Below are positions 1-64,000 of a stretch of 64,000 nt of DNA, one piece after another (within the stretch, counting starts at the first letter, position 1; each line of letters starts with the position of its first letter). A program made the position numbers and the translations under genes. Source of the stretch: Streptacidiphilus rugosus AM-16 (GTDB taxonomy: Bacteria > Actinomycetota > Actinomycetes > Streptomycetales > Streptomycetaceae). The stretch spans positions 3,224,001-3,288,000 of the forward strand of contig NZ_JQMJ01000004.1 of NCBI RefSeq assembly GCF_000744655.1, given 5' to 3'. The notes under the pieces were generated by a model. It saw nothing but the letters and a program-made list of their open reading frames with translations. It searched no databases and was not told the origin of the DNA.

Positions 1-567
1 GCCGCGAGGGTTCCAGCAGTCGAGGTGCTCGTGCTCGTCCCCGAACTCGTGGCTGACGTAATCGGCGAGGTCTTCGCCGTAGTAGATGATGTCCGTGCCC
101 CAGACGGAAAAGACCGGGTGCCCGTGGGTTCCGCGGCCTGCGGGCAGGAACCGGTGTCCGTAGAGGGGCACCAGCTGGGGCACGGTCGCAAGGTGCTGCT
201 CGGCGAGAGATCGCGCCGCCTCGCCGTCGACGGGGCGGACGCCCCACGAGGGGTGCCAGTAGCCGTGTTGGACCGACCTGAGCACGCCGTCCACCGGCCA
301 CCCGAGGCGGTGGCGGAGGTCGTCGGGGTCGGCGCCGCGCCAGTCGGGCCACGGCTGGTCCCAGGTGGCTCCTTCCTGCGGCGGCGAGCTGACCGGCAGT
401 CCGGCCGCGAGGAAGGCACGGTGATCGTCCGAGAACCGGAAACCGTAGGTCTCCTCGATCCGCTCGAACTCCTCGTCGCCGAGCCCCCGCTCGAAGGTGC
501 AGCAGTCGGCCTCCCGCAGGCGGCGGGCCGCTTCGGCCCCGAGCCGGGCCGCGTCAGTGTCGATCAC
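1..567 (-). CDS. SMI1/KNR4-like (SUKH) protein, C-terminus cut by window edge
   Basis: Reading the minus strand from a GTG at 565-567 gives an open frame of 189 codons that runs off the left edge, so the C-terminus is missing. An early stretch with the pattern E..YGFRFSDDHRAFLAAGLP followed by a tryptophan-rich segment is the usual start of SMI1/KNR4 (SUKH) domains. In bacteria these are often immunity proteins or uncharacterised cytosolic proteins. No toxin gene is visible beside it, although its downstream neighbour lies outside the window. The start was chosen because it is the first GTG giving the full domain; no strong ribosome site was seen. Family assignment is moderate and function is unknown. 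Confidence 0.6.
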   Translation of the reverse strand, partial: MIDTDAARLGAEAARRLREADCCTFERGLGDEEFERIEETYGFRFSDDHRAFLAAGLPVSSPPQEGATWDQPWPDWRGADPDDLRHRLGWPVDGVLRSVQHGYWHPSWGVRPVDGEAARSLAEQHLATVPQLVPLYGHRFLPAGRGTHGHPVFSVWGTDIIYYGEDLADYVSHEFGDEHEHLDCWNPRG

Positions 568-716
568 GGCCTGACAGTAGCGTCCCGTCCGGCCGGGATC
601 AGCTGAGTTTCCCCGCGCACGCCCCACGCCACCGGCGTGCGGACGGTCCTCGACGAACGGGACCCTCCGCAGCGGGTGGGCGGGCTGTGCGCGCAGCCGG
701 GGCACTGCGGGGCTCG

Positions 717-1544
717 TCAGCCGACGGCGAGAATGATGATCAGGGCCAGCACGCCGGCGACGATCGGGGCGATGAAAGCCCAGTTCCAGGCGACCTTGAC
801 GTCAGGGGTCGGCGTGTCAGGGTGCCGCTTGTGGTAGGCCTCGGCGACGCCGTTCAGTTCCACGGCAGCCTTGTCGGCCACCGCCTGGGTCGGTGCGGCG
901 GGAGCGGACGGCGCGCCGTACGCGGACGTGCCCTTGCCGCCGCGGGAGGAGAGCTGGCCGCGGTCGCCCGCGGCGATCATGGAGCGGCGGCCGGCACGCT
1001 TGCGCTGGCGCAGGGAGACGGGAATCGCCCAGATCACGAACTTGCGGCCGCCCGCACGCAGCTCCACCGAGAGCTGCGCGGTCACGGACTCGACCGCGCC
1101 CCAGGGGGCGTCGATCGTGCGGAACGGGTTGCGGACCAGCAGCCGCTCGGCGCCCGAGCGGACGACCGGCCAGATCGTGAAGGCCACGACCAGCGGGATG
1201 CCGCCCACCAGCACCGCCGCGGACAGCGCGGGGGCCGTGCCGCCGCCCTTGAACATCGCGTCGATGCAGAGCCAGAGCATGAGCACCAGAATCAGGCCGC
1301 CGCCGGCCACCCCGCCGCCGGAGCGGTAGGTCTTGTCGGCGTAGACGGGCTCCTCCTGCGCCGCAGGCGCGGACGCGGCCGCGGGAGCAGGCGCCGGCTC
1401 GGCCGCAGGCGTCGGCTCCGGCGCGGGCGTCGGCTCCGCCGCGGGCTGGGGCGCGGCTTCCGCCGCGGCCTCGGGCGTCGCAGCCGGAACGCCGTTGTCC
1501 TCGCTGCTGGGGTCCGTGTTCGCACGGTCCGGGGTGTCGCTCAT
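717..1544 (-). CDS. PH-domain-like membrane protein with Pro/Ala-rich N-terminus
   Basis: A 275-residue protein starting at ATG 1542-1544 (MSDTPDRAN). Residues 1 to about 95 are a low-complexity Pro/Ala/Glu-rich tail. Two membrane segments follow (GGGLILVLMLWLCIDAMF, and a second one around VLVGGIPLVVAFTIWPVV), then a PH-like stretch (RLLVRNPFRTIDAPWGAVESV), and a last membrane segment ends the protein (FIAPIVAGVLALIIILAVG). This is the architecture of the PH-domain membrane proteins common next to deoC in streptomycetes. It is divergent from deoC, with a 171 bp shared upstream region that carries the palindromic operator. The open frame extends upstream through deoC antisense, but that extension is a GC shadow. 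Role unknown. Confidence 0.8.
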   Translation of the reverse strand: MSDTPDRANTDPSSEDNGVPAATPEAAAEAAPQPAAEPTPAPEPTPAAEPAPAPAAASAPAAQEEPVYADKTYRSGGGVAGGGLILVLMLWLCIDAMFKGGGTAPALSAAVLVGGIPLVVAFTIWPVVRSGAERLLVRNPFRTIDAPWGAVESVTAQLSVELRAGGRKFVIWAIPVSLRQRKRAGRRSMIAAGDRGQLSSRGGKGTSAYGAPSAPAAPTQAVADKAAVELNGVAEAYHKRHPDTPTPDVKVAWNWAFIAPIVAGVLALIIILAVG

Positions 1545-1684
1545 GGTCACCGATTCTGCCCCAGGTTGGGGCGTTCCCCGCGACCGCGCGGGTCTCGGAA
1601 TGGCATCGGGCCCGGAGGCCCGCCGTGCGCCCCGGCGATCGTCTCGGTCCGGCAACGTCACACGGACGCCCCCCTGACGAAACG

Positions 1685-1696
1685 CTACGCGTGTAG
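1685..1696. promoter_or_regulatory. Palindromic operator upstream of deoC
   Basis: CTACGCGTGTAG, one mismatch from the perfect palindrome CTACGCGCGTAG, lies 14 bp before the GTG and 20 bp before the ATG of deoC. The same element sits upstream of add, deoA and the BMP lipoprotein gene. Its closeness to the start suggests repression, either over the transcription start or just downstream of it. Confidence 0.7.
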
Positions 1697-1715
1697 ATAT
1701 GCTGGATTGGTGAGC

Positions 1716-2687
1716 ATGTCGTCCTCCCCCCTCTCCGCCAGCGGGCTCGCCGAGATCGCCTCCTCCGAGGCGTCCCTGCGTCGCTTCCTGCACGGCCTCC
1801 CCGGCATCGACGCCGTGGGCCTGCAGGCGCGCGCCGCCGGACTCGGCACCCGGTCGATCAAGACCACTGCCAAGGCCTACGCCATCGATCTGGCCATCTC
1901 CATGATCGACCTGACCACGCTGGAGGGTGCGGACACCCCCGGCAAGGTCCGGTCGCTCTGTCAAAAGGCCAGGAACCCCGATCCGGGCGACCCGTCCGTG
2001 CCGCACACCGCGGCCGTCTGCGTCTACCCGGACATGGTCCCCATCGCCAAGGAGGCCCTCGGCGGCGCGCCGATCAACGTCGCCGCCGTCGCCACCGCCT
2101 TCCCCTCCGGCCGGGCCGGGCTGCCGGTCAAGCTGGCCGACACCGCCGAGGCCGTCGCCGCAGGCGCCGACGAGGTCGACATGGTCATCGACCGGGGAGC
2201 CTTCCTCTCCGGCCGGTACCTGGAGATCTACGAGCTGATCGCCGAGATCAAGAAGGCCTGCGTCCGCCCGGACGGTACCGCCGCCCATCTCAAGGTGATC
2301 TTCGAGACCGGCGAGCTCGTCACCTACGACAACATCCGCCGCGCCTCCTGGCTCGCGATGCTCGCCGGGGCCGACTTCATCAAGACCTCCACCGGCAAGG
2401 TCGCCGTCAACGCGACCCCCGCCAACACCCTGGTGCTGCTGGAAGCCGTCCGCGACTTCCGCGCCGCCACCGGTGTACAGGTGGGAGTGAAGCCCGCCGG
2501 GGGTATCCGTACCACCAAGGACGCCATGAAGTACCTGGTCATGGTGAACGAGATCCTCGGTGACGACTGGCTGAGCCCGGACTGGTTCCGATTCGGCGCG
2601 TCCAGCCTGCTCAACGATCTGCTCATGCAGCGGCAGAAGCTGGCCTCGGGCCGCTACTCCGGTCCCGACTACGTGACGGTGGACTGA
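1716..2687 (+). CDS. deoC: deoxyribose-phosphate aldolase
   Basis: A 323-residue class I aldolase that cleaves 2-deoxyribose-5-phosphate to acetaldehyde and glyceraldehyde-3-phosphate, the last step of deoxynucleoside catabolism. The Schiff-base lysine lies in the motif GADFIKTSTGK, the proton-relay lysine in GVQVGVKPAGGIRT, and an aspartate patch in EVDMVID. The ATG at 1716 is preceded in frame by a GTG at 1710, so either could initiate. The next gene starts 5 bp after its stop, so aldolase and aldehyde dehydrogenase are likely made together and the acetaldehyde or another aldehyde handed on. Its upstream palindrome links it to the nucleoside salvage genes further right. Confidence 0.95.
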   Translation: MSSSPLSASGLAEIASSEASLRRFLHGLPGIDAVGLQARAAGLGTRSIKTTAKAYAIDLAISMIDLTTLEGADTPGKVRSLCQKARNPDPGDPSVPHTAAVCVYPDMVPIAKEALGGAPINVAAVATAFPSGRAGLPVKLADTAEAVAAGADEVDMVIDRGAFLSGRYLEIYELIAEIKKACVRPDGTAAHLKVIFETGELVTYDNIRRASWLAMLAGADFIKTSTGKVAVNATPANTLVLLEAVRDFRAATGVQVGVKPAGGIRTTKDAMKYLVMVNEILGDDWLSPDWFRFGASSLLNDLLMQRQKLASGRYSGPDYVTVD

Positions 2688-2692
2688 TCACC

Positions 2693-4132
2693 ATGGCTCA
2701 ACTCTTCGAGTACGCCCCCGCGCCCGAGTCGCGCGCCGCCGCAGGCGACATCGCCTCGACGTACGGGCACTACATCGACGGCGAGTTCGTCGAATCCACC
2801 GGATCCGAGGCGCTGAAGACCGTCGACCCCTCCACCGAGGAGGTGCTGGCCGAGTTCGCCCAGGGCACCGAGGGCGACGTCGACCGCGCCGTCGCGGCCG
2901 CCCGCAAGGCGTTCACCTCCTGGTCGGCGCTGCCGGGCGTGGAGCGCGGCAAGTACCTGTTCCGGATCGCCAGGATCATCCAGGAGCGCTCGCGCGAGCT
3001 GGCCGTCCTGGAGTCGATCGACAACGGCAAGCCGATCAAGGAGACCCGCGACGTCGACCTGCCGCTGGTCGCCGCGCACTTCTTCTACTACGCGGGCTGG
3101 GCCGACAAGCTGGAGTTCGCCGGCTACGGCCCGAACCCGCGCCCGGTGGGCGTCGCGGCGCAGGTCATCCCGTGGAACTTCCCGCTGCTGATGCTGGCCT
3201 GGAAGATCGCACCGGCGCTCGCCACCGGCAACACCGTCGTCCTCAAGCCCGCCGAGACGACTCCCCTCACCGCCCTGCGCTTCGCGGAGATCTGCCGCCA
3301 GGCCGGGCTCCCCAAGGGCGTCGTCAACATCGTCACCGGCGACGGCCGCACCGGCGCCGCGCTGACCGGGCACCCGGGCGTCGACAAGGTCGCCTTCACC
3401 GGTTCGACCGAGGTCGGCCGTGCCATCGCCCGCACCCTCGCCGGCACCCGGACCCGGCTCAGCCTGGAGCTGGGCGGCAAGGCTGCGAACATCGTCTTCG
3501 ACGACGCGCCGGTCGACCAGGCGGTCGAGGGCATCGTCGACGGCATCTTCTTCAACCAGGGCCACGTCTGCTGCGCGGGCTCCCGGCTGCTGGTGCAGGA
3601 GTCCGTCCACGACGAGGTGCTGGAGGCGCTCAAGCGCCGGATGTCCACGCTCCGGGTGGGCGACCCGCTGGACAAGAACACCGACATCGGCGCCATCAAC
3701 TCGGCCGCGCAGCTCGCCCGGATCCAGGAGCTGACGACGGCCGGAGAGGCCGAGGGCGCCGAGCGCTGGTCGCCGTCCTGCGAACTGCCCGCCGCGGGCT
3801 ACTGGTTCGCGCCGACGGTGTTCAGCAACGTCAGCGCCACCCACCGGATCGCGCGCGAGGAGATCTTCGGCCCGGTGCTGTCCGTGCTGACCTTCCGCAC
3901 GCCGGAGGAGGCCGTCGCCAAGGCCAACAACACCCCGTACGGGCTCTCGGCCGGCATCTGGACCGAGAAGGGCTCGCGGATCCTGTGGACGGCGAGCAGG
4001 CTGCGCGCCGGCGTGGTGTGGTCCAACACGTTCAACAAGTTCGACCCGACCTCGCCCTTCGGCGGCTACAAGGAGTCGGGCTACGGCCGCGAGGGCGGTC
4101 GCCACGGTCTGGAGGCCTACCTCGATGTCTGA
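2693..4132 (+). CDS. aldehyde dehydrogenase, catalytic half (ALDH16-like)
   Basis: A 479-residue NAD(P)+-dependent aldehyde dehydrogenase, full length for the family. The general-base glutamate is E259 in LELGGK and the catalytic cysteine is C293 in NQGHVCCAGSR. The cofactor-site motif PWNFPL and the C-terminal motif EIFGPVL are present. It begins 5 bp after deoC and its stop overlaps the start of the next gene in ATG-TCTGA (start 4125, stop 4132). It probably oxidises an aldehyde released by DeoC; acetaldehyde is the obvious candidate by inference. The translational overlap with a catalytically dead partner is notable and resembles the two halves of an ALDH16 enzyme. Confidence 0.93.
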   Translation: MAQLFEYAPAPESRAAAGDIASTYGHYIDGEFVESTGSEALKTVDPSTEEVLAEFAQGTEGDVDRAVAAARKAFTSWSALPGVERGKYLFRIARIIQERSRELAVLESIDNGKPIKETRDVDLPLVAAHFFYYAGWADKLEFAGYGPNPRPVGVAAQVIPWNFPLLMLAWKIAPALATGNTVVLKPAETTPLTALRFAEICRQAGLPKGVVNIVTGDGRTGAALTGHPGVDKVAFTGSTEVGRAIARTLAGTRTRLSLELGGKAANIVFDDAPVDQAVEGIVDGIFFNQGHVCCAGSRLLVQESVHDEVLEALKRRMSTLRVGDPLDKNTDIGAINSAAQLARIQELTTAGEAEGAERWSPSCELPAAGYWFAPTVFSNVSATHRIAREEIFGPVLSVLTFRTPEEAVAKANNTPYGLSAGIWTEKGSRILWTASRLRAGVVWSNTFNKFDPTSPFGGYKESGYGREGGRHGLEAYLDV

Positions 4133-5030
4133 GCCCACGACTGCGCTCCGCCTGGACGTCTACAAGACCTACAAGCTCTACGTGGGCGGCAAGTTCCCGC
4201 GCTCCGAGAGCGGACGGGTGTACGAGGTGACCGACCGCAAGACCGGCGAGTGGCTGGCCAACGCCCCGCAGGGCACCCGTAAGGACACCCGCGACGCGGT
4301 CGCCGCCGCGCGCAAGGCCTTCGGCGGCTGGTCGGGCGCGACGGCGTACAACCGCGGGCAGATCCTCTACCGCGCGGCCGAGATGCTGCAGGGTCGCCGC
4401 GACCAGTACGTCGCCGAGGTCGCGGTGTCGGAGGGGCTGACCGCGAAGAAGGCCGCGCCGCTGGTCGACGCGGCGATCGACCGCCTGGTCTGGTACGCGG
4501 GCTGGACGGACAAGGTCGCCCAGATCGCGGGCGGCGCCAACCCGGTCGCCGGTCCGTACTTCAACCTGTCCACGCCCGAGGCGACGGGCGTCGTCGGGGT
4601 GATCGCGCCGCAGTCCGGCACCGGCCACTCGCTGCTCGGCCTGGTCTCCGTGCTCGCGCCGGTCATCGCGACGGGCAACACGGCGGTCGTGGCGCTCGCC
4701 CCGAACGCCCCGCTCCCCGGCCTCTCGCTGGGCGAGGTGCTGGCCACCTCCGACCTGCCCGGCGGCGTGGTCAACCTGCTCTCCGGCCGCACCGAGGACA
4801 TCGCCCCGACCCTGGCCTCGCACGCCGACGTCAACGCCCTGGACCTCGCGGGCGTCGTCGCCGAGGACGGCCCGGCCTCGGCCAAGGCGCTGGAGACCCT
4901 GGCCGCGGACACACTCAAGCGCGTCCGGCGTCCCGACTCCGCCACGTCCGACTGGACGGCCGCACCGGGCACCGACCGGTTGCTCGCCTTCCTGGAGACC
5001 AAGACGGTCTGGCACCCGATGGGCATGTGA
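4125..5030 (+). CDS. truncated aldehyde dehydrogenase without catalytic cysteine (ALDH16 second-half-like)
   Basis: A 301-residue protein that aligns with the first part of an aldehyde dehydrogenase (YVGGKF start, AARKAFGGWS, VVGVIAPQSG in place of PWNFP, APVIATGNTAVVALAPNAP) and then stops. It lacks the LELGGK glutamate and the catalytic cysteine segment. Sequence quality and codon use match the neighbours, so it is a maintained short protein rather than debris. It overlaps the preceding catalytic gene by 8 bp. In ALDH16 enzymes a full ALDH domain is followed by such a truncated, inactive ALDH domain; here the two lengths add to 780 residues. A structural partner subunit is the likeliest role. 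Confidence 0.88.
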   Translation: MSEPTTALRLDVYKTYKLYVGGKFPRSESGRVYEVTDRKTGEWLANAPQGTRKDTRDAVAAARKAFGGWSGATAYNRGQILYRAAEMLQGRRDQYVAEVAVSEGLTAKKAAPLVDAAIDRLVWYAGWTDKVAQIAGGANPVAGPYFNLSTPEATGVVGVIAPQSGTGHSLLGLVSVLAPVIATGNTAVVALAPNAPLPGLSLGEVLATSDLPGGVVNLLSGRTEDIAPTLASHADVNALDLAGVVAEDGPASAKALETLAADTLKRVRRPDSATSDWTAAPGTDRLLAFLETKTVWHPMGM

Positions 5031-5063
5031 CCACCGGGCTCCGCCCCGCCCGCCGCCCTCCGG

Positions 5064-6587
5064 TCAGCTCACCGCCGACCAGAAGGCGGCGGGCGGCGTC
5101 GCGTTCGAGGCCAGCGTGATCGAGGACGGCAGCGCCGTGGAGTTCCCGGTGGTGTTCTGGAAGAACCGGAACGCGGACGCGGCCAGGTTGAGATTGCCCA
5201 CCGCCCCGCCGGCGTTGCGGCCGAGCGCGGGCGCCCCGGTGAAGCCGGACGCCATCACGCACGCGTAGACGTAGCCGGGGGTCACCACCGTCGGGGTGAT
5301 CGCCACCGACTGCAGCCCGGCTGTCGCCAGGGCCGCGTCGGCGCTGCCCGAGGCCACCAGTGAGGCGGTGGCGCCGCCCGGCTGCGCCACGTACAGGCCG
5401 AAGAAGTTCCGCCCGGCGGTGACCGTGGTCGCCGCCGTGGCCACGTCGAACCAGACCTTGGAAAGGGTGGTGACGTAGCGCACCGGCAGCTTCACGAAGT
5501 AGGCCGTGCCGGAGACCAGGGCGGACCCTGCGGAGATCGCCGCCGGGTCGTAGGCCCAGGCGGTCAGCCCGTGGTCCTCGGCCTGCCAGGTGTTGCCGAC
5601 CACGGCCTTGGTGTGGGCGTAGACGTCCCCGCCGTGGGAGGTCCTGGCGTTCAGCACCAGCGGGGTGATCGCGCCGTTGTCCACGATGTTGGGCGTGAAC
5701 GCCGTGTCGTTCTCGATGGTCCCGCCGATCACCGTCGGCGACAGCACGCCGCTCGCGAAGCGCATGTTGGCGACGGCGTTGTTCTCCAGGTAGGGGTCGT
5801 TCACGGTGGTGGCCACACCGGTGGGCCCGATGTCGATGCCCACCCCCGCCCCGTCCTGCACGTTCGGGGACTGCAGCGAGCAGGACTTCGCGTTGACGTA
5901 GATCCCGGTGCTGGTCGCGTCGGACGTGGAGAGCGAGACCCGGCCGCCGAGCACGTGGTTGTTGTTCGAGCCGTTCGCGAAACGGACCCCGACCGCGTTG
6001 GCCCCGCCCACGGTGATCTGGCACCAGTTGACCCAGTTGTAGTAGGCGCTGCCGCCGTTGACGTCGATGCCGACGTTCGGGGCGCCGGTCGAGCTGCCGA
6101 TCACCAGCCGGGTGAAGTCGGAGTAGACGAAGCTGGTCGCGTCGACGGCGGTGCCGACGGGCGTGCCACTGGTCTGCAGGATGGTGAGGTCGCGGAGGTT
6201 GAAGTGGCGCCGGGTCGTGTCCGCCATCCCGAACAGGGTCGGGTTGACCGTCCCGTCGAAGCGGAGCACGGTGCCCGGGCCCGCGCCCTGCAGGGTGACC
6301 TTGTCGACGGCCGTGATCCTGGCCTGGTTGCACAGGTAGCTGCCGTTCGGCAGGTAGACCACACCGCCGGGGCCCGCCAGCGAGTTCAGCGCCTGCTGGA
6401 TCGCAGCGGTGCTGTCGGTGGCCCCGGTCGGGTCCGCCCCGAAGCCGGTGACCGCGTTGACCCAGTCCGTCACGCCCTGCCCGGTGCTCGCCGCCTCGGC
6501 GGCAGTCGACGGCAGCGCGACACTCAGCGCGGAGAGCCCGGCCGCACCGGCGACCGTACGGGCGAGAAGGCTGCGTCGGCTCGTCAC
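5064..6587 (-). CDS. Tat-exported right-handed beta-helix protein (pectate-lyase-3-like)
   Basis: A 507-residue secreted protein. The start at GTG 6585-6587 follows GGAG by 6 bases and gives a twin-arginine signal (TSRRSLLARTVAG, hydrophobic core, then PSTAAEAAS). The mature part opens with GFGADPTGATDSTAAIQQALN and GGVVYLPNGSYL, the hallmark of Pectate_lyase_3 domains found in parallel beta-helix glycosidases, lyases and phage tailspikes. Asn/Gly-rich helix rungs continue to about residue 340, then a different C-terminal beta-rich region of about 150 residues. The substrate cannot be told from the sequence; a polysaccharide is likely. Another GTG at 6599 would add 4 residues. Confidence 0.8.
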   Translation of the reverse strand: MTSRRSLLARTVAGAAGLSALSVALPSTAAEAASTGQGVTDWVNAVTGFGADPTGATDSTAAIQQALNSLAGPGGVVYLPNGSYLCNQARITAVDKVTLQGAGPGTVLRFDGTVNPTLFGMADTTRRHFNLRDLTILQTSGTPVGTAVDATSFVYSDFTRLVIGSSTGAPNVGIDVNGGSAYYNWVNWCQITVGGANAVGVRFANGSNNNHVLGGRVSLSTSDATSTGIYVNAKSCSLQSPNVQDGAGVGIDIGPTGVATTVNDPYLENNAVANMRFASGVLSPTVIGGTIENDTAFTPNIVDNGAITPLVLNARTSHGGDVYAHTKAVVGNTWQAEDHGLTAWAYDPAAISAGSALVSGTAYFVKLPVRYVTTLSKVWFDVATAATTVTAGRNFFGLYVAQPGGATASLVASGSADAALATAGLQSVAITPTVVTPGYVYACVMASGFTGAPALGRNAGGAVGNLNLAASAFRFFQNTTGNSTALPSSITLASNATPPAAFWSAVS

Positions 6588-6708
6588 TGAAGGCTCCACC
6601 CCGGCGGCGCGGGGCCGCCCTCTGGCGTACTCGATTTCGTTCGATCCCGTGCGATCGGACCGGGGGACGCTACCAGGAGCCTTCCTGGGGATGTCACACT
6701 GGTGCTCC

Positions 6709-7350
6709 GTGAGTACTTCTTCCGTGAACACCGCCCACGTCGTGCTGCTCTGCGGCCCCTCCGGTTCCGGAAAGTCCACCCTCGCCGAGCGCGCCGGCCT
6801 CCCGGTGCTCCAGCTCGACGACTTCTACAAGAACGGCGACGACCCCACCCTCCCCCGTCTCCCCGACGGCAGCGTGGACTGGGACGACCCGCTCTCCTGG
6901 CACTTCGACCGAGCGGTCGACGCGATCCGCGCGCTCTGCGAGGAAGGCTCGACGGACGTCCCGGTCTACTCCATCCCCGCGAACGGCGCCGTAGGCAGCC
7001 GTCGCCTGGAGATCTCCGGCCCGGTCTTCGTCGCCGAGGGCATCTTCGCCGCCGAGATCGTCCGCGCCTGCGAGGCCGAAGGCCTCCTCGCCGACGCGAT
7101 CTGCCTGCGCAACCGTCCGATGACGACGGCCTACCGCCGCTTCCTCCGCGACGTGCGCGAGGCCCGCAAGTCGGTCCCCTACCTCCTGCGCCGCGGCTAC
7201 CGCCTGATGCGCGCCGAGCGCGCCCTGGTCACCCACCAGCAGTCGCTGGGCGCGTACGCCTGCGACGGCCACGAAGCACTCGACAGGCTTCGGTCCGTCG
7301 CAGCACCCCAGGGGCGCGCGGCTGTGCTCGCCGGCGGCTCCGCCGCGTAG
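6709..7350 (+). CDS. uridine-kinase-like P-loop kinase
   Basis: A 213-residue P-loop kinase with Walker A GPSGSGKST near the N-terminus, then LDDFYKNGDDPTLP and the pair DWDDPLSWHFD, a pattern shared with uridine kinases and related nucleoside or small-molecule kinases. GPVFVAEGIFAAE follows as the second conserved strand. GTG 6709 was chosen; an in-frame ATG at 6691 and a GTG at 6724 are alternatives, and none has a strong ribosome site. It stands alone, divergent from the beta-helix gene and followed by an intergenic repeat. Nucleoside phosphorylation would fit the surrounding salvage genes, but the substrate is not proven and the CTACGCGCGTAG operator is absent here. Confidence 0.75.
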   Translation: MSTSSVNTAHVVLLCGPSGSGKSTLAERAGLPVLQLDDFYKNGDDPTLPRLPDGSVDWDDPLSWHFDRAVDAIRALCEEGSTDVPVYSIPANGAVGSRRLEISGPVFVAEGIFAAEIVRACEAEGLLADAICLRNRPMTTAYRRFLRDVREARKSVPYLLRRGYRLMRAERALVTHQQSLGAYACDGHEALDRLRSVAAPQGRAAVLAGGSAA

Positions 7351-7360
7351 ACCCGAGCCC

Positions 7361-7469
7361 GCCAGGGGCGCGAGGAACGGCGCGACAAGCCACCGACATG
7401 CGGATGGTCCTCGACGCGCAGGGCCATCCGCACAGGGGGGTTACTCGCGCGGTTCCTCGCGCCCCTGGC
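7361..7469. repeat. Intergenic palindromic repeat, copy 1 (type A)
   Basis: Perfect 18 bp terminal inverted repeats (GCCAGGGGCGCGAGGAAC at 7361-7378 and its complement at 7452-7469) enclose a partly self-complementary centre with GCGGATGGTCC and GGGCCATCCGC. The whole can fold as a long hairpin. Related copies are at 12307, 22030, 29350, 32020 and 38881. It lies between convergent genes. Confidence 0.85.
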
Positions 7470-7494
7470 GGGTTGCACCTGGCCGAAGGCGAAA

Positions 7495-7536
7495 AGGCCT
7501 GGGCGGCGACGTCCCCCGACGTCGGCGCCCAGGCCT
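7495..7536 (-). terminator. Strong hairpin terminator downstream of sigQ
   Basis: Arms 7495-7513 (AGGCCTGGGCGGCGACGTC) and 7518-7536 pair over 19 positions with one mismatch, around a 4-base loop. It lies 53 bp beyond the sigQ stop codon and may also end transcription arriving from the uridine-kinase side. No long T-run follows, as is usual in actinomycetes. Confidence 0.75.
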
Positions 7537-7589
7537 CGTGCTGCTGCGGACCACCCCCGTGCCCGCAGCATCCCCCCTCGATAAAGTCC

Positions 7590-8384
7590 TTACGCGACCA
7601 GCTCGCCGAAGGCGTGTCCCAGGTCGCCGTCCTGCGAGGCCAGCGTCTCGTCCTCGCGCAGCCGGCGCAGTGCGCGCCAGATGCTGCTCTTGACCGTGCC
7701 CACCGAGATGCCGAGCACGTCGGCGATCTCCGGGTCGGTCTTGCCCTCGTAGTAGCGCAGCACCAGCATCGTCCGCTGGTTCTCCGGCAGCTTCGCCAGC
7801 GCCTGCCACAGCACCGCGCGCAGCTCCGTGCCGCCCATCGCGTCGCTGTCGCCGACCGTCTCCGGCATCTCCTCGGTCGGGTACTCGTTGACCTTGCGCC
7901 GCCGCCAGGCGGAGATGTGCAGGTTGGTCATGGTGCGGCGCATGTAACCGCCGACCGCGGCCTTGTCGGAGATCCGGTCCCAGGCCCGGTACGTGCTGAA
8001 GAGCGCGCTCTGCAGCAGGTCCTCGGCCGCGTAACGGTCACCGGTGAGGTGGTACGCGGTCGCGTACAGGGAGGCGCGGCGCTCTCGCACGTACGCGGTG
8101 AATTCGTCCTCCACCTGCGACAGGTGCGTCCCCGTCGCCGCGTCTCCCTGTACCGCCTCGGCCGTCGGCTCCCCCACCTGCCGGCCGTTCCCCGTCCCCC
8201 CGGGCAGTGCGCGCAGCCGCAGCGTCATCGTGCTGCCGGAGTCCATGGAACCGACCGGTCCCCCCTGGCGTCCGATTCCATGAACGTGCTGCTTGGTGCC
8301 GTAGGACGCCGTACGAACGGAGTACAGCGGCTGAGGCAGGGTCGCGGCGGCCTTGGCGGCCTGGGCCTCGATGACTGCGTTCAT
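7590..8384 (-). CDS. sigQ: SigE-family RNA polymerase sigma factor, SigQ orthologue
   Basis: A 264-residue ECF-type sigma factor. After an N-terminal extension of about 80 residues come region 2 (RRASLYATAYHLTGDRYAAEDLLQ) and region 4 (LAKLPENQRTMLVLRYYEGK then GISVGTVKSSIWRALRRLR). The ATG at 8382-8384 follows GAGGGAG with 8 bases of spacing; an upstream start at 8441 is possible but has no better site. It is divergent from afsQ1, the arrangement of sigQ-afsQ1-afsQ2 in S. coelicolor, where SigQ counteracts AfsQ1-dependent antibiotic production. The intergenic region has an AfsQ1-type direct repeat, so AfsQ1 control of this gene is expected. Confidence 0.9.
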   Translation of the reverse strand: MNAVIEAQAAKAAATLPQPLYSVRTASYGTKQHVHGIGRQGGPVGSMDSGSTMTLRLRALPGGTGNGRQVGEPTAEAVQGDAATGTHLSQVEDEFTAYVRERRASLYATAYHLTGDRYAAEDLLQSALFSTYRAWDRISDKAAVGGYMRRTMTNLHISAWRRRKVNEYPTEEMPETVGDSDAMGGTELRAVLWQALAKLPENQRTMLVLRYYEGKTDPEIADVLGISVGTVKSSIWRALRRLREDETLASQDGDLGHAFGELVA

Positions 8385-8492
8385 CGTGTGCTCCCTCGGT
8401 GTCCGGTAGTGCTGGGTTCCGTCGGGCCCCCGTTGGTTCAACCCGACAGAGAAAATCCTGCCTGGGGGTCGTCATGGCGCTGTCCGCCGACT

Positions 8493-8508
8493 GTCACAGG
8501 CGTGTCAC
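8493..8508. promoter_or_regulatory. AfsQ1-type binding site GTCAC-N6-GTCAC
   Basis: GTCAC at 8493-8497, six bases, then GTCAC at 8504-8508. This matches the published AfsQ1 recognition pattern GTnAC-n6-GTnAC exactly. It lies between divergent sigQ and afsQ1, 64 bp before the afsQ1 ATG and about 109 bp before the sigQ ATG. Confidence 0.8.
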
Positions 8509-8571
8509 AGAGGCCCGTGCGCGGGAACAGCGGGGATGCGGCGCTCGATCCGGCGCTGCGCGTAGGCCACA

Positions 8572-9258
8572 ATGAACGCCGTGTCTCACCTGTTGCTCAT
8601 CGAGGACGACGATGCGATCCGCACCGGCCTCGAACTCGCGCTGACCCGGCAGGGCCACCGTGTCTCGTCCGCCGCGTCCGGCGAGGACGGGCTCCGGCTC
8701 TTCAAGGAGCAGCGGCCGGACCTCATCGTGCTGGACGTCATGCTGCCCGGCATCGACGGCTTCGAGGTCTGCCGCCGGATCCGTCGCACCGACCAGCTGC
8801 CGATCATCCTGCTGACCGCGCGCTCCGACGACATCGACGTGGTCGTGGGCCTGGAGTCGGGCGCGGACGACTACGTCGTCAAGCCGGTCCAGCCGCGCGT
8901 GCTGGACGCGCGGATCCGCGCGGTGCTGCGCCGCGGCGAGCGGGAGAGCTCGGACTCGGCGGTCTTCGGCGACGTGGTCATCGACCGCAACGCGATGATC
9001 GTGACCAAGTCCGGCAACGAGCTCCAGCTCACCCCGACCGAACTGCGGCTGCTGCTGGAGCTGAGCCGGCGTCCCGGTCAGGCGCTGTCGCGCCAGCAGC
9101 TGCTGCGGCTGGTCTGGGAGCACGACTACCTGGGCGACTCCCGGCTGGTGGACGCCTGCGTCCAGCGGCTGCGGGCCAAGGTGGAGGACGTCCCGTCCGC
9201 ACCGACCCTGATCCGCACGGTCCGCGGCGTCGGCTACCGCCTGGACACCCCCGCGTGA
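8572..9258 (+). CDS. afsQ1: AfsQ1, OmpR-family response regulator
   Basis: A 228-residue response regulator. The receiver domain has the acidic pocket LLLIEDDDA, the phosphoacceptor D55 in LIVLDVMLPGIDGF, the switch residues ILLTAR and lysine in DDYVVKPV. The C-terminal winged helix has LTPTELRLLLEL and a DSRLVDACVQRLRAKVED recognition stretch ending TVRGVGYRL. The sequence is very close to S. coelicolor AfsQ1 as I remember it. Starting at the in-frame GTG 8581 instead of ATG 8572 would make the phosphoacceptor D52, the number used in S. coelicolor. Its stop overlaps the afsQ2 start (GTGA), so regulator and kinase are coupled. Confidence 0.95.
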   Translation: MNAVSHLLLIEDDDAIRTGLELALTRQGHRVSSAASGEDGLRLFKEQRPDLIVLDVMLPGIDGFEVCRRIRRTDQLPIILLTARSDDIDVVVGLESGADDYVVKPVQPRVLDARIRAVLRRGERESSDSAVFGDVVIDRNAMIVTKSGNELQLTPTELRLLLELSRRPGQALSRQQLLRLVWEHDYLGDSRLVDACVQRLRAKVEDVPSAPTLIRTVRGVGYRLDTPA

Positions 9259-10781
9259 CCGACCGACCCGGCACGGAATCCGAGCCGCACCCCGTGCGCC
9301 CGCGCGCGAGTTGGCTGGCCCGGCGGCTGCGGCTGTCCTCGCTGCGGATACGGATGGTGGCCGTGTTCGCGGTGGTCGCGCTGGCCGCCGCCGCGTCCTC
9401 GTCCGGCATCGCCTACTGGCTCAACCGGGACGCGGTGCTCAAGCGCACCCAGGACAACACGCTGGCCGACTTCCGCAGTTCGCTGGACCGGACCTTCACG
9501 GCGATGCCGCTGAACCCCAGCTGCGACGAGCTGAAGCGGGCCGCCCGGGTCGTGGCCAGCACCGGACTCCGCTACGACGTGCTGCTCACCACGCCGGACT
9601 GCTCCTACTCCACCAGCGGCGAGTTCACCCCCTCCACGGTGCCGGCCGCGCTGCAGGAGCAGGTCGGCAAGCCCTGCGGGCACTGCACCGCGGACCCCGG
9701 CCAGTACCACCTGTTCTGGCAGCGGGTCAGCCTCGACGGCCTTCCCTACCTGGTCGGCGGCACCAAGGTGCTGCCCAACGGGCCCACGGCGTACATGTTC
9801 AAGTCGCTGGACGACGAACGTCGCGACATGGACTCGCTCGCCTGGTCGCTCGGCATCGCGACGCTGCTGGCCCTGGTCGGCGCGGCGCTGCTGGCGCAGG
9901 CCGCCGCCGCGACCGTGCTGCGCCCGGTCGCCCGCCTGGCCGAAGCCGCCCGCCAGCTCGGCGAGGGCAACCTCGCCACCCGGCTGGAAGTGACCGGCCA
10001 GGACGAACTCGCCGAGCTGTCACGGACCTTCAACCACACGGCGGCGGCGCTGGAGGAGCAGGTCGACGAGCTGAGCGCGCGCGAGCACGCCAGCCGCCGC
10101 TTCGTCGCCGACATGTCGCACGAGCTGCGCACCCCGCTGACCGCAATGACGGCGGTGACGGACATCCTGGAAGACGAGGCCGACACCCTCGACCCCATGA
10201 TCGAGCCGGCGGTCCGCCTGGTCGTCAGCGAGACCCGCAGGCTCACCGAACTGGTCGAGAACCTGATGGAGGTGACCCGCTTCGACGCGGGCACCGCCAA
10301 GGTGGTCGTCGACGAGGTCGACATCACGGACCTGATCACCTCGACCATCGACGCGCGGGCCTGGCTGGACGCGGTCGAGGTCGACGCCGAGCGCGGCCTG
10401 CTGGTGCGGGTCGACCCGCGCCGGATCGACGTGGTGCTGGCCAACCTGATCGGCAACGCGCTCAAGCACGGCGGCTCGCCGGTCCGGGTGCGCGCCTACG
10501 AGGAGGCCGGGTCCGACGGCGACTGGCTGGTCGTCGAGGTCGCCGACGGCGGCCCGGGCATCCCCGAGGACGTGCTGCCGCACGTCTTCGACCGCTTCTT
10601 CAAGGCGGACGCCTCGCGTCGCCGCTCCGAGGGCAGCGGCCTCGGCCTGTCCATCGCCATGGAGAACGCACGCATCCACGGCGGCACCATCTCGGCGGCC
10701 AACGCGCAGGACGGAGTGGGCGCGGTCTTCACGCTCCGGCTGCCGAAGACCCCGCCGGCGGAAGGCAGCACACAGCAATGA
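9255..10781 (+). CDS. afsQ2: AfsQ2, sensor histidine kinase
   Basis: A 508-residue membrane histidine kinase beginning at GTG 9255, overlapping the afsQ1 stop. The first membrane segment is about residues 34-54, followed by an extracytoplasmic sensor of about 140 residues that contains paired cysteines (PSCDE, TPDCSYS, KPCGHC). A second membrane segment is at about 195-220, then HAMP. The DHp domain has H289 in FVADMSHELRTP and the ATPase domain has NLIGNALKHG, DGGPGIP and GSGLGLSI. It phosphorylates AfsQ1 in response to an external cue; in S. coelicolor glutamate as nitrogen source activates this system. The cysteines suggest disulfides in the sensor (inference). Confidence 0.95.
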   Translation: MTDRPGTESEPHPVRPRASWLARRLRLSSLRIRMVAVFAVVALAAAASSSGIAYWLNRDAVLKRTQDNTLADFRSSLDRTFTAMPLNPSCDELKRAARVVASTGLRYDVLLTTPDCSYSTSGEFTPSTVPAALQEQVGKPCGHCTADPGQYHLFWQRVSLDGLPYLVGGTKVLPNGPTAYMFKSLDDERRDMDSLAWSLGIATLLALVGAALLAQAAAATVLRPVARLAEAARQLGEGNLATRLEVTGQDELAELSRTFNHTAAALEEQVDELSAREHASRRFVADMSHELRTPLTAMTAVTDILEDEADTLDPMIEPAVRLVVSETRRLTELVENLMEVTRFDAGTAKVVVDEVDITDLITSTIDARAWLDAVEVDAERGLLVRVDPRRIDVVLANLIGNALKHGGSPVRVRAYEEAGSDGDWLVVEVADGGPGIPEDVLPHVFDRFFKADASRRRSEGSGLGLSIAMENARIHGGTISAANAQDGVGAVFTLRLPKTPPAEGSTQQ

Positions 10782-11245
10782 CGGCGTTGAGGAGATCGGT
10801 GCGTGGGCGCAGCACGTACGTCACGGCCGTGTCGGCGGTGTCCGCGGTGACCGCGGTGCTCGCGCTGAGCGGCTGCGGCATCCGCAGTACCGCGGTGCCG
10901 GTCGACGCGGGTCTGCCGGCCTCGCGTACCGCCTGTCCGCCGACACCGGGTGCGACGGCCGCGACCCCGCCCAGCCTGCCGCCCGACCTGGCCAGCGCGG
11001 AGGCGACCTACCTGTTTCCGCCGCTGCCCTCGACGACGCCGTGGGAGCAGCTCGCCTCCGCGGTTCCCGAGCCCTGGCCCAGCGTCAGATCGTCCGACCG
11101 CGGCGGGACGGCGAGGCCGGGGACGAGCACCACGCCCGCGCCCGCAGCCACCCGTGCCCCGGCCAGGTCCCTCCCTGCGGCGGGATCGACGTCGTCGGCG
11201 TCGGGCTGCCTGGGCGAGCCGGCTCCGACGGCGTCCGCCCGGTGA
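10778..11245 (+). CDS. AfsQ-associated lipoprotein
   Basis: A 155-residue lipoprotein with lipobox L30-S31-G32-C33 after a hydrophobic signal; the mature part is Pro/Ser/Thr/Ala-rich and probably largely disordered (CPPTPGATAATPPSLPPDLA, later TTPAPAATRAPARS). The ATG overlaps the afsQ2 stop (ATGA). In S. coelicolor a lipoprotein gene follows afsQ2 (SCO4905), and this is its positional counterpart. It could modulate the AfsQ2 sensor at the outer membrane face, but no direct evidence is in the sequence. Confidence 0.8.
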   Translation: MTALRRSVRGRSTYVTAVSAVSAVTAVLALSGCGIRSTAVPVDAGLPASRTACPPTPGATAATPPSLPPDLASAEATYLFPPLPSTTPWEQLASAVPEPWPSVRSSDRGGTARPGTSTTPAPAATRAPARSLPAAGSTSSASGCLGEPAPTASAR

Positions 11246-11961
11246 CCGCCGACACGGGCCGCGCCGCAACCGCAGGCACCGCGCCGGGCGTCCCTGCAGG
11301 CGTGCAGCACGCAGGGAGCAGCGGCGACACCGTGGCGGGCGGCGCTTCGCGGGGCCAGGTGCACGCGGGCGCCCGGCGACTCGGGCTGTTGCTGTTGACG
11401 GTGCATCTGGCCGTGCTGCTCTGGGTCTGTCTGCACAGCACGCCGTCCGTCTGGCTGGCGGACAGCAATCTGACGCCCCTGGCCTCGGTCCGGCTCGAAA
11501 TCGCCTCGGGCACCTGGCACGCCTATCTGGAACTGCTGGGCAGTCTGCTGGTGCTGGCCCCGCTGGGCGTGCTGCTCCCGCTCGCGGGCGGAAGGCTCGA
11601 CTCGCCGCTGCTGACCTCGTTCACCCGGACCCTGCTGGCCGGCGTGCTGGTGGCGACGGGTCAGGAGGTGCTGCAGACCACGCTCTCGCTGCGGTTGCTG
11701 AACGTCGACGACATCCTGCTGGCCTGCGTCGGCATCGCGCTGACGCACCTCGCGGTGGTTCCCGCCACCCGCTCCTGGCTGCGCCGCCGCGTCGGCGCGC
11801 AACCGCCCGGCCCGCACGCCCCCGAGGCGCACCCCGAGAGCGCCCCTGGGGTCACCCCTGAGACTTTCCCCGATGCCAGGTCCGCCTCAGGGACGGTACC
11901 CGCAAGGGTCCGAATCATCGGTCGGGCTGACGGAACGGGGCTTCCGGCGCGAGAGGCTTGA
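11242..11961 (+). CDS. VanZ-family membrane protein
   Basis: A 239-residue membrane protein whose GTG start overlaps the lipoprotein stop (GTGA). After a cytoplasmic head of about 45 residues come four hydrophobic segments (LLLLTVHLAVLLWVCL, YLELLGSLLVLAPLGVLLPL, LLAGVLVATGQEVLQTT, NVDDILLACVGIALTHL). The conserved VanZ signatures NLTPLASV, LGSLLVLAPLG, EVLQ and NVDDI are present. The C-terminal tail of about 60 residues is Pro-rich. VanZ proteins are linked to glycopeptide tolerance and cell-envelope physiology. The tight overlap makes it the fourth member of an afsQ1-afsQ2-lipoprotein-vanZ operon. Confidence 0.88.
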   Translation: MTADTGRAATAGTAPGVPAGVQHAGSSGDTVAGGASRGQVHAGARRLGLLLLTVHLAVLLWVCLHSTPSVWLADSNLTPLASVRLEIASGTWHAYLELLGSLLVLAPLGVLLPLAGGRLDSPLLTSFTRTLLAGVLVATGQEVLQTTLSLRLLNVDDILLACVGIALTHLAVVPATRSWLRRRVGAQPPGPHAPEAHPESAPGVTPETFPDARSASGTVPARVRIIGRADGTGLPAREA

Positions 11962-12019
11962 GACATCAAGTCACCGGCCGGTGCGAGAGCGCCGAGGCCC
12001 GATCGTCTGGAGTGATCGC

Positions 12020-12205
12020 ATGTCCGCCACCCTCGCCCGCCCTCGTCGCGGCCGCATGATCGGCGGCGTCTGCGCGGGCCTCGCCCGGCGCTTCGGGGTG
12101 AGCCCGCTCACCGTGCGCGTGCTCTTCCTGCTGTCCTGCCTGCTGCCCGGCCCGCAGTTCCTCATATACCTGGCCCTGTGGCTCGTCCTCCCCGCGGAGG
12201 ACTGA
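12020..12205 (+). CDS. PspC-domain mini-protein
   Basis: A 61-residue protein that is essentially a bare PspC domain: RGRMIGGVCAGLARRFGVSPLTVRVLFLLSCLLPGPQFLIYLALWLVLP. One amphipathic plus one or two hydrophobic helices would associate with the membrane. The ATG at 12020 follows GGAG with 7 bases of spacing. It stands 58 bp downstream of the vanZ gene and could be cotranscribed with the afsQ operon, although the gap allows its own promoter. PspC domains take part in envelope stress responses; a specific role cannot be given. Confidence 0.88.
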   Translation: MSATLARPRRGRMIGGVCAGLARRFGVSPLTVRVLFLLSCLLPGPQFLIYLALWLVLPAED

Positions 12206-12232
12206 CCTTCCCGGAGGGCCAGTTGCACCACC

Positions 12233-12262
12233 CCGGGGGCGCGGGGAACTGCGCGCCCCCGG
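12233..12262. repeat. Half copy of the intergenic repeat arm
   Basis: GGGGGCGCGGGGAACTGCGCG followed by CCCCCGG resembles one arm of the type A intergenic repeat, abutting a complete copy about 45 bp further on. It is probably a degenerate or partly duplicated element. Confidence 0.5.
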
Positions 12263-12306
12263 CGCGCGGACGCGGCGCCTCACAACGACGGGCCAGTGCA
12301 CCACCG

Positions 12307-12409
12307 AGGGGCGCGGGGAACTGCGCGACAAGCCGCCCGAATGCCGATGGTCCTCAACGCGCAGGGCCATCCGCACAGGGGGGTTACTCGCGCAGTTCCC
12401 CGTCCGCCG
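12307..12409. repeat. Intergenic palindromic repeat, copy 2 (type A)
   Basis: Begins AGGGGCGCGGGGAACTGCGC and ends GCGCAGTTCCCCGTCCGCC, with the same centre as copy 1 (CCGATGGTCC then GGGCCATCCGCACAGGGGGGTTACTCGCGC). The outermost right arm has diverged, so the terminal pairing is partial. It lies between the convergent pspC gene and the small secreted protein gene. Confidence 0.8.
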
Positions 12410-12415
12410 CAGGCG

Positions 12416-12814
12416 CTAGCCGATCGACGGCGCGTGGACCGGCAGGCCGTGGAGCGCGTCGAGCGCGTGGCCCGTGCCGCCGGAGAGCTGGTCCGCGCCC
12501 GGCAGCCCGCCGAGAACGCCGCCCACGGCCGGCAGGCCGTCCCGCCGCTGCGGCATCGCGCGCGTCGAGGAGACCGGCAGCGAGGACGTCGCGCCCTGGA
12601 CCGTCGGCGCGGTGTTGTTGATCAGACCCTGCGCCGTCGAGGTCACGTCGTGCAGACCGCCGTTCGGCGCGGTGAGCGCAGAGGTCTCGCCGGTCAGCGA
12701 GCTGACCTGCGGCAGTCCACCGAGCGGGTCCGCCGCGGCCGGACCGGCGACAGCCGCGACGACCGCGACACCCAGCACGGCGGTACCGGCCGCCTGCAGC
12801 GTGGCCTTCTTCAT
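12416..12814 (-). CDS. Small secreted protein, function unknown
   Basis: A 132-residue exported protein. The ATG at 12812-12814 follows GAGGAG with 8 bases of spacing. A signal peptide (MKKATLQAAGTAVLGVAVVAAVAG) ends at an A-x-A site before DPLGG. The mature part of about 100 residues is rich in Gly, Leu, Ser and Thr (GGLPQVSSLTGE, GQLINNT-like, VGGVLGGLPGADQLSGGTG) with no cysteines and no recognised domain. Similar short proteins are widespread in Streptomyces and are sometimes misnamed ATP-binding protein. It lies 141 bp downstream of the adenosine deaminase stop in the opposite sense of any obvious operon. Confidence 0.7.
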   Translation of the reverse strand: MKKATLQAAGTAVLGVAVVAAVAGPAAADPLGGLPQVSSLTGETSALTAPNGGLHDVTSTAQGLINNTAPTVQGATSSLPVSSTRAMPQRRDGLPAVGGVLGGLPGADQLSGGTGHALDALHGLPVHAPSIG

Positions 12815-12955
12815 GAGCAGTCTCCTCGATCTTCTGGTGTCCTGCCTGCGAGCCCGGCGATGACGCTGCGTGCTCGACTGGCCGCCCAAGGTATCCACGA
12901 GGCGTTGCCCGTCCCAAATCCCGGGTCGCCCGATCGGGTGACCCGGGGATCGGGG

Positions 12956-14092
12956 TCAGGAGAAGAGCCACTCCGCCTTGAGCGAGGCGTAGCCCGGCTT
13001 GATCACGTCGTTGATCATCGCCAGCCGCTCGTCGAAGGGGATGAACGCGCTCTTCATCGCGTTGACGGTGAACCACTGCATGTCGTCCAGCGTGTAGCCG
13101 AAGGCGTCGACGAGGTGGCCGAACTCCTCGCTCATGCTGGTCCCGCTCATCAGCCGGTTGTCGGTGTTGACGGTGACCCTGAAGTGCAGCCTGCGCAGCA
13201 GCCCGATCGGGTGCTCCGCGTAGGAGGCGGCCGCGCCGGTCTGCAGGTTGGAGGTGGGGCACATCTCCAGGGGGATGCGCTTGTCGCGCAGGTACGCGGC
13301 CAGCCGGCCGAGCTTCACCTCGCCGTCGGGCTCGACGGTGATGTCGTCGATGATGCGCACGCCGTGACCGAGGCGGTCGGCGCCGCAGCACTGGATCGCC
13401 TCCCAGATGGAGGGCAGGCCGAAGGCCTCGCCGGCGTGGATGGTGAAGTGGTTGTTCTCGCCCGCCAGGTACTCGAAGGCGTCCAGGTGCCGGGTCGGCG
13501 GGTGGCCCGCCTCGGCGCCGGCGATGTCGAAGCCGACCACGCCCATGTCGCGGTAGCGGTTGGCGAGTTCGGCGATCTCGCGGGAGCGGGCTGCGTGCCG
13601 CATGGCGGTCAGCAGGGTGCCGACGCGGATCCGGTCGCCGTTGTCGCGGGCCCGCTGCTCGCCCAGGCGGAAGCCCTCGTTGACGGCCTCGACGACCTGG
13701 TCGAGGGTGAGGCCGCGCTCCAGATGCTGCTCGGGCGCGTAACGGACCTCGGCGTAGACGACGCCGTCGGCGGCGAGGTCCTCCGCGCAGTCCGCGGCGA
13801 CGCGGATCAGCGCCTCGCGGGTCTGCATGACGGCGCAGGTGTGCGCGAAGGTCTCCAGGTACCGCTCCAGCGAGCCGGAGTCGGCGGCGTCGCGGAACCA
13901 CTGACCGAGCTTGTCCGGCTCCCGCTCCGGCAGGGCGTCGTAACCGATCGCCTCGGCGAGCTCAATGATCGTCCCGGGGCGCAGGCCTCCGTCGAGATGA
14001 TCGTGCAGGACCACCTTGGGGGCGCGTCGGATCTGCTCCGGGGTGGCGGCGGGCGTCTGACTGCTGAGGCTGGGGGGCGTATGGGTCACCAT
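12956..14092 (-). CDS. add: adenosine deaminase
   Basis: A 378-residue zinc hydrolase that deaminates adenosine and deoxyadenosine to inosine and deoxyinosine. Zinc ligands are in H30-D31-H32 (HDHLDGG), in the strand with HAGE at 219-222 (H219, catalytic E222) and D311 in NTDN. The substrate-recognition region GFDIAGAE is intact. The ATG at 14090-14092 is preferred to an upstream GTG-type start because it places the perfect palindromic operator just upstream rather than inside the gene. It belongs functionally with deoA, cdd and the nucleoside importer about 7 kb away. Confidence 0.95.
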
Positions 14093-14108
14093 TGACCGAT
14101 GGTAGCTC

Positions 14109-14120
14109 CTACGCGCGTAG
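14109..14120. promoter_or_regulatory. Palindromic operator upstream of add
   Basis: CTACGCGCGTAG, a perfect 12 bp palindrome, 16 bp before the add start. It is the best copy of the element shared with deoC, deoA and the BMP gene. Confidence 0.75.
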
Positions 14121-14188
14121 ATTTCCACGCGACGCAGGAGCCGCCCACCGCGTTTCGTGCCGCCCTTTCTGCCGCGCTCCCTCCTGCT

Positions 14189-15535
14189 TCAGCTCATCAG
14201 CTCGTAGATCAGGTTGAACGGGGTCTCCGAGGCCCGGCGGAAGTGCGCGAAGCCCGCCTCGGCCGCCACCTCGCGGGTGCGCTCCTCGCCCGCCTGCGCA
14301 CCGAGCGCCCGGCCGACCTCCTGCGCCTGCGAGGCCGGGACGCAGACCATGGACGAGGCCGCGTACATGGCCCGGCTGAGCGGGTGCAGGTTCTCCGCAA
14401 GGTCGTCGGCCGCGTTCGGCTCCACCAGCATGACCACGCCGCCGTCGGTGAGCCGCGCCCGGCAGTGCGAGAGCGCGCCGACGGGGTCGCCCATGTCGTG
14501 CAGGCAGTCGAAGAAGGTGATCAGGTCGTACGGACCGCCGCCGAAGTCGGCCGACCCGGCCGTACGGAAGTCGACCCGCGCGGCCAGACCACTCTGCTCC
14601 GCCGCCGCCTTGGCCTGGTCGATCGAGGGCGCGTGGTAGTCGAAGCCGACGCAGTGCGCCTTCGGGAAGGCGCGCGCCATCTGCATGGTCGACCAGCCGA
14701 TCCCGCAGCCCACGTCCGCCACGCTGCCGCCGTTGTTCAGCCGGTCCACCACGCCGTTCAGCGAGGGCAGCCACATGTCGACCAGGAAGGCCGCGTAGCC
14801 GTTGCGGAAGAAGCGGCCGACGCTCGGGAACAGCTCGGGGATGTGCTGCTCCCAGCCCATGCCGCCGCCCTTGACGAAGGCCTGCTCCAGCTTGTCGCGG
14901 GTCTCGTGCGCCGCGCAGGCCGAGAAGAGCTGGAAGCCGCTCGGCGCGTAGTAGGGACTGTCCTGCTGGGTGAAGACGACCGTCTGCTCCGGGCTCAGCC
15001 GGAACCGTCCGTCCGGGTCGAGCGTGACGTAGCCGCTGGCCGCCATGGCCGCGAGCCACTCACGGACGTTGCGTTCCTGGGTGCCGGTCCGCGCGGCCAG
15101 TTCGATCGAGCTGACGGGCGCACCGTCCGCCATAGCCGTGAAGATGCCGAGCCGCTCCCCGATCACCATCAACGGCGCGATCGCCACCGCGCCCAGATCG
15201 GTGAGCACCTTGCCCATCAGGCTCTCCATCGCATTCTCGTCGACGACCTCGTCCCTGGTGACCTCCAGGTTCACAAAGCGCGGCGCCTCGACGCAGGCTT
15301 CCCGCAGTTCCTCGGCGAGGTGCCGGGTCTCGGGCAGATCGCTGTTGCGCATCGCCTCCTCGTAGGAGGGGAACTCGACGATCTGCATGAAGTGGGACGG
15401 CTTGTCGCGGTCCTTGCCGGTGGTCGCGTGGTGGGCGGTCCGCTTGCCCTCGGTGATCCGCAGCCACTCGTCCATCAGCCGATCGACGCGGTCTTCCTCG
15501 GTGGTTTCGTACTCAATCACTTGCACGAACGTCAT
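14189..15535 (-). CDS. SAM-dependent methyltransferase with fused N-terminal ABM-like domain
   Basis: A 448-residue protein starting at ATG 15533-15535, preceded by a run AAAGGGGG 9 bases upstream. Residues 1 to about 100 look like a small ferredoxin-fold domain (FVQVIEYET, then FMQIVEFPSYEEAM) that usually occurs alone in actinomycetes. A short linker leads to a winged-helix dimerisation segment (LAARTGTQERNVREWLAAMA) and a class I methyltransferase with VADVGCGIGWST around residues 273-283 and LITFFDCLHDMGDP. The second part resembles the Rv2258c type of transcriptional-regulator-like methyltransferase. The fusion may join a small-ligand binding module to methylation. The substrate is unknown. 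Confidence 0.85.
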   Translation of the reverse strand: MTFVQVIEYETTEEDRVDRLMDEWLRITEGKRTAHHATTGKDRDKPSHFMQIVEFPSYEEAMRNSDLPETRHLAEELREACVEAPRFVNLEVTRDEVVDENAMESLMGKVLTDLGAVAIAPLMVIGERLGIFTAMADGAPVSSIELAARTGTQERNVREWLAAMAASGYVTLDPDGRFRLSPEQTVVFTQQDSPYYAPSGFQLFSACAAHETRDKLEQAFVKGGGMGWEQHIPELFPSVGRFFRNGYAAFLVDMWLPSLNGVVDRLNNGGSVADVGCGIGWSTMQMARAFPKAHCVGFDYHAPSIDQAKAAAEQSGLAARVDFRTAGSADFGGGPYDLITFFDCLHDMGDPVGALSHCRARLTDGGVVMLVEPNAADDLAENLHPLSRAMYAASSMVCVPASQAQEVGRALGAQAGEERTREVAAEAGFAHFRRASETPFNLIYELMS

Positions 15536-15635
15536 GTCGATCAACCCCCTTTCAGAGGTACAGGACCAGCGTCCCGCGCGCGCCGAATCACCACAACCCG
15601 GATAATCCGTTCGTTCTCGGACAGTAAGAAGCCGG

Positions 15636-16616
15636 TCAGCCGTGCAGCGGCAGCCGGTCCTTCATGGAGAGCACGTAGTCCCTGAACGACACCGCGGGCG
15701 GCGGGAGCGGCCGCACCGCCGACCAGACCAGAGCCAGCTCCCGGCGCGCCGAGGCCGAGGTGAGCGCGAGCTCCACCACGTCCGGCCTGGGCAGCGAGGC
15801 GGGCGGCAGCACGGCGACCCCGAGCCCGGCCGCGGCCAGCCCGCGCAAGGTCTCCGCCTCCTCCCCCTCGAAGGAGACCCGCGGCGCGAAGCCCGCCTCC
15901 GCGCACAGCGCGTCGGTGATCCGCCGCAGGCCGTAGCCCGGCTCCAGGGTGACGAAGGGTTCCTCCGCCACCTCCTCCAGCCGCACCCGGCGACGTCCCG
16001 CGAGCCGGTGGTCGGTCGGCACGACCAGGCAGAGCCGCTGCTCGCCCATCCGACGGGAGGTCAGCTCCGGTCCCTCCGGGCGGGGCGAGACCAGGCAGAG
16101 GTCCAGCTCGCCCTCGCGCAGCCGGGCCAGCATCGAGTCGGTGTAGTCCTGCACCAGCTGGAAGCGCACCCGCGGGTACTCCGTGCGGAAGCCGCGCAAC
16201 AGCATCGGCACCGCCTCCGAGCCCATGGTGTGCAGGAAGGCGAAGGCCACCCGGCCGCCGGTCGGATCGGCCTCCGCCCGCGCGGCGTCCGCGCCCCGCT
16301 CCAGCTCGGCCAGCGCGCGCTCGGTCGAGGCCAGGAAGATCCGCCCGGCGCGGGTCAGCCGGACGGCGCGGCCCTCGCGGGCGAGCAGGGCGACGCCCAA
16401 GTCCGCCTCCAGCCGCGCCACGGCCCGACTCAGCGTCGGCTGCGGCATGCCCAGCTCCGCCGCCGCGCGCGTCACGTGCTCGCGCCGCGCCACGGCGGCG
16501 AACTGCGCCAGCAGCGGCGAGAGCAGCGCCGCGGGTGATGTGGGCGACAGCTCGGCCGGCTCGACGGGCAGGGGAAGCGGCTCCGAACTGGGCTCATACG
16601 TCATGGCATCGATCAT
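15636..16616 (-). CDS. LysR-family transcriptional regulator
   Basis: A 326-residue regulator. An N-terminal Pro-rich leader of about 30 residues precedes the winged helix (LLAQFAAVARREHVTRAAAELGMPQPTLSRAVARLEADLG), and a LysR substrate-binding domain occupies the rest (GRVAFAFLHTMGSEAVPMLL, LVVPTDHRLAG). The start is ATG 16616 or ATG 16604. It is divergent from the MFS transporter gene with only 51 bp between the chosen starts, the classic arrangement for a LysR regulator that controls the adjacent exporter and itself. The inducer is unknown. Confidence 0.9.
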   Translation of the reverse strand: MIDAMTYEPSSEPLPLPVEPAELSPTSPAALLSPLLAQFAAVARREHVTRAAAELGMPQPTLSRAVARLEADLGVALLAREGRAVRLTRAGRIFLASTERALAELERGADAARAEADPTGGRVAFAFLHTMGSEAVPMLLRGFRTEYPRVRFQLVQDYTDSMLARLREGELDLCLVSPRPEGPELTSRRMGEQRLCLVVPTDHRLAGRRRVRLEEVAEEPFVTLEPGYGLRRITDALCAEAGFAPRVSFEGEEAETLRGLAAAGLGVAVLPPASLPRPDVVELALTSASARRELALVWSAVRPLPPPAVSFRDYVLSMKDRLPLHG

Positions 16617-16667
16617 TCATCATTCATGTATTGGACGCATCAATGGGACGGTCCTAACGTCAGCAGC

Positions 16668-17948
16668 ATGCCAGCGGTCGCACGCACAGCAGCCAGCATC
16701 CGAACCTCGACTCCGTCTCCGACGACGTCCGCCACCGACGTCCGCCACCTTCCCGGCTCGCCCGGCCTGCGCCGGACGCAGCTCGCCCTGTTCGGCGCGG
16801 GCCTGGCGACCTTCCTGCTGCTCTACTCGACCCAGGCGCTGCTCCCCTCCCTCTCCGCGGGCCTGCACCTGACGCCGGGCCAGGCGAGCTGGACCGTCTC
16901 GGCCGCGTCCATCGGCCTGGCCGTCGCAGTGATCCCGATCAGCGCCCTGTCCGAGCGTTTCGGCCGGACCAGGATCATGACGGTCTCGGTCTTCGCCGCG
17001 GTCGCGATCGCGCTGGTGCTTCCGTTCACCGGAGACCTCGCCACGCTCACGGCCCTGCGCGCGCTGCAGGGCGTGGCCCTTGCCGGTCTCCCGGCGACGG
17101 CGATGGCCTACCTCGCCGAGGAGGTGCACCCCACGGCGCTGGCCTCGGCCATGGGTCTGTACGTCGCAGGGAACTCCATCGGCGGCATGAGCGGCCGACT
17201 GCTCTCCGGCGTGGTAGCAGGCGCCTACGGCTGGCGGGCGGGGCTGGCGACGGTGGCCGTCGCGGCGCTGGTCTGCGCGGTGGCCTTCCGGCTGCTGATC
17301 CCCCGCGCGCGGTGCTTCCGTCCCGGCCCGGTCAACCCGCGGGCCCTGTGGCGCACCGTCACCGGCCATGTGGCGAACCCGCTGCTGGCCCGGCTCTTCG
17401 CGCTGGGACTGCTGTTCATGACGGTCTTCGGCGCGGTGTACACGGTGCTCGGCTACCGCCTCGTCGCCGCTCCCTTCGGGCTGCCGCAGGGAGTCGCCAG
17501 CTCGATCTTCGTCGTCTACCTGGTCGGCACCCTCGCCTCCGCGGCGAGCGCCCGCGTCGGCGCCAGGCTCGGCCGCCGCGGCGCGCTGTACGCGGCGGTG
17601 GCCACGACCAGCCTGGGCCTGCTGCTCACCCTCCCGCAGTCGCTGACGCTGACCCTGATCGGCCTGGTCCTCATCACCGCGGGCTTCTTCACCGGCCACT
17701 GCGTCGCCTCGGCGGCGGTCGGCCGGACCGCGACCCACGGCCGCGCCCAGGCCTCGGCGCTCTACCTGGCCGCGTACTACCTCGGCAACAGCGTCGGCGG
17801 TGCGGCGGGCGCGGACGCGTACCACTCGGTCGGCTGGGTCGGCACGGTCGCCGTCGCCCTGGCGGCGATGGCCCTGGCGGGCGGTGTCACCTTCTACGGC
17901 ACCCTCCGCGCCCGCCCGTCGCGCCGGAGTCTCGGCGTGACGGCCTGA
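16668..17948 (+). CDS. MFS transporter (YnfM-like exporter)
   Basis: A 426-residue major facilitator with 12 predicted membrane segments. The loop 2-3 motif is SALSERFGRTRIM, and the repeat structure GFFTGHCVASAAVGR near the second half and GNSVGGAAG near the end are characteristic of the YnfM/Bcr-type exporters. The ATG at 16668 was preferred to an ATG at 16626 that would overlap the divergent promoter region. It likely exports a small toxic or antibiotic molecule sensed by the adjacent LysR regulator. Its TGA directly abuts the stop codon of the next, convergent gene, with no spacer. Confidence 0.9.
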   Translation: MPAVARTAASIRTSTPSPTTSATDVRHLPGSPGLRRTQLALFGAGLATFLLLYSTQALLPSLSAGLHLTPGQASWTVSAASIGLAVAVIPISALSERFGRTRIMTVSVFAAVAIALVLPFTGDLATLTALRALQGVALAGLPATAMAYLAEEVHPTALASAMGLYVAGNSIGGMSGRLLSGVVAGAYGWRAGLATVAVAALVCAVAFRLLIPRARCFRPGPVNPRALWRTVTGHVANPLLARLFALGLLFMTVFGAVYTVLGYRLVAAPFGLPQGVASSIFVVYLVGTLASAASARVGARLGRRGALYAAVATTSLGLLLTLPQSLTLTLIGLVLITAGFFTGHCVASAAVGRTATHGRAQASALYLAAYYLGNSVGGAAGADAYHSVGWVGTVAVALAAMALAGGVTFYGTLRARPSRRSLGVTA

Positions 17949-18509
17949 TCAACGTGTGGCGGCGACCGCCCTGACGGCCTGGTCGGCCTGGTCCAGCGCC
18001 CTGGTCGCCCTGGCCGCGTCGTCGGTGAGCGCCGCGGCGGAAGCCCCGCTGAGCCGGTCGGTGATGTACTGCAGGACGGCGAGGCTCCCGTCCATGAAGT
18101 GGGAGTTCCACGCGTCGAGCCCGGTGGTCGAGGTGATCCCGGCGTCCCACAGCGCGTGCTGGGCCTGGCCGTAGACACCGCCGGCCACCTGCTGCTCCCA
18201 GTCCATGTCGGGCTTCGCCCAGGCCAGGAGGGATCCCGGGTCGTTCCCCATCCGCTGTCCCGAGGCGAGCACGCCTCGCTCGTGGTCGTCGGCGCTCTGG
18301 AGGACGGCGGCCGCCTTGGCGCCCCCGACAGCCTTGGCCGGCGTCGCATGCACGGCTGTGGGCCGCTGGGTCGACACGGGCGTCGCCATCGACCGCGCGA
18401 CCTTCGCTGTGACGACCGGCGCTGCCGCCGAGCGGCCGGCGACGCCCGCACCGCAGCCCGTGAGCGCCAGCACGCCGATCAGTCCGCCCGCGGCGATGGC
18501 TGCGCGCAT
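17949..18509 (-). CDS. Lipoprotein of unknown function
   Basis: A 186-residue lipoprotein with lipobox L16-T17-G18-C19. The mature part is Ala-rich and mostly helical (GAKAAAVLQSADDHERGVL, WDWEQQ-like, LDAWNSHFMDGSLAVLQYITDRLSG, ALDQADQAVRAVAATR). No domain was recognised. The ATG 18507-18509 was chosen because it begins the signal peptide; upstream in-frame codons read through non-coding sequence. It is convergent with the MFS gene, the two stop codons being immediately adjacent at 17948/17949, so each transcript must run into the other gene. Confidence 0.75.
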   Translation of the reverse strand: MRAAIAAGGLIGVLALTGCGAGVAGRSAAAPVVTAKVARSMATPVSTQRPTAVHATPAKAVGGAKAAAVLQSADDHERGVLASGQRMGNDPGSLLAWAKPDMDWEQQVAGGVYGQAQHALWDAGITSTTGLDAWNSHFMDGSLAVLQYITDRLSGASAAALTDDAARATRALDQADQAVRAVAATR

Positions 18510-18769
18510 GGTGGATCCCCGTTCGATCTTTCCCGCCCCGATGGTGTCGCAAGATCGTACTGGCCTGGCGGTTCCGGGGTACTCGTCGAGTGGGTGGTGC
18601 AGGTGCGGCCGGCAGGCGATTCCGTCCGGCTCGGGCCGCACGCCGCACGCCGCACGGCGACGCGCCGCTCGAGCCGGGCCGAGGCGTGGCGCTGCCCGGC
18701 ACGCTGAGGGTCCGCCCTCAGCACCGCAGGGGCCGCCGCCTTCGCGTCGCCGACCGCGCTCACAACTCG

Positions 18770-19228
18770 TCAGGACGCCGGTGTCGACCGCCTGATCATG
18801 AAGACGTCCACCGGGTCCTCCGACTCCTGCGTGAAGCCGTGCCGCTCGTACAGCCGGCGGGCCTGGCTGCCCTGGAGCACGTTCAGGCGGACCGCACGGC
18901 CCTCCGCGTCCGCGCGGCGCAACAGCGCGTCGAGGACGGCCGAGCCTATGCCGCGGCCCTGGACGTCGGGGTCGAGGTAGAAGTGCTCCAGCCAGTAGGC
19001 GTCGGCGGCGGGTCGCAGGGCCACGCAGCCGACGAGCCTCCCTTCCGCCTCGATCACCGCGGTGTGGCCCGACTCGAAGCCGTCCCTGAACCGCTGACGC
19101 ACGCGGTGGGGGTCGTAGCGGCCGAGCCGTTCCAGGTCCGGCCGCATCACGACCGCGCGGATCTCCGCCACCAGCTCCACGTCCGCCGCGACCGCCGGTC
19201 TGATCGTCCAGTTCTCCATGATCGGCAT
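18770..19228 (-). CDS. GNAT-family N-acetyltransferase
   Basis: A 152-residue acetyltransferase. The acetyl-CoA pyrophosphate-binding motif is in DPDVQGRGIGSAVLDALL and the core strands VGCVALRPAA and LNVLQGSQARRLYERHGF follow the GNAT order. The start at ATG 19228 or ATG 19219 is uncertain because neither has a good ribosome site. It stands alone, divergent from the phosphodiester-glycosidase-like gene by 99 bp. The substrate (small amine or protein) cannot be assigned. Confidence 0.88.
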   Translation of the reverse strand: MPIMENWTIRPAVAADVELVAEIRAVVMRPDLERLGRYDPHRVRQRFRDGFESGHTAVIEAEGRLVGCVALRPAADAYWLEHFYLDPDVQGRGIGSAVLDALLRRADAEGRAVRLNVLQGSQARRLYERHGFTQESEDPVDVFMIRRSTPAS

Positions 19229-19327
19229 GCTACGGCGGTGCGCCGTGCGGGTGACCTTCCGTCCGGGACCTCTCCCAACTGGGTACCGCCCAGTGGATCC
19301 CTGCGCCGAGCGAAGAGAGAGGTGACC

Positions 19328-20551
19328 ATGCCGGAGTCCGGCGAAACGCCCGGTGACGCGGCCGCCCCCGCACCGTCGGAACCGCGGTCGACTCGCCGCC
19401 GCCGACTGCGCTGGGCCGCCCTCGGCACCGCGCTCGTCCTGGCCGGAACCGCCGGCTGGTGCGTCCAGGACGCGCTCACCGCGCCCGGACGCGGCAGCGC
19501 GCAGACGAAGCTGGCCCACTGGGGTCGCTGCCACGGCCTGTCCACCGTCGTCGATCTCGTCGACAACCGGCACCAGCCCGCCGCCGCGCACGACGCCTGC
19601 GGCACCGCGATCGCGACCGTACACGCCGCGCCGGTCCGGCCCAGGCCGAAGCCGACGCCCACCGTCCCGCCGATCCCGCTGCACGCGGCGGTCCAGCCGC
19701 TGGTCTCGCCCGCGCTCCCTGGCGAGGGGGTGTTCAAGCCGCTGTCACTGGTCGACGGCCAGCCGGCGATCCAGAGCGCGACGGTCCGGCCCGACGCCAC
19801 GGACACCGAATTCATGATCGGCGTCGTCTGGATGAAGCAGCACGACCTCCGCTTCGACCTGCACCCCGGCGTCTCCGAGCCCGGCGGCAACTGGACCGTC
19901 CCGGCCACCATCGCGCCCGGTCGGCGCACCGGTCTGCTGGCCGCCTACAACGGCGGCTTCAAGGTCTCCAACGGCGACTCGCACGGCGGCTTCTACCTCG
20001 ACGGCCGGACCATCGGCGAACTGCGCGACGGCGCGGCCTCCGAGGTCTTCCACCGCGACGGCACGGTCACCGTGGGCGTGTGGGGACAGGACGCGCGGAT
20101 GGCCCCCGACGTGGTCGGCGTGCGCCAGTGCCTGGTCCCGCTGGTGCGCAACGGCCGGGTCACCGAGGACGCGCTCTACGGCGGCACCAGCACCTGGGGC
20201 TTCACCGACGGCGGCTACGCCGTCGTGCCGCGGTCGGGCGTCGGCATCGACCGCAACGGCGAGCTGATCTACGTCGGCGGCCGCGCACTGACCGTCCAGT
20301 CGCTCGCGACGATGCTCCAGCGCGCGGGCGCGGTCACCGCGATGATGCTGGACATCAACCTCAGCTGGCCGTCGTTCATCTCCTACGACTCCACCAAGAA
20401 CCCGCACGACCCGGTCCCGCACAACATCGTCAACTTCGTCCGCGACCCCACCCGCTACTACGACTACTCCAGCCGCGACTTCGTGGCGGTCTACGCCCGC
20501 ACACCCGCGACGACCGTGACGACGACGGCCCGGGGACAGGCAGGACGCTGA
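19328..20551 (+). CDS. Membrane-anchored phosphodiester glycosidase (NAGPA-like) protein
   Basis: A 407-residue protein with ATG 19328 preceded by AGAGAGG. After a short cytoplasmic head rich in Arg there is one signal-anchor segment (LRWAALGTALVLAGTAGW, residues about 28-45). A Pro-rich linker leads to a NAGPA-type domain in the last 200 residues (AAYNGGFKVSNGDSHGGFYLDGR, GVRQCLVPLVRNG, WGFTDGGYAVVPRSGVGID, MMLDINLSWPSFISYD). The family includes phosphodiester alpha-GlcNAcase and bacterial envelope proteins that act on phosphate-linked sugars. An extracytoplasmic role in cell-wall polymer turnover is an inference. Confidence 0.85.
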   Translation: MPESGETPGDAAAPAPSEPRSTRRRRLRWAALGTALVLAGTAGWCVQDALTAPGRGSAQTKLAHWGRCHGLSTVVDLVDNRHQPAAAHDACGTAIATVHAAPVRPRPKPTPTVPPIPLHAAVQPLVSPALPGEGVFKPLSLVDGQPAIQSATVRPDATDTEFMIGVVWMKQHDLRFDLHPGVSEPGGNWTVPATIAPGRRTGLLAAYNGGFKVSNGDSHGGFYLDGRTIGELRDGAASEVFHRDGTVTVGVWGQDARMAPDVVGVRQCLVPLVRNGRVTEDALYGGTSTWGFTDGGYAVVPRSGVGIDRNGELIYVGGRALTVQSLATMLQRAGAVTAMMLDINLSWPSFISYDSTKNPHDPVPHNIVNFVRDPTRYYDYSSRDFVAVYARTPATTVTTTARGQAGR

Positions 20552-20594
20552 GGTCCTGCCCGGCCACGGGCCGTGCTCCTGTTCCGCCCTGCGG

Positions 20595-21878
20595 TCAGGC
20601 GATCCGGTCCAGCACGATGGGGGTCGGCCGGTACGACGTCCCCTCCGCGCCGACGGTGATCGCGTCCGGCGCGGCGAGGGCCTCCAGGGCGTAGTCGAAG
20701 CGCTCGGGGGTGTCCGTGTGCAGGGTCAGCAGCGGCTGGCCGGCGGTGACGCGGTCGCCCGGCTTGGCGTGGAGTTCGACGCCCGCGCCCGCCTGCACCG
20801 GGTCCTCCTTGCGCGCGCGGCCCGCGCCGAGACGCCAGGCCGCGACGCCGACGGCGTAGGCGTCGAGACCGGTGAGCACGCCGGTGGCCGGGGCGGTGAG
20901 CACGTGCTGTTCGCGAGCGACCGGCAGGGCCGCGTCAGGGTCCCCGCCCTGGGCGGAGATCATGCGACGCCAGTGGTCCATCGCCGAGCCGTCCTTCAGC
21001 GCGGTCTCAGGGTCCTTTCCGGTGACGCCCGCCGCGGCCAGCATCTCGCGCGCCAGCGCGAGCGTCAGCTCCACGACGTCGGCCGGGCCGCCGCCCGCCA
21101 GCACCTCGACCGACTCCCGCACCTCCAGCGCGTTGCCGGCCGTCAGGCCGAGCGGGGTGCTCATGTCGGTCAGCAGCGCGACGGTGTTGACGCCGGCGTT
21201 GGTGCCCAGCCCGACCATGGTGCGGGCGAGCTCCTGCGCGTCAGCGAGGTTCTTCATGAAGGCGCCCGAGCCGACCTTCACGTCCAGCACCAGCGCGCCG
21301 GTGCCCTCGGCGATCTTCTTCGACATGATCGAGGAGGCGATCAGCGGGATTGCCTCGACCGTGCCGGTGACGTCCCGCAGGGCGTAGAGCTTCTTGTCGG
21401 CGGGGGCGAGCCCGTCGCCCGCCGCACAGATGACCGCACCGGCCTCGCGCAGCACGTGCATCATCTCGTCGTTGGAGAGCAGCGCCCGCCAGCCGGGGAT
21501 CGACTCCAGCTTGTCCAGCGTCCCGCCGGTGTGCCCGAGGCCGCGCCCGGAGAGCTGCGGCACGGCCGCGCCGCAGGCGGCGACGAGCGGCGCGAGCGGA
21601 AGGGTGATCTTGTCGCCGACGCCGCCGGTGGAGTGCTTGTCGCTGGTGGGCAGCGGCAGCGCGGAGAAGTCCATCCGGACGCCGGAGCGGATCATCGCCT
21701 CGGTCCAGCGGGAGATCTCGCGCAGATTCATCCCGTTCAGCAGGATCGCCATGGCGAGAGCGGACATCTGCTCGTCGGCGACCTCGCCGCGCGTGTAGGC
21801 GTCGATGACCCAGTCGATCTGAACATCGGTCAACTCGGCGCGGTCGCGCTTCGCGCGGATGACGGAGATGGCGTCCAC
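20595..21878 (-). CDS. deoA: thymidine (pyrimidine-nucleoside) phosphorylase
   Basis: A 427-residue phosphorylase that converts thymidine or deoxyuridine plus phosphate to the base and 2-deoxyribose-1-phosphate. Conserved elements include VIRAKRDRAELT, AYTRGEVADEQMSALAMAI, SDKHSTGGVGDK (phosphate site), GRGLGHTGGTLDKLESIPG and KKIAEGTGALVLDVKVGSGAFMK. GTG 21876-21878 was chosen (MDAISVIR) with GGAG upstream. It is separated from cdd by 284 bp holding an intergenic repeat, and has its own operator just upstream, so it is a separate unit. Its product reaches DeoC after isomerisation to deoxyribose-5-phosphate by a phosphopentomutase not seen here. Confidence 0.95.
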   Translation of the reverse strand: MDAISVIRAKRDRAELTDVQIDWVIDAYTRGEVADEQMSALAMAILLNGMNLREISRWTEAMIRSGVRMDFSALPLPTSDKHSTGGVGDKITLPLAPLVAACGAAVPQLSGRGLGHTGGTLDKLESIPGWRALLSNDEMMHVLREAGAVICAAGDGLAPADKKLYALRDVTGTVEAIPLIASSIMSKKIAEGTGALVLDVKVGSGAFMKNLADAQELARTMVGLGTNAGVNTVALLTDMSTPLGLTAGNALEVRESVEVLAGGGPADVVELTLALAREMLAAAGVTGKDPETALKDGSAMDHWRRMISAQGGDPDAALPVAREQHVLTAPATGVLTGLDAYAVGVAAWRLGAGRARKEDPVQAGAGVELHAKPGDRVTAGQPLLTLHTDTPERFDYALEALAAPDAITVGAEGTSYRPTPIVLDRIA

Positions 21879-21919
21879 GTGCACTCCATGGTTGTGCGAA
21901 GGGGGAGACAGACAGAACT

Positions 21920-21931
21920 CTACGCGCGTAA
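21920..21931. promoter_or_regulatory. Palindromic operator upstream of deoA
   Basis: CTACGCGCGTAA, a perfect TACGCGCGTA core with one mismatch at the last base, 41 bp before the deoA start. Third member of the shared operator set. Confidence 0.7.
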
Positions 21932-22029
21932 CCGTCAGTTGCAAGCGCGGCAGGGGCGCGAGGCTGTGCTGTGCGGCTTCGGCGCGTGGGCGGCGCGACG
22001 AGCCCGGGCAGACGGGTCGCTCGCAACGC

Positions 22030-22135
22030 CCAGGGGCGCGAGGAACTGCGCGACGAACCACCGAAGTGGTGTGTCGCCGAACGAGCAGGGCCATCCCGAC
22101 CGGATGGTTGCTCGCGCAGTTCCCCGCGCCCCTGG
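22030..22135. repeat. Intergenic palindromic repeat, copy 3 (type A)
   Basis: Left arm CCAGGGGCGCGAGGAACTGCGCG and right arm CGCGCAGTTCCCCGCGCCCCTGG pair with a single G-T difference. A partial left arm (GCAGGGGCGCGAGG) is also present near 21951. The copy sits between deoA and cdd. Confidence 0.8.
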
Positions 22136-22162
22136 AGGTGCGACCGGTTGCGGCAACGAAGG

Positions 22163-22558
22163 TCAGAGCCGTTCGGGTCCGAAGGCGTCCGGGAGCAGCT
22201 CGCTCAGCGGGCGGATGCCCGAGACCGACTCCACGATCAGCTCCGCGCCGCCGTGCTCCCACAGCAGCTGCCGGCAGCGACCGCACGGCATCAGCGGATC
22301 GCCGTTGCGGTCGCAGCAGGTGAACGCCACCAGTCGCCCGCCGCCGGTGGCGTGCAGGGCGGACACCAGTCCGCACTCCGCGCACAGCCCCAGCCCGTAC
22401 GACGCGTTCTCGACGTTGCACCCGCTGACGATCCGCCCGTCCTCGACCAGGGCCGCCGCGCCGACCGGGAAGCCGGAGTACGGCGCGTACGCGCGCGCCA
22501 TGGCCTCCCGGGCGGCGGCCCGCAGCGCGTCCCAGTCGACGGCGGCGGCCAGGGTCAC
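22163..22558 (-). CDS. cdd: cytidine deaminase
   Basis: A 131-residue tetrameric-type cytidine deaminase. Zinc ligands are the cysteines in CAECGLVSAL, with the catalytic glutamate in CAE, and the pair in PCGRCRQLLWE. The substrate motif is GCNVENASYG. The GTG at 22556-22558 overlaps the stop codon of the upstream permease (GTGA), so import and deamination are translationally coupled. It converts cytidine and deoxycytidine to uridine and deoxyuridine, the substrates of pyrimidine phosphorylase. Confidence 0.95.
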   Translation of the reverse strand: MTLAAAVDWDALRAAAREAMARAYAPYSGFPVGAAALVEDGRIVSGCNVENASYGLGLCAECGLVSALHATGGGRLVAFTCCDRNGDPLMPCGRCRQLLWEHGGAELIVESVSGIRPLSELLPDAFGPERL

Positions 22559-23790
22559 TTCCCCTGCCCCTTCCGGTACGGCATGCCGTCCGCCTTGGGC
22601 ATCCGCAGCCGCTGCGAGGCGAAGGCCAGCACGACCAGCGTGATGACGTAGGGCGAGCAGTTGACCAGAGCCGGCGCCACGTCGTGGACGCTGGCCCACC
22701 AGCCGCCGAAGAGCCCGGCGAAGACGGCATAGATGATCGTCTGCCTGTACTCCTTCGCCAGCAGCTTCTTCAGCGCGATCGCGGCCAGCAGCACGCAGAC
22801 GCCGAGCAGCAGCGCGTGCACCGCGTCACTGCCGCGCAGCTGCAGCGAGTCGGTGTAGCCGAAGAGCATCGCGCCGAGCGCCATGCCGCCGACACGCCAG
22901 TTGCCGAAGATCAGCGCGGCGAGGCCGATGAAGCCGCGGCCTCCGGTCTGACCGTCCTGGTAGACGTTCGAGGAGACCATCACCATGAAGACGCCGCCCA
23001 GACCGGCCAGCGCGCCGGAGACGACCACCGCGATGTACTTGTACTTGTAGACGTTGACGCCCAGCGACTCCGCGGCCGTCGGGTTCTCGCCGCAGGACCG
23101 CAGACGCAGGCCGAACGGCGTGCGCCACAGCAGGAAGTACGTGCCCACCAGCAGCGCGATCGCGAGCACCGTCAGCACGGACAGGCCGGTGACGAAGCCG
23201 CCGATGATGCCGGCCAGGTCGGAGACGAAGAACCAGTGGTGCGCCTCGAGCTTGGTCAGCCAGGGCGAGATCCCGGGGATGTTCCAGGAGGAGAGCGAGG
23301 CGAGCGGCGGGGACTGCTTGGAGCCGACCACCTTCTGGAAGGTCTGCGAGGCCAGGTACTCGGTGGCGCCCAGGGCCAGCAGGTTGATCGCGACACCCGA
23401 GACGACGTGGTCGACGGTGAAGGTGACCGTCACGATCGCGTGCAGCAGGCCGCCGAGCGCACCGCCGATGACGCCGCACAGCACGCCGGCCCAGGCACCC
23501 CAGTGCCAGGAACCCCAGGCGCCGAAGAAGGTGCCGAGGATCATCATGCCTTCGAGGCCGATGTTGACCACGCCGGAACGCTCGGACCAGAGGCCGCCGA
23601 GACCGGCCATGCCGATCGGCACGGCCAGCGCCAGCGTGCCGCCCACCTGACCGGAGGAGGTCAGGTCGGTCGCGCCGGTGATGGCGCGGACCGCGGAGAC
23701 GCCGATCAGCGCGGCCGCGACGAGGAGGTAGGCGGTCGAGCGGCGCATGCCGACCCGCTTGCCGTTCGTGACTGCGGTGGGCGAGCTCAT
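22555..23790 (-). CDS. Nucleoside ABC transporter permease (second)
   Basis: A 411-residue permease of the BMP/nucleoside branch of branched-chain-type transporters. There are about ten membrane segments; conserved stretches are NIGLEGMMILGTFFGAWG, VSGVAINLLALGATEYL, RLRSCGENPTAAESLGVNV (the coupling loop to the ATPase) and GRGFIGLAALIFGNW. It overlaps the upstream permease by an ATGA (23787-23790). The frame also stays open in the upstream direction across the other permease, but that reading is spurious. It works with the ATPase and BMP lipoprotein to import nucleosides. Confidence 0.93.
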   Translation of the reverse strand: MSSPTAVTNGKRVGMRRSTAYLLVAAALIGVSAVRAITGATDLTSSGQVGGTLALAVPIGMAGLGGLWSERSGVVNIGLEGMMILGTFFGAWGSWHWGAWAGVLCGVIGGALGGLLHAIVTVTFTVDHVVSGVAINLLALGATEYLASQTFQKVVGSKQSPPLASLSSWNIPGISPWLTKLEAHHWFFVSDLAGIIGGFVTGLSVLTVLAIALLVGTYFLLWRTPFGLRLRSCGENPTAAESLGVNVYKYKYIAVVVSGALAGLGGVFMVMVSSNVYQDGQTGGRGFIGLAALIFGNWRVGGMALGAMLFGYTDSLQLRGSDAVHALLLGVCVLLAAIALKKLLAKEYRQTIIYAVFAGLFGGWWASVHDVAPALVNCSPYVITLVVLAFASQRLRMPKADGMPYRKGQGK

Positions 23791-24968
23791 GCCGCCGCCT
23801 CCTTGTTGGTGGAGCCGGCCGCCTGGGCAGCCGCGGCGGCGAGTTCGCGGCCGACCCTGGACTGCTGGCGCTTGAGACCGTAGCGGCGGACCACCTCGTA
23901 GGCGACGACCACCGAGATGACGATGGTGCCCTCGATGATCAGCACGATCTCGGGCTGGAAGCCGTCGAAGCCCAGCTGGTTGGAGGCGCGGTCGAAGGCG
24001 CCCCACATCAGCGCGCCGAGCGCGATGCCGATCGGGTTGTTCCGCCCGAGCAGCGCGATCGCGATGCCGGTGAACCCGACGCCCGAGGGGAAGGTCAGGT
24101 TGTAGCTGCCCGCGTCCTGCAGCAGCTCGGGGACGCCGGTCAGACCGGCCAGACCACCCGAGAGCAGCAGCGCGATGAGGATCATCTTCTTGGTGTTGAC
24201 GCCGGAGGCCTGCGCCGCGCCGTCCGACTGACCGGCGGTGCGCAGGTCGAAGCCGAAGCGCGTACGCGCGAGCAGCAGGTGGAAGCCGACGCCCAGGAGC
24301 GCCGCGATGATGACGAAGCCCCAGATGTTGCCGCCGTAGGTGCTGATGGTGAAGAACATCGCGCTCGCGGGCAGCGGCTTGGTGCTGACGTTGTTGCTGC
24401 CGGGCGCCTGGAAGCCGAGGGTGTTCGGCTGGAGCAGGTACGCGATCAGGTTGATGGCGATGTAGTTCAGCATGATCGAGGCGATGACCTCGTTCACGCC
24501 GCGGGTCACCTTCAGCACAGCGACGATGCCGGCGTACAGCGCACCGGCGACGACGCCGGCCACGATCGCCAGGATGATCTTGATCGGGCCCGGGGCGCCG
24601 ACGATGCCCGCGACGTACGCGGCGAAGAAGACGCCGATCTTGTACTGGCCCTCGACGCCGATGTTGAAGATGTTCATCCGGAAGCCGAGCGCCACGGCCA
24701 GACCGGCCAGGAAGTAGGTCGTGGCCCGGTTGAGAATGGCGACCGTGGAGTCCGGGTGGATGTCGTAGCTGAAGATGTCGCTCAGCGCGAGCGTCGGGCT
24801 CTGCCCGGAGATCAGCAGCACGATCGTGGTGACCAGGGCCGCGAACAGGATCGCCAGCACGGGCGCGGCGATCGCGAGCCCGATGCGCTCCCAGTCGAGA
24901 CGGTCGAAGTAGGCGCGCACGCGGGAGCTCGAAGACCCCGCCGTGCCCGCGCTCTGGTTGTCGCTCAT
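23787..24968 (-). CDS. Nucleoside ABC transporter permease (first)
   Basis: A 393-residue paralogous permease with the same order of motifs: MNIFNIGVEGQYKIGVFFAAYV, VNEVIASIMLNYIAINLIAYLL, DLRTAGQSDGAAQASGVN (coupling loop) and PSGVGFTGIAIALLGRNNP. The ATG at 24968 has GGAG with 5 bases of spacing and is preferred to a GTG at 24974 that overlaps the ATPase stop. Its own stop overlaps the next permease start. The Ala/Gln-rich C-terminal tail (AAAAAQAAGSTNKEAAA) is unremarkable. The two permeases form the heterodimeric channel. Confidence 0.93.
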   Translation of the reverse strand: MSDNQSAGTAGSSSSRVRAYFDRLDWERIGLAIAAPVLAILFAALVTTIVLLISGQSPTLALSDIFSYDIHPDSTVAILNRATTYFLAGLAVALGFRMNIFNIGVEGQYKIGVFFAAYVAGIVGAPGPIKIILAIVAGVVAGALYAGIVAVLKVTRGVNEVIASIMLNYIAINLIAYLLQPNTLGFQAPGSNNVSTKPLPASAMFFTISTYGGNIWGFVIIAALLGVGFHLLLARTRFGFDLRTAGQSDGAAQASGVNTKKMILIALLLSGGLAGLTGVPELLQDAGSYNLTFPSGVGFTGIAIALLGRNNPIGIALGALMWGAFDRASNQLGFDGFQPEIVLIIEGTIVISVVVAYEVVRRYGLKRQQSRVGRELAAAAAQAAGSTNKEAAA

Positions 24969-24970
24969 GC

Positions 24971-26533
24971 TCACTCCCCCGCCTGCTGGTCTGCGGAACC
25001 CTGAGTCGGGGTCTCTTCGATGCGGCCGGTCGCCGCACCGGTCATCGCGGTGCCGAGGGCCTCCGGCGTGACGGTGTTCGGGTCGGCGTCGGCGACGAGA
25101 CGACCGCGGTAGATGACGCGCAGGGTGTCGGACAGGCCGATCAGCTCGTCCAGGTCGGCGGAGATCAACAGGACGGCCATGCCCTCGCGCTGCGCGGTGC
25201 GGATGTGGTCCCAGATCTGCGCCTGGGCGCCGACGTCGACGCCGCGGGTCGGGTGGGCGGCGATCAGCAGCTTGGGCGCGTGGCTCATCTCGCGGCCGAC
25301 GATCAGCTTCTGCTGGTTGCCGCCGGAGAGCGAGGAGGCGGTGACCTCGATGCCCGGAGTGCGCACGTCGAACTCGCGCACGATGCGCTCGGTGTCCTTG
25401 CGGGCGGCCTTGGGGTTGATCAGCCCCTTGCTGCCGTTGGGCTCCTCGGTGACGTGACCGAGGATCCGGTTCTCCCAGAGCGGAGCCTCCAGCAGCAGGC
25501 CGTGGCGGTGCCGGTCCTCGGGGATGTAGCCGATGCCGGCCTCGCGGCGGGTGCGGGTCTGCGCCTGGGTGATCTCCTGCCCGTCCAGCAGGATCGTTCC
25601 GTCATCGGGCTTGCGCATGCCCATGATGGCCTCGACCAGTTCGGCCTGGCCGTTGCCCTCGACGCCGGCGATGCCGAGCACCTCGCCCTTGTGGATGGTG
25701 AGGCTGACGCCGCCGAGGATGGTCCGCTCGATGCCCTCGGAGTCGATCTCGGCCAGGCCGAGGTCGGTGATCTCCAGCATCGGCAGGCTGGTCACCGTCG
25801 ACTCGCGCGACTCCGGCGAGGGCAGCTCGCTGCCTACCATCATCTCGGCCAGCTGCTTGGTCGTGACCGAACGCGGGTCGGCGTCGCCGACCGTGGTGCC
25901 GCGGCGGATGACGCTGATCGCGTCGGCGACCGAGAGCACCTCGTTGAGCTTGTGCGAGATGAAGATGACCGTGAGGCCCTCGGACTTCAGCTCACGGAGG
26001 TTCGCGAAGAGCGCGTCCACCTCCTGCGGCACCAGGACGGCCGTCGGCTCGTCCAGGATCAGCGTGCGCGCGCCGCGGTAGAGGACCTTGAGGATCTCCA
26101 CGCGCTGCCGGTCCGCCACGCCGAGGTGCTCGACGAGCACATCGGGGCGGACGCCGAGGCCGTAGGAGTCGGAGATCTCCTTGATCTTCGCCCGCGCCTT
26201 GCCGCCGATGCCGTGGAGCTTCTCGGCGCCGAGGGTGATGTTCTCCAGCACGGTCAGGTTGTCCGCCAGCATGAAGTGCTGGTGGACCATGCCGATGCCG
26301 CGGTTGATCGCGTCGGCCGGCGAGTGCAGTTCGACCTGCGCGCCGTCCACCGTGATCGTGCCCTCGTCGGGGCGCTGCATCCCGTAGAGGATCTTCATCA
26401 ACGTCGACTTGCCCGCACCGTTCTCGCCGACGAGAGCGTGCACGGTGCCGCGTTGAACCGTGAGATTGATGTCGTGGTTGGCCACGACGCCGGGGAACCG
26501 CTTCGTGATACCGCGCAGCTCGACGGCTGGCAC
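24971..26533 (-). CDS. Nucleoside ABC transporter ATP-binding protein (two ATPase domains)
   Basis: A double ATPase of about 520 residues. Domain 1 has Walker A GENGAGKST, a diverged signature LGVADRQRVEILK and Walker B LILDEPTAVL. Domain 2 has a degenerate P-loop GVEGNGQAELVE, a signature LSGGNQQKL and a Walker B region IAAHPTRGVDVG. This asymmetry is normal for BMP- and sugar-type transporters. The start is unsure. GTG 26533 gives a canonical N-terminus (PAVELRGITKRFPG). The best ribosome site, AGGAG, is followed by ATC at 26561-26563, and a GTG at 26635 gives a longer version. It powers nucleoside import with the two permeases below. Confidence 0.9.
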   Translation of the reverse strand: MPAVELRGITKRFPGVVANHDINLTVQRGTVHALVGENGAGKSTLMKILYGMQRPDEGTITVDGAQVELHSPADAINRGIGMVHQHFMLADNLTVLENITLGAEKLHGIGGKARAKIKEISDSYGLGVRPDVLVEHLGVADRQRVEILKVLYRGARTLILDEPTAVLVPQEVDALFANLRELKSEGLTVIFISHKLNEVLSVADAISVIRRGTTVGDADPRSVTTKQLAEMMVGSELPSPESRESTVTSLPMLEITDLGLAEIDSEGIERTILGGVSLTIHKGEVLGIAGVEGNGQAELVEAIMGMRKPDDGTILLDGQEITQAQTRTRREAGIGYIPEDRHRHGLLLEAPLWENRILGHVTEEPNGSKGLINPKAARKDTERIVREFDVRTPGIEVTASSLSGGNQQKLIVGREMSHAPKLLIAAHPTRGVDVGAQAQIWDHIRTAQREGMAVLLISADLDELIGLSDTLRVIYRGRLVADADPNTVTPEALGTAMTGAATGRIEETPTQGSADQQAGE

Positions 26534-26641
26534 GTCTGCGGCCTGCGGGGAGGGGGCGTTGATGGCGCACTCCTGGGGAAGAGTTACGGCGGGTGAAGCA
26601 GAGTGTCCCGCTCGGGCGACCGAGGGAGAAGACACAGGGAG

Positions 26642-26686
26642 AAGGGGGGTTGCGCGCCCGGTCCAGCCGGGTGCGCGACCCCCCTT
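26642..26686 (-). terminator. Hairpin between BMP lipoprotein gene and transporter ATPase gene
   Basis: AAGGGGGGTTGCGCGCCCGG pairs with CCGGGTGCGCGACCCCCCTT over 20 positions allowing two G-T pairs, with a short loop. It lies between the BMP gene and the ABC genes that follow on the same strand. It could act as partial terminator or 3'-stabilising structure that makes the binding protein more abundant than the membrane parts. Confidence 0.75.
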
Positions 26687-26729
26687 CCTACCGCCTCACG
26701 AAGGTGAGGTCAGCGGTCCTGAAGACAGG

Positions 26730-27803
26730 TCAGGACGTGGTGGTCGGGACGGTGACCTTGCCGGAGACGATGTCCGCCTTGGCCTGGTCCAGCTGCGTCT
26801 TGATGTCGTCGACGAAGCCGCCGGAGGTGGCGTAGCCGACGCCGCCCTTGGCCAGCGAGAAGGTCTGGGTGCCGGTCAGCGGGCTGCCGTCGTGGATCGA
26901 CTTGATGTAGTCGTAGACCGCCACGTCGACGTTCTTCAGCGCCGAGGTGAGGATGCTGTTCTTGTACGGCGCGAGGGCCGGCAGCTCGTGCTGGTCCGAG
27001 TCGACGCCGATGGCCCAGGCGCCCTTCTGGGCGGCGACGGCCTGGATCGAGCCGTCACCGGAGGAGCCGGCGGCGGCGTAGATCACGTCGGCGCCCTGGG
27101 ACAGCATGCCCTGCGCGGCGGCCTTGCCCTTGTTCGGGGAGGCGAAGCCGGAGAAGTCACCAGCCGGCGACAGGTACTTGACGATGACCTTGTCGTTCGG
27201 CTTCACGGACTTCACGCCGGCCTGGTAGCCCGCCTGGAACTTGTGGATCAGCGGGACGTCCACGCCGCCGATGAAGCCGACGGTGCCGGTCTTGGACTTC
27301 AGCGCGGCGGCGACGCCGACCAGGTAGGAGCTCTGCTCCTCGGTGAAGACCAGGTTGGTGACGTTGGTCGCCGTGTTGGAGGCGTCGTCGACAATCGCGA
27401 ACTTGACGTTCGGGTACTTGGCCGACTCGGTCTTGACGGCGTTCGCGTAGTTGAAGCCGATCGCGACGATCGGGTTGTAGCCGTTGGCCGCCAGCGAGTC
27501 GAGCTTCGCGGCGCGGTCGGCGTCGGACTCGCCGTTCACGGCCTGCAGCTCCTTGAACTGCACGCCGAAGTCCTTGACGGCCTTGTCCAGACCCGCGGCG
27601 GCGGAGTCGTTGAAGGAGTGGTCGCCGCGGCCGCCGACGTCGTAGGCCATACCGACCTTGATCGTCGAGGAGGAAGCGGCGCCCGTGGAGCTGCCCGAGG
27701 GCGCAGAGGAGGACGAGGTGCTGTTGCTGCCACAGGCCGTGAGGGCGGTGACACCGAGGGAGCCGCACAGCAGAGCCGCGGCGATCTTGGTAACCCGGCG
27801 CAA
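26730..27803 (-). CDS. BMP-family nucleoside-binding lipoprotein
   Basis: A 357-residue solute-binding lipoprotein. The TTG at 27801-27803 is chosen because AAGGAG lies 8 bases upstream and it gives a short positive head (MRRVTKI) and lipobox L21-T22-A23-C24. The mature protein follows a Ser-rich linker with the BMP fold: IKVGMAYDVGGRGDHSFNDSAAAGLDKA, IVAIGFNYANAVKT, FIGGVDVPLIHKFQAGYQAGVK, ADVIYAAAGSSGDGSIQA, AIGVDSDQHELP. It captures nucleosides for the two-permease/one-ATPase importer encoded just downstream. Its promoter carries the shared operator. Confidence 0.95.
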   Translation of the reverse strand: MRRVTKIAAALLCGSLGVTALTACGSNSTSSSSAPSGSSTGAASSSTIKVGMAYDVGGRGDHSFNDSAAAGLDKAVKDFGVQFKELQAVNGESDADRAAKLDSLAANGYNPIVAIGFNYANAVKTESAKYPNVKFAIVDDASNTATNVTNLVFTEEQSSYLVGVAAALKSKTGTVGFIGGVDVPLIHKFQAGYQAGVKSVKPNDKVIVKYLSPAGDFSGFASPNKGKAAAQGMLSQGADVIYAAAGSSGDGSIQAVAAQKGAWAIGVDSDQHELPALAPYKNSILTSALKNVDVAVYDYIKSIHDGSPLTGTQTFSLAKGGVGYATSGGFVDDIKTQLDQAKADIVSGKVTVPTTTS

Positions 27804-27858
27804 GGGAATCACTCCTTGGTCGACGCGCACCTGGTTCGGCGCGGATTGGATGCGACGT

Positions 27859-27870
27859 TAACGCGCGTAG
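27859..27870. promoter_or_regulatory. Palindromic operator upstream of BMP lipoprotein gene
   Basis: TAACGCGCGTAG, matching CTACGCGCGTAG at 10 of 12 positions with the ACGCGCGT core intact, 55 bp before the start codon. Weakest copy of the four, but in the expected place for the importer. Confidence 0.65.
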
Positions 27871-27995
27871 AACACGTTTGTGTTACGGCCACGGGGCCGT
27901 TATCAGATCGTCGCATTTCTGCCATCCCGGCCGATGCGAACAAGCCGGAGCAAACGGATGAATTCGCTCCGGATCCTGTCCCGTTACCCGCCTCT

Positions 27996-29240
27996 CTACC
28001 CCAGTGCGAGGCTCGCGAAAAGCTCCGTGCCGATGCCGATCGACCGCTCGTCCGCGTCGAAGCCGCCCTGATGAAGATCACGGACGCCCTGCTCGTCCGG
28101 ACCCCGGACGCCGAGGCGCGCCAGCGCCCCCGGAGTCTCCTGCAGATACCAGGAGAAGTCCTCCCCGCCGAGGCTCTGCTCGGTGGGCTCGATCGACTCC
28201 GCGCCGAAGCCCGCCGCCATCGCGTGCTCGATCATCGCGATGGACTCCGCCTCGTTGACGACGGGCGGAACGCCGCGGCGGTAGTCCAGCACCCACTTCG
28301 CCCGGTGGGTCTCGGCGATCTGGCCGACCAGCTCGTCGATCGCGCCGGGCGCCTCGCGCCAGCCGGCCTGCTCCAGGCAGCGGACCGTGCCCTCCAGCTC
28401 CGCGTGCTGCGGGATCGCGTTGGCCGCGGACCCGGAGGAGATCCGGCCCCAGACCAGGCTGACCCCCCAGCGCGGGTCCATCCGGCGGGCCAGGGCGGAC
28501 GGAAGCTCCGCGGCGACCTTGGCCACCGCAGTCACCAGGTCCGTGGTGAGGTGCGGACGGGCGGTGTGCCCGCCGGGGCCGTCCAGGTTGAGCTTGAGCA
28601 GGTCGCAGGCGGAGGTGATGGCCCCGACCTTCAGGCCGACCTTGCCCACCTCGACCCGTGGGTCGCAGTGCACGGCGAAGATCCGCTCCAGGCCGTCGAG
28701 CACGCCGCACTTCAGCACGTCGAGCGCGCCGCCGGGCATCTGCTCCTCGGCGGGCTGGAACACCAGCCGCACGGGGCGCCGGAGCGCTCCGGTCCGCGCG
28801 GCCTCGGCGAGCACCAGGCCGGTGCCGAGCACCACGCTGGTGTGCACGTCGTGCCCGCAGGCGTGGGCGCGGCCGGGGACGGTGGAGCGGTACGGCACGG
28901 TCGCGGGTTTGGTGTCGTCGAGCGGCAGCGCGTCGATGTCGGCGCGGAACCCCATGACGCCGCGGGCGGCGGAGAGCCCGTCAGGGACGATGTCGCAGAG
29001 CAGACCCGTGCCCCCCGGCAGCACGCGCGGCGCGAGACCGGCCTGCTCGAGACGCGCCTTGATGAGCGCGGTGGTGCGGAACTCCTCCCGGCCCAGCTCG
29101 GGGTGCATGTGCAGATCGCGCCGGAAGGCGACCAACTCGGGCTGGAGAGCCTGCACGCGGGACCGCAGCTCAGATGACTGGTTCACCTCCACAAGGCTAC
29201 GGCCCTGGGGAAGTTGTGGCAGGGGATCACTGAAATTCAT
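27996..29240 (-). CDS. M20-family amidohydrolase (aminoacylase-like)
   Basis: A 414-residue metallohydrolase. The active site shows DLHMHPELGREEF (substrate and metal region), ACGHDVHTSV (metal ligands) and PAEEQMPGG (catalytic glutamates). GGHTARPH begins the dimerisation lid, and a late HQGGFDADE stretch carries the last histidine. Relatives hydrolyse N-acyl amino acids, hippurate or indole-acetyl conjugates, so the true substrate is open. ATG 29240 is used; GTG 29192 or GTG 29186 would shorten a non-conserved leader. It stands upstream of, and on the same strand as, the BMP gene but 192 bp away, so linkage to nucleosides is only positional. Confidence 0.88.
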   Translation of the reverse strand: MNFSDPLPQLPQGRSLVEVNQSSELRSRVQALQPELVAFRRDLHMHPELGREEFRTTALIKARLEQAGLAPRVLPGGTGLLCDIVPDGLSAARGVMGFRADIDALPLDDTKPATVPYRSTVPGRAHACGHDVHTSVVLGTGLVLAEAARTGALRRPVRLVFQPAEEQMPGGALDVLKCGVLDGLERIFAVHCDPRVEVGKVGLKVGAITSACDLLKLNLDGPGGHTARPHLTTDLVTAVAKVAAELPSALARRMDPRWGVSLVWGRISSGSAANAIPQHAELEGTVRCLEQAGWREAPGAIDELVGQIAETHRAKWVLDYRRGVPPVVNEAESIAMIEHAMAAGFGAESIEPTEQSLGGEDFSWYLQETPGALARLGVRGPDEQGVRDLHQGGFDADERSIGIGTELFASLALG

Positions 29241-29349
29241 ACCGCCGGACGAGAAGGTTGTCGCCCGCTCGGCGCATGGATCCGCCTGGGCGGGGTAGAT
29301 AAGCCTTTTCACGCCCTTTTCAACGAGCGACCACGCCCGGAGGGCACCA

Positions 29350-29471
29350 CAGGGGCGCGAGGAACTGCGCGAGCAACCCACTCCAGGCGAACGGCCCTGT
29401 CCGCTCGGGATCCGACTCTCGTGGGTGGCTTGTCGCGCACACAGTTGATCAAGCAGAGCCTCACGCCCCTG
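29350..29471. repeat. Intergenic repeat, copy 4 (type B, asymmetric right arm)
   Basis: The left arm CAGGGGCGCGAGGAACTGCGCG is as in type A. The right side reads GTGGGTGGCTTGTCGCGCAC, then a short segment ending TTGATCAAGCAGAGCCTC, then ACGCCCCTG. Thus an extra AT-richer insert of about 20 bp interrupts the right arm. It lies between the M20 gene and the mutase gene. Confidence 0.75.
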
Positions 29472-29513
29472 ACCGTGCAGCTGCCCCGCCGTCGCGAAGC
29501 GCGCCTCCCGGCG

Positions 29514-31097
29514 TCAGAAGCTGTCGACCGGGACGTACGTCCCCCAGACCTCGCGGAGCGCGTCGCAGGTCTCGCCGACCGTGGCGCGAGCGGCCAGCGC
29601 CTGCTTCATCGGGTAGAGCACGTTCTCGCCGCTTGTCTCCGCCGCCCGGCGCAGCGCGGAGAGCGCGCGGTCCACCGCGGCGCTGTCGCGGTCGGCGCGG
29701 AGCTTGGCGAGGCGCTCGGCCTGCTGGATCTCGATCGCCGGGTCGACCCGCAGCGGCTCGTACGGCTCCTCTGCGTCCAGCTGGAAGCGGTTGACGCCGA
29801 CCACGGTCCGCTCGCCCGAGTCCGTCTGCAGTGCCACCTGGTACGCGCTGCGCTCGATCTCGGACTTCTGGTAGCCGCGCTCGATGCCGGCCACCGCGCC
29901 GCCCATCTCCTCGACCTTGTTCATCAGCTCCAGCGCCGCCGCCTCGACCTCGTCGGTCATCTGCTCGACGACGTAGGAACCGGCGAACGGGTCGACGGTC
30001 GCGGTCACGTCCGTCTCGTAGGCGAGCACCTGCTGGGTCCGCAACGCCAGCCGGGCGGACTTCTCCGTCGGCAGCGCGATGGCCTCGTCGAAGCTGTTGG
30101 TGTGCAGCGACTGCGTCCCGCCGAGCACCGCGGCCAGCGCCTGTACCGAGACCCGGACCAGGTTGACCTCGGGCTGCTGCGCCGTCAGCTGCACGCCCGC
30201 CGTCTGGGTGTGGAAGCGCAGCATCATCGACTTGGGGTTCTCGGCCTTGAACTCCTCCTTCATCACCCGTGCCCAGATCCGGCGGGCGGCGCGGAACTTG
30301 GCCACCTCCTCCAGCAGGGTGGTGCGCGAGACGAAGAAGAAGGAGAGGCGCGGCGCGAAGTCGTCGACGTCCATCCCGGCGGCGATCGCCGTCCGCACGT
30401 ACTCGATGCCGTTGGCCAGCGTGAACGCGATCTCCTGCGCGGGCGTGGCCCCGGCCTCGGCCATGTGGTAGCCGGAGATGGAGATGGTGTTCCAGCGCGG
30501 GATCTCGGCCTTGCAGTACTGGAAGATGTCCGAGATCAGGCGCAGCGAGGGCTTGGGCGGGAAGATGTACGTCCCACGCGCGATGTACTCCTTGAGCACG
30601 TCGTTCTGGATCGTGCCGGTCAGCTTGCCCGACGGCACGCCCTGCGCCTCGCCGACGAGCTGGTAGAGGAGCAGCAGCAGCGAGCCGGGCGCGTTGATGG
30701 TCATCGAGGTGGAGACCTCGCCCAGCGGAATGCCGCCGAAGAGCACGCCCATGTCCTCGACCGAGTCGATGGCCACGCCGACCTTGCCGACCTCGCCGGA
30801 GGCGATCCTCGCGTCCGAGTCGTAGCCCATCTGGGTCGGCAGGTCGAAGGCGACCGACAGGCCCATGGTGCCGTTGGCGATCAGCTGCTTGTAGCGGGCG
30901 TTGGACTCGGCGGCGGTGCCGAAGCCGGCGTACTGCCGCATGGTCCACGGCTTGCCCGTGTACATCGAGGGATAGACGCCGCGGGTGAAGGGGTACCGGC
31001 CGGGCTCTCCGAGCTTCGTCGCGGGATCCCAGCCCTCCTGGGCCGCCGGTCCGTAGACGGGCTCGATGGGCAGTCCGGACTCGGACAGGCGGGCCAT
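29514..31097 (-). CDS. Acyl-CoA mutase large subunit without B12-binding domain (methylmalonyl-CoA-mutase type)
   Basis: A 527-residue TIM-barrel acyl-CoA mutase that ends where other enzymes continue into the cobalamin-binding domain. Conserved [27 protein letters not shown] and [11 protein letters not shown] mark the family. Y56 (in RQYAGF) and R174 (in [13 protein letters not shown]) correspond by spacing to Tyr89 and Arg207 of P. shermanii methylmalonyl-CoA mutase. Isobutyryl-CoA mutases carry Phe and Gln there. H211 matches the catalytic histidine. The ATG at 31097 follows GGAGG by 6 bases. No small cobalamin subunit is nearby, so it must use one encoded elsewhere. Confidence 0.9.
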
Positions 31098-31244
31098 GGG
31101 GGTCCTCCGCGACTCTGGTGAGGGTGTTAGCAGCGATTAACGTCTGCTTCGCTACGTACGGTAATGATGCGCTCGGGGGAGGAATAGTCGCATCCTCTGG
31201 GAGCTTGCTCACATGAGTCGAACGGCTTTGGAGGAACGGTTCAC

Positions 31245-31991
31245 ATGACAGTGCAGAAGGTCGCGGTCGTCACGGGCGCCAGCAGCGGCATCGGCGCGGC
31301 GACCGCGCGCGGGCTGGCCGCGGCGGGTTACCGCGTCGCGTTGGTCGCCCGCCGGGCGGACCGGCTGGAGGCTCTGGCCAAGGAGATCGGCGACGCGGCG
31401 AGCGTCCACGTGGTGGACGTCACCGACCGCGCGGCGGTGGACGCGTTCGCCGCGTCGCTGGACCGGGTGGACGTCCTGGTCGACAACGCGGGCGGCGCGT
31501 TCGGCGCGGACCCGGTCGGCACGGCGGACCCCGCGGACTGGCAGCGGATGTACGAGGTGAACGTGCTGGGCGTGCTGCACGTGACGCAGGCGTTGCTGCC
31601 CGCGCTCCGCGCCTCGGGCGACGGGGTGATCCTGATCCTCTCCTCGACGGCGGCACTGGCCACCTACGAGGGCGGCGGCGGCTACGTGGCGGCGAAGATG
31701 GGCGCGCACGCGATCGCGGGGACGCTCCGCCTGGAACTGGTCGGCGAGCCGATCCGGGTGATCGAGATCGCTCCCGGCATGGTCAGGACGGACGAGTTCG
31801 CGCTGACCCGCTTCGGCGGCGACGCCGCGAAGGCCGCGGCGGTGTACGCGGGCGTGGCGGAGCCGCTGACCGCGGAGGACGTGGCGGACACGATCGTCTG
31901 GTCGGTGACCCGGCCCCCGCACGTGAACATCGACCTCCTGGTCGTCCGCCCCCGCGCCCAGGCGGCGAACCACAAGGTGCACCGCGCCTAG
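31245..31991 (+). CDS. short-chain dehydrogenase/reductase
   Basis: A 248-residue classical SDR. The NADP-binding motif TGASSGIG is near residue 10, followed by ALVARRADRL, whose two arginines after the second strand favour NADP(H). NNAG is read as DNAGG, the catalytic Ser is in LSSTAA, and YVAAK carries the catalytic tyrosine and lysine. APGMVRT follows. ATG 31245 is preceded by GGAGG at a somewhat long spacing. It is divergent from the mutase gene and followed by an intergenic repeat. Broadly resembles YdfG/serine 3-dehydrogenase-type oxidoreductases; the substrate is unknown. Confidence 0.9.
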   Translation: MTVQKVAVVTGASSGIGAATARGLAAAGYRVALVARRADRLEALAKEIGDAASVHVVDVTDRAAVDAFAASLDRVDVLVDNAGGAFGADPVGTADPADWQRMYEVNVLGVLHVTQALLPALRASGDGVILILSSTAALATYEGGGGYVAAKMGAHAIAGTLRLELVGEPIRVIEIAPGMVRTDEFALTRFGGDAAKAAAVYAGVAEPLTAEDVADTIVWSVTRPPHVNIDLLVVRPRAQAANHKVHRA

Positions 31992-32378
31992 CCCACGCAG
32001 GGCGAGCCAGGTGCAGCACGCTGGGGACGCGAGGAACGGCGCGGGCAACCAACCCGGGCGGATGGCCCTGCACGTTGAGGACCCACCGCACGCGGGTGGC
32101 TTGTCGCGCACGCACTTCATCAAGCAGAGCCTCGCGCCTCTGGGTGGAGCAACTGTCCCCCCGGGGAAGGGTGCAGGTCCTCGCAGTTCACTTCGCTGAC
32201 GCCGTCTCATAATTCGGCCGTCGGGGTCTCGACTTAATACCCCGTGCGAGTGAATCCTGGTCTCGGGCGTCGTTGCAGCAGCGGCCCCGGCGTCTATGAC
32301 TGTGCCGACGCCGTCGGCAGCAAGCCCTAACCTCAGGGGCTTCCGTCCGTCCGCCACCCGCAGTCCGAGGAGGACCCG
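31992..32378. other. Gene-free stretch with repeat and probable promoter
   Basis: This 387 bp gap between the SDR and the OHCU-like gene holds repeat copy 5 at 32020-32143. A less GC-rich region follows, in which TTGCAG and TATGAC near 32273-32300 are spaced by about 16 bp and could be a sigma-70 promoter for the downstream gene. In the frame of that gene a TAA at 32328-32330 marks how far upstream translation can begin. Confidence 0.5.
32020..32143. repeat. Intergenic repeat, copy 5 (type B)
   Basis: Left arm GGGGACGCGAGGAACGGCGC with centre CGGATGGCCCTGCA. The right side is CGGGTGGCTTGTCGCGCACG, then CTTCATCAAGCAGAGCCTC, then GCGCCTCTGGG. It shares the interrupted right arm ATCAAGCAGAGCCTC with copy 4, so the two form a subfamily. 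Confidence 0.75.
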
Positions 32379-32927
32379 CTGGCCAGGCCGCCGATCCCGC
32401 CGCAGTCCACCCAGCCGTCGACGCCCGGGTCTCCCGCACCCGGTCTGTCGCGGCTCAACGAGGCGACCCCCGGCGCAGCCGAGGAAGCCCTGCTGGCCTG
32501 CTGCGGAAGCCGACGCTGGGCGATAAGGATCGCCGCGCACCGGCCGTACCCGGATGTCGACTCCCTGCTGGCCGCCGCCAGCGAGGCGTCGTACGACATG
32601 TCGCACCGTGACCTGACCGAGGCGCTCGCCGACGAGAGCTGCATGCCCCAGCCCCTGCTGGGCATGCGGGCGCCGGGGAGCAACGCCGCGCGGACCGCGC
32701 TCCGCGCCGCGCACGCCGCGTACGAGGCGCGGTTCGGGCATGTGTTCGTGGTCTCACTGGACGACTGCCCGCCGGAGGAGATGCTGGACCGGGTGCTCGC
32801 CAGCATCCGCACCCGGCTCGCCAACGACCCCGACGAGGAGCGCAGCACCACCGCCGAGGAACTGCGCCGCATCACCATCAACCGGCTCGCCCACCTCGTC
32901 GCGTCTCACGCTTCGGCGGCTTCGTGA
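32379..32927 (+). CDS. OHCU-decarboxylase-like protein with probable CTG start, active site not conserved
   Basis: A 182-residue protein with the fold of 2-oxo-4-hydroxy-4-carboxy-5-ureidoimidazoline decarboxylase: LNEATPGAAEEALLACCGSRRWA, DLTEALADES, AAYEARFGHVFVVS and TAEELRRITINRLAHLV. No ATG, GTG or TTG exists in frame between the upstream stop at 32328 and ATG 32598. Starting at 32598 would delete the conserved first 73 residues. CTG at 32379 follows GAGGAGG (32367-32373) by 5 bases and is the best start. The catalytic HPRIG-type histidine reads ESCMP and the EQ motif is absent, so decarboxylation of the uric-acid intermediate is doubtful. It precedes sdhC by 275 bp. Confidence 0.78.
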   Translation: MARPPIPPQSTQPSTPGSPAPGLSRLNEATPGAAEEALLACCGSRRWAIRIAAHRPYPDVDSLLAAASEASYDMSHRDLTEALADESCMPQPLLGMRAPGSNAARTALRAAHAAYEARFGHVFVVSLDDCPPEEMLDRVLASIRTRLANDPDEERSTTAEELRRITINRLAHLVASHASAAS

Positions 32928-33202
32928 GATGACGGGGTGAGATCGCCCACACCCGTCCAGGCGTGATCCACTCCGAAGGTCACAAAGGCCCTGCAAACCG
33001 GGGCGAAAGTCCTCCGGTTCGCCGAGTCCGTTGATCATCTGAGTGGATCTGCGCCCGCCGCACGGCCCCCAACAGGCCCGAGGGCCTCCCGCCTGGCTAC
33101 GATGGCCGCGGCCGGTGGACAGTATCCGGCCGGGCCGACCGACACCGACGTTGCCGCCGAGCTGCTCGGGCGACCCCCGCCCCGCTCCCGGAGGGTTCTT
33201 CC

Positions 33203-33580
33203 GTGCCGGCTGGAACGCTGTACCGCGGCCGGGAAGGCATGTGGTCCTGGGTGGCTCATCGAGTCACTGGCGTCCTCATTTTCTTCTTCCTGTTCGCCCA
33301 CGTCCTCGACACCGCTCTCGTCCGCGTGTCCCCGCACGCGTACAACAGCGTGATCGCGACGTACAAGACGTGGCCCGTCAACCTGATGGAGTACGGCCTC
33401 ACCGCCGCCATCCTCTTCCACGCGTTGAACGGCCTCAGGGTCATCGCCGTGGACTTCTGGGCCAAGGGGCCGAAGTACCAGGCCCAGATGCTGTGGACCG
33501 TCGTGACCGTCTGGGTCCTGCTGATGGCGGGTGCGTTCTACCCGATCCTGCAGGAGACCCTGAAGAACTGGTTCGGGTGA
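33203..33580 (+). CDS. sdhC: succinate dehydrogenase cytochrome b556 subunit
   Basis: A 125-residue membrane anchor of complex II. GTG 33203 follows GGAGG with 8 bases. The N-terminal LYRGREGMWSWVAHRVTGV carries the HRxTG signature, and three membrane helices follow; histidines in LFAHVLDTAL and ILFHALNGLR are candidate heme ligands. It binds heme b and quinone with SdhD and holds SdhAB to the inner face. First gene of sdhCDAB, 7 bp before sdhD. Confidence 0.95.
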   Translation: MPAGTLYRGREGMWSWVAHRVTGVLIFFFLFAHVLDTALVRVSPHAYNSVIATYKTWPVNLMEYGLTAAILFHALNGLRVIAVDFWAKGPKYQAQMLWTVVTVWVLLMAGAFYPILQETLKNWFG

Positions 33581-33587
33581 TCGAGAG

Positions 33588-34061
33588 ATGGCAACCGATT
33601 CCATCGGCAGCGTCGAGCTGACCGAGTCCAGCGCCCCCGCGGACCCGGCCTCGTTCCTGATCGAGCCGCCGCGCAAGCGGACCAAGACCACCGCGGGCCG
33701 CCGCAGCCGGACCAACTTCGAGATGCTGGCCTGGCTCTTCATGCGCCTGTCCGGTGTCGTGCTGGTCTTCCTGATCCTGGGCCACCTGATCATCCAGCTG
33801 TTCCTCGACGGCGGCGTGAGCAAGATCAGCTTCGCCTTCGTCGCCGGGCGCTGGGCCTCGCCGTTCTGGCAGGGCTGGGACCTGCTCATGCTCTGGCTCG
33901 CCATGCTCCACGGCGCCAACGGCATGCGCACCGTCATCAACGACTACGCCGAGCGCGACACCACTCGGTTCTGGCTGAAGGTCCTGCTGGTGACCGCCAC
34001 GGTCTTCACCGTGCTGCTGGGCACCCTGGTGATCTTCACCTTCGACCCGAACATCAGCTGA
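33588..34061 (+). CDS. sdhD: succinate dehydrogenase membrane anchor subunit
   Basis: A 157-residue protein with a charged N-terminal tail (about 45 residues) and three membrane helices: LFMRLSGVVLVFLILGHLIIQLF, LLMLWLAMLHGANGMRTVI and LLVTATVFTVLLGTLVIFTF. The RLSG and LHGANGMR motifs are typical of actinobacterial SdhD. It pairs with SdhC around the heme and quinone site. The ATG has no strong ribosome site but sits 7 bp after sdhC, consistent with coupling. Confidence 0.95.
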   Translation: MATDSIGSVELTESSAPADPASFLIEPPRKRTKTTAGRRSRTNFEMLAWLFMRLSGVVLVFLILGHLIIQLFLDGGVSKISFAFVAGRWASPFWQGWDLLMLWLAMLHGANGMRTVINDYAERDTTRFWLKVLLVTATVFTVLLGTLVIFTFDPNIS

Positions 34062-34087
34062 CGCGGACGGACGAGGCAGCAAGAGAC

Positions 34088-35842
34088 ATGCAGATTCACC
34101 AGTACGACACCGTCATCGTCGGCGCCGGCGGCGCCGGGATGCGCGCCGCGGTCGAGGCCACCAAGCGCAGCCGCACCGCGGTGCTGACCAAGCTCTACCC
34201 GACCCGCTCCCACACCGGCGCGGCCCAGGGCGGCATGGCCGCCGCCCTCGCCAACGTCGAGGACGACAACTGGGAGTGGCACACCTTCGACACCGTCAAG
34301 GGCGGTGACTACCTGGTCGACCAGGACGCCGCCGAGATCCTGGCCAAGGAGGCGATCGACGCCGTCCTCGACCTGGAGAAGATGGGTCTGCCCTTCAACC
34401 GCACCCCCGAGGGCCGGATCGACCAGCGCCGCTTCGGCGGCCACACCCGCAACCACGGCGAGGCGGCCGTGCGCCGCTCCTGCTACGCGGCGGACCGCAC
34501 CGGCCACATGATCCTCCAGACGCTGTACCAGAACTGCGTCAAGGAGGGTGTGGAGTTCTTCAACGAGTTCTACGTCCTCGACCTCCTCCTCACCGAGGTC
34601 GACGGGGTCAAGAAGACCGCCGGCGTCGTCGCGTACGAGCTGGCCACCGGCGAGGTGCACGTCTTCCAGGCGAAGTCGGTCATCTTCGCCTCGGGCGGCA
34701 ACGGCAAGTTCTTCAAGGTGACCTCCAACGCGCACACCCTGACCGGTGACGGCCAGGCCGCCGCGTACCGTCGCGGCCTGCCGCTGGAGGACATGGAGTT
34801 CTTCCAGTTCCACCCGACGGGCATCTGGCGCATGGGCATCCTGCTCACCGAGGGCGCCCGCGGCGAGGGCGGCATCCTGCGCAACAAGGACGGCGAGCGC
34901 TTCATGGAGCGCTACGCACCCGTCATGAAGGACCTCGCGTCCCGTGACGTCGTCTCCCGCGCGATCTACTCGGAGATCCGGGCCGGTCGTGGCTGCGGCC
35001 TCAACGGCGACCACGTCTACCTGGACCTCACCCACCTGCCGCCGGAGCAGCTGGACGCCAAGCTGCCGGACATCACCGAGTTCGCGCGCACCTACCTCGG
35101 CATCGAGCCCTACACGGACCCGATCCCGATCCAGCCGACGGCGCACTACGCCATGGGCGGCATCCCGACGAACAACGAGTCCGAGGTCCTCCTGGACAAC
35201 ACGACCGTCGTTCCCGGCCTGTACGCCGCCGGCGAGGTCGCCTGCGTGTCGGTGCACGGCGCCAACCGCCTGGGCACCAACTCGCTGCTCGACATCAACG
35301 TCTTCGGCCGCCGCGCCGGCATCGCCGCCGCCAAGTACGCCGAGACGGCCGAGTACGTCGAGCTGCCGGAGAACCCGGCCGCGAAGGTCGTCGAGCTGCT
35401 CGAGGGCATCCGCACCGCGACCGGCACCGAGCGCGTCTCGGACATCCGCAGCGCGCTGCAGGAGTCGATGGACACCAACGTGTCCGTCTACCGCACCGAG
35501 GAGACCCTGAAGCAGGCGGTGGCCGACATCGCCGAGCTGAAGGAGCGCTACAAGAACATCTCGGTGATGGACAAGGGCAAGCGGTACAACACCGACCTGC
35601 TGGAGGCCGTCGAGCTGGGCAACCTGCTCGACCTGGCCGAGGTCACCGCGACCTCCGCGCTGGCCCGCAAGGAGTCCCGCGGCGGTCACTACCGCGAGGA
35701 CTTCCCGACCCGTGACGACGTCAACTTCATGCGGCACACCATGGCGTACCGCGAGGTCGACGCCCAGGGCAACACGACTGTCCGCCTGGACTACAAGCCG
35801 GTCGTGGTGACCCGCTACCAGCCGATGGAGCGTAAGTACTGA
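34088..35842 (+). CDS. sdhA: succinate dehydrogenase flavoprotein subunit
   Basis: A 584-residue flavoprotein that oxidises succinate to fumarate. The FAD motif is VIVGAGGAGMRAAVEA, the covalent flavin histidine is H42 in RSHTGAAQGGM, and the substrate region has GGHTRNHGEAAVRRSCYAAD and FHPTG. The C-terminal HGANRLGTNSLLDINVFGRRAG is intact. The ATG is preceded by AAGAGA-like purines. The last base of its stop is the first base of the sdhB ATG (TGATG), so flavoprotein and iron-sulfur subunits are translationally coupled. Confidence 0.97.
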   Translation: MQIHQYDTVIVGAGGAGMRAAVEATKRSRTAVLTKLYPTRSHTGAAQGGMAAALANVEDDNWEWHTFDTVKGGDYLVDQDAAEILAKEAIDAVLDLEKMGLPFNRTPEGRIDQRRFGGHTRNHGEAAVRRSCYAADRTGHMILQTLYQNCVKEGVEFFNEFYVLDLLLTEVDGVKKTAGVVAYELATGEVHVFQAKSVIFASGGNGKFFKVTSNAHTLTGDGQAAAYRRGLPLEDMEFFQFHPTGIWRMGILLTEGARGEGGILRNKDGERFMERYAPVMKDLASRDVVSRAIYSEIRAGRGCGLNGDHVYLDLTHLPPEQLDAKLPDITEFARTYLGIEPYTDPIPIQPTAHYAMGGIPTNNESEVLLDNTTVVPGLYAAGEVACVSVHGANRLGTNSLLDINVFGRRAGIAAAKYAETAEYVELPENPAAKVVELLEGIRTATGTERVSDIRSALQESMDTNVSVYRTEETLKQAVADIAELKERYKNISVMDKGKRYNTDLLEAVELGNLLDLAEVTATSALARKESRGGHYREDFPTRDDVNFMRHTMAYREVDAQGNTTVRLDYKPVVVTRYQPMERKY

Positions 35843-36627
35843 TGAGCACCCCCACCATCGAGGACGCAACCCCGCACAACTCCGCGGCGCTCGACGCCGC
35901 CGAGTCGGGCAAGGTCGAGCTGATCACCATCACGCTCCGCATCCGCCGGTTCAACCCGGAGGAGCACCCGGAGGCGGTGTGGGTCGACTACCAGCTCACG
36001 GTGGACCCGAAGGAGCGCGTCCTCGACGCGATCAACACGGTCAAGTGGGAGCAGGACGGCACGCTGACCTACCGTCGCTCCTGCGCCCACGGCGTCTGCG
36101 GCTCCGACGCGATGCGGATCAACGGCAAGAACCGTCTTGCCTGCAAGACCCTCATCAAGGACGTGAACCCGGAGAAGCCGATCACGATCGAGCCCATCAA
36201 GGGCATGACGGTCCTCAAGGACCTGGTCGTGGACATGGACCCGTTCTTCCAGGCCTACCGCGACGTGATGCCCTTCCTGATCACCAAGGGCAACGCGCCG
36301 ACCCGGGAGCGGATCCAGTCGGAGGAGGACGTCCAGCGCTTCGAGGACACCACCAAGTGCATCCTCTGCGCCGCATGCACCTCCTCCTGCCCGGTGTTCT
36401 GGAACGACGGCCAGTACTTCGGTCCGGCCGCGATCGTGAACGCCCACCGCTTCATCTTCGACTCGCGTGACGAGGGCGCGGAGCAGCGGCTGGAGATCCT
36501 GAACGACCGTGAGGGCGTGTGGCGCTGCCGCACCACCTTCAACTGCACCGACGCGTGCCCGCGTGGCATCGAGGTGACGAAGGCGATCCAGGAAGTGAAG
36601 CGCGCGCTGATCACGCGTCGCTACTGA
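35842..36627 (+). CDS. sdhB: succinate dehydrogenase iron-sulfur subunit
   Basis: A 261-residue protein carrying three clusters. The N-terminal [2Fe-2S] site is in RRSCAHGVCGSDAM with the later cysteine of KNRLACKTL. The C-terminal half has CILCAACTSSCP for the [4Fe-4S] and CTDACPRGI completing the [3Fe-4S] and [4Fe-4S] sets. It passes electrons from the flavin to quinone. It is the last gene of the operon, followed 22 bp later by a strong terminator hairpin. Confidence 0.97.
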   Translation: MSTPTIEDATPHNSAALDAAESGKVELITITLRIRRFNPEEHPEAVWVDYQLTVDPKERVLDAINTVKWEQDGTLTYRRSCAHGVCGSDAMRINGKNRLACKTLIKDVNPEKPITIEPIKGMTVLKDLVVDMDPFFQAYRDVMPFLITKGNAPTRERIQSEEDVQRFEDTTKCILCAACTSSCPVFWNDGQYFGPAAIVNAHRFIFDSRDEGAEQRLEILNDREGVWRCRTTFNCTDACPRGIEVTKAIQEVKRALITRRY

Positions 36628-36648
36628 GCCTGAGCCGAGCCGCAGGCC

Positions 36649-36684
36649 CGAGGGCGGACCACTCACACGAGTGGTCCGCCCTCG
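36649..36684 (+). terminator. sdh operon terminator
   Basis: CGAGGGCGGACCACTC (36649-36664) and its perfect complement at 36669-36684 form a 16 bp stem around an ACAC loop, 22 bp after the sdhB stop. Confidence 0.9.
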
Positions 36685-36846
36685 CGCGTTCGCGGCCGAG
36701 GATCCTCACGGGGGCCCGTACGGGCGACTGGCTCCCCTCGCACGTCACTCGTCCCGGTGAGCCGCGGACCGCGGTGACGTCCGGTCGGATCTTCACCGGT
36801 CGGGGCGTGTTTCCCTGGACCGGGAGACGGCGAGGAGGAGGTCCTG

Positions 36847-37296
36847 ATGCCCGTGCGGTTCGCTGCGCCGCTGCGCCGGATCGGCCCCGAGCTGGGACGC
36901 TTCGGCGCGGTCGGTCTGGCGGCCTACGGCACCGACGTCGCGCTGTTCAACCTGCTGCGCGGGCACGGCGGCGCCGGGCCGCTGGCGGCGAAGGCGGTGT
37001 CGCTGACCTTCGCCACCGCCGTGGCCTATCTGGGCAACCGCTGGTGGACCTACCGCGACCGCGTCCGCGAGCCGCAGGCCCGCACCGGGGTCTGCCGGGA
37101 GGTGGTGCTGTTCGTCCTGGTGAGCCTGGGCGGACTGCTGATCCAGCTGAGCTGTCTCGCGGTCTCCCACTACCTGCTGGGCTTCACCAGCCTGCTCGCC
37201 GACAACGTCTCAGGCAGCGTCGTGGGCATGATCGGCGCTACGGGCTTCCGCCTGCTGGGCTTCCGCACCTGGGTCTTCCGTGCGCGCAGCGTCTGA
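36847..37296 (+). CDS. GtrA-family membrane protein
   Basis: A 149-residue protein with four membrane helices and the GtrA pattern: FGAVGLAAYGTDVALFNLL, AKAVSLTFATAVAYLGNRWWTYRDR, then VLFVLVSLGGLLIQLSCLAV and GMIGATGFRLLGFRTWVFR. GtrA proteins help move or recruit polyprenyl-phosphate-linked sugars. In mycobacteria Rv3789, a GtrA protein, is next to dprE1/dprE2; here those genes lie 2.7 kb away, suggesting shared function. ATG 36847 follows GAGGAGG. Its 3' end overlaps the next convergent gene by 87 bp. Confidence 0.9.
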   Translation: MPVRFAAPLRRIGPELGRFGAVGLAAYGTDVALFNLLRGHGGAGPLAAKAVSLTFATAVAYLGNRWWTYRDRVREPQARTGVCREVVLFVLVSLGGLLIQLSCLAVSHYLLGFTSLLADNVSGSVVGMIGATGFRLLGFRTWVFRARSV

Positions 37297-37557
37297 GCCC
37301 GCGGCGGCCGGACCCGCCGCCCGCAGCGCGCGCAGGCTGCGGACGCCGAGGGAACCGACCACGAGGCCGAGCAGCAGCGAGGACAGGGCGAGGGTGGCGT
37401 GGATCCAGAAATAGGCCGTGGGCCGGGAGTGGTCGCCGTGGGTGAAGGCGAGCCCCTCGCCGTCGGCCCACAGGTTCTTGAAGAACGTCACCCAGATCCA
37501 TACCGACCAGACGCCGAACGCCGTCAGGAACCAGGATGCACGTCGGCTGAGTCTCAT
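37210..37557 (-). CDS. SCO4848-family small membrane protein
   Basis: A 115-residue protein with two membrane segments (WFLTAFGVWSVWIWVTFFKNLW and YFWIHATLALSSLLLGLVVGSLG) separated by the polar loop GEGLAFTHGDHSRP. It resembles the SCO4848-type proteins that accompany a DD-carboxypeptidase gene in streptomycetes. The last 35 residues are Ala/Glu-rich and lie in the convergent overlap with the GtrA gene, so they may be a late extension created by loss of an earlier stop. GTG 37578 is an alternative start. Confidence 0.75.
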   Translation of the reverse strand: MRLSRRASWFLTAFGVWSVWIWVTFFKNLWADGEGLAFTHGDHSRPTAYFWIHATLALSSLLLGLVVGSLGVRSLRALRAAGPAAAGSDAARTEDPGAEAQQAEARSADHAHDAA

Positions 37558-37652
37558 AAGGTCAGTATGGTCGGCCACTCGGACGCGCCCGGACGAGGGG
37601 TCCCGTCTGCTTTTATGACCATAGGTGATTCGGATTGGGTACGGTCGACCGC

Positions 37653-38846
37653 GTGCAGCTACGTGATCAAGCGCTGAGGAAGGCCCTCTCCGGGGTGGCC
37701 GTCATGACGGCCGTACTGACCGTCACCGCCGCGAAACCCGCCCCGAGTCCGAGCGGGAGCCCGGTCAGAAAGCCCCCGGCGCAGATGTCGACGGTCGGCG
37801 GCGAGGCGCTGGGCCGACCGGGCCCGCAGGTCGGCGCGGGCGCGCCGGCCCTGCCCAAGGGGATCTCCTCGCTGTCCTGGATCGTCTCCGACGCGGACAC
37901 GGGCCAGGTGCTCGCCGCGCAGAACCCGCACTGGGCGCTGCCGCCGGCCAGCACGCTGAAGACCCTCTTCGCCGACACGGTGCTGCCGAAGTTCTCCCAG
38001 ACGGCGACGCACAAGGTCGCCGAGGCGGACTTCGACGGCATGGGCGCGGGCAGCAGCATGGTCGGCGTGATGCCCGGTCAGACGTACACGGTCTCCGACC
38101 TCTGGCTCGGCGTCTTCCTCCGTTCGGGCAACGACGCGGTGCACGTGCTCGCCGCGATGAACGGCGGCGTCGCGACGACGGTGCAGGAGATGCAGGCCAA
38201 GGCGGAGGCGCTGGGCGCGAAGGACACCCGCGTGGTCAGCCCGGACGGATACGACATGCCGGGGCAGGTTTCCTCGGCCTACGACCTGACGCTCTTCGCC
38301 AGGGACGGGCTGAAGAACCCGGACTTCGCGAAGTACTGCTCGACCGCGATCGCGCACTTCCCCGGCGGCCCGAGCACGAAGGGCAAGCCCTTCGAGATCG
38401 ACAACACCAACCGGCTGCTGACCGGCTTCGACGGGGTGGGCGGCCGCTATCCCGGCGTGATCGGCGTCAAGAACGGCTACACGACGAACGCGGGCAACAC
38501 CCTGATCGAGGGCGCGCGACGTGACGGCCGCACCCTGCTGGTCACCCTGATGAACCCGCAGGCCCCGGTCAGGGACGAGGTCTACCGCGAGGCACGGGCC
38601 CTGCTGGACTGGGGCTTCGCCGCGGAGGGCAGGACCCGGCCCATCGGCACCCTGGACGCCGCGAAGTCGGTGGCCCAGGACGCGGCGACCCCGTCGGCGA
38701 CGGCTGCGGCGCGGCCCTGGGCCGCGGCGACGACCGCCTCGTCCGGCTCCCCCACCACGCTGTACGCCGCCGCGGGCGTCGCAGCCCTGGCCCTCCTCTC
38801 CGGCGCCTACGTCCTCCTCACCCGCCGCCGTCGCCGCCACCGCTAG
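37653..38846 (+). CDS. D-alanyl-D-alanine carboxypeptidase (class A low-MW PBP)
   Basis: A 397-residue serine peptidase that trims D-Ala from peptidoglycan stem peptides. The active serine lies in PASTLKT (SxxK), the second motif is SGN in LRSGNDAV, and the third reads KNG in GVKNGYTTNAGNT instead of KTG. The N-terminus has a signal peptide followed by a Pro-rich stretch. The C-terminus has an Ala/Thr/Ser linker, a membrane helix (LYAAAGVAALALLSGAYVLL) and RRRRRHR, so the enzyme is anchored outside the cell. GTG 37653 is used; TTG 37635 is possible. Confidence 0.92.
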   Translation: MQLRDQALRKALSGVAVMTAVLTVTAAKPAPSPSGSPVRKPPAQMSTVGGEALGRPGPQVGAGAPALPKGISSLSWIVSDADTGQVLAAQNPHWALPPASTLKTLFADTVLPKFSQTATHKVAEADFDGMGAGSSMVGVMPGQTYTVSDLWLGVFLRSGNDAVHVLAAMNGGVATTVQEMQAKAEALGAKDTRVVSPDGYDMPGQVSSAYDLTLFARDGLKNPDFAKYCSTAIAHFPGGPSTKGKPFEIDNTNRLLTGFDGVGGRYPGVIGVKNGYTTNAGNTLIEGARRDGRTLLVTLMNPQAPVRDEVYREARALLDWGFAAEGRTRPIGTLDAAKSVAQDAATPSATAAARPWAAATTASSGSPTTLYAAAGVAALALLSGAYVLLTRRRRRHR

Positions 38847-38880
38847 CGCGAGGCTTCAGGCGGCGAGTGCGTTGCACTTT

Positions 38881-38987
38881 CCAGGGGCGCGGGGAACTGC
38901 GCGACAAGCCACCCGCATGCGGATGGTCCTCACTGTTCAGGGCCATCCGCTCGGGGTGGTTGCTCACGCAGTTCCCCGCGCCCCTGG
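38881..38987. repeat. Intergenic palindromic repeat, copy 6 (type A)
   Basis: Perfect 21 bp terminal inverted repeats (38881-38901 and 38967-38987) starting CCAGGGGCGCGGGGAACTGC. The centre has GCGGATGGTCC facing GGGCCATCCGC. It lies between the convergent carboxypeptidase and BrkB genes, and is the best-preserved copy. Confidence 0.87.
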
Positions 38988-39031
38988 GGACGTGCCTGGT
39001 CGCCCGCCTGCGGAAGATCCGCGCCACTGAA

Positions 39032-39943
39032 TCACTCGTCGGCCTTGGCGAGGGCCTCGCGGGCGCGGGCCCTGGCGCGGGCGCGGGCGGCGGCGGGGTC
39101 GGCGGTGGCCGTCCAGGCGACGCAGTAGAGGAGCCAGCGGCACATGAAGTTGATCCAGAGCAGCAGGGCGATCGGCGTGCCGAAGGCCCCGTACACGCTC
39201 TTCGTGGCGACGCCCGCCACGTACGCCGCCAGGGCCTGCTTCAGCAGCTCGAAGCCCACGGCCCCCATCAGCGCCGCCTCCAGGACCACCCGCCGGCGTT
39301 GGCCGAAGATCCGCGGCAGGCCGGTCAGGAGGTAGGAGAAGACCAGCAGGTCCGCCGCCACCGCGATCACGAACGCCGCCGCCGTCAGGCCCGCGCGGCC
39401 CGCGCCCGCGTGGCCCGCGCCGATCCACTTCGCCACCTGGTTCGCCGCCGCGCCCGCCGCGGTCGACGCGCCGAGGGAGACCGCGCCCACGAGACCGAGG
39501 CCGATCAGGACGCCGACGTCCCACAGCTTGCGGACGATCACGTTGCCCGGCTCGATCGGCAACGCCCAGGACGTGCGGATGCAGACACGCGTGGTGTCCA
39601 CCCAGCCGAGGCCGGAGACCAGCAGGATGACGCCGCTGATCACGCCGACCGTGCCCGCGTTGTTCGCGATGTCGTGAATGTTGAGCTGGTCGGAGAGGCC
39701 GGGGAACTGCTCCGCGATCTTCTGCTGCAACTGGTCGGTCCGATGGTCGCTCAGCAGCGCCGCCGCGACCGCCAGGGCCACCGTCAGCAGCGGGAAGAGG
39801 GCCAGGAAGCCGAAGAAGGTCACCGCCCCGGCCATCCTGTTCGAGCCGACGTCGTTGAAGTGCTCGAAGACGCGGTACGCACGCGTCCGCAGCACCCACC
39901 CGACCGCCGGTCCGACCACCGGCACGCGCTTCAGCCACTCCAT
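39032..39943 (-). CDS. YihY/BrkB-family membrane protein
   Basis: A 303-residue inner-membrane protein with six hydrophobic segments. Family features are NRMAGAVTFFGFLALFPLLTVAL in the first segment, GVISGVILLVSGLGWVDTTRVCIRTSWAL, and late RRVVLEAALMGAVGFELLKQALAAYV with SVYGAFGTPIALLLWINFMCRWLLY. The C-terminus is a run of Arg/Ala (RARARARAREALAKADE). Once labelled ribonuclease BN, the family is thought to be transporters or envelope proteins; function is unknown. It is the last gene of the minus-strand block that includes dprE2 and dprE1. Confidence 0.92.
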   Translation of the reverse strand: MEWLKRVPVVGPAVGWVLRTRAYRVFEHFNDVGSNRMAGAVTFFGFLALFPLLTVALAVAAALLSDHRTDQLQQKIAEQFPGLSDQLNIHDIANNAGTVGVISGVILLVSGLGWVDTTRVCIRTSWALPIEPGNVIVRKLWDVGVLIGLGLVGAVSLGASTAAGAAANQVAKWIGAGHAGAGRAGLTAAAFVIAVAADLLVFSYLLTGLPRIFGQRRRVVLEAALMGAVGFELLKQALAAYVAGVATKSVYGAFGTPIALLLWINFMCRWLLYCVAWTATADPAAARARARARAREALAKADE

Positions 39944-39996
39944 CGCTCGAACCTAGCGCCCGGACCCCCGTGACCGGGGCAGACACTCGTCGCCGC

Positions 39997-40752
39997 TCAG
40001 AGAGGCAGCCGCCGGAAGAGAGGGCGCGGCAGGTGCCGCAGGCCGGACATGACGTAGCGCAGGGCGCCGGGCACCCAGACGGTCTCGGTACCGCGGCGGA
40101 GCCCGGTCGTGATCGCCTCGGCCACGGCGTCGGCCGTGGTGGCGAGCGGGGCCTCCTGCATGCCCTCGGTCATCCTGGTCCGGACGAAGCCGGGCCGGAC
40201 CACCATCACCCGCGCGCCGGAGCCCTGGAGGGAGTCCCCGAGGCCCTGCGCGAAGGCGTCCAGACCGGCCTTGGTCGAGCCGTAGATGAAGTTGGACCGC
40301 CGGGCCCGCTCCCCCGCCACGGAGGAGAGCACGACCAGCGCGCCGTGGCCCTGACGGCGCAGGGCCTGCGCGCAGACCAGGCCGGAGGTGACCGCGCCCA
40401 GATAGTTGACCCGGGCGACGTCGGCCGCCGCCATCGGCTCGTGCTCGTCGCGCTGCTGGTCGCCGAGGACGCCGAAGGCCAGCAGGGCGACGTCGATGTC
40501 GCCCTCGGCGAAGATCTTGCCGAGGACCGTTTCGTGGGTGTCGACGGCCGCCGCGTCGAAGTCGTGCACCGAGACCTCCGCGCCGAGCGCCCGCAGCTCG
40601 TCCGCGGCGGCGTCGAGCGCGGGCGAGGGACGCCCGGCGAGGTGGACCACGCGGACCCGGCCCGTGACCAGTCGGCGCGCGGTGGCCAGGCCGATCTCGG
40701 AGGAGCCGCCGAGGAGCAGCAGGGACTGGGGGTCGCCCAGGGCGTTCAGCAT
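39997..40752 (-). CDS. dprE2: DprE2-like decaprenylphosphoryl-keto-pentose reductase
   Basis: A 251-residue SDR. LLLLGGSSEIGLATARRL is the cofactor loop typical of DprE2 (GGSSEIG instead of TGxxxGIG), with LSSVAGERARRSNFIYGSTKAGLD carrying the catalytic Ser, Tyr and Lys. In mycobacteria DprE2 reduces decaprenylphosphoryl-2-keto-erythro-pentose to decaprenylphosphoryl-arabinose using NADH. It lies 42 bp downstream of the DprE1-like gene on the same strand, so the two act as a pair. The polyprenyl substrate in this organism is inferred. Confidence 0.85.
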   Translation of the reverse strand: MLNALGDPQSLLLLGGSSEIGLATARRLVTGRVRVVHLAGRPSPALDAAADELRALGAEVSVHDFDAAAVDTHETVLGKIFAEGDIDVALLAFGVLGDQQRDEHEPMAAADVARVNYLGAVTSGLVCAQALRRQGHGALVVLSSVAGERARRSNFIYGSTKAGLDAFAQGLGDSLQGSGARVMVVRPGFVRTRMTEGMQEAPLATTADAVAEAITTGLRRGTETVWVPGALRYVMSGLRHLPRPLFRRLPL

Positions 40753-40794
40753 CAGCAGTGCTCTCTTTCGGAGGGGCGGACGTGGAGCCGGCCG

Positions 40795-42135
40795 TCAGAG
40801 TGCGAGGCGGCGGGCGAGGTCGGAGGTGAGGGCGCCGTGCGGGTCGATGCGCTGCCGCAGCGCGCGGAACTCCGCGAGCCTCGGGTACATCCCGGACAGT
40901 GTCTGCGGGCGCATCCGTGAGTCCTTGGCCAGGTAGACCCGGCCGCCGGCGGCCAGCACCTGCTCGTCGAGCCGGTCCAGCAGCGGCCCGAGGCCGGGAA
41001 CGCCGGCCGGGAGGTCGAGGGCGAGGGTCCAGCCGGGCATCGGGAAGGAGAGCCAGCCGGGGCCGCCCTCGCCGAAGCGCTTGAGCACGGCCAGGAACGA
41101 CGGGCAGCCGTGCCGGCTGAGCTGCTCGACGATCGAGCGCAGCGTCGCCTCCTGCCCGTAGGGGACGACGAACTGGTACTGCAGGAAGCCCGCCCGCCCG
41201 TAGACGCGGTTCCAGTCGGGGACGCCGTCGAGCGGGTGGAAGAACGCGCCGATGCGCTGGAGCTGTCCGCGTCTCTCGCGCGGGGCCTTGCGGTACCAGA
41301 GCTCGTTGAAGGCCCCGACCGTGGCGGTGCGCAGCAGCCCGCCGGGGATGCCGCGCGGGACGGCGGGGAGGCTGCGCGGGCGGAAGGCCAACGGATCGGC
41401 CAGCTGACGCGGGCTCAGCAGGTCCGCTGTGGCGTGCTCGCCGCGGGTCAGCACGGCCCGGCCGGTGGCGGCGCCGCGGGCCACCAGGTCGATCCAGGCA
41501 ACCGAGTAGCGGTAGCGGTGGTCCGTCGTCTCCAGGCGGTCCATCAGGTCGTCGAGGTCGTGGGCGCGTTCGGTGTCGACGGTCATGAGGGAGGTGGAGA
41601 CGGGCAGCAGCCGGATCGTGGCGTCGAGGATCACGCCGGTCAGCCCCATGCCACCGGTCGTCGCGTCGAAGAGCTCCTCGCCGGGGAGCAGTTCGTGCGT
41701 CCCGCCGTCGGCGGTGAGCAGCCGCATCCGGGTGACATGCCGGCTGAAGCTGCCGCTCACGTGGTGGTTCTTGCCGTGGATGTCCGCGCCGATCGCCCCG
41801 CCGACGGTGACGTGGCGGGTGCCGGGGGTGACCGGGACGAACCAGCCGAAGGGCAGCAGCAGCCGCATCAGCCGGTCGAGGCTGATCCCCGCCTCGACCT
41901 CGACCAGGCCCTGCGCCAGGTCGAGGGACCGGACGGCGGCCAGCCGGGTCATGTCGAGGACGGTGCCTCCGGCGTTCTGGGCGGCGTCGCCGTAGCTGCG
42001 GCCGAGCCCGCGGGCCACAGCGCCGCGTCCACCCGCCCCGCGCAGCGCGGCGGCGGCCTCGTCGGCGGTGGTGGGCGCGCAGAGCCTGGCCGTCGTGGGC
42101 GCGGTGCGCCCCCACCCGGTGAGTTGTCCTTCCAT
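40795..42135 (-). CDS. dprE1: DprE1-like FAD-dependent oxidase
   Basis: A 446-residue FAD/ALO-type oxidoreductase. The FAD domain has [17 protein letters not shown] and [16 protein letters not shown]; the C-terminal part has [10 protein letters not shown] and YLAKDSRM with the conserved lysine of the DprE1 active site. By alignment with M. tuberculosis DprE1, residue A372 in WTLALD replaces the benzothiazinone-reactive Cys387 (WNICVD). It should oxidise polyprenylphosphoryl-ribose at C2. ATG 42135 is used although no ribosome site is evident; an upstream start near 42240 is possible. It works with the adjacent DprE2-like reductase. Confidence 0.87.
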
Positions 42136-42476
42136 GCGAGCGACGCTAAGCCCGGGGGCCGACAGGTCGCAGGGGGCCCGCTCGGGGGTGCGGCGCGCCC
42201 TCAGCCCCAACCCGCCGGTCAGGCACGCGGAATGCCGCACGGCGGGCCTGCGGCGGTCCGGCCGCCGGGCACGCCCGAACGGGTGAGTGACGGTGGCGTC
42301 GGTGAGTTGACGACGAGGTGACGCGCGTTCGAAGCGCCCGTCGTGACGCCTCCCGCAGCCGTCGGGCGGGCCTGCCGCGGCGGCCGGGCACGGCCGCGCC
42401 GCGCGGAGCCCCTCGTCGAGCCCCGGGGCCCGGGCCGCCGGAGAGGCGGCCGGATCGGGCAGCCGGCGGCGACGGC
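42136..42476. other. Gene-free stretch upstream of dprE1
   Basis: This 341 bp, very GC-rich interval separates the dprE1-like gene from the glycosyltransferase fusion on the same strand. I see no credible gene, RNA or repeat in it. Short inverted GC runs are frequent (for example GCCCGGGGGCC), and it presumably contains the dprE1 promoter. Confidence 0.4.
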
Positions 42477-44750
42477 TCAGGAGTTGCTGAGCAGTTGCTC
42501 GGGCTCCTGCCCCGACTGCTGTCCCGGCAGCCGCCCCGCCGAAGCGCCGGACTCGGCCTGCTCCGGGGTCGGCGCGGGGGTCCGCGCGGCCGGCGGGAGG
42601 ACCGGCAGCGGCTCGGTCTCGCCGAGGAACACCGTCCGCACGACCCGCTCGGCGGCACGGCCGTCGTCGAACTCGCAGAACCGCTCCCGGAACGCGGCCC
42701 GCAGCGTGGCCGACTCCTCGCCGCGCCAGGCGCCGGAGCGGAACACGTCGACCAGTTCGACCTCGGTGGTGGCCACCGGACCCGGCGTCTCGCCGGGCCG
42801 GCCGGAGAGCAGGTCGAGATAGACGCCGCGGGTCTGCCGGTAGACCTCCCAGTCGTCGGCGAAGACGACGATGGGCCGGTCCAGGTTGGCGTAGTCGAAC
42901 ATGACCGAGGAGTAGTCCGTCACCAGCGCGTCCGCCGCCAGCGCCAGGCGCTCCAGCGACGGGTGCCGGGACACGTCGATCACCTGCGCGCCGCCGGGGC
43001 CCGCCGGTCGCGCGGCGGTGTCGTAGAGGTAGTGGGCGCGGTTGAGCACGACGTACTCCTCGCCCAGCGAGGCGGCGAAGCGGTGCAGGTCCAGCTGCGG
43101 CCGGTAGGAGGCGCGGTAGTCGCGCAGCGTGGGGGCGTAGAGCAGGACCTTCGCGCCCTCGGGGACGCCGAGCTCGCGCCGGGCGGCCCGCACCTGCTCG
43201 CCGTCGGCCGCGTAGTAGACGTCGTTGCGCGGGTAGCCGTACTCCAGGCTGCGGAACGAGGAGGGGTAGACCCGCTCCCAGATCAGCGTCGAGAAACGGT
43301 TCGAGCTGAGGCTGTAGTCCCAGCGGTCGACCCGCCCCAGCAGCTTGGCGAAGTCGATCGACTGGCCCGCCGCGGGGTAGTCGCGCAGGTCCAGGCCCAT
43401 CTTCTTGACCGGGGTGCCGTGGTGCGTCTGCAACTGCACGGTGCCAGGGCGCTTGGGCGCGCCGTCGGGGAAGTTCACGTTGTTGACGAAGAACTTCGCG
43501 CGGGAGATCGCCTCACGGTAGCTGCGCGAGCCGGGCGAGACGATGTCGATGCCCTTGGGGGCCTCCGCCCTGCGCTTCGCCTCCACCACCCACACGGTGC
43601 GCAGCTCGGGCGCGAGCTCGCGCAGCTTCGCGTGGATCGCGGCGGGGTTGCAGGCGGGCGTGCGGGCCCAGTAGCTGGCGAAGACGGCGAGGTCGTCGTC
43701 GATCGGCAGCCGGCGCTGGATCCGCTGGTAGCCGCCGAGCAGCGGTCCGGCGACCGCGCGGCGCAGCTCCGGCTGGGCGGCGCGGGCGACGTTCTTGGCC
43801 TTTCGGGCGGCCTGCCCGAGCGCGGACGCCTTCCAGCTGCCGCGCAGCTCGACCGCGGCGCCGCCGGCGGGGCGGTGCCGCTGCTCGGCCTCGACGGCGC
43901 GCTCGAAGAACTCCTTGCGGGCGGCGGCGGGCACCCGGTCGGGGTGGTTGCCGATGGTGCGCAGGTGCTCGGCCATCCGCCGGTGCAGCAGCGGCCGCCA
44001 GTGGTCCAGCTCGGGGTGGGCGTCGACGAACGCGAAGACCCGGTCGTACTGCCCGAAGATGTCGAAGTGCTTGCGGCTGACGGTGGCCAGGATGTTCCCG
44101 CCCTGACGCCGCTGCCGGTAGTGAACGGCGACCAGGTCGAGCATGGCCACGGTCCTCGCGGCCAGCATCACCGGGTAGGTCCAGGGGGTGTCCTCGTAGT
44201 ACCCGGGCGGGAACTCGAAGGCGTGCTTCTGGACGAAGTCGCGGCGGTAGACCTTGTTCCACACCACCATCAGCAGCCCGAGGACCTCCTCGCGCTCGGC
44301 GACGGCGAAGACCTCGGGCCTGCCCTCCTGCGGGGCGAAGAGCCCGGCGTCCCTGCTGCGGACCTCGCGGCCGTCCCAGTAGGTGCGCGCGTAGTCGAAG
44401 ATCAGGACGTCCGGGTCCGCGGTCGCGTCCAGCCGGTCGGCGATCGCCTGGAGCGCGCCGGGGGTCAGCGTGTCGTCGCTGTCGAGGAAGAACAGGTAGT
44501 CCCCGGTCGCCTGTTCCATTCCGGCGTTCCTGGCCCGGCCGAGGCCGACGTTCTCGGGCAGGTGAAGCACCCGTACCCTGGCGTCCGCCTGTGCGAATCC
44601 GTCCATGATCGCGCCGCTGCCGTCGGGCGAGCAGTCGTCGACCGCGATGACCTCGATATCCCTGAAGGACTGCCCCAGGACGGACTCAAGACACTCGCCC
44701 AGGTAGGCCTGGACCTGGTAGGCGGGCACAACGACGCTGATCCGGGGCAT
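42477..44750 (-). CDS. Bifunctional GT2 glycosyltransferase / CDP-glycerol glycerophosphotransferase-like protein
   Basis: A 757-residue fusion. Residues 1 to about 220 are a GT-A glycosyltransferase: [41 protein letters not shown] and FFLDSDDT with the metal-binding acidic pair. Residues about 370-700 resemble TagB/TagF enzymes: [16 protein letters not shown] (catalytic His-Gly), [19 protein letters not shown] and [13 protein letters not shown]. It likely adds a sugar and a glycerol-phosphate-type unit to a wall polymer. A disordered Pro/Gln-rich tail of about 45 residues ends it. It is divergent from an even larger fusion of the same type. Confidence 0.9.
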
Positions 44751-44999
44751 GCCGGTACGATACAGGCAAGCAAACGGAGGGTGAACATCCGAGATCCCCC
44801 GGTCTGTGGGCCGACCGTGGGAGCGAATGCAAGGCCGCTCGGCAAGACTCCTCTTACCCGGACGGAGGTCGCCACCCCCGCATCACCGCTTGGTCGGTTC
44901 CGGGTGCCGATAGGCTATGGGTCGTTCCTCTGTACGGTTAGCCCGAGTTTCGCCCCCCGGGGGCTGCCGTGCCAGCAAAGAAAGGCTCGTGCGTACCCC

Positions 45000-47900
45000 A
45001 TGGCCCCCCGCCTCTCCGTCGTCGTTCCGATCTACAACGTCGAGCGGTACCTCGACGAGTGCCTGGCCTCGCTCGCCGCACAGACCATGAGCGACCTCGA
45101 GGTCGTGATGGTGGACGACGGCTCGAAGGACGGCGGCGCCGACATCGCCCGCGCCTGGGAGGCCAAGGACAGCCGCTTCCGGCTGGTCCAGAAGGAGAAC
45201 GGCGGCCTCGGTCCGGCCCGCAACACGGGCATGGAGCACATCTCGCCCGACAGCGAGTTCCTCGCCTTCGTCGACAGTGACGACACCCTGCCGCCGACCG
45301 CGTACGAGTTGATGCTGGAGACCCTGGACCGCACCGGCTCCGACTTCGTCGCGGGCAACGTGCTGCGCTTCCGCTCGGTGGGCTACCAGCAGTCGCCGGT
45401 CCACCGGCGCCCCTTCGCCAAGACCCGGCTGGCCACCCACATCAGCAAGTTCCAGCCCCTGACCACGGACCGCACGGCCTGGAACAAGGTCTACCGCCGC
45501 TCGTTCTGGAACAAGCACAACCTGCTCTACCCCGGCATCCTCTACGAGGACGCCCCGGTCTCGATCCCGCTGCACTACCTGGCGGACAAGGTCGACATCC
45601 TCGCCGAGCCGATCTACCACTGGCGCGAGCGCGAGATCGGCGCCCGTTCCATCACGCAGAACCGGACGGACCCCAAGGGCCTGATCGACCGGGTCGCCTC
45701 CATCGGCCTGGTCCGCGAGTTCCTCAAGGGGCAGGAGGGTCCGCAGTTCGCGAAGTTCCTGGCCGCCTACGACCGCAACGCGCTGGTCGAGGAGATCCCG
45801 CTCTTCTTCAAGGCGCTCGTCGAGGGCGGCCCCGAGTACCGCACCGCGTTCCTCGACCACGTCGGACCGCTGATCGAGAACATCGGCCCCGACGCGATGA
45901 ACTCGCTCGCGCAGCCGATGCGGCTCAAGTACTACCTGACCGTCAAGCGCCGCCTGGACGACCTGCTGGCGGTGCTGGAGTTCGACCGCACCCACCCGTG
46001 GACCATCCCGCTCCGTGGCAACGTCCGCCACCTGGCCGACTACCCGTTCCTCAGCGAGCCCGTGCCGGACGGCGTGCTGCGCCTGGACTCGGAGCTGGTG
46101 GTCCGCACCGGACTGCACCGCGCGGACTGGAACGAGGACGGCAAGCTCTTCCTCAAGGGCTTCGCCTACCCCCGCCACCTCGGCGCGATGCACCGCCGCG
46201 ACTCGATCAAGGCGCTGCTGCTCCGCGAGCAGGGCAGCCGCCGCACCCTGGTGCTGCCCGCCAGGACGGTCAAGGACCTGGAGGCCACCGCCGAGGCCTA
46301 CGACCAGCCGATGCGCCACGCCGACCTGGCCGGCTTCGAGATCAACTTCGACCCGAAGCGGCTCAAGCAGCGCGGCAACTGGGTCGACGGCACCTGGCGG
46401 GTCACCATCGGCGTCTTCGGCCCCGGCCGTCCGCGCCGCAGCCGCCTCAAGGCCGGCAAGTTCGACTCCGCCGCCAACCCCGCCCCGCACTGGGTCACCG
46501 ACAACGTCCGGGTGATCCCCGAGATGCGCGACGAGCACCTCTACGTGCGGGTCGAGACGGTCAGGGCCGTCGTCGGCTCGGCCTCGTCCGCCGGCGACTC
46601 CTTCGAGCTCAGCGGTCTGATCGAGACCTCGCAGGCGGGCCTGGTGCGCTCGCTGCGGCTGACGCACCAGGAGGACGGCGCCTCCGCGGAGCTCGACTGC
46701 CCGATCGTCCTCGGCGAGGCCGTCGGCACCTGGACCGCCTTCACCGCCACCGTGGACCACGCGCTGATGGCCGCCGCGCGCAAGGAGCTGCTGCGGCTGC
46801 GCCCGAGCGTGCAGGAGCAGGCCCAGGACCGCTGGGGCGCCGACCTGCTGCTCCACGACGGCTCCTCGATGGAGCTGGTGATCGACGACCGCGAGGGTCG
46901 CACCACGGTGCAGTACCCGGTGACCAGCGCGGTCGAGGACCCGCAGGTGCTCTGCTTCAAGCGTTCGCCGCGGGGCTACCTGCAGCTCGTCGAGCAGCCG
47001 CTGCAGCCGCTGTTCGAGAAGGTCACCGCGCTCCCCGCGGAGCAGGGCTTCGCCCTCGAGGGAACCTTCCCGCTCGACGGCCGCCACGCGATGGAGCTGG
47101 TGCTGCGGCACCGCTACCACGCGCAGGTCCACATCTACCCGGCGGAGGCCGTCGACGGCCGGATCTACGCGACGCTGCCCGCGCTGCCGAACGCCGGCTG
47201 GAACGGCGAGGTCCCGCTGCTCTCCGGCCAGTGGGCGGTGCACGTGCGGCTGCTCGCCCCGGCCACGGCCACCGAGGACGAGCGGGCCGCCGCACCGGTC
47301 GAGGTCCCGGCCAGGCTCGCGGCCCCGGCGCACGCCGCGCTGCCGCTCCCGGTCGAGGCCCGCGGACGCACGGTGTCGCTGCGCCGCCGCCACTACGACG
47401 CCATGCTGCTCGACGTCGAGCCGGCCGTCCCGCTGGCCGAACGCGGCACCTTCCACCGCCGTCAGCTGCGCGAGGAGTTCTACCCGGCCGCGCTGACCAA
47501 GCCGATCCTGCCGCAGGTCCTCTACGACGTCTTCGAGGGCAAGGACTACTCCGACTCCCCCAAGGCGATCCACCAGGAGCTGCTGCGCCGCCGCGACGAC
47601 CTGGAGCACCTCTGGGTGGTCAGGGACCACCGTGCGGTCACCCCGCCCGGCACCCGCGCGGTGATCCTGGACAGCCAGGAGTGGTACGAGGCGTACGCGC
47701 GCAGCCGGTACGTCGTCGGCAACACGCACTTCCCCCGCTGGATCACCAAGCGTCCCGGCCAGACGATCGTGCAGACCTGGCACGGCACGCCGCTGAAGCG
47801 GATCGGCTTCGACTTCGACAACGACTGGTTCGCCGACACCGACTACCTGGAGGCACTGGAGCGCGAAGGCCGCCAGTGGCGGCTGCTGCTCTCCCCGAAC

Positions 47901-48587
47901 CGGTTCAGCACGCCGATCTTCGAGCGGGCCTTCCGGTACGAGGGCGAGATCCTCGAGTCGGGTTACCCGCGCAACGACATCCTGCTCGCCGAGGACCGCG
48001 AGCTGCTGGCGGCCCGGGTGCGGGAGCAGCTCGGTGTGCCCGAAGGTAAGAAAATCGTCCTCTACGCGCCGACCTGGCGTGAGGACCGGGTCCGCCACGC
48101 CGGCGGCCACCAGCTGGACCTGCACCTGGATCTTGAGCTGCTGCAGCGCGAGCTCGGCGAGGACCACGTGGTCCTGGTCCGCCCGCACGCGCACGTGGTG
48201 GACCGGGTCCACGGCGCGGGCAACGGCTTCGCCTGGGACGTCGGCAGCTACCCCGACATCGCCGAGCTCTACCTGATCGCGGACGTGCTGATCACCGACT
48301 ACTCGTCGGTCATGTTCGACTTCGCCGTGACGGGCCGCCCGATCCTGTTCTTCACGTACGACCTCGAGCACTACCGTGACTCCCTGCGCGGCTTCTACTT
48401 CGACTTCGAGCAGCAGGCCCCCGGCCCGCTGCTGGGCACCTCGGGCGAGATCGTCGACGCGCTGCGGAACATCGACCAGGTCGCAAAGGACAGCGCCGCG
48501 GCCTACGAGGCGTTCCGTGCCACCTACTGCGACCTCGACGACGGCCACGCCACCAGGCGCGTGGTCGACCGAATGCTGGAGCTTTGA
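45000..48587 (+). CDS. Large GT2 / CDP-glycerol glycerophosphotransferase fusion with extra middle region
   Basis: A 1195-residue protein. The N-terminal GT2 domain (to about 230) has SVVVPIYNVERYLDECLASL, VDDGSKDGG and FVDSDDT. A helical region follows to about 340. A beta-rich middle of roughly 450 residues (about 345-800) has no recognised domain but contains repeated-looking FLKGFAYPRHL, LRLTHQEDGASAELDCP and HVRLLAP segments. The C-terminal TagF-type domain has IVQTWHGTPLKRIGFD, GYPRNDI, LYAPTWREDR and [13 protein letters not shown]. It should polymerise or decorate a teichoic-acid-like polymer. ATG 45000 was chosen; upstream the frame is only GC shadow. Its stop overlaps the next gene (TGATG). 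Confidence 0.9.
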   Translation: MAPRLSVVVPIYNVERYLDECLASLAAQTMSDLEVVMVDDGSKDGGADIARAWEAKDSRFRLVQKENGGLGPARNTGMEHISPDSEFLAFVDSDDTLPPTAYELMLETLDRTGSDFVAGNVLRFRSVGYQQSPVHRRPFAKTRLATHISKFQPLTTDRTAWNKVYRRSFWNKHNLLYPGILYEDAPVSIPLHYLADKVDILAEPIYHWREREIGARSITQNRTDPKGLIDRVASIGLVREFLKGQEGPQFAKFLAAYDRNALVEEIPLFFKALVEGGPEYRTAFLDHVGPLIENIGPDAMNSLAQPMRLKYYLTVKRRLDDLLAVLEFDRTHPWTIPLRGNVRHLADYPFLSEPVPDGVLRLDSELVVRTGLHRADWNEDGKLFLKGFAYPRHLGAMHRRDSIKALLLREQGSRRTLVLPARTVKDLEATAEAYDQPMRHADLAGFEINFDPKRLKQRGNWVDGTWRVTIGVFGPGRPRRSRLKAGKFDSAANPAPHWVTDNVRVIPEMRDEHLYVRVETVRAVVGSASSAGDSFELSGLIETSQAGLVRSLRLTHQEDGASAELDCPIVLGEAVGTWTAFTATVDHALMAAARKELLRLRPSVQEQAQDRWGADLLLHDGSSMELVIDDREGRTTVQYPVTSAVEDPQVLCFKRSPRGYLQLVEQPLQPLFEKVTALPAEQGFALEGTFPLDGRHAMELVLRHRYHAQVHIYPAEAVDGRIYATLPALPNAGWNGEVPLLSGQWAVHVRLLAPATATEDERAAAPVEVPARLAAPAHAALPLPVEARGRTVSLRRRHYDAMLLDVEPAVPLAERGTFHRRQLREEFYPAALTKPILPQVLYDVFEGKDYSDSPKAIHQELLRRRDDLEHLWVVRDHRAVTPPGTRAVILDSQEWYEAYARSRYVVGNTHFPRWITKRPGQTIVQTWHGTPLKRIGFDFDNDWFADTDYLEALEREGRQWRLLLSPNRFSTPIFERAFRYEGEILESGYPRNDILLAEDRELLAARVREQLGVPEGKKIVLYAPTWREDRVRHAGGHQLDLHLDLELLQRELGEDHVVLVRPHAHVVDRVHGAGNGFAWDVGSYPDIAELYLIADVLITDYSSVMFDFAVTGRPILFFTYDLEHYRDSLRGFYFDFEQQAPGPLLGTSGEIVDALRNIDQVAKDSAAAYEAFRATYCDLDDGHATRRVVDRMLEL

Positions 48588-50128
48588 TGGCTGTGGGCTC
48601 GACCTCGACCCGCCCCGCTTCGCCCGCGCCCGAGTCGGGCGGGGTGCGGGCGCGGGTCGACCGCCTCACCCGGCGGGTCAGGCCGCTGGTGGAACGCGTC
48701 CCTTCACGGCTGCGCTTCCCGCTCGCCGTGGCCGGGATCTCGTTCCTGCTTGCGTTCGTGTGGTGGGCGGCGTACTACCCGGGCCTGATGAGCTTCGACA
48801 GCTACACGTACACGTGGGAGTCGACGACCGGTCACTGGATCAACGACCACTCGATCCCCTACATCACCTGCGTGTGGCTGACCCTCAACATCACCGGCAC
48901 CTACGCGCTGCTGACGTTCTGCCAGATCGTGGCGGCCGCACTGGCGACCGGATACCTCGCCGCAGGCCTGCGGAAGTTCAGGATCCGCAAGCGCTGGATC
49001 GTGGGCTCGGTCGTGCTCTGCGGCGTGCTGCCGCCCACCGGTGACTTCTTCGTCTTCGTCTGGAAGGACGTCCCGTTCGTCCTGGGCGCCCTGGTGGCCG
49101 CGGCCGCCGTGACGCACCTGGTGGGCGACGCGCTGAAGCGGCCGCGCTCGACCCGCCGGGCGGTCCCCGGCCGGCGCCGCGACTGGCTGGCCTTCGGCGG
49201 CGGCATGCTGCTGCTCTGCCTGGCGCGCAACAACGGCTTCCTGACCGTCGTGCTGATCGGCCTGGTCCTGCTGGCCTGCCTGCCCTGGCAGTGGCGCAGG
49301 ATCGCCCCGCTGACGGTCGTGCCGGTGCTCTTCTACTTCTTCCTCGCGAACGTGATCTACCCCGCCGTCGGGGTGCAGCCGCAGGTGAACAACTCGGCCT
49401 ACAGCTTCTTCTACGCCGACGTGGCCTACGCCTACGGCAAGAACCCGTCGATGTTCGACCAGGACCAGCTGGCGGCGATGGAGGCCGTGGCCCCACTGAA
49501 GCAGTGGAAGGACGCCGGCTGCTGGGACACCGACCTGCTCACCCAGAAGAACTTCAGCATGACGGCCGCCGCCGCGCACCAGGACGAACTGATGTCCACG
49601 TTCACCATGGTGCTGAAGAAGGCTCCGCAGTACGTCGCGGACGCGCACCTGTGCCGCGCGCACAACGCCTGGGCGGTCTTCCCCGACCACGGCATCTTCA
49701 TGGCGCCGGTCACCTACACCGGTCCCTTCCACGACTCGCTGATCTCGCACCCCGAGCTCAAGGACAGCCCCTTCTACAGCGCGTTCCACTCGGCCCCGCT
49801 GTCGACCACGCTGCACCGCGCGGGCGACTGGTGGTTCGGGGTCTCCAGGACGCCGCAGCTGCAGTGGATCCTGTGGGGCGGCGCGGTGTGGTGCTACATC
49901 ACCTACTTCTTCGTGGTCCGGCTCACCCGCAGGGTCTGGCGCCGGGAGATCCTGGCGATCGCCGCGACGACGGCCGGGCTCCAGCTGACCGTGCTGGCGG
50001 GCACGCCGGCCCCGCTCTACCGGTACATGGCGGCCCCGACCACGCTCGGCGTTCTGCTGCTCCCACTGGCCTCCTCCAAGCTCAAGCGCGACGAGCCCGA
50101 CAGCGGAACGGCTGAGACCCAGGAATGA
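48587..50128 (+). CDS. Polytopic GT-C-like membrane protein (paralog 1)
   Basis: A 513-residue protein with about ten membrane segments. After the first helix comes YYPGLMSFDSYTYTWESTTGHW, where the aspartate in the first external loop is placed like the catalytic acidic residue of GT-C glycosyltransferases. Later conserved features are FVWKDVPFVLGALVA, LCLARNNGFL and YRYMAAPTTLGVL. It resembles DUF6020-type envelope proteins. It is translationally coupled to the fusion gene upstream (TGATG) and to its paralog downstream (ATGA), so the three form an operon. It may move or transfer lipid-linked sugars onto the wall polymer. Confidence 0.82.
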   Translation: MAVGSTSTRPASPAPESGGVRARVDRLTRRVRPLVERVPSRLRFPLAVAGISFLLAFVWWAAYYPGLMSFDSYTYTWESTTGHWINDHSIPYITCVWLTLNITGTYALLTFCQIVAAALATGYLAAGLRKFRIRKRWIVGSVVLCGVLPPTGDFFVFVWKDVPFVLGALVAAAAVTHLVGDALKRPRSTRRAVPGRRRDWLAFGGGMLLLCLARNNGFLTVVLIGLVLLACLPWQWRRIAPLTVVPVLFYFFLANVIYPAVGVQPQVNNSAYSFFYADVAYAYGKNPSMFDQDQLAAMEAVAPLKQWKDAGCWDTDLLTQKNFSMTAAAAHQDELMSTFTMVLKKAPQYVADAHLCRAHNAWAVFPDHGIFMAPVTYTGPFHDSLISHPELKDSPFYSAFHSAPLSTTLHRAGDWWFGVSRTPQLQWILWGGAVWCYITYFFVVRLTRRVWRREILAIAATTAGLQLTVLAGTPAPLYRYMAAPTTLGVLLLPLASSKLKRDEPDSGTAETQE

Positions 50129-51672
50129 CGATGACCCCCGTCCGCGAGGCCTCCACGGCGGCCCGCCAGCGCGTCGAGACGATGACCGCCCGGATCCCGT
50201 CGCGGCTGAGGATGCCCCTGGGCGTCGCCGCGCTGGCGCTGGTCGGCTACCTGCTGTGGTGGGCCGCCTTCTATCCGGGGCTGATGACCTACGACAGCTT
50301 CAACTACACCTGGGAGTCGACGACCGGGCACTGGATCGACGACCACTCGATCTTCTACCTGGCCTGCGTCTGGCTCTCGCTGAAGATCACCGGCACCTAC
50401 GCGCTGCTGACCTTCGGCCAGGTGGTGGGGATGTCCCTGGCCATCGGGTACCTGGCCGGCGGCCTGCGCAAGTTCCGGATACGGACCCGCTGGATCGTCG
50501 CCTCCGTGGTGGTCCTGCTGGTGCTGCCCTCCAGCGGCGACTTCGTGATCTACATCTGGAAGGACGTCCCCTACGTCATCGGGGGCGTCCTCGGCTTCGG
50601 CGCGCTGGCGCACATCGTCGGGGACGCGCTGCGCATCCCGCGCGCCGAGCGCCGCGACCGGCAGAACCGGAACACCCCGGCCTGGGGCCAGCGCCGCGAC
50701 TGGCTGCTGCTGGGCGGCGGGCTCACCCTGGTCTGCCTCTCGCGCAACAACGGCTTCCTGGCCGTCTTCCTCAGCGGCGTCGCCCTGCTTCTGTGCATGC
50801 CGTGGCTGTGGAAGCGCGTCGCCGTGGTGACGATCATCCCGATCATGATCTTCATGGGGCTGGACAAGGGCGTCTACCCGGCGCTGGGCGTCACCAAGCC
50901 CACCGACTTCGCCGGCAACACCTTCTTCTACGCCGACATCGCCTACACCTACAGCAAGTCGCCGCACGTGTTCTCGGCGCAGGACAAGGCGCTGCTCGCG
51001 TCCATCGCCCCGCTGTCGCACTGGAAGACCAAGGGCGCCGACTGCTACGGCGTCGACGGGCTGATGAGCGGTTTCGACAAGCGCGCCGCCGTCGCCCACC
51101 ACGCGCAGCTGATGGACCTGTTCTACAAGTCGGTCCAGAAGGCTCCGGCGGACTTCGTCGACGCCACGTTCTGCCGCGGCACCCCGGCCTGGGCGATCAA
51201 CCCGAGCCAGGACCGGACCTTCGTCATGGACGTCCGCTCCTCCGCCGACGGCTACACCTTCATGAAGTACCACCCCGAGCTGTACGCGAGCCCGTACTAC
51301 CCGGCGATGCACGTGTCGCCGCTCTCGACGGGCCTGCACAAGGCCGCGAACTGGTGGTACAACCTGGGCAAGACGCCGCAGCTCAACTGGATCATCTGGG
51401 GCGGCGCCACCTGGTGCTGGTTCGGCTACCTCGTGCTGATCCGGCTGACCCGCAAGATCTGGCGCCGTGAGGTGCTGGCGATGGCGGCGATCAGCATCGG
51501 CATGCAGCTGAACGTGTTCGTGGCCACGCCAGGACCGCTCTACCGGTACATGGCCACGCCGTTCTTCATCGGGGTGCTCACCCTGCCACTGGCCTTCTCC
51601 CGCCTGCGGCGGAACGAGCACGAGCCCCTGGCCCAGGCGCAGCCCCAGCCCGAGCCCCAGCCGCAGTCCTAG
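50125..51672 (+). CDS. Polytopic GT-C-like membrane protein (paralog 2)
   Basis: A 515-residue paralog of the preceding protein, alignable along its length: FYPGLMTYDSFNYTWESTTGHW, FVIYIWKDVPYVIGG, LVCLSRNNGFLAVFL and YRYMATPFFIGVL. The two probably arose by tandem duplication and may act as a pair or on different substrates. It ends with a Pro/Gln/Glu repeat (AQPQPEPQPQ). Its TAG stop overlaps the stop codon of the convergent 2'-5' RNA ligase-like gene in a shared CTAG. Confidence 0.82.
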   Translation: MTMTPVREASTAARQRVETMTARIPSRLRMPLGVAALALVGYLLWWAAFYPGLMTYDSFNYTWESTTGHWIDDHSIFYLACVWLSLKITGTYALLTFGQVVGMSLAIGYLAGGLRKFRIRTRWIVASVVVLLVLPSSGDFVIYIWKDVPYVIGGVLGFGALAHIVGDALRIPRAERRDRQNRNTPAWGQRRDWLLLGGGLTLVCLSRNNGFLAVFLSGVALLLCMPWLWKRVAVVTIIPIMIFMGLDKGVYPALGVTKPTDFAGNTFFYADIAYTYSKSPHVFSAQDKALLASIAPLSHWKTKGADCYGVDGLMSGFDKRAAVAHHAQLMDLFYKSVQKAPADFVDATFCRGTPAWAINPSQDRTFVMDVRSSADGYTFMKYHPELYASPYYPAMHVSPLSTGLHKAANWWYNLGKTPQLNWIIWGGATWCWFGYLVLIRLTRKIWRREVLAMAAISIGMQLNVFVATPGPLYRYMATPFFIGVLTLPLAFSRLRRNEHEPLAQAQPQPEPQPQS

Positions 51673-52202
51673 CCGGCGAACGTGAAGGTGCGGACGGGAC
51701 GCCAGATCTCGTCCGCACCGAAGCGGTAGAGGCTGAATCCGCGGACGGTGAACTCCCCGCGGAACTCCTTCAGGTCCGCGTACGCGCGGTCCAGCGCCTC
51801 GGGCTCGACGTCGTGCGCCACCGTCACGTGCGGGTGGTAAGGGAAGGACAGCTCCCGGGCCAGCGGCCCGGAGCGCACCGAGGCCTCCAGCTCGCGGCAC
51901 TGGCGCACGCCCGCCTCCAGGCGGACGAACACCACCTGCGAGACCGGCCGGAAGGTGCCGGTGCCGTGCAGTTGCACCGTGAACGGCCGGTGCGCGGCCG
52001 CGGCGGCGGCGAGGTGACGGTCGACGACCTCCACCTCGCCCACCGGAACGAGGGTCGGCGGCAGCAGGGTCACGTGTGTCGGGATCGCCCGGGCCCTCGG
52101 ATCGCCGTAACCCGCCCTGGCGTCCTGGATCGCCGAGGCGTACGGCTCGGGCACCTCGAGGGAGACCCCGATGAGCGCGGCGTCTATGTGACTCTGCTCC
52201 AT
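51669..52202 (-). CDS. 2'-5' RNA ligase family protein
   Basis: A 177-residue two-histidine phosphoesterase-fold protein. The two HxTx motifs are HVTLLPP and HVTVAHD, and a central TFRPVSQVVFVRLE strand fits the LigT/cyclic-phosphodiesterase fold. Such enzymes hydrolyse or form 2'-5' or cyclic 2',3'-phosphate bonds in RNA or nucleotides. It starts at ATG 52202, 8 bp downstream of the trpS stop, and is probably cotranscribed with trpS. The stop codons of this gene and the opposing GT-C gene overlap in CTAG (51669-51672). Confidence 0.9.
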   Translation of the reverse strand: MEQSHIDAALIGVSLEVPEPYASAIQDARAGYGDPRARAIPTHVTLLPPTLVPVGEVEVVDRHLAAAAAAHRPFTVQLHGTGTFRPVSQVVFVRLEAGVRQCRELEASVRSGPLARELSFPYHPHVTVAHDVEPEALDRAYADLKEFRGEFTVRGFSLYRFGADEIWRPVRTFTFAG

Positions 52203-52210
52203 GCGGTCGC

Positions 52211-53227
52211 TCAGCGCTGAGTCGGCTGCAGGAAGCCGATCCGGTCGTACGCCTCGGCGAGCGTGGGCGCGGCCACCGCGCGGGCCTTCTCCGCGCCGTG
52301 CGCCAGCACCCGGTCGAGCTCGGCCGGGTCGTCCAGGTAGAGGCGGACGCGGTCCTGGATCGGGGCGACCCACTCGCTGTAGTAGTCGGCCAGCTCGGTC
52401 TTGAGCGCGCCGTACATCTTGCCCTCGAAGTGCTCGACGAGCTCGGCCACGGAGCGGCCGCTGATCGCCGAGTAGATGCTGAGCAGGTTGGAGACGCCCG
52501 GCTTCTGCTTCTCGTCGAAGGCGATCACGGTGTCGGTGTCGGTGACGGCGCTCTTGAACTTCTTCGCGCTGACCTTGATCTCGTCCAGCAGGTTCACCAG
52601 GCCCTTGGGCGAGGAGGCGGACTTGCTCATCTTCGCCGCCGGGTCCTGGAGGTCGAAGATCTTGGCCGTCTCCTTGAGGATGTACGGCTTCGGCACGGTG
52701 AAGGTCTGCCCGTAGCGGCCGTTGAAGCGCTCGGCCAGGTCGCGGGTCAGCTCGACGTGCTGCCGCTGGTCCTCGCCGACCGGGACCTGGTCGGCCTGGT
52801 ACAGCAGGATGTCGGCCACCTGGAGGATCGGGTAGGTGAACAGGCCGACCGTGGTGCCGTCGCTGCCCTGCTTGGCGGACTTGTCCTTGAACTGCGTCAT
52901 CCGGCTGGCCTCGCCGAAACCGGTGAGGCAGTTCATCACCCAGCCGAGCTGGGCGTGCTCGGGCACGTGCGACTGGACGAAGAGCGTGCAGCGCTCGGGG
53001 TCGAGTCCGACGCCGAGCAGCTGGGCGACGGAGACGCGGGTGTTCTCGCGGAGCACCGCCGGGTCCTGCGCGACGGTGATCGCGTGCAGGTCGACCACCA
53101 TGTAGAACGCGTCGTGCGACTCCTGCAGGGCCACCCACTGGCGCACCGCGCCGAGGTAGTTGCCCAGGTGGAAGGAGCCCGACGTGGGCTGGATACCGGA
53201 GAGCACGCGAGGACGGTCGATGGCCAT
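52211..53227 (-). CDS. trpS: tryptophanyl-tRNA synthetase
   Basis: A 338-residue class I synthetase that charges tRNA-Trp. The HIGH-type motif is [10 protein letters not shown] near the N-terminus and the KMSKS loop is [30 protein letters not shown] and the tryptophan pocket region HAITV and [16 protein letters not shown] are conserved. ATG 53227 is used; GTG 53233 would add two residues. No Trp-rich leader peptide was recognised upstream. The 2'-5' RNA ligase-like gene follows at once. Confidence 0.96.
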
Positions 53228-53375
53228 GCGCACATTCTCTCAGGTGCGCGGCGGATCTTTCGCGCAGCTTCCGGCGACCGAGCGCCCCCCGTTCGTGGCA
53301 CGGCCGCCACCTCAGGCCTCGGCACGGCGTTGTGCACCGCGCGGACCTGTAACAAAGGCACGGAGGTACGGCCGC

Positions 53376-54788
53376 ATGCCCACGCCCCTGGTGACGGTCA
53401 TCACACCGGTCCACGACACTCGGGACAGTCTGCGCCCCTGGTTCGACTCACTGCGCGAGCAGGCGCTCGCACCCGGCGGGCTCGAAGTGCTCGCGATCGA
53501 CGACGCCTCCACCGACGGCAGCCGCGAGGAGCTGCGGCGGCTCGCCGCGCTCTGGCCCGAGGCGATCACCGTGGTCGGCCTGGAGACCCGCGGAGGCCCT
53601 GGCCGGGTCAGGAACGAGGGCTTACGCCTGGCGCGCGGCCGCTACGTCTTCTTCCTCGACTCCGACGACCGCCTGGGCGCGGAGGCGCTGCGTCGGCTGA
53701 CCCTGACAGCGGAGGTCTGCGGCTCGGACGTGGTCGTCGGACGCGTGGCCGGGGTCAACGGCCGCTGGGTGCCCGAGTTCGCCTGCCGGGAGACCGACGA
53801 CGACGTGCGCTTCCCCGGCGGCGACCTGGCCTGGACGCTGACGCCCTCGAAACTGTTCCGACGGGAGCTGGTGCAACGTTTCGGCATGCGGTTCAGGGAG
53901 GACCTGCCCGCCTACAGCGACGGGCCCTTCGTGCTGGAGGCCTTCTTCCGGGCCCGGCGCATCTCCGTGCTGGCGGACTACGACTACTGCTACCTGGTGG
54001 CGAGACCCGACCGGAGCAACATCACCTGCAGCTCCCGGCCGGCCGACCGGCTGCGGGGCGTCGCGGCGGCGGTCGAGATCACCAACCGCTTCGCCGCGCC
54101 GGGCGCGGTGCGCGACGAGGTGAACGACCGGCTCCTGCGCGGCGACCTGGTGAACCTCTTCCGCGCGGACTTCCCTGCGCTGGACGCGGCGGAGCGGACC
54201 TCCCTGGTCGCCGCCGCGGGCGAGCTGGTCCGGGCGAACCTGACCGAACCGATCCGGCTCCGCTGCAGCGAGTCGCAGCGCCTGAGGCTGCACTGCCTGC
54301 AGCACGGTCTGGTGGACGAGCTGACGGAGCTGGTCCGCCACGAGTCCGAGCACGGCTCCCTGCCCGAACCGGTCACCGCGACGGCGTCGTGGACCCCCGA
54401 CGGTCTCCGCGTCCGCACCCGGCGCCCGCTGCCGACCCTGGTCCCCTCCCCCGTGGCCTGGCTCGCCGGCGCGGGCGGGCCCAGGATCGCCCAGGAGACG
54501 GCGGACGACGAGACGGTCATCCCGCTCACCTCCCTGCTGCCCAGCCCCCGCCTGGCCCTCCACGTCGAGTCCACCTACGCCGGCCGCGACGTCACCGGCC
54601 CGATCACCCCCGCCGCGGACCTCTCCCCCCGCCGCATCCGCCACGGCGTCCGCGTCTACCGCCTCACGCCCCTGCCGGGCCCCCGCGGCGAGCTCGTCGT
54701 CTGGGTCGCCCCGCTCCGCCTGCGCCGGCTGCTGAAGCAGCGCCTGCTGCGCCTGCTCGGCCGGACCTCGGCCGCTTCCGACGCGTAG
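53376..54788 (+). CDS. GT2-family glycosyltransferase
   Basis: A 470-residue glycosyltransferase with ATG after GGAGG. The GT-A domain covers about residues 1-230: VTVITPVHDTRDSLRPWFDSL, IDDASTDGSREEL, GGPGRVRNEGL and FFLDSDDRL. The remaining 240 residues form a helical then beta-rich tail with no recognised catalytic motif, ending in the basic stretch LRRLLKQRLLRLLGR that could touch the membrane. It resembles the GT2 halves of the two wall-polymer fusions nearby, so it probably belongs to the same pathway although trpS intervenes. The sugar donor is unknown. Confidence 0.88.
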   Translation: MPTPLVTVITPVHDTRDSLRPWFDSLREQALAPGGLEVLAIDDASTDGSREELRRLAALWPEAITVVGLETRGGPGRVRNEGLRLARGRYVFFLDSDDRLGAEALRRLTLTAEVCGSDVVVGRVAGVNGRWVPEFACRETDDDVRFPGGDLAWTLTPSKLFRRELVQRFGMRFREDLPAYSDGPFVLEAFFRARRISVLADYDYCYLVARPDRSNITCSSRPADRLRGVAAAVEITNRFAAPGAVRDEVNDRLLRGDLVNLFRADFPALDAAERTSLVAAAGELVRANLTEPIRLRCSESQRLRLHCLQHGLVDELTELVRHESEHGSLPEPVTATASWTPDGLRVRTRRPLPTLVPSPVAWLAGAGGPRIAQETADDETVIPLTSLLPSPRLALHVESTYAGRDVTGPITPAADLSPRRIRHGVRVYRLTPLPGPRGELVVWVAPLRLRRLLKQRLLRLLGRTSAASDA

Positions 54789-54836
54789 CTCGCGCCGCTC
54801 GGCCTCCGCGCGGCGCCGGCCGCGCGCGCCCGGTCG

Positions 54837-56132
54837 TCAGCCCTGGTCGACCGGCTGCGGCGGGGCCGTGACGCGGACACGGGAGACGCGGCGGCCGTCG
54901 AGGGCGGCGACCTCGACGACGTAGCCGTCGTCGGTGGTGATGCGGTCGGAGACCTGGGGGAGACGGCCCAGGGCGGCGACGACGTAGCCGGCGACGGTCT
55001 CGTAGGGGCCCTCGGGGAGGGTGAGGCCGGTCTCCTCCTCGAAGTCGGAGAGGTTCAGCAGGCCGTCGACCTCGATGGAGCCGCCGGCCAGGCGGCGGGT
55101 GGTGGAGAGCTCCTGGGAGTCGTACTCGTCGCGGATCTCCCCGATCACCTCCTCGACCAGGTCCTCCAGGGTGACGATGCCCGCCGTGCCGCCGTACTCG
55201 TCCACCACGATGGCCAGGTGGTGGCCCTCGTGCCGCATCTCCGACATGGACGGCAGGACCCGCTTCGTCGCGGGCAGCAGCTTCACCGGGCGGGCGATGT
55301 CGCGGACCGTGCCGAGCGCGTCGGCGCGGTACAGGTCCTTGACGTGGACGAAGCCGACCACGAGGTCGTAGGAGCCGTCGACCACCGGGTACCGGGAGTG
55401 CGGGTAGGCGGTGACCTCCTCGCGGACCTCGGCGACCTGCTGGGCCGCGTCCAGGAAGGTGACCTCCGTGCGCGGCACCATCACCTCGCGCAGCTGCCGC
55501 TCGCCCGCCGCGAAGACCTCGCCGATCAGCTGCCGTTCGTCCGAGCCCAGCTCGGTGTTGGCGGCGACCAGGCCGCGCAGCTCCTCCGAGCTCATGGCGT
55601 TGCGGCCCGCCTTCGGGTCGCCGCCCAGCACCCGGACCATCAGGTTCGTCGACACGGACAGCAGCCAGATCACCGGACGCAGCACCCGCGAGATCGCGTC
55701 GACCAGCGGCGCGGCCGCCACGGCGATCGACTCGGCCCGCTGCAGGCCGATCCGCTTCGGAGTCAACTCCCCCAGGACCAGCGAGACGTAGGAGATCAGC
55801 AGGGTCAGCCCGACCAGCGCGACGGCGTCCGCGACGCCCTGGCTCATGCCCCAGTCCACGAACAGCGGCGACAGCTTCTTCGCCAGCGTGTCCGCGCCGA
55901 ACGCCGCCGAGAGGAAGCCCATGCAGGTCACGCCGACCTGCACCGAGGCCAGGAACCGGTTCGGGTCCGCGGCCAGGTGCGCGGCGCGCGAGGCGCGCTT
56001 GGTGCCACGCTCGGCGAGCGCGCGGATCTGGCCCTCGCGCAGGGAGATCAGGGAGATCTCGGCGACATTGAAGATGCCGCCGACCACGATGAAGAGAAGG
56101 ACCAGCCCGGCGTCGCGCAACGTCTCGCTCAC
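54837..56132 (-). CDS. CorC/HlyC-family protein (DUF21-CBS-CBS-CorC)
   Basis: A 431-residue membrane protein. The N-terminal DUF21/CNNM region has four hydrophobic stretches (VLLFIVVGGIFNVAEISLISL onward, NRFLASVQVGVTCMGFLSAAFGADTL, LTLLISYVSLVLGELTPKRIGLQ). A CBS pair follows (REVMVPRTEVTFLDA with YPHSRYPVVDG, then LAIVVDEYGGTAGIVTLEDLVEEVIGEI), and a C-terminal CorC domain begins near IEVDGLLNLSDF. The family is implicated in magnesium and cobalt efflux or resistance. Start is GTG 56130-56132. It is cotranscribed direction-wise with, but 41 bp downstream of, glyA. Confidence 0.93.
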   Translation of the reverse strand: MSETLRDAGLVLLFIVVGGIFNVAEISLISLREGQIRALAERGTKRASRAAHLAADPNRFLASVQVGVTCMGFLSAAFGADTLAKKLSPLFVDWGMSQGVADAVALVGLTLLISYVSLVLGELTPKRIGLQRAESIAVAAAPLVDAISRVLRPVIWLLSVSTNLMVRVLGGDPKAGRNAMSSEELRGLVAANTELGSDERQLIGEVFAAGERQLREVMVPRTEVTFLDAAQQVAEVREEVTAYPHSRYPVVDGSYDLVVGFVHVKDLYRADALGTVRDIARPVKLLPATKRVLPSMSEMRHEGHHLAIVVDEYGGTAGIVTLEDLVEEVIGEIRDEYDSQELSTTRRLAGGSIEVDGLLNLSDFEEETGLTLPEGPYETVAGYVVAALGRLPQVSDRITTDDGYVVEVAALDGRRVSRVRVTAPPQPVDQG

Positions 56133-56173
56133 CGGGCCAGTCTAGGAGGGCCGCAGCCGCGGCCGGACCGCGG

Positions 56174-57427
56174 CTACCGGACCGGGAGCCCCGGCGCCGG
56201 GTAGGCGTCCATGAGCGCCTTGACCTCCGCGCGGACCTTGCCGATCGTCTCCTCGTCGCCGCTGCCCGCCGCGGCGACGACCCGGTCCGTCCACGCGGCC
56301 ACCGTCGCCATCTCGCCCGCCGGAATCCCGCGCGAGGTCAGGGCCGGCGTGCCGATGCGGATGCCGGACGGGTCGAAGGGCTTGCGGGTGTCGTAGGGCA
56401 CGGTGTTGTAGTTGACCACGATGCCCGCGCGGTCCAGCGCCTTGGCGGCGACCTTGCCGGGGACGTCCTTGCCGGTGAGGTCGATCAGCAGCAGGTGGTT
56501 GTCGGTGCCGCCGGAGACCAGGTCGAAGCCGCGGGCGGCCAGCTCCTCGCCGAGCGTCTGCGCGTTGGTGACGACCTGCCGGGCGTACGCGCGGAACTCC
56601 TCGCCCGCCGCCTCCTTGAGCGCGACGGCGATGGCGGCGGTGGTGTGGTTGTGCGGACCGCCCTGGAGGCCGGGGAAGACGGCGCGGTCGATCGCCTTGG
56701 CGTGCTCCTCGGTGGAGAGCAGCATCGCGCCGCGCGGGCCGCGCAGCGTCTTGTGGGTAGTGGTCGAGACGACGTCCACGTGACCGGCGGGGGACGGGTG
56801 CGCGCAGCCCGCGATGAGGCCGGCGATGTGCGCGACGTCGGCGACCAGCACCGCGCCGACCTCGCGGGCGATCTCGGCGAAGCCGGCGAAGTCGATGGTG
56901 CGCGGCACGGCCGTGCCGCCGCAGAAGATCACCTTCGGCCGCTCGGCCACCGCCAGCTCGCGCACCTTGTCCAGGTCGACCCGGCCCGTCTCCCGCTCGA
57001 CGCCGTACTGCACGCCCCGGAACCAGGTGCCGGTGGCGGAGACGCCCCAGCCGTGGGTGAGGTGGCCGCCCATCGGCAGCGCCATGCCCATCACGGTGTC
57101 GCCGGGCTTGAGGAAGGCGAGGTAGACGGCGAGATTGGCGGGCGAGCCCGAGTAGGGCTGGACGTTGGCGTGGTCCATCGAGAAGAGGGTCTTGGCGCGC
57201 TCGATCGCCAGCGACTCGACCAGGTCGATGTTCTGCTGGCCCTCGTAGTAGCGCTTGCCGGGGTAGCCCTCGGAGTACTTGTTCGTCAGGACCGTGCCGG
57301 TGGCCTCCAGCACGGCGTGGGAGACGTAGTTCTCACTGGGGATCAGCCGCAGCGTGTCGGCCTGGAGCTGCTCCTCCGCGACGATCAGCGCGGCGATCTC
57401 GGGGTCCTGCTGGGCAAGGTGCGACAT
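56174..57427 (-). CDS. glyA: serine hydroxymethyltransferase
   Basis: A 417-residue PLP enzyme that interconverts serine and glycine and loads tetrahydrofolate with a one-carbon unit. The PLP lysine is in STTTHKTLRGPRG, with SENYVS, NKYSEGYPGKRYYEG and GGHLTHGW in the N-terminal part. The ATG follows GGAGG. A ZTP riboswitch occupies the leader, so expression should rise when folate-dependent purine synthesis stalls and ZTP accumulates. The purine and folate genes folD and purH lie a few kilobases away in the same orientation. Confidence 0.97.
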   Translation of the reverse strand: MSHLAQQDPEIAALIVAEEQLQADTLRLIPSENYVSHAVLEATGTVLTNKYSEGYPGKRYYEGQQNIDLVESLAIERAKTLFSMDHANVQPYSGSPANLAVYLAFLKPGDTVMGMALPMGGHLTHGWGVSATGTWFRGVQYGVERETGRVDLDKVRELAVAERPKVIFCGGTAVPRTIDFAGFAEIAREVGAVLVADVAHIAGLIAGCAHPSPAGHVDVVSTTTHKTLRGPRGAMLLSTEEHAKAIDRAVFPGLQGGPHNHTTAAIAVALKEAAGEEFRAYARQVVTNAQTLGEELAARGFDLVSGGTDNHLLLIDLTGKDVPGKVAAKALDRAGIVVNYNTVPYDTRKPFDPSGIRIGTPALTSRGIPAGEMATVAAWTDRVVAAAGSGDEETIGKVRAEVKALMDAYPAPGLPVR

Positions 57428-57483
57428 GGCGTCCTCCGGGTCTCACTCCCTGCCGCGGCCGTCGCGGCGGGGTCCGACCCGGC

Positions 57484-57568
57484 TGCCCAGGCGTACGGCG
57501 GACCGGAGGCTGTGCCCTCGCCGCTCCCTCGGGGTTCCCTCCCCGTGCGCCAGTCGCGGCCCGGCCAG
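57484..57568 (-). ncRNA. ZTP (pfl) riboswitch in glyA leader
   Basis: Reading the minus strand from 57568, the leader has GCCGCGACTGGCGCA, then a hairpin CGGGG-AGGGAA-CCCCG, then AGGGAGCGGC closing the first stem. After a variable linker comes CCGCCGTACGCCTGGGCA. These are the hallmark elements of the ZTP/pfl motif (GACUGGCG; GGGA loop; GGGAGC; CCGCC...GCCUGGGCA). A TATCCT hexamer at 57567-57572 (minus strand) could be the -10 element placing the transcript start just before it. The ribosome site GGAGG lies about 50 bases beyond, so control may be translational. Confidence 0.92.
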
Positions 57569-57634
57569 GATAGCCGGACGGCCCGGCCGCGCGGGCGGCC
57601 GGGCCGAAGGCTGAGACGGACGGGAGGACGCGGC

Positions 57635-58867
57635 TCAGAAGGTGACGGAGGTGACGCGCAGCCCGAACGAGGCCGGTCCGGTCGACGCGCCGAAGGTGCC
57701 GCCGTCGTGGCCGGGCAGGGACCGCAGCAGGCCCCCGGTCGTTCCGTTGCCGGCCGCGCCCGCGAAGGCGGTGAGGTCGGTGGTGCCGTCCCCGGTCACG
57801 TCGCCGACGCTCCCCAGGACGTGCCGCTCGGCCCAGGCCCAGGAGCCGGGAACGGCCGTGCGCAGGGAGGAGGACACCGTGCCGTTGCCCCGGCCGGGGT
57901 AGATCCAGCCGTGGTTGGTCGCGTCGCGGACGAAGACGTCGGCCTTGCCGTCGCCGGTCACGTCGCCGACCGGAACGATCGCGGTGAGCGACTTCCAGCC
58001 GGTGCCGACCTGGCGGCGGGGCTGGAAGGTGCCGTTGCCGTTGCCCAGGTAGAGCCAGAGCTGCCCCAGGGAGTCCGTGGCGTAGAGGTCCCCGCGCCCG
58101 TCGCCGTTGAGGTCGCCCATGGCGAGGAGCCGGGTGTAGGTCCAGCCGCCGCCGATCCGCACCCGGGTGCCGAAGGTGCCGTCCCCACGGCCGGGGTAGA
58201 ACCAGAGCACGTTGGCGGCGTCGCGGGCGAGGAAGTCCTCGCGGCCGTCACCGTTCAGGTCGCCGTGCCGGGCGAAGAGGCCGTACGAGCCCCAGCCCGA
58301 GGAGATCAGCCGCGCGGGCCCGCCTGGCGCGCCGGACAGGCTCCACAGGCCGCCGATCTTGTCCCTGACCATCAGGTCGGCGTAGCCGTCGTGGTTGAGG
58401 TCGCCGAAGCCGGTCCCCGAGCCGGTGGCCGGGCGGTGCTGCGGGACGCCCGCCCAGGTGGGGTGGTAGTACGGCATGCCGCAGTCGAGCGAGTTGGAGA
58501 CGAGCTCGACCGAGCGGAGCCTGTTGTCGAACTGGTCCAGGAAGGGAATCCCACCACGGCCCGCGATGAAGTAGTCGACCGGTGCCTTCCCCGCCGTGAA
58601 ATTCTGGTTCGGGTAGCCGCACAGCGTCTTGCCCGTGTTGTTGACGAAGGAGCTGACCGCGAGGTCGAAGCTGCCCAGGGTCGCCCGGTCGCCGGTGACG
58701 ACGAGCTTGGACCCGGTGTCGCTGGTCCCGGTGAACAGGCAGAGCTGGTTGCTGCCGCAGCTGCTGGTGGCGGCCGAGGCGGGTCCGGACGCGGTCAGGC
58801 CGCCCAGCAGCAGGCCCGCGCCCAGCGCGAGTCTGGCCAGAGCCCGGCCGGATACTGAAAAACGCAC
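57635..58867 (-). CDS. Secreted protein: peptidase-inhibitor I36-like domain plus VCBS/FG-GAP repeats
   Basis: A 410-residue exported protein. GTG 58865-58867 begins a signal peptide ending PASAATSS. The next ~110 residues carry SCGSNQLCLFTGTSDTGSKL and SFVNNTGKTLCGYPN, like the peptidase inhibitor I36 fold with its cysteines. The last 270 residues are FG-GAP/VCBS-type repeats (GDLNHDGYADLMVRD, GDLNGDGREDFLARD, GDLNGDGRGDLYATD, GDVTGDGKADVFVRD, GDVTGDGTTDLTAF), calcium-binding beta-propeller blades. It may bind or inhibit a protease or a surface ligand outside the cell; the exact target is unknown. Confidence 0.85.
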   Translation of the reverse strand: MRFSVSGRALARLALGAGLLLGGLTASGPASAATSSCGSNQLCLFTGTSDTGSKLVVTGDRATLGSFDLAVSSFVNNTGKTLCGYPNQNFTAGKAPVDYFIAGRGGIPFLDQFDNRLRSVELVSNSLDCGMPYYHPTWAGVPQHRPATGSGTGFGDLNHDGYADLMVRDKIGGLWSLSGAPGGPARLISSGWGSYGLFARHGDLNGDGREDFLARDAANVLWFYPGRGDGTFGTRVRIGGGWTYTRLLAMGDLNGDGRGDLYATDSLGQLWLYLGNGNGTFQPRRQVGTGWKSLTAIVPVGDVTGDGKADVFVRDATNHGWIYPGRGNGTVSSSLRTAVPGSWAWAERHVLGSVGDVTGDGTTDLTAFAGAAGNGTTGGLLRSLPGHDGGTFGASTGPASFGLRVTSVTF

Positions 58868-58928
58868 GAGAGTGCCCCCAAGATGACGGCTGATCATCGG
58901 ATCAGCGGGCACACCCTAGCGAACGTGC

Positions 58929-58960
58929 GAGGCCCGGCGGGCAGTGAGCCGCCGGGCCTC
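58929..58960 (-). terminator. mdh terminator
   Basis: GAGGCCCGGCGG (58929-58940) and CCGCCGGGCCTC (58949-58960) form a perfect 12 bp stem with an 8-base loop, 20 bp past the mdh stop on the minus strand. Confidence 0.8.
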
Positions 58961-58980
58961 GGAACGCAGGCAGAGGAAGG

Positions 58981-60129
<1,149 letters not shown>

Positions 60130-60173
60130 TCAGAGCGGTATGACCGGGGTGCGGCCGGGGTCGCCCCGGCGGC

Positions 60174-60605
60174 TCAGCCGCCGCCGGTGTCGCTGTGCAC
60201 GAGGTCGCCGAGGCGACCCACGAGCGGCAGGTGAATCACCGGATCGGGCAGTGCGGCGAGCGCGAGCACGACGATGACCGCCCCCAGCACGCCCATCACC
60301 ACGATGTCGGTGAAACGGCTGCGCACCGCCAGCATCCCGACCTCGGGCAGCACGATCCGCAGCACCGCGCCGACGAGCATGCCGACGCCGATCGTGACGA
60401 TCCCGGCCCGCCACGCGCCCAGCGCGGTGACCAGCAGGCCCACGCCGACGAAGGCCAGCACCAGCACGATCGGCCACTGCCGCACCGGCACCGGCATGTC
60501 GCGCCCGGCGGCCGCCGAACCGCCCTCGGGACGGAACGTTCCCGTGGTCTTCACCGGCGGCCGCTGCGACGAGGGACGACGCTCAGCGCCTTCAGACGGC
60601 GGCAC
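60174..60605 (-). CDS. DUF3017-family membrane protein
   Basis: A 143-residue protein with a basic Pro/Ser-rich head of about 37 residues and four membrane segments ([64 protein letters not shown] region). GTG 60603-60605 overlaps the folD stop by 14 bp and has GGAG just before it, so the protein is translated together with FolD. An ATG 36 codons in would give the bare membrane domain. The DUF3017 protein next to folD is a conserved actinobacterial pairing; its role is unknown. Confidence 0.82.
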
Positions 60606-61446
60606 TGCGCTCCGCCGCCTCAACGACGTTCGACAACAGCATCGCCCGGGTCATCGGGCCCACGCCGCCGGGGTTCGGGGAGATCCAGCCGGCCACCTCG
60701 GCGACCTTCGGGTCCACGTCGCCGGTGTAGACGCCGTCCACACGGCTGACGCCCACGTCCAGCACGGTCGCGCCGGGACGGACGTCCTCCGGCTTGATCA
60801 GGTGCGGCACGCCGGCCGCCGCGACGATGATGTCGGCGGCGCGCAGGTGCTCGGAGAGGTTGCGGGTGCCGGTGTGGCAGAGCGTGACCGTCGCGTTCTC
60901 GCTCTTGCGGGTGAGCAGCAGGCCGATCGAGCGGCCGACGGTGATGCCGCGGCCGACGACGCAGACGTTCGCGCCGTTGAGCTCCACCTTGTGGCGGCGC
61001 AGCAGCTCGACGATGCCGTAGGGGGTGCACGGCAGCGGGGCCTCGACGTTCAGGACCAGCCGGCCCAGGCTCATCGGGTGCAGGCCGTCGGCGTCCTTGG
61101 CCGGGTCGATCAGCTCCAGGACGCGCTTCTCGTCCAGGTGCTTCGGCAGCGGCAGCTGGACGATGTAGCCGGTGCAGTCGGGGTTCGCGTTCAGCTCGCG
61201 GACGACGTCCTCGACCTGCTCCTGCGTGGCGTCGGCGGGGAGCTCGCGCTGGAGGCTGGCGATGCCGACCTGCGCGCAGTCGCGGTGCTTGCCGCGCACG
61301 TAGGAGTGGCTGCCGGGGTCGTCGCCGACCAGGACGGTGCCGAGGCCGGGGTTGATCCCCCGCGCCTTCAGCTGCTCGACCCTGGTGACGAGCTCGGACT
61401 TGATCGCTGCGGCGGTGGCCTTGCCATCGAGAATCTGGGCGGTCAT
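60592..61446 (-). CDS. folD: bifunctional methylenetetrahydrofolate dehydrogenase/cyclohydrolase
   Basis: A 284-residue enzyme that converts methylene-THF to methenyl- and formyl-THF, supplying purine synthesis. The active-site lysine is in SYVRGKHRD, the folate-binding loop is [10 protein letters not shown], the NADP loop is [13 protein letters not shown], and [12 protein letters not shown] closes the C-terminus. In most FolDs the loop reads GRSxxVG; here the serine is glycine, a minor variant. It is translationally coupled to the DUF3017 gene. No ZTP riboswitch was seen in the 190 bp upstream. Confidence 0.95.
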
Positions 61447-61636
61447 GAGGACATTCTCCCGGATCGCGGAAGCGGTTGTGTCACGGGGCCGCCGGGTCGC
61501 CGCCCGTGCACGGACCGTGCAGGTCCGGTTGCAAATGCGCCACAAGTCCCCGCCCGCCCCACAACGAGGTGGACACGGCAGGGACGGATCGGAACGATGG
61601 TGGCGTATCAGAAACGGGGACGGGTTCGGGGGGATC

Positions 61637-62104
61637 GTGAGCACTACCAGCGCGCATCAGTCCGCGCCGGGTCCACAGGTACGGCCGGGGGCACGCGCCG
61701 CGTGGGAGTACCGCTGGACGAGGATCGCGGGGGGACGCTACGGCGGACCGCTGCGGGTGCTGCTGCGCGGCAGCGGCGCCGGCGTCCTCGCCGTGGCGGC
61801 TGCGGAGGTCCACGCGACGCACGATCCGGGCGTGCTCTGTCCGCTGCGACGCTTCACCGGGATTCCCTGTCCCGGCTGCGGCAGCACCACGGTGTTCATG
61901 GAGTTGGGCGCCGGTCATCTGGGCGCGGCGGTCGCCGCCAACCCGGTGACGGTGCTGGTCGGCCTCGGCCTGCTCTTCGCGCCGCTCGGCGGCGGGAAGT
62001 GGTGGTGGCGGCTGCCGACGCGTCAGAAGAACGTGGTGATCTTCACTGCGGCGGCCGTCTCCTGGGCCTGGCAGTTGCACCGATACGGCTTCCTGCCGAC
62101 CTGA
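61637..62104 (+). CDS. DUF2752-family membrane protein
   Basis: A 155-residue protein with the DUF2752 signature [18 protein letters not shown], a pair of cysteine motifs at the start of a membrane segment. Hydrophobic segments follow ([23 protein letters not shown] and [16 protein letters not shown]). The N-terminal 40 residues are soluble and basic. GTG 61637 has a G-run directly before it. The frame is open further upstream but overlaps the divergent folD promoter region. Function is unknown. Confidence 0.85.
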
Positions 62105-62182
62105 CCGTCAGCCCTCTCCGATAATCTCACCGCTCGTCAGTACGTCACGTCCCGTCACGCATCCCTGCCCGGAGGCACGATC

Positions 62183-62875
62183 ATGAGCTACCCGCCCGAC
62201 CCGAACAACCCCTACGGCCAGCCGCAGCAGCCCAACCCTTACGGGCAGCAGCCGCAGCAGCCCCAGCCGGGTTATGGCTACCCGCAGCAGCCCCAGCAGC
62301 CCCAGCCGGGCTACGGCTACCCGCAGCAGCCGGCGGCGGACCCGTACGCGCAGCAGCAGCAGCAGCAGCAGGCCTACGGCTACCCGCAGCAGGCCCAGCC
62401 GGGCTACGGCTACCCGGTGGGGGACCCGTACGCGGGCTACGTGCAGAACGCGTACGCCGGTTGGGGATCCCGCGTGGTGGCGCGCATCATCGACACCATC
62501 GTCATCGGGCTCATCCCGTGGATCCTCCTGTTCGCGCTCGACGGTCCGTCGACGACGATCAACGCGGACGGCTCCGTCAGCAGCAACACCGCCGGCTACG
62601 AGCTGGGCGCCTTCTTCGTGAACATCCTGGTGCTGGTCGGCATCGGCGTCATGAAGGGCACCATGGGCCAGTCCCTGGGCCAGAAGGCCGTCAACATCCG
62701 TACCGTGCGAGAGGCGGACGGCCAGCGTCTGGCGGTGGGCCCGGCGATCGTGCGTGAGGTCGCCCACGTCCTCGACAGCATCTGCTGCATCGGCTACCTG
62801 TGGCCGCTGTGGGACGCGAAGAAGCAGACCTTCGCGGACAAGATCATGACCACCGTGGTCACCAAGTCCAGCTGA
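62183..62875 (+). CDS. RDD-family membrane protein with Q/P/Y/G-rich N-terminal repeats
   Basis: A 230-residue protein. Residues 1 to about 85 are repeats of the pattern PQQPQPGYGYPQQ, an intrinsically disordered cytoplasmic tail with alternating glutamine and tyrosine. The RDD domain follows with GSRVVARIIDTIVIGLIPWIL, two further membrane segments and GQSLGQKAVNIRTVREADG. RDD proteins are often transport-associated or salt-stress proteins. ATG 62183 follows GGAGG-like GGAGGCACG. The tandem DNA repeats at 62214-62410 invite slipped-strand length changes. Confidence 0.9.
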   Translation: MSYPPDPNNPYGQPQQPNPYGQQPQQPQPGYGYPQQPQQPQPGYGYPQQPAADPYAQQQQQQQAYGYPQQAQPGYGYPVGDPYAGYVQNAYAGWGSRVVARIIDTIVIGLIPWILLFALDGPSTTINADGSVSSNTAGYELGAFFVNILVLVGIGVMKGTMGQSLGQKAVNIRTVREADGQRLAVGPAIVREVAHVLDSICCIGYLWPLWDAKKQTFADKIMTTVVTKSS

Positions 62876-62895
62876 GACGCTGCCGCTTGAGCCAG

Positions 62896-62930
62896 AAGGC
62901 CCGCCGTCCCGAGGAGGAACGGCGGGCCTT
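62896..62930. terminator. Bidirectional terminator between RDD gene and purH
   Basis: AAGGCCCGCCGT (62896-62907) and ACGGCGGGCCTT (62919-62930) form a perfect 12 bp stem with an 11-base loop, flanked by A and T on both sides. It separates the convergent RDD and purH genes. Confidence 0.88.
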
Positions 62931-62970
62931 CGTCATGCCGTGGAGGTCACCGGTGGGCGACCTCGGCGGC

Positions 62971-64000
62971 TCAGTGGAAGAAGTGCCGCGTGCCGGTGAG
63001 GTACATGGTGATGCCGGCCGCCTTCGCAGCCTCCGCCACCAGGTCGTCGCGGACCGAACCGCCCGGCTGGACCACGGCCTTGACGCCGGCCTCGATCAGC
63101 ACCTCGAGCCCGTCGGGGAACGGGAAGAACGCGTCCGACGCCGCGAAGGATCCCTGCGCCCGCTCGCCGGCCCGCTGGGCCGCCAGCCGCGCCGAGTCGA
63201 CCCGGTTGACCTGGCCCATGCCGACGCCGACCGAGGCGCCGTCCTTGGCCAGCAGGATCGCGTTGGACTTGACGGCCCGGCAGGCGCGCCAGGCGAAGGC
63301 CAGCTCCGCCAGGTCCGCCTCGCCCAGCGCCTCACCACAGGCGAGGGTCCAGTTGGCCGGGTCGTCGCCGGCCGCGTCGATCCGGTCCGCCTGCTGCAGC
63401 AGCAGGCCCCCGGTGACCGCACGGGTCTCCACCGCCGGGACGGCGGGGGTGCCGCGCAGCACGCGGATGTTCTTCTTCTGGGCCAGCACCTCGACCGCGC
63501 CCGGCTCGTAGTCCGGGGCGAAGACGACCTCGGTGAAGATCGGCGCGATCTGCTCGGCCAGCGCCACCGTCACCGGACGGTTGACGGCGATGACGCCGCC
63601 GAAGGCCGAGACCGGGTCGCAGGCGTGCGCCTTGGCGTGCGCCTCGACGACGTCCGCGCCGACGGCGATGCCGCAGGGGTTGGCGTGCTTGATGATCGCG
63701 ACGCACGGCTCGGCGTGGTCGTACGCGGCACGGATCGCGGCGTCCGTGTCGGCGTAGTTGTTGTAGGACATCTCCTTGCCGTGCAGCTGCTCGGCGGCGG
63801 CCAGGCCGGTGCCGGTCCCGTCGACGTACAGCGCGGCGGCCTGGTGCGGGTTCTCGCCGTAGCGCAGGACGTTCTCGCGCTCCCAGGTGGCACCGAGGAA
63901 CGCCGGGAACTGCTCCTCGTCCTGCGGGGCGTAGCCGCCGGCGAACCAGGAGGCCACGGCCACGTCGTAGGCGGCGGTGTGGGCGAACGCCTCACCGGCC
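62971..64000 (-). CDS. purH: bifunctional AICAR formyltransferase/IMP cyclohydrolase, N-terminus beyond window
   Basis: The last 343 codons of purH; the gene enters from the right edge, so the IMP-cyclohydrolase N-terminal domain is missing from view. The visible AICAR transformylase part has [26 protein letters not shown] (catalytic lysine-histidine), [16 protein letters not shown] and the C-terminal [17 protein letters not shown]. It catalyses the last two steps of IMP synthesis, the first using formyl-THF made by FolD. It ends 40 bp before the shared terminator. Confidence 0.97.

Follow-up and report, generated by a model that had tools for sequence, protein, structure and literature searches.

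A ZTP riboswitch in the leader of a glyA gene of Streptacidiphilus rugosus AM-16, with a probable translational output

Comparison of leader sequences among relatives confirmed that a glyA gene (serine hydroxymethyltransferase) of Streptacidiphilus rugosus AM-16 carries a genuine ZTP riboswitch, for which ligand binding is predicted. In the reading that we prefer and consider fairly probable, this ZMP/ZTP riboswitch in the glyA 5' leader exerts translational ON control by means of a hairpin at the ribosome-binding site (RBS).

The aptamer and its conservation among relatives

The window, i.e., the whole 64-kb stretch of DNA analysed, was scanned with Rfam cmscan, as had been proposed in the earlier note, which claimed a ZTP riboswitch upstream of glyA. 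Among 4227 Rfam families, RF01750 (ZMP-ZTP) alone reached its gathering score, with a match at 57478-57567 on the minus strand that lay narrowly, 0.3 bits, above the cut-off (39.3 versus 39 bits; E = 0.006 over the window and all families, and E = 2.0e-4 when this family alone was searched against the whole genome). The riboswitch had previously been placed at 57484-57568, in agreement with this match to within 6 bases. Likewise, the RF01750 alignment contained all of the conserved ZTP/pfl blocks in the claimed order on the glyA strand, namely ACUGGCG (57554-57548), P2, GGGAGC, and CGCCUGGGC in L3/P3. The features of this part of the leader are as follows.

57567-57572, minus strand: -10-like box TATCCT just upstream of P1; TANNNT kept in relatives
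57478-57567, minus strand: ZMP/ZTP riboswitch aptamer (RF01750), from the cmscan score and from helix pairing and covariation in 27 relatives
57520-57560, minus strand: P1-J1/2-P2 subdomain; all counted P1 and P2 cells are standard pairs in 27 of 27
57560-57556 with 57524-57520, minus strand: P1, part of that subdomain
57553-57552 with 57528-57527, minus strand: CU/GG pairing within that subdomain
57545-57541 with 57534-57530, minus strand: P2, part of the same subdomain
57548-57551, minus strand: GGCG, 5' side of the pseudoknot; partner CGCC 57493-57490; invariant in 27 of 27
57483-57501, minus strand: P3 stem-loop (57501-57497 with 57487-57483), whose loop contains the pseudoknot CGCC; 97.0% of cells paired
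57503-57506, minus strand: linker CCGG, a possible P3 extension with CCGG 57482-57479; the four added pairs are seen in 15-24 of the 27 aligned leaders

Judged by sequence comparison, the RNA can fold as P1-J1/2-P2, a variable linker, P3, and the GGCG/CGCC pseudoknot, which together correspond to the ZTP pocket. The window copy has several non-standard pairs in P1 in the RF01750 alignment and one C.A mismatch in P3 (57500/57484), the same pair being unpaired in 3 of 27 rows. Given the thin score margin and the unexceptional single-sequence folding of the leader (z-score of -1.24), the case depends on comparison, and two sets of leaders were used. The family set consisted of 27 glyA genes of the window's clade (75-100% identity, at least 690 bits) from 91 family genomes; three loci (L099-L101) with about 50% identity and no aptamer core were excluded. 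The named set consisted of the best 80 of 545 matches in named genomes, in which the nearest relatives of glyA were five Streptacidiphilus genes at 91-92% identity and the remainder came from Streptomyces and one Wenjunlia. The two sets overlap, as six named records (L109-L113 and L138) have leaders identical to family rows. ACUGGCG and CGCCUGGG were present in the leaders of all 27 family genes, and the aptamer core was found in 75 of the 80 named relatives; one of the five named leaders lacking it (L132) was cut by the contig end, and the other four had no L3 motif within 300 nt. At the level of genomes, RF01750 scored over the cut-off in 14 of 14 genus members (source genome included), and in 160 of 200 family genomes and 117 of 296 class genomes under stricter filters by which weak matches are lost.

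In the alignment of the 27 family leaders, 99.3% of the aptamer helix cells were paired and two-sided changes occurred at 7 of 21 pairs, including three pairs of the P1 helix and two of P2. None of 500 shuffles reached any of the measures, and slid helices paired at only 41-50%. The P1-J1/2-P2 and P3 helices are backed by covariation over these 27 sequences, and the pseudoknot forms four of four pairs in 27 of 27 leaders, an invariance that leaves covariation nothing to test. The four pairs by which the linker CCGG could extend P3 displayed no two-sided change in the 27 leaders, so the extended P3, unproven by covariation, is retained as a plausible reading. A fortuitous fit of G+C-rich DNA to the covariance model, to which the 0.3-bit margin and the modest folding z-score might point, is extremely improbable: the core recurs in both sets of relatives, the helices covary, the match occupies the correct strand and position before glyA, and the next site in the genome scores 13.6 bits lower. 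The conservation of the core among relatives led us to reject this explanation.

A conserved box also precedes the aptamer. Of the 27 family leaders, 26 carry TANNNT at a distance of 18-29 nt upstream of ACTGGCG, where shuffles would give 2.3; all 75 named leaders with a core have it at 18-25 nt, against 5.9 expected. This conservation suggests that transcription starts near P1, and the glyA transcript therefore probably begins just before that helix. A scan of 57300-57700 for consensus sigma-70 promoters returned no promoter, and a -35 box was not identified.

The hairpin at the ribosome-binding site and the direction of switching

Directly after P3, the leader contains a strand complementary to the RBS region, giving the following putative expression platform.

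57476-57482, minus strand: anti-RBS strand CCGGGUC, directly after P3; 7 bp with 57442-57436, covarying
57436-57442, minus strand: GACCCGG, strand of the sequestering hairpin on the RBS side; shares two G with the Shine-Dalgarno (SD) sequence
57433-57437, minus strand: SD GGAGG, with a 5-nt spacer to the ATG at 57427

When the SD neighbourhood was searched, 22 of the 27 family leaders had a contiguous helix of at least 7 bp between the two arms, whereas shuffled arms would give 0.8; in the other five, the contiguous helix was shorter than 7 pairs. Those 22 keep the helix even though the L3-to-SD spacing in this set ranges from 30 to 61 nt. In the named leaders, a contiguous helix reached at least 5 bp in 60 of 66 (19.3 expected) and at least 7 bp in 27 (1.2 expected). 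The named set was here reduced from 80 loci to 66: nine had an L3 but an SD outside the pattern (eight read GGAAGG), and in five the 260 nt before glyA contained no L3 (one of these was cut by the contig end). In the 27 aligned leaders, 85.6% of the hairpin cells were paired, with a covariation of 0.111; 0 of 500 shuffles reached either value, and slid versions of the hairpin attained at most 58.8% pairing and a covariation of at most 0.051. Two-sided changes occurred at four of eight pairs, such as the replacement of GGGUC/GACCC by GGCUC/GAGCC in two leaders (L092 and L094). Shuffles matched the observed number of two-sided pairs, two-sided cells, and pair types in 8, 6, and 15 of 500 cases, respectively, and three slid versions had two-sided changes at three pairs versus the observed four; therefore, covariation supports the hairpin more weakly than it supports the aptamer. 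When cognate arms were compared with swapped arms, 16 of 10000 permutations reached the observed value in the family set (92 of 10000 for its 25 unique pairs) and 0 of 10000 did so for 43 unique pairs of the named set, in tests that are inflated by the relatedness of the leaders. The minimum free energy (MFE) structure of the window leader contained the hairpin; in the family set, 18 of 27 MFE structures had it at 4 or more of its 7 pairs and 9 lacked it. The hairpin covers just two to three SD bases.

Since a helix at the SD is conserved and covaries, and a scan of 57300-57700 limited to terminator-like sites found none, the output of the riboswitch is probably translational, through hiding and freeing of the RBS. 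We infer from the riboswitch class and from physiology that ligand would open the RBS. Under this ON model, the hairpin CCGGGUC/GACCCGG would form without ZTP and hinder 30S loading. When 10-formyl-THF runs low, the AICAR transformylase (PurH) would stall, and ZMP/ZTP would accumulate and bind. The ligand would then lock P3 and the pseudoknot, and P3 would claim the bases at its own 3' foot, including via the linker CCGG. The hairpin would thereby be weakened, so that glyA could be translated and supply 5,10-methylene-THF from serine.

Two other accounts of a genuine ZTP aptamer were weighed against this translational ON switch. One places the output at transcription, by Rho or some other premature stop, and takes the hairpin to be incidental. 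Predicted terminators overlap many pfl RNAs according to a passage of PMC2864571, and the ZTP switches described in passages of PMC10085676 and PMC7337938 use an invading strand or a terminator; this account nevertheless sits poorly with the terminator scan, within its scope, and with a covarying helix of at least 7 bp that ends within the SD in most family leaders, and we regard it as unlikely. The other account is that the element is an OFF switch or has locally decayed. Thermodynamic folding with forced aptamer or hairpin helices made neither switching direction evident. By ViennaRNA, in which neither pseudoknot nor ligand contributes energy, the mean SD accessibility was 0.39 in free leaders and 0.40 with the aptamer helices forced, and the energy of the forced ON state minus that of the OFF state, likewise calculated with neither term, had a median of 0.7 kcal/mol, i.e., approximately equal states. 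Forcing the aptamer left mean SD accessibility unraised because the hairpin is compatible with the core 5-bp P3; the P3 extension, which would exclude the hairpin, is without covariation.

It was also observed that the window's linker reads CCUCCGG (57503-57509, minus strand), a perfect complement of CCGGAGG at the glyA RBS. In the aptamer-forced fold of the window leader, this linker (57509-57503) pairs with the SD region, leaving the SD unpaired at 0.03 versus 0.49 when free. As modelled, it would close the SD in the bound state, which is the opposite of what an ON switch requires. A ligand-locked P3 might stack on and favour the adjacent and compatible RBS hairpin, or the anti-SD linker of this strain might shut the RBS in the bound state, and the P3 mismatch and the low RF01750 score would be in keeping with this account. 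Set against it, an OFF switch makes little physiological sense, given that GlyA would relieve the shortage signalled by ZTP; the members described in a passage of PMC2864571 raise expression with ligand; the pseudoknot bases are intact; and CCUCCGG occurs in just two of the 27 family linkers, those of the window and L079, and in 0 of 66 named leaders within the 22 nt before CGCC. Taken together, an OFF or decayed element appears quite improbable.

glyA among its paralogues and other one-carbon genes

56174-57427, minus strand: glyA, serine hydroxymethyltransferase, 417 aa (NCBIfam NF000586, 554 bits versus a cut-off of 335)
60592-61443, minus strand: folD (NF010789, 497 bits), with no detectable ZTP riboswitch

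The gene downstream of the aptamer had been called glyA, and the NF000586 match bore this out, the ATG at 57427 and the SD GGAGG at 57437-57433 fitting well; 50 nt separate the end of the Rfam aptamer (57478) from the ATG on the same strand. Upstream of glyA lies an ORF (57635-58912, minus strand) for a 425-aa FG-GAP-repeat protein with a peptidase-inhibitor I36 domain. The source genome (9.0 Mb, four contigs) contains three glyA homologues, the other two being 50% and 42% identical to that of the window. The copy at 50% identity follows gcvT and gcvH, and a glycine riboswitch (RF00504, 47.5 bits) lies ahead of gcvT. The riboswitch, gcvT, gcvH, and this second glyA occupy one stretch (G000:C4:6226675-6229825, L104), and their order and spacing suggest that gcvT-gcvH-glyA forms one operon and transcript. 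The third copy (42%) had no ZTP match listed and adjoins a gene with weak, below-cut-off similarity to WecA. By protein search, the window's glyA clade was found in 27 of 91 family genomes, including 11 of the 14 genus members; in family genomes without the clade, the best glyA match was far weaker and, among the matches listed, about half identical. Being one of three glyA genes, and of a clade found in 27 of 91 family genomes, the window's glyA has the look of a dedicated isozyme, not of "the" glyA. With another glyA behind a glycine riboswitch, the signals to which these two serine hydroxymethyltransferases respond appear to differ, and the isozymes could be controlled separately for one-carbon supply and for glycine breakdown.

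We give an even chance to a broader proposal: that Streptomycetaceae evolved a translational ZTP switch, built from the 3' foot of P3 and the SD hairpin, for a dedicated glyA isozyme while a paralogue came under a glycine riboswitch, two RNA sensors splitting one reaction between one-carbon supply and glycine disposal.

The remaining one-carbon genes were searched for the same riboswitch. A single folD (at E<=1e-5) and a single purH were matched in the genome, and purN and purH were identified by eye from translation. No RF01750 match was obtained in the folD stretch 60500-64000 even at E<=10, nor did the purN-purH region immediately beyond the window give one at the gathering score. The whole-genome RF01750 search, which scored 150 of 3229 first-look candidates, listed 19 sites at E<=10, of which only the glyA site was over the cut-off; the next reached 25.7 bits. 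An RF01750-visible ZTP switch at folD or purH of the source genome was rejected on these region and genome searches. Hence, glyA is the only ZTP-controlled gene detected by RF01750 here. The surmises of the earlier note that folD lacks a ZTP riboswitch and that glyA may be the main controlled step, together with its call to inspect the purH leader, were answered in its favour as far as RF01750 sees, with the qualification that this is one of three glyA genes.

Elsewhere in the genus, the ZTP riboswitch was seen before other genes. In 10 of 14 genus genomes it precedes a second FolD gene (40-45% identical to the window folD; L009, L010, L011, L013, L014, L016, L017, L019, L023, and L033); the source genome has neither this gene nor its riboswitch. 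At three loci (L015, L024, and L026) it precedes a 385-aa ORF with 31-32% identity to a portion of the partial PurH in the window; the one tested (L015) matched the AICARFT/IMPCHase family (Pfam PF01808), and these ORFs are predicted to encode a stand-alone AICAR transformylase-like paralogue. Methyltransferase-like ORFs, an unexpected target, follow it at five loci (L018, L031, L035, L036, and L037); Pfam Methyltransf_11 was found in the two tested (L031 and L036), and L018, L035, and L037 resemble L031 by eye. One further match (L030) had no clear gene.

Comparison with known systems

The original ZTP riboswitch paper is reportedly that of Kim, Nelson, and Breaker. Among the literature matches listed, the titles and opening lines of abstracts mentioned neither a translational ZTP platform nor a Streptomyces or Streptacidiphilus glyA preceded by a ZTP riboswitch. 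A passage of PMC2864571 lists glyA as one of the five genes to which the pfl motif is most frequently linked and infers increased expression with ligand from terminators; a Herbaspirillum paper (PMC7011215) contains both "ZTP riboswitch" and "glyA." ZTP switches acting by an invading strand or a terminator are described in passages of PMC10085676 and PMC7337938, in comparison with which the hairpin described here, backed by covariation, is a candidate translational platform for a ZTP switch.

The window element resembles RF01750/pfl RNAs in its P1-J1/2-P2, linker, P3, and GGCG/CGCC pseudoknot and in its position upstream of glyA. It departs from the RF01750 consensus in having GGGG/CCCC as P2, a C.A mismatch in P3, and GAGGGAGC where the consensus has CGGGGAGC. 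In contrast to the many RF01750 members with predicted terminators in a passage of PMC2864571, its output looks translational. With the ZTP-glyA leaders of Streptomyces and Streptacidiphilus it shares the same aptamer, a similar anti-RBS helix, and the same -10-like box, but differs in its linker CCUCCGG, which L079 alone shares among the family 27. Like the glycine riboswitch RF00504 before gcvT-gcvH-glyA, it stands ahead of a serine hydroxymethyltransferase gene group, although the ligand class and the isozyme (50% identity) differ. The two loci offer a testable case of a genome in which two riboswitches with different ligands precede paralogous genes whose products catalyse the same reversible reaction. 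Knowledge of the ZTP aptamer itself is unchanged: the window riboswitch is an ordinary member of the known ZTP class with a lineage-specific output hairpin.
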